A DNA stretch of 38,627 nucleotides from the NCBI GenBank assembly GCA_012521105.1, contig JAAYNA010000157.1, positions 1 to 38,627 of the forward strand. Reading direction: 5' to 3'. This DNA comes from Clostridiaceae bacterium (GTDB lineage: Bacteria; Bacillota; Clostridia; DSM-8532). Position numbers and translations under genes: made by a program. The notes beneath the pieces were generated by a model, which saw only the letters and a list, made by a program, of their open reading frames with translations, did no database searches and was not told where the DNA came from. The first letter of the stretch is position 1. Each line of letters begins with the position of its first letter. Positions 1 through 38,627 of this stretch are shown here, piece by piece.

Positions 1-16
1 ATTTGTATTTGTTTAC

Positions 17-934
17 TTAGCTGTTTCTGATAAAAGCTTCTACCTCCTCCCGTGTCGGAAGTGATTCCTGAGCTCCTTCTTTTGTAACTGTCAGTGCGGA
101 AGCATATGTTGCAAACTTTATTGCTTCCTTGATGGTTTTCCCTTCATAAACAGCCACACAGAATGCTCCTATAAAAGTATCACCGGCAGCAGTTGTATCT
201 TTTCTTTCTACAGGAACAGCATCTGTTATGAAACTTGTGTCCTTGTTTACAAAGATACTGCCACGTTCACCAATAGTGGTTATAACGTTCACTGCGCCTT
301 TTTCCAGCAGTTTCTGTGAACTTGTCAACAAATCATCATGGTTCGTAATCTTACTGCCTGTAAGAATGGACAATTCTATTTCGTTGGGTATTACTGCGTA
401 AACATCCTTGAGATAATCGTTTATGGTTACATTGGCCGGTGCGGGATTTAATACGAGTTTTATTCCTTTTTCGCTGCAAAGATCAATGACGTATTTTACT
501 GTTTCGACAGGAATCTCAAGCTGCATTATGCATATATCGCCTGCTTCAAACAGACCAGAATTGTTTTTTATATCCTGAACACTGAGATTTCCATTTGCCC
601 CCTGGTTGACAACTATATTGTTTTCTCCGCTTCTGCTTACATTGATATATGCCGTACCTGTAGGAAAAGCATCATCGAAAAGGATTCCTCCTGTGTTCAC
701 ATTATTGTCTTTCAAGTTTCTTACCAGTGAATTTCCATATTCATCTTTTCCGACTTTTCCTATCATGTGTACATTTCCGCCCAGTCTTGCCGCTGCAATT
801 GCCTGATTTGCACCTTTGCCTCCGTGGAAAAAAACTACTTCATCTGCCAGAATTGTTTCACCTACTGCAGGTATATACGGAACCTTTATCACTATGTCCA
901 TGTTCATACTGCCAACAACTATAATCTTTCCCAA
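17..934 (-). CDS. rbsK: Ribokinase (PfkB family)
   Basis: Cytoplasmic sugar kinase that phosphorylates D-ribose to ribose-5-phosphate with ATP, feeding the pentose phosphate pathway. Visible PfkB signatures are the N-terminal substrate-binding GGKGANQA, the central NPAPA, and the C-terminal TTAAGDTFIGAF, which carries the anion hole and catalytic Asp. About 305 aa is normal for RbsK. I chose the TTG at 934 (protein starting (M)GKIIVVGSMNMD) because a G8 tract at 941-949 lies at ribosome-binding distance ahead of it. An upstream TTG at 961 would add nine residues running through that G tract and has no good SD. It lies about 40 nt downstream of a LacI-type regulator on the same strand, so the two are probably one transcript. 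No ribose transporter is in view; it may lie beyond the left edge. Related PfkB sugar kinases cannot be fully excluded. Confidence 0.9.
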   Translation of the reverse strand: MGKIIVVGSMNMDIVIKVPYIPAVGETILADEVVFFHGGKGANQAIAAARLGGNVHMIGKVGKDEYGNSLVRNLKDNNVNTGGILFDDAFPTGTAYINVSRSGENNIVVNQGANGNLSVQDIKNNSGLFEAGDICIMQLEIPVETVKYVIDLCSEKGIKLVLNPAPANVTINDYLKDVYAVIPNEIELSILTGSKITNHDDLLTSSQKLLEKGAVNVITTIGERGSIFVNKDTSFITDAVPVERKDTTAAGDTFIGAFCVAVYEGKTIKEAIKFATYASALTVTKEGAQESLPTREEVEAFIRNS

Positions 935-973
935 ACCTATCCCCCCCCCTTTTGCTACCAAGACTTTTTATAT

Positions 974-1975
974 CTAAATAGCTTTTGTACTTTGTCTTAT
1001 AACAAGCTCTGGCTTAAACTTAACAATTTTCTTTCTAATTTTCTTGCCTTCTATAAGCTTTACAAGCATTTTTATGGCTTCTTTTCCCATATCATAGGAA
1101 GGCTGTCTCACTGTGGTCAAAGGCGGTTCAATCACATGTGAAATCTGTATATCGTCAAACCCTACAACTGATACATCTTCGGGTATGTTATAACCGCTTT
1201 CTTTAACAGCTTTGCATACTCCAAGGGCCATGATGTCGTTGCAAACGAAGAAAGTTCTTACGCCCTTTGCCAGCAATTCCTTCGCCGTTTCATAACCGCT
1301 TTCCATTTTATAAGTTCCTTCAGCCACTATTTCATTGTCAACTTCCATTCCATATTCGTTCAATGCCTTTTCATATCCTTGAAGTCTTTCAACCGCACTT
1401 TTCAAAAAGAGCGGTCCGGTTATACAAGCTATTCTGCTATATCCCAGTTCAAGGAGATGTTTTGTTGCTATATAACCGCCCAGCAAGTTATCTATGAAAA
1501 TTCCAACTACGTGCTTGTCGTCTATCTGTCTGTCCATAAGGATGGTTGGAATACCTGTTTTTATAAGTTCTACAATGTGGTTCTGATTAGGAATGGAACT
1601 GCTTGTAAAAATAATTCCATCAACATATTTTTCTTTCAGTGCATTTATATATTTATTCTCTTTGTCTAAGTCATCGTCTGTGTTACAGAGAAAAACATTA
1701 TACCCGAACAAGTTGGCCTGGTCTTCCACACCCCTTGCAATATCAGCGAAGAAGGGGTTTGTAATATCGGGAATTATAAGTCCTACTGTTTTGGTTTTCT
1801 TTGTAACTAACCCTCTTGCCAGTGCATTGGGCTGATAGCCAAGTTCCTTTACAAGCTTAAGGATTCTTTTCCGGGTCTCCTCTCCTACACCTTCGCTTTT
1901 GTTGTTTATTACTCTTGACACTGTTGCGATGGAAACATTCGCTTTTTCCGCAATATCCCTTATGGTAACTTTCAA
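974..1975 (-). CDS. rbsR: LacI-family transcriptional regulator, RbsR-like
   Basis: Sugar-responsive DNA-binding repressor of 333 aa, the full length for LacI/PurR/RbsR proteins. The N-terminus holds the HTH and hinge helix (IRDIAEKANVSIATVSRVIN, then YQPNALARGL). The remainder is a periplasmic-binding-protein-like effector domain beginning VGLIIPDITNPFFADIARGV and containing a conserved GFDD near residue 270. The start is a TTG at 1975 preceded by a strong GGAGGAAT. It is the first gene of the pair with the ribokinase. A sigma-A promoter and LacI-type operator sequence lie directly upstream, so it probably represses its own operon. Ribose as effector is inferred from the adjacent kinase, not visible in the protein. 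Confidence 0.85.
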   Translation of the reverse strand: MKVTIRDIAEKANVSIATVSRVINNKSEGVGEETRKRILKLVKELGYQPNALARGLVTKKTKTVGLIIPDITNPFFADIARGVEDQANLFGYNVFLCNTDDDLDKENKYINALKEKYVDGIIFTSSSIPNQNHIVELIKTGIPTILMDRQIDDKHVVGIFIDNLLGGYIATKHLLELGYSRIACITGPLFLKSAVERLQGYEKALNEYGMEVDNEIVAEGTYKMESGYETAKELLAKGVRTFFVCNDIMALGVCKAVKESGYNIPEDVSVVGFDDIQISHVIEPPLTTVRQPSYDMGKEAIKMLVKLIEGKKIRKKIVKFKPELVIRQSTKAI

Positions 1976-2014
1976 ATTTATTCCTCCCTTTCGGAATGAG
2001 GATTTGCGTGGTAC

Positions 2015-2042
2015 GTAAGCGGTTTACTAAAACGTTTACGTA
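2015..2042 (-). promoter_or_regulatory. LacI-type operator(s) upstream of rbsR-rbsK
   Basis: Two overlapping dyads with a central CG lie just downstream of the -10 box: GTAAGCGGTTTAC at 2015-2027 and AAACGTTT (perfect palindrome) at 2030-2037 within TAAAACGTTTACG. This is the shape of LacI/RbsR/CcpA sites. Placement over the expected +1 region suggests repression by roadblock, most simply autoregulation by the adjacent regulator. Confidence 0.6.
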
Positions 2043-2046
2043 TGAA

Positions 2047-2075
2047 ATAATATATATTATTTCATACTTTGTCAA
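2047..2075 (-). promoter_or_regulatory. Sigma-A promoter of rbsR-rbsK
   Basis: On the minus strand, TTGACA (2070-2075) and TATTAT (2047-2052) are separated by exactly 17 nt, close to consensus. It is followed immediately by the LacI-type operator and about 75 nt later by the regulator start. Confidence 0.75.
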
Positions 2076-2401
2076 CACTTTTTTTGTGGAATTTGAATGA
2101 AAATCTGAAAAACCGTTGTAATTATGTATAAATGCGCGAAGGAAATCTTTGCATTATTGAGCTGTTTGTACATACAAAAAATCACCTCCGCATAGCAATA
2201 AAGGTTATACTCAGGTGTTTAAGGGAGAAACCAGGAATGTTTATTCGAAGGCTTAAAAGCGATATTTGAGCAAATATAAGGTGTGCCTCGAAGGATATGG
2301 TTTGGTAATGCAAGTACTATGGTTGGTAAGATATTGAAAGGCGGAGGGCGAATCCTGATTGAGGGAAGCTTCCCAGGAAACGGGAGTGTCAAGGAAGCGT
2401 A
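2076..2401. other. Intergenic region with an orphan SD and a 33-codon ORF
   Basis: No established gene. On the minus strand a very strong GGAGGTGAT lies ahead of an ATG at about 2173 that opens 33 codons (MYKQLNNAKIS...) ending around 2072, inside the rbsR promoter. It may be a small leader peptide, a remnant, or chance. I see nothing else convincing here. Confidence 0.2.
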
Positions 2402-2824
2402 CTATTTTATTTGGGTTGGCAAAAGCGGCAAATTAAACTTTTGCGCTAATATATTGTATAAAGGAGCTAATACGGTTGCTACTTCACCGCATTTCTTTAT
2501 ATTATCAAGAATATCACTAATTTTTATTTTATTTTTTAACTTGGTCTCAGGTTGTGAATAATATTCCATTATAATTTTTGTTAATTCTTTAACATCTTGT
2601 TGAATTTCATTCACTTTAGACAATTGTTCAAGAGCATCAGCTATCTGAGGATCATGCTGCCGTACAGCATTAATTTCAGTGGCTATACTGCCTATACCAG
2701 CCCCGAGCATACTTGTTCCTGAATAAAAATTACCTATATTCCCGATATAATAGTTCACCGAGATGGTACTACCCTTAGGCTCCCACATTAAATGCTGATT
2801 GTTTTCTATTTGGGTTAATGACAT
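2402..2824 (-). CDS. Unrecognised small protein, third gene of a three-gene operon
   Basis: Protein of 140 aa with no family I can name. Residues 15-50 are glycine-rich and beta-like (YYIGNIGNFYSGTSMLGAG), followed by a helical stretch (residues 50-95, EINAVRQHDPQIADALEQLS onward) and a mildly hydrophobic C-terminal helix around VATVLAPLYNILAQKF. There is no signal peptide or clear membrane span. The start codon lies inside the end of the upstream gene (10-nt overlap), and its SD (AAGGAGGGAG) is within that gene's last codons, so translation is probably coupled. A helical module next to a short beta-rich G-N-I-G motif recalls signalling/effector adaptor proteins, but that is only an impression. 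Confidence 0.7.
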   Translation of the reverse strand: MSLTQIENNQHLMWEPKGSTISVNYYIGNIGNFYSGTSMLGAGIGSIATEINAVRQHDPQIADALEQLSKVNEIQQDVKELTKIIMEYYSQPETKLKNKIKISDILDNIKKCGEVATVLAPLYNILAQKFNLPLLPTQIK

Positions 2825-3216
2825 GAAATCCTTGCCTTCTCCCTCCTTGCAAACAAGAGAGGATGGCTTTTTTTTTGAGTTTTTTTTTGCTTTAAAAGCT
2901 CCTGCCTATATTCATCACTGATCGAGAACAAAGGATAAACCATATCTTTTGTGACTTCTATTTCACCACATTCCCAACAGTCTACATAACGCGGTAAAAC
3001 ATCATTGTTATTACAAATATCCACCTGCCTAAAACAAAACGGACATACAATTCTCCATGAAAGCTTCAGCTTCTCATCATTTACCAGAAACATTAATCTG
3101 TCAAATATTTGATTTATTTCAATATCTAAGTCTTTCTGAATAGCCGTAGGAGAAAAATACTCAATAGGTTTCAAAGCACATTCTTCAATCCAATTATCTA
3201 TTTTCCATTTACTCAT
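2815..3216 (-). CDS. Winged-helix-like plus zinc-ribbon protein, unknown role
   Basis: Protein of 133 aa. Residues about 15-50 (YFSPTAIQKDLDIEINQIFD, then RLMFLVNDEKL) look like a small winged-helix module. It is followed by a zinc-ribbon candidate with two CxxC knuckles, CPFC and CWEC, about 20 residues apart. The C-terminal tail is Lys-rich and runs across two A9 tracts (coding sense) at 2868-2876 and 2880-2888, where slippage or a sequencing indel could change the last residues. It lies 22 nt downstream of the 370-aa gene and overlaps the 140-aa gene by 10 nt, so the three are one operon. Function unknown; nucleic-acid or protein binding through the ribbon is an inference. Confidence 0.7.
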   Translation of the reverse strand: MSKWKIDNWIEECALKPIEYFSPTAIQKDLDIEINQIFDRLMFLVNDEKLKLSWRIVCPFCFRQVDICNNNDVLPRYVDCWECGEIEVTKDMVYPLFSISDEYRQELLKQKKTQKKSHPLLFARREKARISCH

Positions 3217-3238
3217 TTACCTGCATCCCCTGCCTATA

Positions 3239-4351
3239 TTATTCTAACAAAAGAAGCTTGCTCCTTATATAATTAATACACTCTTCAGTACTCGGTGTGA
3301 CAAAATAAATCGTATTAGTTCTTAAGCCTATTTTAATAGTATAATAATTTACAACACCATCTTCTGCAAGTGGGAATTTTACGAAGCCGCCCTGATGTTG
3401 TAAATAAGGCTGTAATACTGTGTACAGAGGCTGGTTCCTAAGCTCATCATTTGCTGCCATTCCCAATCTATTCATTCCAGCTAAGACAATTGCAGAAAAG
3501 GGTATCGACAGATAATCTCCTATTTCATTATAAAGACAATTCCTTGAATTTTGTAAGGCTTCTTCCACCTTAGTTAAATCTCCTGAAATAAAATATTCAT
3601 CTATAGACATAAGTATGTTTCCAATGGCATTAGCTTGTTCTTCATTTAATTCTGATAATATCTCTTCCGGTATTGAAACAGTTTCTACAAGATTACCATT
3701 TAAAACATCGGCTAATCGCTCTATCTTATTCCCAAAAGGAGCAATAACATTTTTCCTCTCTAAGGGCTGAATTGCGTGTTTTAAAACTCCCCCAAGATAA
3801 CTTTCAATTTTCTTGGCTGCTTTATCATTGCTTCTGATCTCTATAAACCCCTTTTCTTCATCTACGATAATATTTGCAACCGAAATTATGTTTTCGCTTT
3901 GAAGAGTAAGGCCAGTAAATTTTCTTCTAAATCCGCTTTTAAAGACTAATCTTAATAGATATTTTTTATCATTATCAGATAATGATATACCACCTATTAT
4001 TTGAGGTGAAGTTGACAAATTTGATTCATTAATATCCTTATTTTTTTGCAATAATGGATTAAACCCTATTCTATCTGTAATAATTTCCAATACTGTTTTT
4101 TCACCATTAATATATTCAAATTTATACCAGCATAAAGATGTCTTTCCAGCGAATAGATAAGGCTTTCCATATGGAATAACAACGTCCCAATACCTATCGT
4201 CGTTCTTGCATTTATTATGGATTTCTGTAGCGAGATCAATAATATTTAATTTACCATTATTTATACCCATTTCACTTGCAATGTCCTCTAATATTGACTT
4301 TTGTAAATTAGTAAGATCAAAAGGATATATAAGATCTTGATAATCAGGCAT
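3239..4351 (-). CDS. Unrecognised 370-aa protein, first gene of a three-gene operon
   Basis: Soluble protein of 370 aa with no signal peptide, no membrane span and no catalytic motif I recognise. The N-terminal third contains WDVVIPYGKPYLFAGKTSLC followed by a strand-rich segment (WYKFEYINGEKTVLEIITDR). The centre is mixed. The last 140 residues are helical (EEQANAIGNILMSIDEYFIS...) and end in a beta-like segment (VVNYYTIKIGLRTNTIYFVT). The start is ATG at 4351 with AAGGTG upstream. It heads a tightly spaced three-gene operon with the zinc-ribbon protein. The operon is flanked by a transposase relic and looks AT-rich, which fits an accessory, possibly transferred, cassette. Confidence 0.75.
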   Translation of the reverse strand: MPDYQDLIYPFDLTNLQKSILEDIASEMGINNGKLNIIDLATEIHNKCKNDDRYWDVVIPYGKPYLFAGKTSLCWYKFEYINGEKTVLEIITDRIGFNPLLQKNKDINESNLSTSPQIIGGISLSDNDKKYLLRLVFKSGFRRKFTGLTLQSENIISVANIIVDEEKGFIEIRSNDKAAKKIESYLGGVLKHAIQPLERKNVIAPFGNKIERLADVLNGNLVETVSIPEEILSELNEEQANAIGNILMSIDEYFISGDLTKVEEALQNSRNCLYNEIGDYLSIPFSAIVLAGMNRLGMAANDELRNQPLYTVLQPYLQHQGGFVKFPLAEDGVVNYYTIKIGLRTNTIYFVTPSTEECINYIRSKLLLLE

Positions 4352-4387
4352 TGTACCACACCTTTTTGCTAATTAACAATGTTTCCT

Positions 4388-4417
4388 TATATATTATTAT
4401 TCTACATAAAATGTTAA
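4388..4417 (-). promoter_or_regulatory. Possible promoter of the three-gene operon
   Basis: Minus-strand TTAACA (4412-4417) and TATATA (4388-4393) are 18 nt apart, about 40 nt upstream of the ATG at 4351. The match is moderate in very AT-rich DNA. Confidence 0.35.
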
Positions 4418-4439
4418 ATTCCTTCTAAATTTTTGAAAA

Positions 4440-4710
4440 AATAACTCAGAAAATTATAAGTATCCAGTCTTTTTTTAACAATACTGTGAAGACATATATC
4501 ATATCATCATTTTGCATCTCATTGTGATCAATAAACATTTTTACAGCTTGTGCATTATCATTCAGCAGGTTTTTTTACCTTAACAGGGTTTTTATGAATA
4601 CATCTAATAACTGTCAAAAGATATTCATCACTTTCAACAGGTTCACTTTTATACTGTCCTGGAATAAATGTCCTGTGAATTTATAAGCGTGTAGTAGAGT
4701 TAATATAACC
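4440..4710 (-). pseudogene. Relic of IS200-like / REP-associated tyrosine (Y1) transposase, C-terminal part
   Basis: Reading the minus strand in shifting frames gives GHLFQD, then after a 1-nt shift YKSEPVESDEYLLTVIRCIH and KNPVK, then after a stop a tail NAQAVKMFIDHNEMQNDDIC. GHLFQxRxKSEPVE and YIHxNPVK are hallmarks of the C-terminal half of Y1_Tnp/RAYT-type transposases. At least one frameshift (near 4665) and one stop interrupt it. The N-terminal HUH motif and catalytic Tyr region are missing because the YihY gene abuts the 5' side. Dead remnant; no flanking terminal repeats seen. Confidence 0.75.
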
Positions 4711-4731
4711 TTTAATTTGATGTAAATATTA

Positions 4732-5592
4732 CTATTGGTTTTTTCCGGGTTTTAACGCATCAGGACGGTTACCCCTATGTTTTCGGTTAATAACATTAAT
4801 AACCGCGCCTATTAATATAATGTGCATGGCCCAGTAAAGCCATATAATAAGAAGAATTATTCCTGCTATTCCTCCGTATATTGAAGCAAATTTAAAGAAG
4901 CGTCCCATAAAAAATGAGAATGCTGAAGATAAAATAAGCCACAGAATTGTTGCAACGGCGGCACCGGGAAAAACATCTCCTGTTTTAAGCTTCATACGCG
5001 GAATGGTTTTATAAAGAATGATAAAAACAATGAGCAAAACCAGAACCGAAAATTCATACCGAAGATAATCCCATATCCTTACAAAAAATTCAGGCGAGCC
5101 CAGGTATTCAAATATTATTTCTCCGAGGTAGCGTCCAAAAAGAAGAAGTATCATTGACAGGATTATTAAAAGTATAAAGGCAGCAGTAAGAAGTAGAGAA
5201 AGTCCAAGCCTTTTTAAAAGAGTTCCTTCATCGGTACCATAAACTGTATTTATGCTTACAATCAGAGACTGAACGCCTTTTGTAAAAGGCCACAGCGAAG
5301 CTACCACACCACCAATTGATATGAAAAGGCTTTTATTTGCCTGTGCACTTTCCAGAACCTGCAGTGTCAGCATATATGTTGATGAAGGCAGGAAACTGGA
5401 TAAAGCCTGCATAAAAAGTGTATCGTCAAGGTGTGTAGCCCTTATCAGGGTTAGTATAAAGGCAACAAAAGGAAAAAAAGCAAGGATAACATAAAAGGAT
5501 GTCTGAGCAGCTAAAAAAGGAATCTTTGTATCGGTGTAAAGGCGATAGACACCTTTACCAAAATTATAAAGTCTTTTAAACAGCGCTTTCAT
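4732..5592 (-). CDS. YihY/BrkB-family inner-membrane protein
   Basis: Polytopic membrane protein of 286 aa of the YihY/BrkB (once called ribonuclease BN) family, whose exact role is unsettled. Family features seen are the N-terminal IPFLAAQTSFYVILAFFPFV, a central GTDEG, and a conserved C-terminal block WLYWAMHIILIGAVIN. About six hydrophobic spans are visible. I start it at ATG 5592 (MKALFKRLY) because GGGGAGA precedes it at 8 nt. An in-frame ATG 29 codons upstream has no SD and would add a non-family N-tail. It is monocistronic as far as can be seen. Confidence 0.85.
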   Translation of the reverse strand: MKALFKRLYNFGKGVYRLYTDTKIPFLAAQTSFYVILAFFPFVAFILTLIRATHLDDTLFMQALSSFLPSSTYMLTLQVLESAQANKSLFISIGGVVASLWPFTKGVQSLIVSINTVYGTDEGTLLKRLGLSLLLTAAFILLIILSMILLLFGRYLGEIIFEYLGSPEFFVRIWDYLRYEFSVLVLLIVFIILYKTIPRMKLKTGDVFPGAAVATILWLILSSAFSFFMGRFFKFASIYGGIAGIILLIIWLYWAMHIILIGAVINVINRKHRGNRPDALKPGKNQ

Positions 5593-5827
5593 TAAATAAA
5601 TCTCCCCGAAAAAATGTCTGTATGTATATTCTATAAAAGTTAGCACCAAATTAGGTACTTCGGGAAATATCGTCTTCAATACTTGATAAGCGCCATTTAA
5701 GTCTGCATTATAAGCGCTATTGCTTTAAATAACCCTTTATAAACCTTTCCGATTTATTATAATCTCTTATATAGGCATTTCTAAAAATAATGTGCTGTTT
5801 GTATACTATCTGCCAGGTATAACTTTC

Positions 5828-6232
5828 CTATTTTAGAGTAGCAGCATACTCTCCAATTTTTTTGTCCATAGAGGAAATATGCCTGGTCAGCCAATCAACA
5901 ATCATCTTGTTGGCTTTAACTAACAATACAAGATTTCCGCCCGATTCATTGTAATCGGTACGCAACTTTTTAAGCTCTTCCACAAAATGGGCATGAGCTT
6001 TCTTCTGAGCGTCAAGTTCCGGGTATTTTATACTCTCCATATATTCTTCTTCATCTTTAAAATGGGTCTTTGTGTATTCATCAAGGAAGTCAAACATTTG
6101 AAGTATGTACTCTTTTCCCTCTCCCCTCTGGCCGGCTTCAAATAATTGGCCTGCCTTCTCAAACCAAATTTTGTGCTGTTCATCGATAAAGTCCACGCCA
6201 ACTGACAGATTTGGTGTCCACTTAATAGCCAT
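5828..6232 (-). CDS. Bacteriohemerythrin
   Basis: Small di-iron oxygen-binding protein of 134 aa, standard for single-domain bacteriohemerythrins, which store or sense O2 or iron in the cytoplasm. The ligand pattern is complete: DEQH near residue 19, THFKDEEEYM, AHAHF, and a final HISSMD. The start is ATG 6232 (MAIKWTPNLSVGVDFIDEQH), preceded by an AGGGGGG ribosome-binding tract. A longer in-frame ATG at 6349 has no SD and would add a non-homologous tail. In an anaerobe it is usually read as oxygen protection or sensing. Confidence 0.9.
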   Translation of the reverse strand: MAIKWTPNLSVGVDFIDEQHKIWFEKAGQLFEAGQRGEGKEYILQMFDFLDEYTKTHFKDEEEYMESIKYPELDAQKKAHAHFVEELKKLRTDYNESGGNLVLLVKANKMIVDWLTRHISSMDKKIGEYAATLK

Positions 6233-7064
6233 AATAACCCCCCCTGGTAAATATTTTATTAACGAGGCCAAAGACTTCCCTAATTGAGTAATGGCTAACC
6301 GGCTTCGTTTTATTAAATTATATACCCATTTCCAGATATTTTCTACCACAACTTAAGAAATCAGATAGTTTCTACCGTCCCCTTAACAATCACAGGAGGA
6401 TTTCTTTACCATACCTAAGTTTTGCCTTTATTGTACAGGGATTAATTAACAAAACGCATCCGCTTTAGCTGCCTCTGCAAGCCGGTCAAAATCGGGCAGT
6501 TTAGCCCTTATGGAAAAATCATCCAAAAAACTTTATAAAAAGGGTTGTCTTTTTGTGCATCTTGTGATAATATAAAATATGTTTTTAACAATTTATTCAT
6601 TATACAGAGCAGTGTAATACTTGTCAATCTCAATAATTTTAAGGTAATCAGGTATTTTTTTCTTCAGAATTAAATTATTGGTCTGCCTACAGGATGACAC
6701 GAATACAAATTTTTGCCGGTACAGCTTAAGTTTATAACAGCCGAGTTTATACCTGAAGAAAAAGGCCTGCTGCTTGAAATTATTCAAATGCCATATATTT
6801 TAAAATTCCAGTATAATTTGGCAAATCATATGCAGACACTCGGCAAATAGTTTTATAACGAGAATTAAACTGCACAATTATGTTAAAAACTAAGGGCAGG
6901 ATTTGTATTGCCGGTTGTTTGCAGACCAGAATCCAAATGCTTGGAACCCTGCCTTATACCGATAAGATAGCCTCAAAAAGGTAATGTATCTTTATTTCAG
7001 GCATTAAAAAAACAGCACAAAACAGGCACCAGCAGTATCGTTTAAAAAGGAGTGAGTTTTCTTA
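6233..7064. other. Long intergenic region with one doubtful ORF and a foldable leader
   Basis: About 830 nt without a certain gene. A minus-strand ORF at 6593-6787 (64 codons, TTG start, no SD) encodes a protein ending KKKIPDYLKIIEIDKYYTAL. I do not recognise it; the tail vaguely recalls STAS-type anti-sigma antagonists and could be a gene fragment. Between 6893 and 6965, AGGGCAGG and CCTGCCTT can pair around a roughly 50-nt interior, giving a possible structured 5' leader ahead of the ABC operon. No clear promoter was found. Confidence 0.3.
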
Positions 7065-7904
7065 ATGAAGTTTTTAAACCCAAAAAGATGGTATTATACT
7101 TTGGGGCGTGAAAAGCTTTTTGAATTGCTTATACTTGCAGTTTTTTTACTGTTCTTTTATGTACCGTTGCTTCACCTGTTTATGCTTGCATTCGCAAACA
7201 AATACCAGGTACCTGCTGTTATCCCGCAGGAGTTTGGTCTTAAATGGTGGAAGTATGTTTTTGAGCAGAAAAGCCTGGTAAGCTCAATATCGTTGTCCTT
7301 TATAATAGCTTTTATAACCACTTTATTATCCATGATAATATGCCTGCCCGCAGCTTTCGTTCTTGCCCGTTTTAACTTCAGAGGCCGAAAGCTTATTATG
7401 CTGTCATTTTTGATTGGGAATGCCTTCCCGCGTATTGGTCTTTACACCTCAATCGGAATTGTTTATTACAAGTTTAACCTTATGGGTACTTTTATAGGTG
7501 TCCTTCTTATACATATGCTGGGTTCAATGATGCTGATGATTTGGCTGTCTGTATCAGCCTTCAGAAGTGTTCCCCGGGAGCAGGAAGATGCTGCAAGGGA
7601 TGCCGGTGCAGGTCCAATCCGTACATTTTTTAACATTACCCTGCCCATCGCATGGCCTGGTATCGCTGTCGCGGCAATGTTTACATTTATTGCTTCCTTA
7701 GGCGAGAATCAGGGAACTTTGCTTGTAGGTCTGCCAAAGTACAGAACAATGCCGGTAGAAATGTATGGTGTGATACTTGATTATCCCGCAACTGCAGGAG
7801 CAGTATTCGCGCTTATTCTCATCATTCCTAACCTGATTCTGCTTTTATTGATGAGAAAATATGTCGGGCCTGAAACGTTGGCCAGAGGTTATAAGATGAA
7901 TTAG
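7065..7904 (+). CDS. ABC transporter permease (MetI/PotC-like)
   Basis: Inner-membrane permease of 279 aa with six predicted spans and the EAA loop EQEDAARDAGAGPIRTFFNI followed by TLPIAWPGI, which docks on the ATPase. It belongs to the spermidine/putrescine, Fe(III), thiamine and phosphonate type of binding-protein-dependent importers. Preceded by AAGGAGTGAG. The ATPase gene follows after 18 nt. The partner permease is encoded separately about 2.6 kb downstream, so this is one half of a heterodimer (PotC-like position). Confidence 0.85.
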   Translation: MKFLNPKRWYYTLGREKLFELLILAVFLLFFYVPLLHLFMLAFANKYQVPAVIPQEFGLKWWKYVFEQKSLVSSISLSFIIAFITTLLSMIICLPAAFVLARFNFRGRKLIMLSFLIGNAFPRIGLYTSIGIVYYKFNLMGTFIGVLLIHMLGSMMLMIWLSVSAFRSVPREQEDAARDAGAGPIRTFFNITLPIAWPGIAVAAMFTFIASLGENQGTLLVGLPKYRTMPVEMYGVILDYPATAGAVFALILIIPNLILLLLMRKYVGPETLARGYKMN

Positions 7905-7922
7905 TTTAAGGGGGATTTATTT

Positions 7923-8906
7923 ATGGGTGAAAAAATTAAGCTGGAAATTCGAAATATGACGAAATTATATAAAAATAATGACGGCGTAAGAAATATTAAT
8001 TTAAAAGTAAAGGAAGGTGAACTGATTACCCTTTTGGGGCCTTCCGGGTGTGGTAAAACAACAATACTAAGAACCATAGGAGGTTTTCTTAAATGTGATT
8101 CAGGCTCCATACTAATAGACCGAAAGCCCATTGAACACCTGCCTCCTGAAAAAAGGCCTACTTCCATTGTATTTCAAAACTATAATCTCTGGCCGCATAT
8201 GACGGTTTATGAAAACATGGCTTTTGGGCTAAAGCTGCGCAAAATACCAAAGGCTGAGCGTCATCGCCAGATAATGGAGATGCTTGATCTTGTAAAAATG
8301 ACGGGCATGGAGAAAAAATATCCTAACCAGATGTCAGGAGGGCAGCAGCAGCGGATTGCAATAGCCCGGTCATTATTGCTGAAGCCCGAAGTACTTCTCC
8401 TGGACGAACCGTTCTCGGCCCTTGATGCAAAAATTCGTTCGCAAATGCGCGAAGAATTAAGAAAATTTCAGATCGATCTTAATATCACCGTTGTTTTTGT
8501 TACCCACGATCAGGAAGAAGCCATGGCTTTATCCGATCGCATTGTGGTAATGAACAAGGGGACTTTTGAACAGATAGGAACACCTGCTGATGTATATAAT
8601 AATCCGGTTAACAAATATGTGGCAGGTTTTATTGGGGATATGAATTTTATTGAATTAGCCGATAAAACTATTGCTGTGCGCCCCGAGAATGTTTTAATTC
8701 ACAGGGGAACCCGGGGCGGAATAAAGGGCAAGATACGTGCAACCATGGTTTTGGGCCATTACTCCGAAGTTACAGTTGACACCAAACATGGAATTATTAA
8801 AGCATTTGTATCATGTGAAAACTCAAATATCTTTCACCCGGGTGAAAGTGTATCCCTTTCATTTACAAAATTTCACGAATACGACAAAAAGGATTTAGCT
8901 TCCTGA
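7923..8906 (+). CDS. ABC transporter ATPase (PotA/FbpC-like)
   Basis: Nucleotide-binding subunit of 327 aa. Motifs in order: Walker A GPSGCGKTT (near residue 39), Q-loop in IVFQNYNLWPHMT, signature MSGGQQQRIA, Walker B LLLDEPFSALD, H-loop VTHDQEEAMALSDR. A C-terminal TOBE-like regulatory region starts with IAVRPENVLIH. SD GGGGG precedes the ATG. It powers the importer formed with the permeases at 7065 and 10470. The TOBE domain fits the PotA/UgpC/FbpC subfamily, so the substrate could be a polyamine, a metal, a phosphonate or a small organic molecule. Confidence 0.9.
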   Translation: MGEKIKLEIRNMTKLYKNNDGVRNINLKVKEGELITLLGPSGCGKTTILRTIGGFLKCDSGSILIDRKPIEHLPPEKRPTSIVFQNYNLWPHMTVYENMAFGLKLRKIPKAERHRQIMEMLDLVKMTGMEKKYPNQMSGGQQQRIAIARSLLLKPEVLLLDEPFSALDAKIRSQMREELRKFQIDLNITVVFVTHDQEEAMALSDRIVVMNKGTFEQIGTPADVYNNPVNKYVAGFIGDMNFIELADKTIAVRPENVLIHRGTRGGIKGKIRATMVLGHYSEVTVDTKHGIIKAFVSCENSNIFHPGESVSLSFTKFHEYDKKDLAS

Positions 8907-9132
8907 TACAACCTTTTTATATAACTGCATAATCCACACTTTATTTATAAAGTATTAAAAATAGAAGCTCTTAATGTTTGGCATACAAGGGTTTAATTTT
9001 ACCTGCTCAACAGGCCGGCGCGTTAAATTTATCTCAGAGATTATTAAGTCCTGTTAATCATTGCCTGCTTAATTTCATGTGCGCATCAGCACTGGTGAAA
9101 AATTCAAAATAAACTATCAGGGAGGTATCAAT

Positions 9133-10290
9133 ATGAAAAGAAATAAACTTATTGTTTTGGCACTAATACTTACACTTTCAGCTGTCATGCTTTGCAGCTG
9201 CTCTGAAGCCGGTTCTTCCGGAGCCGATGCAGATAAACCAAAAGTCACATTATGGGCAACAGGCTCAGACAATATACGAGCCTTATTTGAAAAAGCTATC
9301 GAAGTATATAACTCAAAACCTGAATCAAAAAGTATTGTTGAACTGCAGTTCATCATGCAGGGTTCAGGTGATCAGGGTTTAAGTGACAGGCTTGCAGCAG
9401 CCAAGCTTGCCGGCCGGAAAGACACAGATTTTGATTTAATAGCAGAAAACGGTTCAAGCCTTGCAGGATATATAGACAAAGCGGGCGATGACCTTTTTGT
9501 CCCCTTAGATTTCAGTAAAATACCTAACTATGAAAATGTTTTAATAAAGTCGGGGTTCTATACAGAATGTGTTGTACCCTACAGAGGCACCACTGTTGTT
9601 ATGGCATATGACTCTGAACGTGTACCCGATCCGCCAAAAACTTTTGAGGAACTGGATGAATGGATAAAAGCTAATCCCGGCAGATTTGCTTACAATTCGC
9701 CCGGCACAGGAGGGGCGGGAGGCGCTTTTGTTAACTGGGCCCTTTACAGGAATCTGCCATTGGAGGCATATACCTCTACCGATGAAAAATGGGTAACAGA
9801 ATGGGAGTCGGGCTGGAACTGGCTGAAAGAGATCCATCCATACCTTTATCAATCGGGTGGCAAAACAGTTTATCCCAATAAAAACCAGGGCGCTCTGGAT
9901 CTTCTAATCAATAAAGAAGTGGATCTGATTCCTGCCTGGGCAGATCAGGTGCTCACTAACCTGGCAAACGGAATACTGCCCGAAACAGTTAAGATCTACC
10001 AGCTGGAGCCTGCCCTGAGCGGAACAGACGTAGTTTTTGCCGTTCCGAACCTGGGAGGAAACCCGGAAGATACATATGACTTTATCAACTTTATGATATC
10101 ACCTGAAGGCCAGAAAATATGCCTTGAAACAATCTTTGCCATTCCGGTAATAGATGTTTCACTGATCGATTCAGATGCTAAAGATATGGTTGCTGACCTT
10201 GATGTTTCTAAGTTCACTGTTATATCTAACGGCAGATTAGGCAGTATCAGAAATGAGTATTGGGATAATAACATAGCCACATTGCCGTAA
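9133..10290 (+). CDS. ABC transporter substrate-binding lipoprotein
   Basis: Extracellular solute-binding protein of family 1, 385 aa. It has a lipoprotein signal peptide (MKRNKLIVLALIL...) with lipobox ending LCSC, then a Ser/Gly-rich linker and the mature domain starting KVTLWATGSDN. VVPYRGTTVVMAYDSERVP and NSPGTGGAGGAFVNWALYRN resemble binding proteins of the thiamine/polyamine/iron/phosphonate group. The start at 9133 is set by GGAGGT 6 nt upstream; an earlier in-frame ATG at 9079 has no SD and would displace the signal peptide. It lies 226 nt after the ATPase and is followed by a terminator-like hairpin. Substrate not determinable from sequence. Confidence 0.88.
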   Translation: MKRNKLIVLALILTLSAVMLCSCSEAGSSGADADKPKVTLWATGSDNIRALFEKAIEVYNSKPESKSIVELQFIMQGSGDQGLSDRLAAAKLAGRKDTDFDLIAENGSSLAGYIDKAGDDLFVPLDFSKIPNYENVLIKSGFYTECVVPYRGTTVVMAYDSERVPDPPKTFEELDEWIKANPGRFAYNSPGTGGAGGAFVNWALYRNLPLEAYTSTDEKWVTEWESGWNWLKEIHPYLYQSGGKTVYPNKNQGALDLLINKEVDLIPAWADQVLTNLANGILPETVKIYQLEPALSGTDVVFAVPNLGGNPEDTYDFINFMISPEGQKICLETIFAIPVIDVSLIDSDAKDMVADLDVSKFTVISNGRLGSIRNEYWDNNIATLP

Positions 10291-10320
10291 TACCGTTCAG
10301 CATCATATGAAAGAGGTTAA

Positions 10321-10397
10321 CAGGCGAGGTCATTAGCCGCCGGCCTTTTAAGTTATATATATATATATATTTTACCCATTCCCCGCCTGGGTTTTTT
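10321..10397 (+). terminator. Intra-operon terminator/attenuator after the binding-protein gene
   Basis: CAGGCGAGG (10321-10329) can pair with CCCCGCCTG (10381-10389), 8 pairs and one mismatch, followed by GGGTTTTTTT. The loop holds a GC-rich GCCGCCGGC and a (TA)n run. It sits between the lipoprotein gene and the last permease gene and would let the binding protein be made in excess. Confidence 0.6.
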
Positions 10398-10469
10398 TCA
10401 GCTAAGTCTTTGGAGGTAACGGGTAATAAGGCTGTTACAAATACTATAAATATAAGAGGAGAATTTTCG

Positions 10470-11321
10470 ATGGAAAAAAGAACATGGAAAACTAATCTTT
10501 TTATAGCAGCAATGATCGCACCGTCATTAATTCTTACAATGGGAATAATTATTTATCCAATAATAAATACCATTGTTACAAGCTTCAGAAGCTCTGACGG
10601 AAGCGGTTTTTCCTTAGAATACTATAAATTTATATTTACCGACAAGATAGCTGTTAACAATATTACTTACACAATGGGAATAGTGATAGTTACAGTTATG
10701 GGATCCATTGTTATATCATACCTGCTTGCTTTATATTTACGCTTTACAGACAGCAAAATCAGTAAATTTATCGGCACAATGTACCTTCTTCCAAGGTTTA
10801 TACCACAGCTTGTAGCAGTTTATGCAATGATAACGGTTATAAGGGATACAGGTCTGTTAAACCGTATATCAAGGTTATTCGGAAAAGATTTCAGGCCCGG
10901 TCTTATGTATAATGCAAAGGGAATAACTTTGATGAACCTTTGGTTTAATATCCCGTTTGCCACAATGATAATAGTTGCATCATTATCGGCCATTCCTGAC
11001 TCTGTAATTGAAAGTGCAAGAGATGTGGGTGCAAAAAAGCTTAACGTCTTTTTCAAAATGATTCTGCCGCTTTCATTCAAGGACGTTATGATTGCTATGA
11101 CCTTTGTGTTTATGAGTAATGTGAGCGCATTCACAACCCCATACGTTATAGGTGGTAACAACCCAATTATGCTGGGTGTGTACCTTAGAAAGCAATTCTC
11201 TGAGTATGCAAACTACGAGCTTGCTGCAGCGTTGTCGGTGGTTATGTTCCTTTTCTCATCTGTCTCGGCAGTTATTTATATTTATACAAACCTAAAAGAA
11301 AAGGAATGGGAAAAAGTTTAA
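10470..11321 (+). CDS. ABC transporter permease (PotB-like), second subunit
   Basis: Inner-membrane permease of 283 aa, six spans, with EAA loop [20 protein letters not shown] followed by [10 protein letters not shown]. Starts at ATG 10470 (MEKRTWKTN) after AGAGGAGAA; a further upstream in-frame ATG at 10410 has no such site. It is the presumed heterodimer partner of the permease at 7065. Its stop codon overlaps the stop of the convergent prfA by 4 nt, leaving no room for a terminator between them. Confidence 0.85.
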
Positions 11322-12409
11322 TCCGAAGTAAATGAACCATCACCCTGCTTTGCAATCTTGCGGGTTTGGTCTTCTGTTATTAATGCGTCAATTATTTCGT
11401 CCAGTTCACCATCAAGCACCTGTTCAAGCTTATATAAGGTCAGCCCTATGCGATGATCGGTAACTCTGCCCTGAGGATAGTTATAGGTACGGATTCGTTC
11501 GCTTCTATCCCCCGTTCCTACCTGGATTCTCCTGTTTTCTGCGATGGCAGAATCCAGCTTTGACTGTGCCAATTCGTACAGCTTTGCTTTTAACACTCTC
11601 ATTGCCTTGTCCCTATTTTTGTGCTGTGACCTTTGATCCTGGCAGGTTACAACAATACCCGTCGGGAAGTGTGTAATACGTATTGCCGAGGATGTTTTGT
11701 TTACATGCTGGCCGCCGGCCCCCGATGCCCGGTAGGTATCTACTTTAATATCTGCAGGAGTAATCTCAACCTCAGGCACATCGTCCACTTCGGGCAACAC
11801 CGCAACAGTAACTGTGGAGGTATGAATCCGCCCTCCCGATTCGGTTGTGGGAACGCGCTGCACCCGGTGCACTCCGCTTTCGTATTTTAACCTGCTGTAT
11901 GCACCCCTACCTTCTATTGAAAACACAACTTCCTTGAAACCGCCCAGTTCTGTTTCATTCGCATCAATAATGTCATAAGACCAGTTATTCCTTTCTGCAT
12001 ATCTTGTAAACATGCGGAAAAGAACACCCGAAAACAGGGCAGCTTCCTCTCCTCCCGCACCGCCTCGGATTTCAATGATAACATTCTTTTCATCATTGGG
12101 ATCTTTGGGCATCATTAAAATCTTAAGCTCATGGGTGGTCTTTTCAATCCCTGCCTCTGCCTCTTCTATTTCTGCCATAATCATCTCGCGAAGCTCTTTA
12201 TCAGGCTTTTCGTCAAGCATTTCCCTGGCATCCTGCAGCGCCTTTTTATATTTTTTATATTCCCGGAATTTTTCCACAATTTCAGAAAGCTCGGAATGCT
12301 CTTTCATAAGCTTCGCATACTGCTCCTGGTCGGATATAATGGCAGGATCGGCTATTTTTATATTAATTTCTTCAAATCTGTTTTCTATCGCATCAAGTTT
12401 ATCAAACAT
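11318..12409 (-). CDS. prfA: Peptide chain release factor 1
   Basis: Class I release factor reading UAA/UAG, 363 aa, full length. The catalytic GGQ loop is in [19 protein letters not shown] and is followed by [18 protein letters not shown]. The codon-recognition region reads [20 protein letters not shown], with the PxT form typical of RF1 rather than the SPF of RF2. GAGAGG precedes the ATG at 12409. Essential cytoplasmic housekeeping gene. The usual prmC neighbour is not in view. Confidence 0.97.
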
Positions 12410-12506
12410 AACTACCTTACCTCTCAGAAAAATGTTTGTTAACTAATGAATTATAGCATAACAGCGTTATTTGTATCAAGCAGTCAAAACCCTTGGTTAG
12501 CGTCTA

Positions 12507-12591
12507 TTTCCGGCATTGCACAATATCTTTTTCTTTCTGATGTTGCTTTAGTTACTGTCAAGGCTTTACAGATATTGTACAATGCAGGGAA
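12507..12591. repeat. Long intergenic inverted repeat (MITE-like or RNA hairpin)
   Basis: Arms of about 22 nt at 12507-12528 and 12570-12591 pair over GCATTGCACAATATCT / AGATATTGTACAATGC with one mismatch, then over a TTTCC/GGGAAA-like extension. The loop is 41 nt and T-rich. No T tract follows on the minus strand, so it does not look like a simple terminator of the SNF2 gene. Confidence 0.6.
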
Positions 12592-12611
12592 ACTTTTAGC
12601 CGAATGCATGC

Positions 12612-15600
12612 TTACTCTTCAAAAAGCTGTCTTATTTCCTCCCTGGTTAACTTGTGAAGCATGGTTTCACCCGGTTTTATAACCATATCTATCAGTTCTC
12701 TCTTCTTTTTCTGCAAAAGAAGTATTTTTTCTTCTATTGTATTTTGGGTTATCAGTTTGAAAACATGCACAACTTTGTCCTGACCAATGCGGTAGGCACG
12801 GTCGGTTGCCTGTTCTTCCACTGCAGGGTTCCACCACGGATCATAATGTATCACCATATCTGCCCCGGTAAGAGTTAATCCCGTTCCCCCTGCTTTTAAG
12901 GACAGTAAAAACACATCTCCTTCGCCATTGTTAAACCTCGATACCATTGAGGCCCTTTCAGCAGCAGGCGTTTTTCCTGATAAATAGAAATAGCTTAAAC
13001 CCTTCTTTTTTAAATCTTCTTCTATAATATCCAGCATTGTTGTAAATTGTGAAAACAAAAGTATCCTGTGCCCCGAGGCAAGATTTTCTTCAAGCAGTTC
13101 ACCAAGAAGCTCCAGCTTACCGCTGCCCCCTTCATAATCGTCAAGAAATGATGCCGGATGGCAGCAGATTTGTCTAAGCCTTGTAAGCGCGGCAAGTATT
13201 TGTATCTGGCTTCTTTCAAAGCCCAGTTCGTCTATATTTGCCTCTATTTCATTTCTTGCCTGGGCCAGAACAGCAAGGTAAATATCCCTTTGCGCCTTTG
13301 TGAGTTCGCAGGTGACCACCGTTTCTATTTTATCGGGCAGTTCCTTTAATACGTCCTTTTTCATTCTTCTTAGAATAAATGGACGAATATGACGGCTTAA
13401 GTCTTCACTTACCTTTTTATTTCCATCATTGACTATGGGCTTTATGAATCTTTCCTGAAATTTCTGCTGTGTATAAAGGTAGGCAGGCATAATAAAGTCA
13501 AATATCGACCACAATTCCATCAGCGAGTTTTCCATTGGCGTACCCGTTAAAGCAAAACGATTCTGTGCAGGAATTTTCCTTATAGCCTTAGCCGACTGGG
13601 TATAATGATTCTTCACATGTTGAGCCTCGTCAATAATGCAGAATGAAAAGCTATGCTTCTGGTAAGCTTCAATATCCCGCCTTATAAGGGGATAAGATGT
13701 AATCACTAAATCGTATTCACCAATCTTATCCAGAAGTGGCTTCCTTTGAGCCTGGGTTCCTGTTACTGCAATTACTTTAAGTTCAGGGGCAAATTTTTCA
13801 GCTTCAAGCACCCAGTTATAAACAAGTGATGTGGGGACAATTACCAGTGCCGGTGCTTTCCGGTTTTCCTTTTCAGATAAAATTAGCGCAAGCACCTGCA
13901 ACGTTTTACCAAGGCCCATATCATCTGCGAGTATTCCGCCAAGTCCACTTTCCGACAAAGCCTTGAGCCACTGAAAACCGGCTTTTTGATAATCCCTTAA
14001 AATATTTCTCAAGGATTTTGGTACCTCATAAACCCTGTTTTTTATTTCATAAATACTTTTAACGTATTTATCAAAATCCTGGGTTTTTTCTATAACCCTG
14101 TTATCTGCTTCATTAAAAAAGTTATCAAGATAGAATGCCCTGTATTTGGGCAGATAAAATTTCCCGCCATCTAAATCCTTCGGATTGATATCCATCTGAT
14201 CGGCAATATGCAATAGCTCGTCCAAATCCGGATGTTGAGCCAGCGGAAGTATTCCACCGTCTTTAAGCCGGTAGAATTTTTTCCTTCTTCTAAGGGATTG
14301 TAAAATTCCCCTCAGTTCGTCAGGATCTATGCCGCCGGTATCAAAGGTCACTTCAAGCAAATCGTCCACCAAAGATACCCTTCCCGAAATACGAATCTCC
14401 CGTTTAACGGTTATTTTCTTAAAATCCTCGGAATAATACACGCCGGCCATTTCCTGAAGCCTGGGAAGCAGCTCAAAAGCAAACAGGTAAATTTTTTCCT
14501 TGTCAAGAAGAATATACTGGCCGGTTTCAACGATGAAACCTGCCTCCTGTAAAAAGTTAAGTATGGGCTGTTCGGTTTCGATATCCCTGAGTATAAAAGT
14601 ATTCTTTGGTATTAATGAACTGCTGCCCGATACGGGATTAATCCTGTACTTGCCATAATGAAATACCACCCTTGCACAAATACCGCTTCTGTATTGATCA
14701 AGGTATACCTCCGCCTTCAACGGCTCCTGCACTATTTGTTCCTTTAACACAGGGGTTACCAGAACATCCCCGGTCTTTTTCATTATTGGCACAACCTCAG
14801 AAATAAAACGGTTCTGGTATTCAGACGGTACAAGAAATTCATTTGTACCGGCCACTCTGAACCCTTCCCTGACTATTGACAGGTATTCTTTCTGTGCATC
14901 GGGCACTTTATAAATTTTACCGTTCAGATAATAGAAGGACGAACCCGGAACAAGCTCTACAGGAATATTGTTCTGGCCCATTTTAACATTAAGCCACTCA
15001 TCAAACTGCCTGATTTCGAACACCACCGGTACCGGTTCCTGTACAACAGGTACAGTATCAACGTCACTATAAAAGATAGAAGCATTAATGCTTTCCCCGA
15101 TCATAATATCCAGAAACTTTTCAAGTTTGGAAGGTGTAAGCGTAATCTGCCTGCCTTTAATAAGGCTGGTGTGGTTGTGGCTGTTAAGATAATTCAGTTC
15201 CAGGTCGGTCAAATAAATATCCTTTAAAATGTCCATAACCAACTGGTCCCGGCCTGAAAAATATTGCTTTCTACTGTCAAGCGTAAGTTCATTTCCAAAA
15301 CGCAGCTTTTTTTGATTAATCCATGCATCTAAAAACTCTTCGGTACTTTTCACAACATAAGCACGTGTAACCCCTGCTTTAAGCTCCAGCCAGGCTCGTA
15401 TGCCATTATGGAGTCTTGATATATAAAGCGTTGGATGTAAATGAATCTGTTCGCTGCTTACTGCAGATAATTTTCTGCCCTCAAACTCCATTTTTTTAAA
15501 AACAGCATTAACAGCCTCATAACTGTTTTTGTATTTCATATGTTCATTGCCTGAAACCTGGCATAATTCAAAAAGAACGGCAGCAATATGCTTACATGGC

Positions 15601-15845
15601 TTCCCGTATTCCTGATAATATGGGCATGAACAATTATGAGCATAAATATCCTTATCAGAGTTCAGAAATATTTTAACATGGTAATCATATGTACCACGTA
15701 CCCTTGCAGTAATACAATCTCTTATCTCATCAAAAAATACATTTTCCACAAATTTATTATAAAAGTACATTCGTCCCCTGTGATATATCCTGGGATCGCC
15801 AATATAATTACTGATTTCCCTTTCATTTAGCCTTGTATAATTCAT
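12612..15845 (-). CDS. SWIM zinc-finger SNF2/RapA-type DNA-dependent ATPase
   Basis: Large helicase-like protein of 1077 aa. N-terminal SWIM zinc finger (CSCPYYQEYGKPCKH, about residues 73-88), a long bacterial SNF2-associated middle region, then the SF2 core: motif I LADDMGLGKTLQ, motif II DEAQ, motif III LTGTPMENS, and the C-terminal lobe with LLSLKAGGTGLTLTGAD and motif VI QATDRAYRIGQ. SWI2/SNF2 proteins translocate on double-stranded DNA. Bacterial SWIM-SNF2 members are common in clostridia and their role, probably transcription recycling or repair, is not settled. ATG start after GAGG, with its own promoter upstream. Confidence 0.9.
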   Translation of the reverse strand: MNYTRLNEREISNYIGDPRIYHRGRMYFYNKFVENVFFDEIRDCITARVRGTYDYHVKIFLNSDKDIYAHNCSCPYYQEYGKPCKHIAAVLFELCQVSGNEHMKYKNSYEAVNAVFKKMEFEGRKLSAVSSEQIHLHPTLYISRLHNGIRAWLELKAGVTRAYVVKSTEEFLDAWINQKKLRFGNELTLDSRKQYFSGRDQLVMDILKDIYLTDLELNYLNSHNHTSLIKGRQITLTPSKLEKFLDIMIGESINASIFYSDVDTVPVVQEPVPVVFEIRQFDEWLNVKMGQNNIPVELVPGSSFYYLNGKIYKVPDAQKEYLSIVREGFRVAGTNEFLVPSEYQNRFISEVVPIMKKTGDVLVTPVLKEQIVQEPLKAEVYLDQYRSGICARVVFHYGKYRINPVSGSSSLIPKNTFILRDIETEQPILNFLQEAGFIVETGQYILLDKEKIYLFAFELLPRLQEMAGVYYSEDFKKITVKREIRISGRVSLVDDLLEVTFDTGGIDPDELRGILQSLRRRKKFYRLKDGGILPLAQHPDLDELLHIADQMDINPKDLDGGKFYLPKYRAFYLDNFFNEADNRVIEKTQDFDKYVKSIYEIKNRVYEVPKSLRNILRDYQKAGFQWLKALSESGLGGILADDMGLGKTLQVLALILSEKENRKAPALVIVPTSLVYNWVLEAEKFAPELKVIAVTGTQAQRKPLLDKIGEYDLVITSYPLIRRDIEAYQKHSFSFCIIDEAQHVKNHYTQSAKAIRKIPAQNRFALTGTPMENSLMELWSIFDFIMPAYLYTQQKFQERFIKPIVNDGNKKVSEDLSRHIRPFILRRMKKDVLKELPDKIETVVTCELTKAQRDIYLAVLAQARNEIEANIDELGFERSQIQILAALTRLRQICCHPASFLDDYEGGSGKLELLGELLEENLASGHRILLFSQFTTMLDIIEEDLKKKGLSYFYLSGKTPAAERASMVSRFNNGEGDVFLLSLKAGGTGLTLTGADMVIHYDPWWNPAVEEQATDRAYRIGQDKVVHVFKLITQNTIEEKILLLQKKKRELIDMVIKPGETMLHKLTREEIRQLFEE

Positions 15846-15921
15846 GAAAACCTCGCTGTAATATTAATAGTGTTTTTTCCTGAAAAATGAAGCAACCTAA
15901 TCATTTAAAGTAGATCATATT

Positions 15922-15950
15922 ATTATACCATATGAGTAGCCTGCTGTCTT
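15922..15950 (-). promoter_or_regulatory. Promoter of the SNF2 gene
   Basis: Minus strand: a perfect TATAAT (15922-15927) with an extended -10 (TGG just upstream), and AAGACA (15945-15950) 17 nt further up. The start codon is about 75 nt downstream. Confidence 0.55.
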
Positions 15951-16039
15951 CCTAACTGCTGTATTAAATTCCTGTTTAAATTTTGTTGTAACACACTTAA
16001 AAGCGTGCAGCTAACTTCAGCATATGGGCCGTAAACAGC

Positions 16040-16078
16040 AAAGAACCTGCATCCAGTTATATGTTTGCAGGTTCTTTT
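16040..16078 (-). terminator. Hairpin terminator downstream of the TauE/SafE gene
   Basis: A perfect 12-bp stem (AAAGAACCTGCA / TGCAGGTTCTTT) with a 14-nt loop, about 80 nt after the tauE stop. The trailing T-rich segment is short in both directions. It lies between two minus-strand genes and would insulate the SNF2 gene. Confidence 0.7.
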
Positions 16079-16159
16079 ATAACAGATAAGCTTATTTAGT
16101 TTTTACGGAATGAAATATTCTTATGTAATCTTTAAATTGCGAAACCATATTTAAATTTA

Positions 16160-16915
16160 TCAGATCAGCATAAGTATTATATTCCGTATATTTAATGCAG
16201 CAACAACCGTACCTACCAGAATCATCATTACCTTTGGTGTTATTTTCTTTACAAGAAATGCAGCAAAGGGAGCAGCTAACACACCGCCAACCGCAAGGCC
16301 AAGGATTATCTTCCAATATTCACTTAACCCGATAATGGTTACGAATGTTAAAGCCTGTGCAACTGTCACAAAGAATTCCGAAGCATTCACCGAACCAATT
16401 ACATATCTTGGTGTATTACCGTCTGCAACAAGAGTTGTTGTAACAACCGGCCCCCATCCGCCACCGCCTATTGCATCCAGAAAGCCTCCTATTACACCAA
16501 GAATATAAAGTTTTATGCCTTCCAGTTTTTTAGCTATTTTCTCAGAGTGTTTGCCAAAAGCCTTATAAATAATCCTTATACCCATGGCAATCAGATATAC
16601 ATTTATAATTGGCTTAATAATTGTTGTGTCAATGTTTGTCAATATAAATGCGCCTAGAATTCCCCCTACTACACCCGGGATAACCAGTGATGAAAATAAT
16701 TTTTTATCTATGTTTTTTAGCTTATAGTGGGAAATACCCGAAACAAATGTGGTAAAAACCTCTGCTGTATGTACCGATGCGCTGGCAGCGGCCGGTGGTA
16801 CGCCAATACTTAGTAAAAGACTTGTTGAACTTACACCATACGCCATTCCAATGCACCCATCAACCATTTGCGCAAGAAACCCTGCAATCATGAATAAAAA
16901 AAATGTTGTATCCAT
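16160..16915 (-). CDS. TauE/SafE family sulfite/organosulfonate exporter
   Basis: Membrane protein of 251 aa with about eight spans. Typical family features are two related halves, the first with FLAQMVDGCIGMAYGVSSTS and the second with GVIGGFLDAIGGGGWGPVVT. Members export sulfite, sulfoacetate or other sulfonates or anions. Starts at ATG 16915 after AAGGAT. It has its own promoter overlapping a perfect dyad. It lies close to the sulfate-assimilation operon and its Rrf2 regulator, which fits a sulfur-balance role (inference). Confidence 0.85.
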   Translation of the reverse strand: MDTTFFLFMIAGFLAQMVDGCIGMAYGVSSTSLLLSIGVPPAAASASVHTAEVFTTFVSGISHYKLKNIDKKLFSSLVIPGVVGGILGAFILTNIDTTIIKPIINVYLIAMGIRIIYKAFGKHSEKIAKKLEGIKLYILGVIGGFLDAIGGGGWGPVVTTTLVADGNTPRYVIGSVNASEFFVTVAQALTFVTIIGLSEYWKIILGLAVGGVLAAPFAAFLVKKITPKVMMILVGTVVAALNIRNIILMLI

Positions 16916-16929
16916 TTCTATTATCCTTA

Positions 16930-16952
16930 TTGTCTATAGTTTAGATAGACAA
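16930..16952. promoter_or_regulatory. Dyad operator of the TauE/SafE gene
   Basis: Perfect inverted repeat TTGTCTAT (16930-16937) and ATAGACAA (16945-16952) with a 7-nt spacer, immediately downstream of the -10 box of the tauE promoter. The position implies a repressor. The nearby Rrf2/CymR-like protein is the best local candidate. Confidence 0.55.
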
Positions 16953-16981
16953 AGTATACAATAATTTATGGCATATTGCAA
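16953..16981 (-). promoter_or_regulatory. Promoter of the TauE/SafE gene
   Basis: Minus strand TTGCAA (16976-16981), 17-nt spacer, TATACT (16953-16958), 37 nt before the start codon. It abuts the dyad operator. Confidence 0.65.
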
Positions 16982-17076
16982 GGTATTTCATTGAAATAAA
17001 TTGCAGCAATACATAAAAAAATAAGTTTAAATTATACAGAGCCTGAATGTTCTAAAATTACGGATAAATAAAATGT

Positions 17077-17105
17077 TTCTATTTTATGATTTTATTATGT
17101 ATAAT
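17077..17105 (+). promoter_or_regulatory. Promoter of the broken mtnN gene
   Basis: A perfect TATAAT at 17100-17105 with a weak -35 TTCTAT at 17077-17082, spacing 17, about 40 nt before the mtnN start. Confidence 0.45.
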
Positions 17106-17147
17106 TAAATGCAATTAAAAATAAAGGGTATTATGGAGGAAAACCAC

Positions 17148-17845
17148 ATGGATACCATCGGAATAATTGGGGCAATGGATATTGAAACAGAATTAATATT
17201 GAATAAAATGACCGGGGTAAATGAAAAGCAATATGCAGGTTTTACCTTTTATACGGGAAAGTATAAAGACCTGGATATAGTTCTGACTTCCTGCGGCGTA
17301 GGTAAGGTAAATGCAGCAAGCTGTACCCAATTGCTTATTGACAGATTTAATGTAACAAAAATTATCAACACCGGCATTGCCGGAAGTATGAATGAAAAAG
17401 TGAAATTATGTGATATTGTTATTTCGGATAATGTTACATATCATGATGTAAGACAGTAGCAGATGAGGACATGCTTTCCCTACAAAGAGTTTTTTACTGC
17501 AAGTGAACAATTGAAGAGTTTAGCGGTTAAAGCCTGTAAAAGAACAGAGCTTCAAGGCTTTAACTATCATATTGGCAGAATTGTGACCGGTGAGGCCTTT
17601 GTCAGTGATGATGGTTTAAAGAAAGAAATCATAAATACAGTCCTTATTGTGTAGAGATGGAGGGAGCAGCCATAGGCCATGTAGCAGATATAAACGGAAT
17701 ACCTTTTATAGTAATTAGAAGTATATCCGATAATGCAGATGATAATGCTGCATTATATTACGATGAATTTGAAAGCATAGCGGCGAATAACTCTGCCATG
17801 CTGGTACTGAATATGCTTGAACTTTTAAATTCCGAAACTGCTTAA
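17148..17845 (+). pseudogene. mtnN: Broken 5'-methylthioadenosine/S-adenosylhomocysteine nucleosidase
   Basis: The intact enzyme cleaves MTA and SAH in SAM salvage. The start (MDTIGIIGAMDIETELI) follows GGAGG. Homology runs through GVGKVNAASCTQLLI and VTYHDVRQ, then a TAG at 17457-17459 interrupts where family members read a sense codon (VRQ-stop-QMRTCFPYKEFF). Further on, after GEAFVSDDGLKKEIIN, a 1-nt indel near 17638 breaks the frame; shifting it restores SPYCVEMEGAAIGHVA and the C-terminus. The catalytic Glu and Asp positions (GAMDIE, VEMEG, ISDNAD) are all still present, so inactivation is recent or reflects sequence errors. Its end overlaps the convergent Rrf2 gene by 4 nt. Confidence 0.85.
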
Positions 17846-18246
17846 ACAAATTGAGACAGAGTTAAATTCTCCAGTTTTTCAGACACAATATCGCGAATTT
17901 CCTTAAAGACTTGAAGGAGTTTCTCATTTTTTTCAATGGGGGTGTGCTCGAAATAATAAAGGCTGGCAGAACCTACCGAAGCCAACGGTCCGTCAATAAG
18001 CCTTATGATCTCGGCAAGGGTAATTTCATCGGGGCTTTTTGCCAGTTCATATCCACCCCGTGACCCCCTTATGCTTCTTACATAACCCGCACCTTTTAAC
18101 TGCAGGAATATTTGCTCCAGATATTTCTTTGGTATATTGTTTCTTTCAGATACCTCCATTATTTTTAAAAGTTCATTCTTTCCATAACACCTTGCAAGAT
18201 CTATCAAAGCCAAAAGCGCGTATTCACTTTTTCTTGATAACCGCAC
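17842..18246 (-). CDS. Rrf2-family transcriptional regulator, CymR-like
   Basis: DNA-binding protein of 134 aa of the Rrf2 family. It has an N-terminal winged helix (MRLSRKSEYALLALIDLAR), the YLEQIFLQLKGAGYVRSIRG recognition region and the GGYELAK wing. The three clustered cysteines that bind Fe-S in IscR are absent (the only Cys is in LARCYG), which fits CymR-type control by cysteine synthase/O-acetylserine rather than Fe-S sensing. GTG start with GGAGG 7 nt upstream. It sits 26 nt after cysN, so it is probably the last gene of the sulfate operon. Likely targets are that operon and the tauE operator (inference). Confidence 0.85.
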   Translation of the reverse strand: MRLSRKSEYALLALIDLARCYGKNELLKIMEVSERNNIPKKYLEQIFLQLKGAGYVRSIRGSRGGYELAKSPDEITLAEIIRLIDGPLASVGSASLYYFEHTPIEKNEKLLQVFKEIRDIVSEKLENLTLSQFV

Positions 18247-18272
18247 TCAAATTCCTCCTGTATTACTATATC

Positions 18273-20087
18273 TTACAGTCTAATATGTTTTCTAACCATG
18301 CGAACACATTCTTCTATATCATTAATATTATTTATATGCATTTTTACAGGGATATCGGTGGTTTTTTCTTCACCCACCCAAATTACCGTAATTTTCTCGG
18401 GTGGTATTCCGGTACATATTACATCGTAATCATCGGCTGTAAGCTCCCTTGCAGAAATAATAAATATCATACCCGCATCAAGCATTATATGTGCAACCTC
18501 GGTTAACCTGCGAATATGCTCCTGCCTGCTCGGTGGCAGTATCTTGTGATCTATCAGATCGGCATCCACCCCGTACAAAACACTTCCCATACCAAGGTAA
18601 TACACAAGCCTTCCGTCGTTAAACAACTGTTTTTCAAGGGCTCTGCCCAGCTCTTTTCTGGGGCTTTGTCTCTCTCCGGTAATAAGTATTAAAGCAGCGC
18701 CGTGTTTATATTTCTTAGCCCGTGCCTCCGCACTGATTTCGCTTCCAATCCATTTGTAATTGCGCATCAGAACCTTATCACGGACCCAGCTGGTTTGATC
18801 CTCCAGTTCACTGATAACTATTCCGCCACCTGATATTTCATAATCATCCACAATAACAAAACGGCTTGTTTTTGCAATATCACCCGTTAAGTCAAAGGCA
18901 ATATGCCTGTCTAAGGTTAAAATGCACTCGGCCACCTCATTACGATCAACCTGTTCCTTCTTCTTGCTGACCAGGTTTGACGCATCAATCACACTTCGGA
19001 TTTCTTCAAGCTGCATACCTACCTTTGCAGTGCCAAGCTTTAAATAATAGATTTTATTCTTAACCAGAGGGTTTTTTCCCAGCCAGAACAAATTAACCAG
19101 CATCCGGCCGGTGGTCTTTGGTTTAGGCTCATTTTCAAGGCACATCATTTCCCCACGTTTTACATAAATCTGTTCAGTTACTGTAAAACCTGCAGCCCAG
19201 CCTGCTCCAATAGTTGTTGCCGGTTCCCTGTTAAAGGCTTCTATTGTTTTTATCCGTGTTCGCTTACCCGAAGGATAGAATATTACTTCATCACCAACAG
19301 ATATTTTTCCAGTTTCGATGGTTCCGGCTATAATTCTTCTGTTGTCGCCACCTTTGGTAAATTTATATACATCCTGGACAGGCATGCGGAAAGGCTTGTC
19401 TTCAGGAAGCTGTTCGCTCTTGAAGGAATCTAAAACCTCCAGAACGTTCATTCCTTTATACCAGGGCATCCTGTCCGAATGATTGGCAACATTATCCCCC
19501 TCAATTGCGCTGATTGGAATAAAGCATAAAGGCTCTACATCCACTTTCCTTAAAAAACGCCTGTATTGCCTTTCAATACGCTTAAACGGCTTTTCACTGT
19601 ATTCTATTAAATCCATTTTGTTAACAAGCACGCACACTTGCTTAATACCCAGCATCGACAGCATATAACCATGGCGCCGGGAATTTTCCTGAATTCCTTC
19701 GCTTGCATCTATTACTAACAGAGCAGCCTCAGCACGGGCTGCACCGGTAATCATATTCTTTAAAAACTCAATATGCCCCGGCGCATCAATTATAATATAG
19801 TTTCTAAGCTCTGTCTGGAAGAAACAGCGTGCTGTATCAATAGTTATGCCCTGGGCCTGTTCATCTTTTAATGCATCCAGAAGAAAAGCATATTCAAAAG
19901 GTTTTGAATTACGCCTGCAGGTTTCTTTTACCTGCTCTAATTTTCCTTCCGGTAATGAATTGGTATCGGCCAGAAGTCTTCCTATGACTGTGCTTTTCCC
20001 ATGGTCCACATGTCCCACAATTACTATATTCATATCCTGCTTATGAACTAAATCTCGTTTATCTAAGAGGATCTCGCTATTTGTCAT
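18273..20087 (-). CDS. cysN: Sulfate adenylyltransferase subunit 1 with degenerate APS-kinase-like domain
   Basis: Large GTPase subunit of ATP sulfurylase, 604 aa, making APS from sulfate and ATP together with CysD. The EF-Tu-like GTPase domain has G1 [10 protein letters not shown]3 DAPGH and G4 NKMD, followed by beta-barrel domains to about residue 440. The last 160 residues align by pattern with APS kinase (CysC), as in CysNC fusions, but the P-loop GLSGSGKST is replaced by [12 protein letters not shown] and the usual DGDNVRHGL and FISPFR blocks read [11 protein letters not shown] and IISARELT. The kinase domain is therefore probably inactive. AGGGG precedes the ATG. Co-transcribed with cysD upstream and the Rrf2 gene downstream. 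Confidence 0.92.
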
Positions 20088-20174
20088 GTTAAAAACCCCT
20101 GTCTATATTCTATTTTCTTAAGTTCACCATTTAGAAGTCTCTTGCCTGAAAGGTAAGCAAGGAATACACCGTCT

Positions 20175-21056
20175 TTACATGTATCCGCCTTTTCTTAGTT
20201 CCTCAAGCCCACCACCATCTTCCTTGTCCTGGGCCCTTCCCGAGCGTTCGGCAATATTCGCAAACTTCCCGGTTTTTAGCTCCTGTATAATTCCGTCCAC
20301 ATCCTTTGCATCGGATTCAACCGGGAAGGTGCAGGGCCAGCATCCAAGAGAGCGGTACCTTTTCCCCTCTCCCCGGTCGTAATACAAAGAAACGGTGGGG
20401 ATATTTTCCCGCTTTATATACTCCCATATATCAAGTTCGGTCCAATCCAGCAGCGGATGTATGCGAAGATGTGTTCCAGGCGCAAAATCGGTTTTAAACT
20501 GTCCCCAAAATTCAGGGGGCTGATCCCCTATGTCCCAGTCACTATTTCTGTCCCTGGGTGAAAAGTATCTTTCCTTTGAGCGGCTTCCTTCCTCATCTGC
20601 CCGCACCCCAACAATAACACCGGTGTATGGCTCGGTGTTATTGTCTATTTCATAAACTTTTTTTGTATGATTCAGCCTGTACCTTGGCCATTTTCCGTTC
20701 AATGTATTCTTTAACGCTTCAGTTTTCAAAAGCCTGCAGCATTCAAGGTGGGTTGCATTTCCATCGGGAAATGTAATTTTACTGTCCAATGCTTCCTTGT
20801 TTTCCCCGTAAATCATGTCCAGCCCCCACTCAAGAGCAAGCCTGTCCCTGTATTCTATCATCTCGGGTATTTTATAATGAGTATCAATATGAACAAGCGG
20901 AAAAGGTACATGACCAAAGAAGGCCTTTCTTGCCAGCCACAATAAAACCGTGCTGTCCTTGCCTATTGACCAGAGCATACACAAATTTTTGAAATTTGCA
21001 TAGGCTTCCCTAAGAATATGTATCGACTTATTTTCCAGCTTATCAAGGTGGTTCAT
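20175..21056 (-). CDS. cysD: Sulfate adenylyltransferase subunit 2
   Basis: Catalytic subunit of ATP sulfurylase, 293 aa, of the PP-loop ATP pyrophosphatase family. The PP-loop is in [19 protein letters not shown], and downstream are [15 protein letters not shown], the cysteine-containing [17 protein letters not shown] and a C-terminal GGYM. ATG start after GGGGTGATTGA. It lies 41 nt after cysQ and 87 nt before cysN. Confidence 0.95.
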
Positions 21057-21097
21057 TCAATCACCCCTCTGTATCCTTTGAATAAAACTTATGTATA

Positions 21098-21877
21098 TTA
21101 GATCAGTTTATTAGCAGGATGGTTAATAATATAAAACCCTTTTTCATTCAGGTTATTCACCCGGTTATATGTCATCTCGCTATCATCCATTTGCCGGAAA
21201 ATCCCTCCTGCTTCTTCAACAATACACTGCATAGCAGCCGTATCCCATTCCATTGTATAGCCAAAACGGTAATACACCTCTGCCTCTCCCCTGGCAATCA
21301 GACACCCCTTTATTGCACTTCCCACACTCAGAGTATTTTTTATACCATTTCTCTGTATTAATTGCAGAAGCTTGTCTGATTTATGGGATCTGCTCATCAT
21401 AAGGCGTATGTCCTTAGTTCTGGAAGAAACATGAATTCTCTCAATATGCCCGTCCTTTTCATAAAAGGCACCTTTCCCCTTTACGGCAAAATACAATTCA
21501 CCGGTTACGGGTATACCAATAACGCCCAGAACAGGCTTTCCCTGATAGCTTAATGCAATATTCACGGTAAACTCGCCATTTTTCTTAATAAATTCTTTTG
21601 TTCCATCCAAGGGATCTATAATAAAACACCAGTCGTTTTTAAGCCTTTCGGGATCATTTTTTGATTCTTCTGACAGTATAGCACATTCGGGGTACCTGCT
21701 CTTTAGATTTTTAACAATATAGTCATTTGCTTTTCTGTCGGCTTCGGTAATTGGCGAAAAGTCATCCTTGTAATCAACAGAAAAATCCTTTTCATATATC
21801 TCAAGAATAATCCGTCCTGCTTCTTTAGTTATTTCCTTTGCGGTTTCAATAACATCATCCAAATCCCGAAAATCCAT
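21098..21877 (-). CDS. cysQ: 3'(2'),5'-bisphosphate nucleotidase, CysQ family
   Basis: Mg-dependent phosphatase of the inositol monophosphatase superfamily, 259 aa, which removes the 3' phosphate of PAP (and PAPS). Metal-site motifs: EESKND (near residue 70), DPLDGTKEFI, and EWDTAAMQCIVEEAGG toward the end. ATG at 21877 after AGAGGGG. First gene of the sulfate operon. Its presence implies PAP or PAPS is made in this cell, although no intact APS kinase or PAPS reductase is visible in the window. Confidence 0.9.
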   Translation of the reverse strand: MDFRDLDDVIETAKEITKEAGRIILEIYEKDFSVDYKDDFSPITEADRKANDYIVKNLKSRYPECAILSEESKNDPERLKNDWCFIIDPLDGTKEFIKKNGEFTVNIALSYQGKPVLGVIGIPVTGELYFAVKGKGAFYEKDGHIERIHVSSRTKDIRLMMSRSHKSDKLLQLIQRNGIKNTLSVGSAIKGCLIARGEAEVYYRFGYTMEWDTAAMQCIVEEAGGIFRQMDDSEMTYNRVNNLNEKGFYIINHPANKLI

Positions 21878-21987
21878 TTTACCCCTCTGCTTTTCATATG
21901 CAAACTCAAACAGCTATTTGCATGTAATTAGTATATCCAATATTATCACTATTTTTTTAAGACAATATTAATTTCTTTTCGTTTTCC

Positions 21988-22000
21988 TACTATTATAGTA
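21988..22000 (-). promoter_or_regulatory. Possible cysQ-cysD-cysN promoter with overlapping palindrome
   Basis: A TATAAT (minus strand, 21992-21997) is embedded in the palindrome TACTATTATAGTA. The -35 is poor. Further down, the minus strand also reads ATTGTCT near 21958-21966, sharing seven bases with the tauE operator half-site. Suggestive only. Confidence 0.3.
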
Positions 22001-22056
22001 TACATTATTGTAATATGAAAGTTAAACTGAAATAAACTAAAGAATGCAAGTTTATA

Positions 22057-22320
22057 TTAAGACAGGGGTATTTTCTCGTATGTGTTTTTCGTATAACCCT
22101 TAATAACCCTGTATAAATGGCGAACCGGATATTTCAAGGCTTTGCTTTCGTAAACAACCATATCCTTATATTCTTCGGGAAACTTCAGGCAGTAGTTACA
22201 ACCTGTGGAAGAGATTTTACACGGCAAAGATATAACCTCAAACACATATCCTCTCTTCTCAAAATGCCTGCTCATTTTAATGGTATAGTTTCCGGAATCA
22301 TATACAGCCAAACAATCCAC
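22057..22320 (-). CDS. DUF3343-like small protein (putative Se/S carrier)
   Basis: Protein of 87 aa with a GTG start behind GGGGGCAGG. The N-terminus is beta-alpha-beta-like (MDCLAVYDSGNYTIKMSRHF) and is followed by ISLPCKISSTGCNYCLKF, which matches the pattern of DUF3343 proteins (a P-x-x-I-S-S stretch, a Gly/Cys turn and a basic/hydrophobic strand), annotated as possible selenium/sulfur carriers. Cysteines at CKISSTGCNYC could be functional. The neighbouring sulfur genes fit, but this is inference. Confidence 0.6.
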   Translation of the reverse strand: MDCLAVYDSGNYTIKMSRHFEKRGYVFEVISLPCKISSTGCNYCLKFPEEYKDMVVYESKALKYPVRHLYRVIKGYTKNTYEKIPLS

Positions 22321-22400
22321 TTATACCTGCCCCCATATCCTAATCTTTTATTATACTATGAAAAGACATTAAAGCTGGTTACCTGCCATTATTTTCCCGA

Positions 22401-22430
22401 AAATAAAAAGGACGATGCTGCTCATCGTCC
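22401..22430 (-). terminator. Terminator of tRNA-Arg
   Basis: Minus strand: GGACGATG (22423-22430), 5-nt loop, CATCGTCC (22410-22417), then TTTTTATTTT. Perfect 8-bp stem with a U-tract, 5 nt after the tRNA CCA end. Confidence 0.9.
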
Positions 22431-22435
22431 AATTC

Positions 22436-22512
22436 TGGTACGCCCGACACGATTCGAACGTGCGACCTGCGGTTTAGGAAACCGATGCTCTATCCTGCTG
22501 AGCTACGGGCGC
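22436..22512 (-). tRNA. tRNA-Arg (anticodon CCT)
   Basis: 77-nt cloverleaf: acceptor GCGCCCG pairs with CGGGCGT (one G-U at the first pair), D-stem region TAGCTCAGCAGGATAGAGCA, anticodon loop TTCCTAA in a CGGTT stem giving anticodon CCT (reads AGG), and T-loop GTTCGAATC. CCA is encoded at the 3' end. A terminator hairpin follows at once. Confidence 0.96.
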
Positions 22513-23003
22513 ATATAATATTTACCTCAGAAAATAATTTTACTATAGCTTATCGGCACTGTCAAGGAGCCTTAGCAATAAAGGTGATTTACCCTGTGTG
22601 AAGTAAGAACTTCATTAATTTTTCCTGTATTCATATTTTCCAAATTTCTATTGTGTGCTGTTGTAACTCCCATCTATTTCACGAACCTCACCTTAGTAAT
22701 CTAATTCGGCCTGGAAATCAACTAACCCGGTTTATGGAAAATAAAAATTAGTTTAACTATATTATTATACTTTGAAGATACACAAGAGCTATACAAACTA
22801 CCATAGGGGTGGTATTACTATTTTCAAAGTTTATATCAGCTTTTGCATTTTGGTTATTATATGCTTTTTTTAATTATATCAGCAGTATTCCAATCATTTC
22901 CATCCACGATATATTTCTTATAATTTATTGATAAATATCTTTAAAATACAACTAAGTTGCACATGTTCTTCCAAAGGCTGTATTTGCTTTATCCATTTAC
23001 TTA
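22513..23003. other. Intergenic region with one inverted repeat
   Basis: AT-rich, no gene seen. ACTTTGAAGATA (22769-22780) and TATTTTCAAAGT (22819-22830) form a 12-bp stem with one G-U, enclosing a small TACCA/TGGTA hairpin. It lies some 170 nt past the glycohydrolase stop and could be an RNA processing or termination structure. Confidence 0.35.
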
Positions 23004-24530
23004 TTATTTGATCTGCATTTTTATAGCTTCTACAACCTTTTCATCCACGTTCAGTCTATTAGCGACGTCAAAACAACTCAAATCATTATTTATTAATAAA
23101 TCAATAATTTTTAAGACTTTTTTAAACGTTATTCGTCCTATTGAAGAATTCTCCAATAATTCTTGTATATTATTGCTATCAACCAAGAAAGCCATACGAT
23201 TTATATATTGATTAGGAATAGACTGAATTTTTGTTACTTTATTTTTCGTTGAAGAGTTAATTATTCCTTCGCGTTCAAATCTTTTAATGTATAATGTTTG
23301 ACCTAACGCAGTTTCATATTTATTAATAATTACACTGCCTGATTTGCCACTTGGTACGACTGTTCCGGATAGAAATCGGATTTTACCTATAGGTGAACCT
23401 TCCCAGTTATTATGCTGAACTTTATTCTGGTTAGTAATATGCTTTGAGGTTCCTATCATATTATCGGACAACAGAATTTCTGTGATATTAACAAGACAAT
23501 TATAATCTTGGATTAGTTTCCATTCAACTGGTATCCAAGTCGTACCATAGAGCATACCTAATAATCCGCCAGTCATAGATGCAATTGTATCAGTATCTGC
23601 ATTAGGCAGATTTGCTGCAATCTTTATTCCAAGTGTAGGATTATTTGCGTATTTTGAAGCTAAGTAAAGAGAAGATAGGATTGCAACATCTCCGGCGCCA
23701 TTGGATTTATCAAAACATTCAAGATACTTAAGTACATCCTCATCATTTACAAGCAATCCTTTATTCAATGAACCAGATATATATTCAAGTTTCTCTACCA
23801 TATCAGAAACAGTATCAGACCAAACCTGAAGGTAATCAAACCCAGAATACTTTTCTGCTAAAGTGAGCCACTGCATAGGAAGTATATCTAAAGTACTCCA
23901 ATCTTTTACTCCATCAATTACAGTTCTGGCAAGTTCTCCATATTCTAAAACTGTTTCCTTATTCTTTAAATAATAGAGTGCATATGCATAACATGAAGCA
24001 CCTAAAATCGCTCTAGGATGCCCATGTGTATATAAACTATCTTTTATTACATCAATTATAAGCATATTGACACTACGCTCATGAATTACATGAGGCAAAA
24101 TGCGCATAGCTGCACCATTACCACCTGCCGTAAAATACTTACTATTTCCTTTTGACTCCCAAGGTAGCACGTTTTTCTTAAGTAACCTCGCAGCCTCTTT
24201 TAGAGCACTGCCGCCACCGCGTTCATATTTCAGCCAAAATGGTATTTCTTTAAATGCTAAAGTTGATTCCCAATTACCTGCTATGATACTTCGTGCAACT
24301 GCCAAAATCATCTGGGTATCATCACTGTACTCGCCTGGTAATATTTTCTCATAATGAGGCCAATACCGCCCACCGGAACGACGAGTCCATTCAATGAACC
24401 GGTTATAGACCTTAGTATTTTTTTTGGTGTTGCTTGCTCCTGGTTCATTTGGCCAGCCTAAAGCATCGCCGATTGCAGATGCCAACATAGCACCTGTGCA
24501 CTTTTCTGCAATGCTCGGTGTGATAGCCAT
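23004..24530 (-). CDS. ADP-ribosylglycohydrolase (DraG/ARH fold) with C-terminal HTH-like extension
   Basis: Hydrolase of 508 aa predicted to remove ADP-ribose from protein or nucleic acid. DraG/ARH metal-site motifs are present: GAMLASAIGDALGWP (residues 13-27), YSDDTQM with SDDT at 69-72, GGNGAAMRI near 140 and NADTDTIASMTGG (310-322). The catalytic core ends near residue 350. A further 155 residues are not part of the usual domain: a strand-rich segment (SPIGKIRFLSGTVVPSGKSG), then a basic helical tail ending in a HTH-like LSCFDVANRLNVDEKVVEAI. ATG 24530 is chosen because GGGGAGGAG lies 8 nt upstream. Last gene of the helicase-DarT-ARH operon, 21 nt after the transferase stop. Proposed antitoxin/eraser. 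Confidence 0.85.
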   Translation of the reverse strand: MAITPSIAEKCTGAMLASAIGDALGWPNEPGASNTKKNTKVYNRFIEWTRRSGGRYWPHYEKILPGEYSDDTQMILAVARSIIAGNWESTLAFKEIPFWLKYERGGGSALKEAARLLKKNVLPWESKGNSKYFTAGGNGAAMRILPHVIHERSVNMLIIDVIKDSLYTHGHPRAILGASCYAYALYYLKNKETVLEYGELARTVIDGVKDWSTLDILPMQWLTLAEKYSGFDYLQVWSDTVSDMVEKLEYISGSLNKGLLVNDEDVLKYLECFDKSNGAGDVAILSSLYLASKYANNPTLGIKIAANLPNADTDTIASMTGGLLGMLYGTTWIPVEWKLIQDYNCLVNITEILLSDNMIGTSKHITNQNKVQHNNWEGSPIGKIRFLSGTVVPSGKSGSVIINKYETALGQTLYIKRFEREGIINSSTKNKVTKIQSIPNQYINRMAFLVDSNNIQELLENSSIGRITFKKVLKIIDLLINNDLSCFDVANRLNVDEKVVEAIKMQIK

Positions 24531-24551
24531 AATTACTCCTCCCCTCAAAAT

Positions 24552-25211
24552 TCAATATAAAATCTCTTTTGGCCTTCTTCCGGTTCTGACGATTTTACTC
24601 CAATTTGTGTTTAATACATCAGGCGCAATAAATATTTGCTTATCAAAGATATAATATGTAGTTAATATGGCTGATACTCTTGCTGCAACATTATCATTTA
24701 CTACAGCTATTCCAGTTATGTAGTTTCTGGGTATACTATCCTTAATTAAAACTTCTGCTTGATCATCTGTTGGACAACATCTCAGCATGCATGAGTTTCT
24801 GTACCTCCCAAGTACAGTCGGTGAAGAATATAGTGTGAACAGCTTATCTAAATCACTAAAAAGATACTTCCCACGTTCTTTACCGGCATTACAGGCGCAA
24901 AATTTAGCATCTCTATTATCTAATATTCTTAGGTCTATGTAAAGTACAACCCAATCTCTAAATATTTGATCAGTATCTCGTTGTTGTGCTTTACTTAGAA
25001 ACCATGAATTAGGGTATTCAATAGAACAACATACGTATTCAAGCTCACCATCATATCTATTGATATCTGTTACAGTTTTAACATCGGAACGAATAGAATC
25101 ACTTGCCAGTATTCCTTCGTTGGATGAAAGTATATGTGTTAACATTTTTAACTTTGTAAAATGACAAAGCCGTGTCACACCACGCTCTTTAAAGAAATCA
25201 TGCGCAGTCAT
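24552..25211 (-). CDS. DarT-like (DUF4433) ADP-ribosyltransferase
   Basis: Protein of 219 aa that I assign to the DarT/DUF4433 family, whose studied members ADP-ribosylate single-stranded DNA using NAD+. N-terminal GVTRLCHFTKLKMLTHIL matches the family's first strand-helix (H-F-T). YVCCSIEYPNSWFL, WVVLYIDLRIL and AKFCACNAG follow the order seen in DUF4433 proteins. QAEVLI with Glu153 is at the position of the catalytic Glu, followed by IPRNYITGI. The start overlaps the stop of the helicase gene by 4 nt, so translation is probably coupled. The predicted toxic activity fits with the glycohydrolase encoded directly downstream. Confidence 0.78.
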   Translation of the reverse strand: MTAHDFFKERGVTRLCHFTKLKMLTHILSSNEGILASDSIRSDVKTVTDINRYDGELEYVCCSIEYPNSWFLSKAQQRDTDQIFRDWVVLYIDLRILDNRDAKFCACNAGKERGKYLFSDLDKLFTLYSSPTVLGRYRNSCMLRCCPTDDQAEVLIKDSIPRNYITGIAVVNDNVAARVSAILTTYYIFDKQIFIAPDVLNTNWSKIVRTGRRPKEILY

Positions 25212-26623
25212 AATAAATCCTCCCCGTTTTCCTTATCATAATGCTTAGAGTCTTCTGGAAATAGTCGAGATAAGTTCCCATGATACGACATAAATAAACC
25301 GTACTTCGATCTAGTAACAGCAACATATAACAATTTCAACTCATCTGCAAGAGCATTCTCTTCTGACATCGCATTTTCTATTGCTTCTTTATCCGGAAAA
25401 ATTTCCTCACATAAAAAAGGTATGAATACGTTTTCAAACTCCATTCCTTTGACAGCATGGAAAGTAGATAAATATACACCTTTTACGTTACTAAATCCAG
25501 CTCGATATTTATTGATAATTGTTGGAATTATACCATTTCGCTTTAGAATATTTTCGAGCTCATTAACTATGGCACGATTACGGCATATAACTACATTAGA
25601 TGAAAAGGTTGCGTTTTTCTTTATTTGTCTAATAAGCCATGTAAGTTCTTTCTTCTTACTATCGAAATGGATAAGAACAGGCTTTGGACCTTTGGCTATA
25701 AATTCTGTAGGAACAACCATATCATTATCTTTCTTCCAGTATTCACTGTAGGTTATATTTTTTGCAAAATCTATAATAGTAGAAGGATTTCTGTAATTCT
25801 TATCAAATCTCAATATTTTGTTATCTGTAATATTTATACCGGAATCTCTCCATGAAAGCCGACTACCATATATTTGTTGTGCTACATCTCCAAAAAACGA
25901 AAATGAACCGTTTTTATTAACAGCAGTAATCAAAGATTTAATCATCATAGGGGAGAAATCTTGTCCTTCATCAACAATAATATGATCATACAATCTCGGC
26001 CTATTATCAGATTTCAATTCTTTATATACATAAAGGGCAATGTCATCCCAGTCATAGGGAGAAGGTCTAATCCTTAGGTATTCTTCGTAAACTATAAAAA
26101 ACCATTTACGATTTTCACGTTTGATGTAAGCTGAAGCACGTCCTATACGTTCTGCTCTTAAGTAGTCATCAAGGGTTTCAATTCCGAATCTCTCCATAAA
26201 AGTAATTTCATCAATGAAAACAGAAACTGGTCTTTTGTAAGTAGATTCATCAGGGTATCTTTTTTTAGTGACTTCAAGAGCCCGACTGATGTAATATTCC
26301 TTTTGTTTGGGTTTTAGAATATCATTCCGAACAGATATTTTACCCAAACTCTTAAGATATCCTGTTGCAAATTTGTGATATGTTTCAATACGAAGATTAC
26401 GCAACGGGGTACTAATAATTGCCCTCATATACTGTATAAGTGCCTTGTTAAAAGTAACAACTAGTACATTAGGTCGCATAGGTAAATTCGCTAATCCTAT
26501 TGCACGTAGTAAAGCCATTGTTGTTTTCCCACTACCTGCTGTTCCTAAAACAACAATATGCCCTGTAGCATCAAGGGCCAGTACTTCTTTTTGTTTACCT
26601 TTAGGATCAATATCACCTAGCAT
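25208..26623 (-). CDS. UvrD/Rep-like SF1 DNA helicase, compact
   Basis: Superfamily 1 helicase of 471 aa, far shorter than UvrD/PcrA (about 700 aa), so the 1B/2B insertions are small or absent. Motifs: Walker A GTAGSGKTT (27-35), motif Ia VVTFNKALIQYM, motif II VDEGQD (217-222), motif III GDVAQQIYG, motif IV RFDKNYRNPSTI, motif V STFHAVKGMEFENVFIPF and motif VI LLYVAVTRSKYGLFMS. No fused nuclease domain is seen. GGGAG 7 nt before ATG 26623. It heads the three-gene unit. A DNA translocase that exposes single strands would suit a DarT-type enzyme (inference). Confidence 0.88.
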   Translation of the reverse strand: MLGDIDPKGKQKEVLALDATGHIVVLGTAGSGKTTMALLRAIGLANLPMRPNVLVVTFNKALIQYMRAIISTPLRNLRIETYHKFATGYLKSLGKISVRNDILKPKQKEYYISRALEVTKKRYPDESTYKRPVSVFIDEITFMERFGIETLDDYLRAERIGRASAYIKRENRKWFFIVYEEYLRIRPSPYDWDDIALYVYKELKSDNRPRLYDHIIVDEGQDFSPMMIKSLITAVNKNGSFSFFGDVAQQIYGSRLSWRDSGINITDNKILRFDKNYRNPSTIIDFAKNITYSEYWKKDNDMVVPTEFIAKGPKPVLIHFDSKKKELTWLIRQIKKNATFSSNVVICRNRAIVNELENILKRNGIIPTIINKYRAGFSNVKGVYLSTFHAVKGMEFENVFIPFLCEEIFPDKEAIENAMSEENALADELKLLYVAVTRSKYGLFMSYHGNLSRLFPEDSKHYDKENGEDLL

Positions 26624-26635
26624 TGTTGTACTCCC

Positions 26636-27039
26636 TTAAACAGCATACTTCTTAAAGCTCTCCGCTTCTTCTAAATAATATTTCAAAGACTTCCTCATCG
26701 CACTCTGATGGATATCTGTTTTTGTATAAAAACACCGTCAAATCCATATCAAGTTAGTTCTTGATGTCACCATGGTTCGACAAATAGGCTATCAGTTCTT
26801 TGATTTGCTTTCAAGCATATGTCATTTTGCTTCCTTATCTTTAAAAAACGCATGCTCATCACACACATTAATCAAATTATCGTATAAGGCATTATATTTT
26901 ATAAGTTATTCAAAAGCTCCTCAGAGTAAATATTATCCACATACAATTCGGGCAGTATTTTAATCAACTCATCAGAATGACCGTTAATGAAATCCGCCAC
27001 CACTTCACTGGTAAACATACCTGATTCTGTTGTTGCAAG
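26636..27039 (-). pseudogene. Decayed gene upstream of the helicase, possibly type I restriction (HsdR-like) C-terminus
   Basis: Minus-strand reading in changing frames gives protein-like pieces: LATTESGMFTSEVVADFING..ELLNNL, then YDNLINVCDEHAFFKDKEAK, then KQIKELIAYLSNHGDIKN, a stop, MDLTVFLYKNRYPSECDEEV, and after a frameshift LEEAESFKKYAV with a stop at 26636-26638. The FLYK..YP....EEVFE...EEAE pattern recalls the tail of HsdR-type restriction subunits (YPP..QE.A...VLEQAE), but I am unsure. The final stop is 12 nt before the helicase ATG, so this was once the preceding gene of the same operon. Confidence 0.5.
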
Positions 27040-27331
27040 ATTTTACAATTTTATTGCCTTATAGTTCATATAATTCCAATTTTTATTATATCAGACAAAA
27101 TAAATATCTTCAACATTGTTATACTCTGGTTATATTTATATTTTATCAATTAACAGTTAAAATTTATTTCTTGTATTTTACAAATTATTTACATTTTACG
27201 TTTTAACTCATTACCTTGCTTATTTATGCTAAAATGTTTCTGAACTGTTGTCCGACTTACTGTGTTTTTGGCTGCCTTTGCAGTAGCAAACGAAAAAGTT
27301 TCACATAGGATAGTACAAGGAGTGCTATATA

Positions 27332-28192
27332 ATGGAAAAGATGACCGTATGTTATAGAAATGTTTTTAAAAGCCTGTTATTAATAATTGCATTATTTATT
27401 ATCCTTACCCTCCCTGTTTTTTCGCATGCACAGGAAATAACCGAACAAATCTTTATTACATTAAAAATTAACGGCACACCAATATTTTCAGACACAAACC
27501 CCTATATTAAACAAAACAGAACCTATGTACCCGTTCGTTTCGTTGCAGAAGCCTTTAATATGGCAGTTGATTGGATTCAGGATGAAAAAAAGACCGTTTT
27601 AACCGATGACGAGCATACAATTGAAATGTGGATAGACAGTAATAAACTCATTGTAAATGACCAGGAAATATTAATGGATGTCAATGTTGAAGGCTTTAAC
27701 GGAAGAACAATGGTACCTGTCCGTTATTTAGCTGAAATAAAAGGTTTTGAAGTTAAATGGGACGATTATACCTATTCGGTTGAAATGAATAAAGAAGGTG
27801 TTGCAATACCCGCATCAAACATATTAAACAGATCTTATACCGATGAAGACATAGTATGGCTTGCCAGAATTACGCATGTTGAAGGAAGAAATTTAAGCCT
27901 CAGTGGTAAGCTTGCAATAGCAAATGTGGTACTAAACAGAACAAAAGACCCTAACTTTCCCGATACTATATATAATGTCATATTCGACAGCAGATACACA
28001 AAACAGTTTCCACCGGCGCATAAACCGGGGTTTAAGGAACTGAAACCCGATAAATCCTCTGTTATTGCTGCAAAAATGGCCTTAGAAGGGATTAACAATA
28101 TCGACAAATGCCTCTACTTTAACAACCGCCCGTTCAGTAACAAGTCGAATGATTTGTATAAAATAATAGACGGTGAATACTTTTACTACTGA
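27332..28192 (+). CDS. SleB-type cell-wall hydrolase with copper-amine-oxidase-like N-domain
   Basis: Exported protein of 286 aa. Signal peptide (SLLLIIALFIILTLPVFSHA), then a copper amine oxidase N-terminal-like domain of clostridial type with two repeated V-P-V-R-F/Y motifs (NRTYVPVRFVAEAF and GRTMVPVRYLAEIKGF). A SleB/CwlJ hydrolase_2 domain starts about residue 170: DEDIVWLARITHVEGRNLSL, then KLAIANVVLNR. Such enzymes cut peptidoglycan, often spore cortex during germination. AAGGAG precedes the ATG. An extended -10 (TGCTAAAAT) lies near 27228-27236. The bidirectional hairpin at 28200 ends it. Confidence 0.88.
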   Translation: MEKMTVCYRNVFKSLLLIIALFIILTLPVFSHAQEITEQIFITLKINGTPIFSDTNPYIKQNRTYVPVRFVAEAFNMAVDWIQDEKKTVLTDDEHTIEMWIDSNKLIVNDQEILMDVNVEGFNGRTMVPVRYLAEIKGFEVKWDDYTYSVEMNKEGVAIPASNILNRSYTDEDIVWLARITHVEGRNLSLSGKLAIANVVLNRTKDPNFPDTIYNVIFDSRYTKQFPPAHKPGFKELKPDKSSVIAAKMALEGINNIDKCLYFNNRPFSNKSNDLYKIIDGEYFYY

Positions 28193-28199
28193 AAACAAT

Positions 28200-28245
28200 T
28201 GCAGCCTAAAGCTTATAAAACTAAATCATAAGCTTACAGGCTGCA
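28200..28245. terminator. Hairpin between convergent genes
   Basis: Stem TGCAGCCT-AAGCTTAT (28200-28216) with ATAAGCTT-AGGCTGCA (28228-28245), 16 pairs with a small bulge. It lies between the plus-strand hydrolase and the minus-strand 104-aa gene. On the minus strand it is followed by TTGTTTTC, a weak U-tract. Confidence 0.7.
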
Positions 28246-28251
28246 GTACTG

Positions 28252-28566
28252 TTAACAGGATATAACCTTCTTTTCTGCAGTGCGCCATTCTTTTTCATAA
28301 CCGCCTTCTTTTTTTACTTTTTTAGCATAAGGCTCTATGTCTTTCCACTCCATTTTTGTTTCTGCCCATTCAATTAATATGTCGTCGTTATTCAGGGCAA
28401 ATTCCTTTTCTGCATGATAAAGCCTGGGTTTAACCGAACTTGCGTGGTATGTAAGTTTTTCGGCCGAATTGTTCTCAAAATAACCTGCCCTATGCTCAGC
28501 AATAACTTCAGCGGGAATATCATACATCGTACCATCAGGCATTTGAACTCTCAAATACTTTTTCAC
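28252..28566 (-). CDS. Small conserved hypothetical protein
   Basis: Soluble, charged protein of 104 aa (MKKYLRVQMPDGTMYDIPAE) with a GTG start and a strong GGAGGTAATG SD. The N-terminus looks like a short beta hairpin (V-Q-M-P-D-G-T-M-Y-D-I-P) and the rest is helical and Lys/Glu-rich (EWKDIEPYAKKVKKEGG). No motif or known function recognised. It is monocistronic and convergent with the SleB-type gene. Confidence 0.7.
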   Translation of the reverse strand: MKKYLRVQMPDGTMYDIPAEVIAEHRAGYFENNSAEKLTYHASSVKPRLYHAEKEFALNNDDILIEWAETKMEWKDIEPYAKKVKKEGGYEKEWRTAEKKVISC

Positions 28567-28697
28567 AGCATTACCTCCTTTTCAGTTGCATGATTGTTAA
28601 ATTTTTAACTATATATATTTTATCATATATAATATAGAATTTCTACCTCTTTTTAATTTTTGGTAGTCACATATTAACATTAAAAATCAAGAAATAA

Positions 28698-28726
28698 TTG
28701 AATATTTTACATGACTGTTTTATAAT
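28698..28726 (+). promoter_or_regulatory. Promoter upstream of the pectate lyase gene
   Basis: TTGAAT (28698-28703), 17-nt spacer, perfect TATAAT (28721-28726). The coding start is about 277 nt downstream, so the transcript would have a long leader that contains the cre-like box. Confidence 0.55.
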
Positions 28727-28861
28727 GTTATAGTAAGTATTCCCTTAATTGCTATGAATGTCCACTCGCAGCACTTAATCATATTACTAAAAACTTTTTA
28801 TCATACAATAAGTTTATTTTAGCATTAAACGTATACTCTTTAGGTATGAAAATAATCTTTA

Positions 28862-28875
28862 TGAAAGCGCTTACT
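28862..28875 (+). promoter_or_regulatory. cre-like (CcpA/LacI-family) box
   Basis: TGAAAGCGCTTACT matches the catabolite-responsive element consensus TGWAANCGNTNWCA at all but the last position. It lies in the long leader of the secreted lyase gene, where bound CcpA or another LacI-type repressor could block transcription. Fits carbon control of a polysaccharide lyase. Confidence 0.6.
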
Positions 28876-29002
28876 TTTACTGGCAGGCTCTAATAAATGT
28901 CTCTACAAAAATTGTACTGTAACATACTAAATACGAACATCGGTTGGTTACACATGTTTTGCAAAATCATTACAAATTTTTTATATAAAAGGAGGCTTTT
29001 TT

Positions 29003-32000
29003 ATGGTAAAGCGTAAGTGGTTAGTATTTCTTTTATCTTTTCTGATTGTATTCCCCACCACAACAGTGCCGGCTATTGCAGAAGAGGCAGATCCAGACTT
29101 TATTAGCATTAAAAGCAATTGGAAGGGCAGCGTTTTCGGTGATGTGGGTGGTCAGGACAAAATTACTTTCGAGAACTTTGAAATCACCGAAACGAGTGTC
29201 GGAACTGCGAAACTACGCAGTTCAAACAACCGCGGTAAAATTGCAAGTTCCTCTGAAGGCATTGCCTTTTATTACCAGGAGATACCTTCCGACACAGACT
29301 TTGAGTTAACAGCCACTGCCACAGTTGAATCCTTCGACATAAATAATCAGGTATCCTTCGGTATCATGCTTCGAGACAAGATTCTAATTAATGAATCCAA
29401 CAAAGATACCCTTGGAAACTATATTGCAGTAGGACCAATAGATACGGCAAAAGTTCCTGCAAAATACACTTTTTCAAGAAATACTGAAGGCCAGTCAAAG
29501 CAGGGAGACATCACAAACGAATTTGTCCCCGCACCAGGAAATACATATAAATTAAGTCTTAAAAAGACGGGAGACATCTATGTATTAACATTTGGAAGCG
29601 AAGAACCTGTAATAATAGACAATTTTACCTTTGAGGGAGATACCCTTTATGCTGGGCTATATACATCAAGGAACACAAGCGTTGTATTCAGTGACATAAC
29701 ATTTTCAATAACAGAAATAAAAGAAATATTAGATTTATCGGTTGATTCTTCTAAAATGAAAACTTCATATCTTCCTGGCGAGGCTCTTAACTTGGAAGGC
29801 CTTATAGTAACAGTATCTTATTCGGATGACACTACAGAAACTTTGTCAGATGATGATTACGTAATAACAGGTTTTGACAGCGGTACACCAGGCACAAATA
29901 CTATCAGCATCAATTTCGGCGGTATATCAAAAACCATTGATTTGGAGATCCTTCCGCTAACATGTACGGACATAAAAGTTCAATATTTACCGGCCAAAAC
30001 CGATTATTATATAGGCGACACTTTTAATGCCGAAGGCTTAACAGTGTTAGTCGAGTATAATGATGGTTACAGGGTTGTAGAACTTACAGAAGATAAATAT
30101 ACATTATTAATTTCAGGTAAACAGGCATCCGGGTATGTCTTCGATAAAGCCGGTACAGGTAAAGTTGAGGTAATATCAAATGAAGAGCCTTCTGTTAAAA
30201 CCGAGTTTGAAGTAAATGTTTCAGATGCGTCCATTGAAAAGATTGAGATTGCACGTGAACCTGAGAAAACAGTTTATTTCATTGGCGACGAATTAGATTT
30301 AGGAGGTCTCATAGTTTATGCCCACTACAGCGATGGCACGAAGGTGCGCCTCGACAAAAACGAATACACAGTATCAAACCTTGACACATCAATTGCAGGA
30401 GAAAAAGAAATTACCATAACTCATAAGGTAAAAACAGCACTTCTTGAAGTACTGGTAAAGGAAAGGTCCTTAACGGGACTGGAAATTTCCAGGTACCCGA
30501 AAACAACATACTATGTTGGTGAGAATTTCAGCGCTGAAGGTCTTGAAGTATCGAAGGTGTACGACAACGGTGACAGAGAAGCCTTTACAAACTATATAAT
30601 TGATACGTCAGCATTCGACAGCAGTACACCAGGTGTATACGATCTTATGATCTCTGCCGGGGGTTTTGAGCCAGTAACCCTTAAGGTAACAGTAAGAGAG
30701 CCGGTTGAATACGAATGGAAGGTCACACGCTTTGGCCAGTCCACATCAGAATCCAAAAACTTTGTTAATTTCCCTGATGACCGAACCGTTGAAATCGTTG
30801 CCCTTGAAGGCGGTGGGAAAATTGCAACCGACCATGACGGTATCACTTTCTATTACACCGAGATTGACGCAGAAAAGGATAACTTTGTCCTTTCAGCCAA
30901 TATAAAAGTTAAGGAATACGCAAAGAGCCCTCACGACGGGCAAGAATCCTTTGGTATCATGGCCCGTGACGCAATAGGCACATTTGGTGATTCAAGCGTG
31001 TTTGCATCAAACATTGCAGCAATAGGCGGATTTAGTGGCGGAACAAAGAATCCGAACGGTACCCAGCTATTCATCCGTACCGGGGTCACATCTGCCGATG
31101 GTTCCGGAAGCCAGGGTGTTAAGCGGATCATGATTTCAGAAGAAAAACCTGAATTAAAAAATACCCATCCCGAAGCCGAATACAGGCTTACACTTGCTAA
31201 AACCAACAGCGGCTATGTTGGAAAGCTGAATGACGGCGAAGAAGTAATCTTCTTTGAACCCGATATCTTAAATATACAGGATTCAAAAATTTATGTAGGC
31301 TTCTATGCTGCACGCCTTGCAACAATAGATGTAAGTAATATAGAATTTGCAGTATCCAGTGCAAAAACAGATGCACCACGGGTTATTCCACCGGAAGAGC
31401 CTGTTACCCCGGCTATTGAAATTTTATCCCTCGACAAAACTTCCAAAGAAGAATACAACGTCCTTGTAAAGGCAAATGTGAATGGTAGTTTAACAGTAAA
31501 ACAGGGTGCGAAAATCCTGGTTCAGGATGTGGAGGTAAACTCTGAAGAAGAGTTTTCAGTTACTGCAAACCTTGAAAAAAACAGTGAAAACCCGTTCACA
31601 TTAATCTTTCTGCCCGATGATACACAGAAGCTTGCGTCCTATGACAAAATAATTAAAAATTTCAGCGTCACAATGAAAACATATAACGAAGGCCGAAACA
31701 TTTACGTGTCTCCACATGGAACGCCCGATGGCGATGGCACAAGAATCAATCCTCTCGACCTTGACACAGCAGTTGCCTTTGTTAAGGAAGGTCAGAAAAT
31801 AATTCTATTAAGCGGTGTTTACAGAAGAGATTCTGCTCTGATTATCCCCAGGTATAACGACGGAACTTCTGAAAACAGAAAGTATATGATAGCAGCACCA
31901 TATACAAGACCGGTCATAGACTTCGATAAAAAGGGCGAAGGCGTTGTTTTAAGCGGTAACTACTGGTATATCAGAGGCATTGACTTTGCAAGATCTGCCC

Positions 32001-32770
32001 CAAATCACAAAGGCTTTACCATTGGCGGAAGCCACAACATTGTAGAAGGCTGCAGGTTCTATGAGAATGGGGATACCGGGCTTCAAATAAGCAGAACAGA
32101 TACATCAACCAATTTATCTGAATGGCCGTCATTCAACAGAATTATAAACTGTGAATCCTTCGACAACCGTGACCCGTCCGAAAACAATGCTGACGGCTTT
32201 GCAGCAAAACTTACCTCCGGTATTGGTAATGAATTCATAGGCTGTGTTGCTCACCATAATATTGACGATGGCTGGGACCTTTATACAAAAGCAGGTACTG
32301 GCGAAATAGGCCCTGTTGTTATCGACAGCTGCATAGCCTATGAGAACGGAACCCTTACAGATGGAACAGTTGGAAAGGGCGATAAAAACGGATTTAAGCT
32401 CGGAGGGGAAGGAATTGCCGTGCCGCATGTGATAAGAAACAGCATAGCCTTTAATAACGGTGCCGCAGGTTTCACCAGCAACAGCAACCCCAATGTCATA
32501 GCAATAAACAATATTGCTTATAATAACGCAAAAGGAAACCTGGTGTTTACAACTTACAGCGGTATGGAGACAAACTTCGTTCTTGACGGGTTTATTTCAT
32601 ACAACACAGAAGGTGCTCCAGAGGATGTTATAACAGGAGATCTGACATCCGATAAAAACTACCTGTTTAATGGTACAAAGTCTTTAAACAAATCTGAAAA
32701 CGAGCTGTCGGAAGATGCCTTTATTGAAATACTTTTTAAACTTTTAACAGTAATAAAAGGCGTAAAATAA
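29003..32770 (+). CDS. Secreted modular PL9-type pectate lyase with Big_3 repeats
   Basis: Exported protein of 1255 aa. Signal peptide (KWLVFLLSFLIVFPTTTVPAIA). Residues about 33-243 form a module (FYYQEIP, then SFGIMLRD, then LYAGLYTSRNTSVVFSDI) that is repeated at about 572-800 (FYYTEID, SFGIMARD, IYVGFYAARLATIDVSNI). Four bacterial Ig-like Big_3 repeats lie between (about 245-572), each with Y-x-x-G-x-x-x-x-x-x-G-L. From residue about 898 (RNIYVSPHGTPDGDG) comes a right-handed beta-helix of the PL9 kind, with ADGFAAKL (candidate Ca ligand D1064, catalytic Lys1069) and DDGWDL (D1088, D1089, D1092). No dockerin or SLH domain is seen. GGAGG precedes the ATG. It should cleave pectate outside the cell by beta-elimination. 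Confidence 0.88.
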   Translation: MVKRKWLVFLLSFLIVFPTTTVPAIAEEADPDFISIKSNWKGSVFGDVGGQDKITFENFEITETSVGTAKLRSSNNRGKIASSSEGIAFYYQEIPSDTDFELTATATVESFDINNQVSFGIMLRDKILINESNKDTLGNYIAVGPIDTAKVPAKYTFSRNTEGQSKQGDITNEFVPAPGNTYKLSLKKTGDIYVLTFGSEEPVIIDNFTFEGDTLYAGLYTSRNTSVVFSDITFSITEIKEILDLSVDSSKMKTSYLPGEALNLEGLIVTVSYSDDTTETLSDDDYVITGFDSGTPGTNTISINFGGISKTIDLEILPLTCTDIKVQYLPAKTDYYIGDTFNAEGLTVLVEYNDGYRVVELTEDKYTLLISGKQASGYVFDKAGTGKVEVISNEEPSVKTEFEVNVSDASIEKIEIAREPEKTVYFIGDELDLGGLIVYAHYSDGTKVRLDKNEYTVSNLDTSIAGEKEITITHKVKTALLEVLVKERSLTGLEISRYPKTTYYVGENFSAEGLEVSKVYDNGDREAFTNYIIDTSAFDSSTPGVYDLMISAGGFEPVTLKVTVREPVEYEWKVTRFGQSTSESKNFVNFPDDRTVEIVALEGGGKIATDHDGITFYYTEIDAEKDNFVLSANIKVKEYAKSPHDGQESFGIMARDAIGTFGDSSVFASNIAAIGGFSGGTKNPNGTQLFIRTGVTSADGSGSQGVKRIMISEEKPELKNTHPEAEYRLTLAKTNSGYVGKLNDGEEVIFFEPDILNIQDSKIYVGFYAARLATIDVSNIEFAVSSAKTDAPRVIPPEEPVTPAIEILSLDKTSKEEYNVLVKANVNGSLTVKQGAKILVQDVEVNSEEEFSVTANLEKNSENPFTLIFLPDDTQKLASYDKIIKNFSVTMKTYNEGRNIYVSPHGTPDGDGTRINPLDLDTAVAFVKEGQKIILLSGVYRRDSALIIPRYNDGTSENRKYMIAAPYTRPVIDFDKKGEGVVLSGNYWYIRGIDFARSAPNHKGFTIGGSHNIVEGCRFYENGDTGLQISRTDTSTNLSEWPSFNRIINCESFDNRDPSENNADGFAAKLTSGIGNEFIGCVAHHNIDDGWDLYTKAGTGEIGPVVIDSCIAYENGTLTDGTVGKGDKNGFKLGGEGIAVPHVIRNSIAFNNGAAGFTSNSNPNVIAINNIAYNNAKGNLVFTTYSGMETNFVLDGFISYNTEGAPEDVITGDLTSDKNYLFNGTKSLNKSENELSEDAFIEILFKLLTVIKGVK

Positions 32771-32814
32771 TAAAGCTTGCGTAAACTGCTGGTTTTCAAA
32801 TATATTCCTTAACC

Positions 32815-32851
32815 GCCTCATATCTTTCAATAGATTTTGAGGCATTTTTTT
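32815..32851 (+). terminator. Terminator of the pectate lyase gene
   Basis: GCCTCA (32815-32820) pairs with TGAGGC (32838-32843), with an inner ATCT/AGAT pairing, followed by ATTTTTTT. Confidence 0.85.
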
Positions 32852-32925
32852 ATTTACATAATAGTGTCCAAATTTGTTTTCCGCCATATTATATAGTACA
32901 AGTTCCGAATAAGGTGGTGATAAAT

Positions 32926-33345
32926 ATGCCGGATGAAAGATATCAGGCACAGCTTCCGATAGACAGATTTTTCAGACAACAGTTAATACCGGGTAGACCC
33001 CCAAGGCGATTCGGTCCAATTTTTGGCCCACCTGGCATGCAGGACGTTCCCCCATTTGGACCTCCGGTAGGTACACCCAGGCAACAGGGACCTCCGCAGG
33101 GACCCCCGCCTTCATTTGTTCCCTCCAGAAGGGATGATGGCATATCCATTCGCGCCGTAGATCCCGGCTCAATCCGGCCATGCATATTCCGTTTTGTATA
33201 TATATGGCTTGAAAATGGCAGACAGTTCTGGGCATGGCTCGTATTCGTAGGGCCTCGCTCGGTAGCGGGATGGCGCTGGACTGGATTTAACTGGGTATAT
33301 TTCGGAACTGATCTGGAGAACATCAGCAGTTTCGTATGTTTCTAA
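32926..33345 (+). CDS. Proline/glycine-rich small protein with conserved aromatic C-terminus
   Basis: Protein of 139 aa. ATG 32926 follows AAGGTGGTGA. Residues about 20-70 are Pro/Gly/Arg-rich with repeated GPP/FGPP units (FGPIFGPPGMQ, PPFGPPVGTP, QGPPQGPPP). The C-terminal 65 residues form a compact aromatic segment (IRPCIFRFVYIWLENGRQFW, WRWTGFNWVYFGTDLENI) with Trp/Phe-rich beta strands and two Cys. No signal peptide. I do not know the family; a spore-coat or surface role is plausible from composition. A CATATTAT upstream resembles a sporulation-sigma -10, weakly. Confidence 0.7.
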   Translation: MPDERYQAQLPIDRFFRQQLIPGRPPRRFGPIFGPPGMQDVPPFGPPVGTPRQQGPPQGPPPSFVPSRRDDGISIRAVDPGSIRPCIFRFVYIWLENGRQFWAWLVFVGPRSVAGWRWTGFNWVYFGTDLENISSFVCF

Positions 33346-33407
33346 GTGTTTGCTTATGACTTCACAGGCAGTTGGTTGCAAGCACATTACCCTCCAGAAT
33401 AATTAAG

Positions 33408-33445
33408 AACAAGGGCTCTAATATGAATCGGAGCTCTTGTTTTTT
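33408..33445 (+). terminator. Terminator after the proline-rich gene
   Basis: AACAAGGGCTC (33408-33418) pairs with GAGCTCTTGTT (33431-33441) with one G-U, followed by a T6 run. It also precedes the end of the convergent lipoprotein gene and may work in both directions. Confidence 0.88.
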
Positions 33446-33475
33446 ACTTCTTGACATCAGGTAATGCATTCACCA

Positions 33476-34156
33476 TTACATAGCCGAAAGAACAGCTTCA
33501 ATATTTTCTTCGAAAAACTCGTACCAGACTGCATCTTTTGTCTCAGATTGTTTTATCATGAAAGAATCAAAGGATTCTTTTTCAACTGGTTCATCATCAA
33601 TTAAGTATGAAATGACTAAATCAGTTTCGCCCTGACTTGATTGGCTATATCCCAATACATCGGTTTTAACGGTATTTGAATCAAAATTTAGTTTTGCAAC
33701 TCCACTGTCTGCTGCGCCGCTTGAATATATAAATGTTCCGTCTTCTTTTAACTCCATCAAACCCCTGTACACGAAAAGGTACCCATAAACTGTACCATCC
33801 ATATAATGCAACACTTCATAAAACTGGGGGTAACCATTTACCGAAAGTTCAAGAACAACTTCAGGTAAGTTATCATTATCCATATCAAGCAATGTAAAAT
33901 GTGTTATTTCAAATATAGCTTCATAAATCTCCTTGTTTACCAAAGAATCGTTTAACAATAAACTCTTATTGTTATCTGTACTGAAAAATTCAGTATCATT
34001 CTGTAAAACGGCTTTATATGCTTCCAATGCTAGCTCGTGGGGCTCTGTTAATTCACTGCTGTTCAAGCCTGCACCCTGGCTCACGCATCCAGTAATTGAA
34101 ATACTTGTTAAAAGTACTAGAAATATAGTTTTAAACTTCGTATTTATCTTAATCAC
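33476..34156 (-). CDS. Putative lipoprotein of unknown function; start codon uncertain
   Basis: Exported lipoprotein: a Lys-containing N-terminus, hydrophobic FKTIFLVLLTSISITGC with lipobox ITGC, then a mature part with a Ca-binding-like FTLLDMDNDNLPEVVLEL (as in VCBS/FG-GAP-type loops) and strand-rich repeats. No function assigned. The start is uncertain: the best SD (GGAGTG) would serve an ATA at 34147 (ATA AAT ACG), giving a perfect lipoprotein N-terminus. The nearest legal start is GTG 34156, used here, which lies inside that SD. An ATG at 34213 has no SD and is only about 7 nt from the likely transcription start. Confidence 0.7.
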   Translation of the reverse strand: MIKINTKFKTIFLVLLTSISITGCVSQGAGLNSSELTEPHELALEAYKAVLQNDTEFFSTDNNKSLLLNDSLVNKEIYEAIFEITHFTLLDMDNDNLPEVVLELSVNGYPQFYEVLHYMDGTVYGYLFVYRGLMELKEDGTFIYSSGAADSGVAKLNFDSNTVKTDVLGYSQSSQGETDLVISYLIDDEPVEKESFDSFMIKQSETKDAVWYEFFEENIEAVLSAM

Positions 34157-34226
34157 TCCAGTGATACAAAAATTTTCTTTGGCAAACAGTAAGTACATCG
34201 ATTGGCTTTGCATTGTAAATTACCAT

Positions 34227-34257
34227 ATTATACTAGGGTGTTCAACCCTGTTTGCAA
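34227..34257 (-). promoter_or_regulatory. Promoter of the lipoprotein gene
   Basis: Minus strand TATAAT (34227-34232) and TTGCAA (34252-34257), spacing 19 (long). A dyad AGGGT/ACCCT (34235-34239, 34245-34249) lies in the spacer and could be an operator or the tail of the upstream transcript. Confidence 0.4.
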
Positions 34258-34262
34258 CATTA

Positions 34263-35546
34263 TTAAAGGTACTTATTTTTTAATGTGTTTACTGTGCCAT
34301 CATCCACTTTTTTTGCTCCGTACCGCACACTATTATACATCTCTTTCAGCATCGAGTGGTCTTCTTTTTCGCCGTCGTATCTACGGGCATGCTCCACAAC
34401 CTCGGAAGGGGTATCTGAAAGCTTAAACTTAAGTCCTTTCCTTATATGGTCAATAACGAATTTGGTATAGATAAACCTTATCCGGCTTTCATTATCCTTC
34501 ATATCCCGCCATTTTGGATAACGTTTAAACAGCTTCCTAAATATCGACGGCCTTTTTGGGATTTCTGTTTTTAAAAGTGATTCCTCGCGGTCAAAATACC
34601 CATGTTCGGTTGAACTCCACTTCTGGAACCTGCTAAAAAAAGAGGATAACAGACCATACAAAGCCTGATAAATTCTTTTATAATTCTTTACTATATATCG
34701 GATAAACAGAAAAATTATTACAGCAAATATTATAAAAGTAATGATGTTTAAAATAATATTAACAATAGGATTTTGCTCTTCAGCAGGCGGGATCTGTCCC
34801 ATACCCTGCGGCCCGCCTCCTCCATTACCCTCGGCGGGCTGGTAAAGCGAGCCTAAAAACTCAAGTATTTTTAATATAACCTGTGATATCGACTGGGCAA
34901 TAAAAATAAAAGCATTGAGAAGCGTACGCCAGAACGATAAAAGAATGGTACCTGTAAGGATTATGATAACAATAATCCTGTTGCCCCTGTTGACAGTGCC
35001 GGGTATAGTGCTGAGACTACTCTTTTCACGGGTTTCATTTATCAGAAAACGCCTGTTTGCCAGTGGAATTCCAATTAAACAGTAAGTAATCGAAACCCAC
35101 ATAGCCATAGTAAAATAAGGCTTTAAAACCTCTATGTTGCCTATAAGAAACAGTGATATTAAATGAATAACAAGGCCGCCTGAATAGAAAAAAAGCCTGC
35201 TTGTACTTTCACCCGTTCCTGCCCTTATACCCCAAATATAGAAGAAAACTGTTCCAACTATAACAACTATATATTCTTCCATGGAACCCGATAAAAATGC
35301 GAACCCGCAAATTAACACTACAATAATAACGTAGGCAACCCCTGCTAAGGCAGCAACTAAATTTTTTAATTTCTTCAGAACTGAAGTTAAAACAAGCCCA
35401 AAAAGCAGGTGCAAAGGAAGCGTTACCGAGAAAACAACCGCTGTTTTATAAGGCAATAAAATACCTGCTAAAATTAAAACTACAGGAAAACACATTAAAT
35501 ATTCCAATATACACCATAACCATCTTAATAAAACCTGTTTTTTCAT
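34263..35546 (-). CDS. Polytopic membrane protein with DUF4129-like tail (MoxR/DUF58 operon)
   Basis: Protein of 427 aa with roughly nine membrane spans in the N-terminal 290 residues, including a Gly/Pro-rich loop (GNGGGGPQGMGQIPPAEEQN) near residue 240. The cytoplasmic C-terminal tail (RIRFIYTKFVIDHIRKGLKF, then KLSDTPSEVVEHARR) resembles the DUF4129 domain found with transglutaminase/MoxR/DUF58 clusters. No transglutaminase domain is fused here, although such proteins often carry one. Third gene of the moxR-DUF58-membrane block. Function unknown. Confidence 0.75.
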   Translation of the reverse strand: MKKQVLLRWLWCILEYLMCFPVVLILAGILLPYKTAVVFSVTLPLHLLFGLVLTSVLKKLKNLVAALAGVAYVIIVVLICGFAFLSGSMEEYIVVIVGTVFFYIWGIRAGTGESTSRLFFYSGGLVIHLISLFLIGNIEVLKPYFTMAMWVSITYCLIGIPLANRRFLINETREKSSLSTIPGTVNRGNRIIVIIILTGTILLSFWRTLLNAFIFIAQSISQVILKILEFLGSLYQPAEGNGGGGPQGMGQIPPAEEQNPIVNIILNIITFIIFAVIIFLFIRYIVKNYKRIYQALYGLLSSFFSRFQKWSSTEHGYFDREESLLKTEIPKRPSIFRKLFKRYPKWRDMKDNESRIRFIYTKFVIDHIRKGLKFKLSDTPSEVVEHARRYDGEKEDHSMLKEMYNSVRYGAKKVDDGTVNTLKNKYL

Positions 35547-35642
35547 ATTCGCACCCTTATAAAAAAATCAATACTTATGCCTTATACCTGCATATCCTGC
35601 CGGTGGAGTTAATTGCAGCACAGCCGGGTTTTCTACTTTGCT

Positions 35643-36704
35643 TTAAATTTTCAGTATCTCCACTGCATTTCCCTTTGCTCTTAACCTGCGTATTTTCTCT
35701 TCGGTTTCATCGTCTACATAGGCAGTAATAAAAAGATAATCGGTATTACCCGGGCTTCTGTCCAGTTCCCTGTCAAGCAATGTATGAAAGGTAACACTTC
35801 TTAGAATAGCTAAACGGGCAAGGCTTTCCAGAATTCTTGTCAATTGGTTCTTTCCGCTTGCAGGCTCTATTCTGATCGGTTCTTTTTCCATATCCTTTAA
35901 AAAGCCATTCGACGCAAAGCCCGCCTCAATAACATTTTTATAAGCATATTCAAAAATGGTGGCTGCAACCGATATGCCATATTCCACTCTTTCAGGCTCA
36001 TCGGTTACCGTCCATTGGTCGGGCTTTGTATCCACGTTTAAAATTATCATAAGCCTGTGCTGTGCAGTTGGGTCATACTGGTTTACCTGGAGGGTTCCAA
36101 AACGGGCAGAAGCCTTCCAGTTTATATTTTTCATAGGATCAGAGGTATTGTATTCTCTGATCCCTGCATGAATAAAGGGATCTTCAAGTATCCAGCGCCT
36201 CACAACCCTGTCGCCCTGCCAGCTGTGGGACGGAAAATTCATCTCTGAAAGTGTTAGTGTTCTTGGAAAAACATAAAGCTTTGCATCTGTCGTTTCATCC
36301 TTAGCTGCTGATATACTGCCGGTTATTGAACGGGCAGTCAATGCTGCCGATTTCAGATGGTAAAAACCTCTTTTTGTGCATTTCACATTATGAGTTCGGA
36401 TTATTCTTGTATATGGCAGCATGGAGAAAACACTGATATGAAATTCATCCTGTAAAATGTTCAAGTCCTCCTGCAGCCCAAACCGAAGGCCGCTGTCAAT
36501 CCTCGATTCCACCTTCAGCCACGGCACAGGCAACAGTTTCCTGTTACTGATTGTCTCAATCAGATGAATGCTTTGGCCAAAGTTGGCGTGCAAGGTGTCA
36601 AAGCTTCTTTCAATGCTGATTTTTGAAAGACCATATTTCATAATTGCGTAGGATTCAATTAAGAGTATAACAATAGCCGCAAGAATCAGCTTGTAAACCC
36701 ACAT
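35643..36704 (-). CDS. DUF58 domain protein
   Basis: Protein of 353 aa with an N-terminal membrane anchor (YKLILAAIVILLIESYAI) followed by a soluble region with the DUF58 hallmark: DPMKNINWKASARFGTLQVN and, after it, HRLMIILNVDTKPD, a vWA-like strand. DUF58 proteins pair with MoxR AAA+ ATPases, which are thought to act as chaperones for vWA-type partners. It starts 3 nt after the moxR stop, so the two are coupled. Confidence 0.88.
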   Translation of the reverse strand: MWVYKLILAAIVILLIESYAIMKYGLSKISIERSFDTLHANFGQSIHLIETISNRKLLPVPWLKVESRIDSGLRFGLQEDLNILQDEFHISVFSMLPYTRIIRTHNVKCTKRGFYHLKSAALTARSITGSISAAKDETTDAKLYVFPRTLTLSEMNFPSHSWQGDRVVRRWILEDPFIHAGIREYNTSDPMKNINWKASARFGTLQVNQYDPTAQHRLMIILNVDTKPDQWTVTDEPERVEYGISVAATIFEYAYKNVIEAGFASNGFLKDMEKEPIRIEPASGKNQLTRILESLARLAILRSVTFHTLLDRELDRSPGNTDYLFITAYVDDETEEKIRRLRAKGNAVEILKI

Positions 36705-36707
36705 TTT

Positions 36708-37682
36708 CTAAACACCTGCCTGCTCTTTCAGTCTGTCTTCGGAAGGAACAGGAACCCTTTGCAAAATCTGCTCCAGAATGGAATGAGTTGCCGGCTTTAG
36801 GGTGTCGCTTCCCGAATGCCTTGCTATCATTCTATGGGCCAGAACGGGAATTGCCATTTTCTTCACATCATCGGGAGTCACATAATCCCTTCCATTTATT
36901 GCGGCAAGGGCCTGGCTTGTTTTGAGCAGTGCCTGGCTTCCGCGCGGGCTTACCCCAAGCAAAACATCATGGTGCTTTCTTGTTGCCTCTACAATCTGAA
37001 TAATATATGAATAAATGTCTTCACTGACAAAAGTATTTTTAAAAATATCCTTCAAACCTTCAAAGTCTTCCTTGCCTGCAACCGGCAAAACAGACGCAAG
37101 CGGATTCTCAAAACGGAATCTTTTTAAAATCTCAATGCCTTCACGGGTTTCGGGATATCCCATGTATAATTTCATAAGAAAGCGGTCAAGCTGGGCTTCA
37201 GGCAATGGAAATGTGCCAAGAGTTTCAACCGGGTTTTGTGTTGCTATTACCATAAAAGGCGGGTTAAGTATATAGGTCCTACCATCTATCGAAACCTGTC
37301 TTTCCTCCATACACTCTAAAAGACTTGACTGTGTTCTTGGTGTTGCCCTGTTAATTTCATCTGCTAAAAGAATATTGGTAAAGACAGGCCCTTTTCTGAA
37401 AACAAAATCACCCTGTTTCTGGTTGTAAAAGTGAATTCCTGTAATATCTGACGGCAGCAAATCCGGTGTGAACTGAACCCTGTTAAACTCCAAATCCAGA
37501 GACTTGCTAAGGGTTTTCGCAAGCAATGTCTTTCCTGTACCGGGCACATCCTCCAGCAAAACATGCCCCGAGCAAATAAGGCAGATAAAAAGCCGTTCAA
37601 TAATCTCCTTTTTTCCTACAATTACTTTTTCGATGCTTTCAATCAGCTTATCGGCAAGCGCTTTTAACTGTTGATTATTCAT
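36708..37682 (-). CDS. MoxR-family AAA+ ATPase
   Basis: AAA+ ATPase of 324 aa. Walker A VPGTGKTLLAK, Walker B ILLADEINRATPRTQSSLLE, sensor region VIATQNPVETLGTFPLPEAQ and arginine finger LDRF, then a lid domain with GVSPRGSQALL. ATG 37682 (MNNQQLKALAD) follows AGGAAGG; an upstream in-frame start at 37727 lacks this. It would remodel partner proteins, here probably the DUF58 protein encoded next. It starts 28 nt after the NusG-paralogue gene. Confidence 0.93.
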   Translation of the reverse strand: MNNQQLKALADKLIESIEKVIVGKKEIIERLFICLICSGHVLLEDVPGTGKTLLAKTLSKSLDLEFNRVQFTPDLLPSDITGIHFYNQKQGDFVFRKGPVFTNILLADEINRATPRTQSSLLECMEERQVSIDGRTYILNPPFMVIATQNPVETLGTFPLPEAQLDRFLMKLYMGYPETREGIEILKRFRFENPLASVLPVAGKEDFEGLKDIFKNTFVSEDIYSYIIQIVEATRKHHDVLLGVSPRGSQALLKTSQALAAINGRDYVTPDDVKKMAIPVLAHRMIARHSGSDTLKPATHSILEQILQRVPVPSEDRLKEQAGV

Positions 37683-37710
37683 ACCATATACCTTCCTGTT
37701 TTCCTGATAC

Positions 37711-38229
37711 TTATTTGGCAGCCTCAATAATGTTAACTCCCAGGTCTATAACCCTTTCCTCGCCAAGGAAATCCAAAAGAACACGGGCTCTGCCCTTTCT
37801 TTTGTTCACTTTGAGAATTCTCCCCTGCAGAGAAGTCAACGGACCGCTTATAATAGTAATCTTGTCACCTTCCATGAAGATGTCAGATTCCTGAATTGTG
37901 TCTTCTTCATCGAAAAGATGGCTGAAAACCTCTATTTCGCGTTTCGGAATCTGAACAGGCTCCCTGTCGGTGCACAGCAATTTATAAAGCCCGGGAACAC
38001 GCCATAGCTGCTTATAGTTATGCTCGTCAAGAACTCCGTGGATAAAGATATACCCGGGAAATAAATTTCGTATTCTTCGGTACCATTTGCCGTTTTTTCT
38101 TTCCTTTATTATCTTTTTTGGGATCATTACAGCAGGACTTCCACCAAAACGGTAGTCCAGGCGTTCTTTTACTCTGTTCTCTTCACCGGTTTTAACGAAA
38201 AGTGCATACCATGCTGAATTTTTATCCAT
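37711..38229 (-). CDS. NusG paralogue, LoaP-like transcription antiterminator
   Basis: Protein of 172 aa with an NGN domain (AWYALFVKTGEENRVKERLD, then LFPGYIFIHGVLDE) and a C-terminal KOW domain (GDKITIISGPLTSLQGRILK, then VNKRKGRARV). Housekeeping nusG sits beside secE/rplK; this gene does not, and its sequence fits the specialised LoaP branch of Firmicutes, which lets RNA polymerase read through terminators of a specific long operon. It lies 33 nt after mscL and 28 nt before moxR. The likely target is either this operon or a distant locus; not decidable here. Confidence 0.82.
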   Translation of the reverse strand: MDKNSAWYALFVKTGEENRVKERLDYRFGGSPAVMIPKKIIKERKNGKWYRRIRNLFPGYIFIHGVLDEHNYKQLWRVPGLYKLLCTDREPVQIPKREIEVFSHLFDEEDTIQESDIFMEGDKITIISGPLTSLQGRILKVNKRKGRARVLLDFLGEERVIDLGVNIIEAAK

Positions 38230-38262
38230 TCAAACACCCTTTTCCCTGCTTCGGTACCTGCA

Positions 38263-38627
38263 TCACTCTTCCCTGGAAGCAAGAGAAGCATCCCCTTGCT
38301 TCTGTTTCAGTAAATCTCTGATTTCTGTTAAAAGCTCTTCCTCTTTCGAAATTTTCGGAGGCTCTTCTTTCTTTTCTTCCTCCTTTTTTTCTTCCTCTTT
38401 TATTATGGACTCAGCCTTGGCTTTTATAGATGTAATAAGCTTTACGAAAATGAATACCGAAACCGAGATAATTAAAAAGTCGATTATATTTTGTAGAAAC
38501 TGACCATATAAAATGGCAAGCTCGGGAATTTCCTCCCCTTCTGCAGGCCGTATTATCAGCTTTAGATGTTTCATGTTTATTTTCCCTAATAAAACACCCA
38601 GCGCTGGAGTTATTATATCATTTACCA
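38263..38627 (-). CDS. mscL: Large-conductance mechanosensitive channel, N-terminus beyond the window
   Basis: The minus-strand reading frame stays open to the window edge. Upstream of the ATG at 38574 it reads VNDIITPALGVLLGKINMKH, which matches the MscL segment after the first membrane helix, so 38574 is internal and roughly 30-35 residues are missing. Visible parts: periplasmic loop (IIRPAEGEEIPELAILYGQF), second membrane helix (IIDFLIISVSVFIFVKLI), a charged KEEEKKEEEKKEE linker longer than usual, and the C-terminal helix EEELLTEIRDLLKQK. It is the pressure-release valve against hypo-osmotic shock. Confidence 0.92.
   Translation of the reverse strand, partial: VNDIITPALGVLLGKINMKHLKLIIRPAEGEEIPELAILYGQFLQNIIDFLIISVSVFIFVKLITSIKAKAESIIKEEEKKEEEKKEEPPKISKEEELLTEIRDLLKQKQGDASLASREE

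Follow-up and report, generated by a model that had tools for sequence, protein, structure and literature searches.

The window (i.e., the whole 38,627-nucleotide stretch of Clostridiaceae DNA analysed here) carries on its minus strand, in this order, cysQ, cysD, cysN*, an Rrf2 regulator gene and a TauE-type transporter gene. The gene that we call cysN* (18273..20087, minus strand) encodes a 604-aa CysN (the GTPase subunit of ATP sulfurylase) that ends in a degenerate APS-kinase domain. Its assignment to CysN follows from a TIGR02034 score of 344.7 bits (cut-off 336.1), from the G-protein motifs [14 protein letters not shown] and NKMD in the translation, and from the neighbouring cysD. Directly upstream, cysD (20175..21056, minus strand) encodes the catalytic ATP sulfurylase subunit and scores 355 bits against NF003587 (cut-off 195) and 242.7 bits, below the cut-off of 396.6, against TIGR02039. 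The cysQ-like gene (21098..21877, minus strand; TIGR01331, 254.1 bits against a cut-off of 228.8) encodes a 3'(2'),5'-bisphosphate nucleotidase, predicted to remove PAP. The Rrf2-family regulator gene (17842..18246, minus strand; PF02082, 112.4 bits) lies directly downstream of cysN*, and the TauE/SafE-type transporter gene (16160..16915, minus strand; PF01925, 134 bits) is a conserved neighbour. An intact CysC (218 bits) is encoded elsewhere in the same genome and is not linked to cysN*. On the plus strand, positions 17109-17840 contain what is probably a disrupted gene of the nucleoside phosphorylase family: its front part (PF01048, 95.6 bits for 17109-17459) runs into a stop, past which related-looking sequence continues in pieces.

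An APS-kinase relative at the C-terminus of CysN

A preliminary description of the locus had read the last 165 aa of CysN* (aa 440-604; 18273..18768, minus strand) as an APS-kinase domain that has lost its P-loop. Pfam matched this region to PF01583 with E=8.2e-8 (32.8 bits, above the gathering threshold of 21.1), and phmmer aligned it to the Arabidopsis APS kinase 3uie with E=7.6e-9. We then compared structures using an AlphaFold2 model of the domain built from 18 sequences (pLDDT 84.0, pTM 0.79; the full-length CysN* model gave 79.6 and 0.63). APS kinases topped the Foldseek ranking (best match 6b8v, E=8.1e-9), and the best VIA-align matches were all APS kinases (4fxp, Z 19.6 over 158 residues). 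The model also matched M. tuberculosis CysC (4rfv, Z 17.8) and the allosteric domain of a fungal ATP sulfurylase (1m8p, Z 15.7 over 141 residues), and PSTK, gluconate kinase and similar P-loop folds ranked under the APS kinases with Z 14 or less. The C-terminal domain of CysN* is a true APS-kinase relative in fold and in sequence, and structure prediction, which had been proposed as a check, confirms its relation to CysC. Its length and layout, described earlier as those of APS kinase, fit only in part: the Pfam match covers no more than positions 3-81 of the 152 in the profile, and the lid, with its Tyr, Phe and Gly landmarks, has been deleted. The domain also scores 37.3 bits against the 138.7 of TIGR00455, the curated APS-kinase equivalog.

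Active-site loss, conservation and origin of the domain

We aligned 36 distinct pseudo domains (L043 and L018, which are the same contig, were counted once) with 82 intact APS kinases, taking residue roles and numbering from sections of a report on M. tuberculosis CysC structures (PMC4373884). In the window domain, the P-loop GxxGxGK(S/T) is reduced to the remnant [10 protein letters not shown] (aa 471-480; 18648..18677, minus strand), with Lys478 at the position of the Mg-binding Ser, and LGMGSVLYG (aa 498-506; 18570..18596, minus strand) replaces LDGDNVRHG. The LDGD motif is gone (LGMGSVL), with Gly501 in place of catalytic Asp480 and Leu504 in place of APS-binding Arg483, and the lid, which in APS kinases carries a catalytic Lys and the Phe that stacks on adenine, is gapped here as in all 36 domains. 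Across the alignment, Mg-binding Ser457 is lost in 36/36 (Lys in 28 and Arg in one, i.e., a basic residue in 29/36), and Asp478, Asp480, Arg483 and Pro525 are each absent from every domain. Position 456 is Lys in 15/36 and Arg in 17/36, including the window. The loss thus extends, as had been noted for blocks other than the P-loop, to nearly every catalytic residue checked. An alignment of clostridial homologues had been suggested to see whether the altered P-loop is conserved; the loss of the P-loop Ser is shared by all 36 domains, and the pseudo domain is not a clostridial peculiarity.

Other residues persist. Helix alpha-2 ([17 protein letters not shown], aa 521-537; 18477..18527, minus strand) is the most APS-kinase-like part, with equivalents of Glu499, Arg502, Arg503 and Glu506 in 33, 35, 31 and 36 of the 36 domains. 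Gly450 is kept in 35, the N-terminal Arg435 in 36, and Arg497, which binds the sulfate of APS, in 28. Gly572 and Tyr460 are near-invariant residues new to the pseudo domains, and Arg530 and Pro525, which adjoin helix alpha-3, are lost. Judging from the alignment, substrate-binding residues went while several fold and helix residues stayed, and we infer that the pseudo domain lacks APS-kinase activity.

Adding 11 domains from a phylum sample gave an extended set of 47, in which Ser457, Arg483, Pro525 and the Tyr/Phe/Gly landmarks of the lid are lost in 47/47 and Asp480 in 46/47; Lys or Arg occupies position 456 in 41/47. Five of the added members (L145-L149, from G290, G223, G300, G326 and G418) have also lost most of the alpha-2 motif and represent a third, more decayed form of the pseudo domain. 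A probable separate CysC, encoded by an open frame of ~205 aa that matches the profile, lies ~5 kb off in G290, G223, G326 and G418.

Selection on the domain was estimated from dN/dS (Nei-Gojobori), which was 0.042-0.114 in the 9 of 13 pairs giving a value, the other pairs being saturated. For two pairs whose dS was near 0.5, the ratio was 0.055 and 0.100 in the domain against 0.023 and 0.039 in the CysN core, and the remaining measured pairs had dS >1. The domain value exceeded that of the core in all eight pairs in which both were measurable. By these estimates the domain evolves faster than the CysN core, yet far from neutrally. A recent pseudogene is ruled out by these ratios together with a clade that spans several phyla. 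The cysN* of G140 (L021; G140:C19:7275-10733) is split by one in-frame TGA, which is either a sequencing error or a sign of a broken gene, and that of G326 (L148) has one TGA inside its match.

Among 197 relatives searched, 27 matched a domain query; 20 of these have a dead domain by reading, the rest being accounted for by intact CysC, active fusions and a chance hit. A scan of genome contigs returned at least 80 loci and at least 17 dead domains (L034-L050), many from MAGs, and the dead domains listed come from Halanaerobium, Vulcanibacillus, Anaerolineaceae, Gemmatimonadaceae, Omnitrophota, Dependentiae, Phycisphaerae, Verrucomicrobia, Hydrogenedentes and others. The 36 dead domains, from at least eight named phyla, form a single clade (100/100, with a bootstrap not fully settled) in a 106-domain tree, from which 12 near-copies among the intact domains had been excluded beforehand. 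Within the phylum sample, 12/299 genomes have a dead domain by reading, a count that includes the window's genome and leaves aside a weak match in G335 that was not read. The domain is thus neither specifically clostridial nor recent, and the named loci in other phyla rule out a clostridial-only curiosity. The earlier view of a retained pseudo-kinase therefore stands, given the lost active-site residues, the purifying selection and the presence across phyla.

A rapidly built tree of the CysN core comprised 53 rows, with 5 of the 36 filtered out and 7 near-copies excluded. Four CysN proteins with active fused kinases (L025, L027, L029 and L052) fall within the dead-domain subfamily in this tree, separate from Bacteroidota CysN and from that of most Pseudomonadota. 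Their placement tentatively suggests, on long branches, that these proteins later exchanged the dead domain for an active kinase.

Two pathway contexts

Type I genomes (26, the window's included; group support modest at 88/76) have sulfation loci, and intact CysC is present in 24/26; the two without it are G193, which is 77% complete, and the Omnitrophota MAG of L038. Their loci have the gene order cysC-cysD-cysN* or cysD-cysN*-cysC, frequently together with cysQ or a sulfotransferase gene (names partly assigned by eye), and cysC is unlinked to cysN* in the window's genome and in G001. A PF13469 sulfotransferase occurs in 22/26 type I genomes and in 11/11 members of the window's family that carry cysN*. 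Clear CysH is found in one of the 26 (G199); G205 gives a second PF01507 hit, and several others give weak PF01507 hits. A PF13469 sulfotransferase gene lies at G000:C48:26647-27387 (L134:7498-8607, minus strand); the single sulfotransferase genes of G000 and G001 sit among housekeeping genes (named by eye) and give no clue to the sulfated substrate. In a Gemmatimonadaceae MAG, an intact CysC is contained in a 424-aa open frame (L036:5340-6611, plus strand) between cysN* and cysD.

Type II genomes (10, in one subclade with support 96/80) have cysH-cysD-cysN operons, with CysH beside CysD in 10/10. The CysH proteins tested, from six of these ten, pass TIGR02055 (APS reductase) and carry a double-Cys and CxxC motif, which we take to be an iron-sulfur motif. 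Our search detected no APS kinase in 7/10 type II genomes, the same seven that lack PF13469; MAG incompleteness may mimic the absence of CysC, and G056, G115 and G140 are at least 99% complete. The other three have both an APS kinase and PF13469 (G208 by weak sulfotransferase matches). Type I and type II differ in CysC (Fisher, p=4e-4) and in CysH (p=4e-8, or 3e-7 with G205 counted as CysH), with p values that are not corrected for relatedness.

Possible functions of the dead domain

Sections of reports on fungal ATP sulfurylase (PMC3779200, PMC2275785, PMC13213808) describe an APS-kinase domain that is regulatory and not catalytic, and sections of the last describe kinase-domain dimers in the fungal and Entamoeba enzymes. 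In P. chrysogenum, too, an ATP sulfurylase ends in an inactive APS-kinase fold (1i2d/1m8p); however, the window domain is fused to the CysN GTPase of CysD-CysN, which is unrelated to the Sat-type fungal enzyme. The fungal domain keeps its lid and its PAPS-binding arginines, whereas the lid is deleted in the window domain. The CysN-CysC/NodQ proteins of M. tuberculosis and rhizobia share the order of a CysN core followed by an APS-kinase fold, but their kinase is active and the window domain lacks active-site residues; the window protein scores 426 against the cut-off of 715 for bifunctional CysN-CysC (NF004035). The APS kinases of Thiobacillus denitrificans and Entamoeba histolytica, as covered in sections of PMC13213808, also keep one sulfate-activation partner as an inactive domain, although in mirror image (i.e., the sulfurylase is dead and the kinase active). 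Those sections propose that the dead sulfurylase domain stabilises the hexamer in T. denitrificans, and that it supports the oligomer and modulates activity in E. histolytica. In the open-access PubMed Central literature, we found no dead APS-kinase domain described on CysN. Dead APS-kinase domains that regulate fungal ATP sulfurylase are known, and the same solution appears here on an unrelated, GTPase-driven bacterial enzyme in at least eight named phyla. This bears on annotation as well. An earlier survey, according to sections of PMC1780047, told NodQ from CysN by the mere presence of PF01583; such a rule would wrongly credit dead-domain organisms with a bifunctional enzyme, and would predict PAPS synthesis in the 7/10 type II genomes in which no intact APS kinase was found.

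Because selection has kept the dead domain in many unrelated bacteria, it is probably a structural or regulatory part and not an enzyme. We tentatively favor, with a probability of roughly 45%, a history in which an APS-kinase domain, now dead, became fused to CysN in an ancient ancestor and was kept as a non-enzymatic scaffold of CysD-CysN. The GTPase/ATP-sulfurylase core of CysD-CysN makes APS, and the dead domain would be unable either to place MgATP (its P-loop Ser being replaced, mostly by Lys) or to phosphorylate APS (having no Asp480 and no lid). The fold and helix alpha-2 are retained; alpha-2 forms the dimer with alpha-3 in the active M. tuberculosis enzyme, and the dead domain may pair with itself, or with free CysC in type I, in a way that would fix the assembly of the CysD-CysN unit. 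In the window's organism, PAPS is made by the separate intact CysC, presumably for a sulfotransferase. The APS kinases at the top of both fold rankings, the lost active-site residues, the low dN/dS, the single clade, the kept alpha-2 residues and the separate intact CysC of this genome and of 24/26 type I genomes all argue for a scaffold. Furthermore, the domain persists in the 7/10 type II genomes with no detectable CysC, so a structural role fits better than a PAPS-linked one. Several observations point the other way: Pro525 and Arg530 are lost next to alpha-3, the helix that contributes the second half of the interface; a single conserved interface is hard to reconcile with the missing Arg530 and with the decayed alpha-2 of L145-L149; and dS is saturated in most pairs, with domain dN/dS above that of the core. 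The structures modelled were monomers, and pairing is putative.

The preliminary description had also raised regulation of ATP sulfurylase and binding of APS or PAPS. In an allosteric sensor like that of filamentous fungi, APS (or PAPS, in organisms that make it) would bind in the reshaped site and throttle CysD-CysN. Fungal ATP sulfurylase, as described in sections of PMC3779200 and PMC13213808, provides a direct precedent, and we regard this reading as unlikely but deserving of serious attention. The retention of Arg497 in 28/36 domains, the basic residue in place of the Mg-binding Ser and the new Gly572 and Tyr460 are consistent with a sensor, but the elements that clamp APS in active enzymes (Arg483, Phe492, Asp480 and the entire lid, Phe included) have disappeared. 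A possible APS sensor would need a rebuilt site. In 7/10 type II genomes, our search detected no APS kinase that could supply PAPS. We rejected PAPS sensing as the general function, since type II members persist in such genomes, many organisms of this type seem to lack PAPS synthesis, and the canonical APS/PAPS site (Arg483, Phe492 and the lid Phe) has been lost. More doubtful is a docking platform in which the dead domain would pair with free intact CysC in type I and pass APS to it, as an in trans version of the CysN-CysC fusion. An intact cysC within the locus of many type I members and the four active fusions inside the pseudo-domain subfamily of the core tree fit such docking, but cysC is unlinked in the window's genome and type II genomes often lack CysC.

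It is improbable, in our estimate, that the dead-domain family acts as an exchange hub of CysD-CysN, in which the old kinase dimer face would dock free CysC in sulfation organisms, the domain would serve CysH in APS-reducing ones, APS would be handed on directly, and whichever domain is attached at the C-terminus (a dead kinase, an active kinase or, in a single genome, an Rrf2 regulator) would set the fate of APS or the control of the operon. We consider it very unlikely that the domain is a decaying, functionless relic of a CysN-CysC fusion: its catalytic residues are lost, it evolves faster than the core and some members are far more decayed, but dN/dS is well below 1, frames are open in nearly all members and one clade spans many phyla, with the dead domain also read in 12/299 sampled genomes of the phylum. 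Finally, the basic residue at position 456 in 41/47 domains could be taken for an APS kinase with an unusual active site, but this is almost certainly not the case, as none of the 47 has the Mg ligand, the phosphosulfate Arg or the lid, 46 lack the catalytic Asp, and 24/26 type I genomes keep a normal CysC.

A role for the domain through Rrf2 was considered as well. An Rrf2 gene adjoins cysN* in 8/8 loci examined from the window's family and in L035; L044 and L046 have one a few kilobases upstream, and no Rrf2 gene occurs in the covered stretch of the remaining loci examined. An Rrf2 partnership was therefore rejected as a general role. In G111, a CysN (L117:3615-5378, minus strand) is fused to an Rrf2 domain (PF02082, 95.5 bits, residues 443-573) in the place of the dead kinase. 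This fusion, together with the separate Rrf2 gene after the window's cysN*, hints at a functional link between CysN and Rrf2. The CysN proteins of L114, L115, L116 and L118 (G194, G078, G089 and G182) end in a different extension, ~130 aa long, which is no APS kinase; Pfam gave no match for the two extensions tested (L114 and L118). The C-terminus of CysN seems to be a place where various extra domains can be attached.
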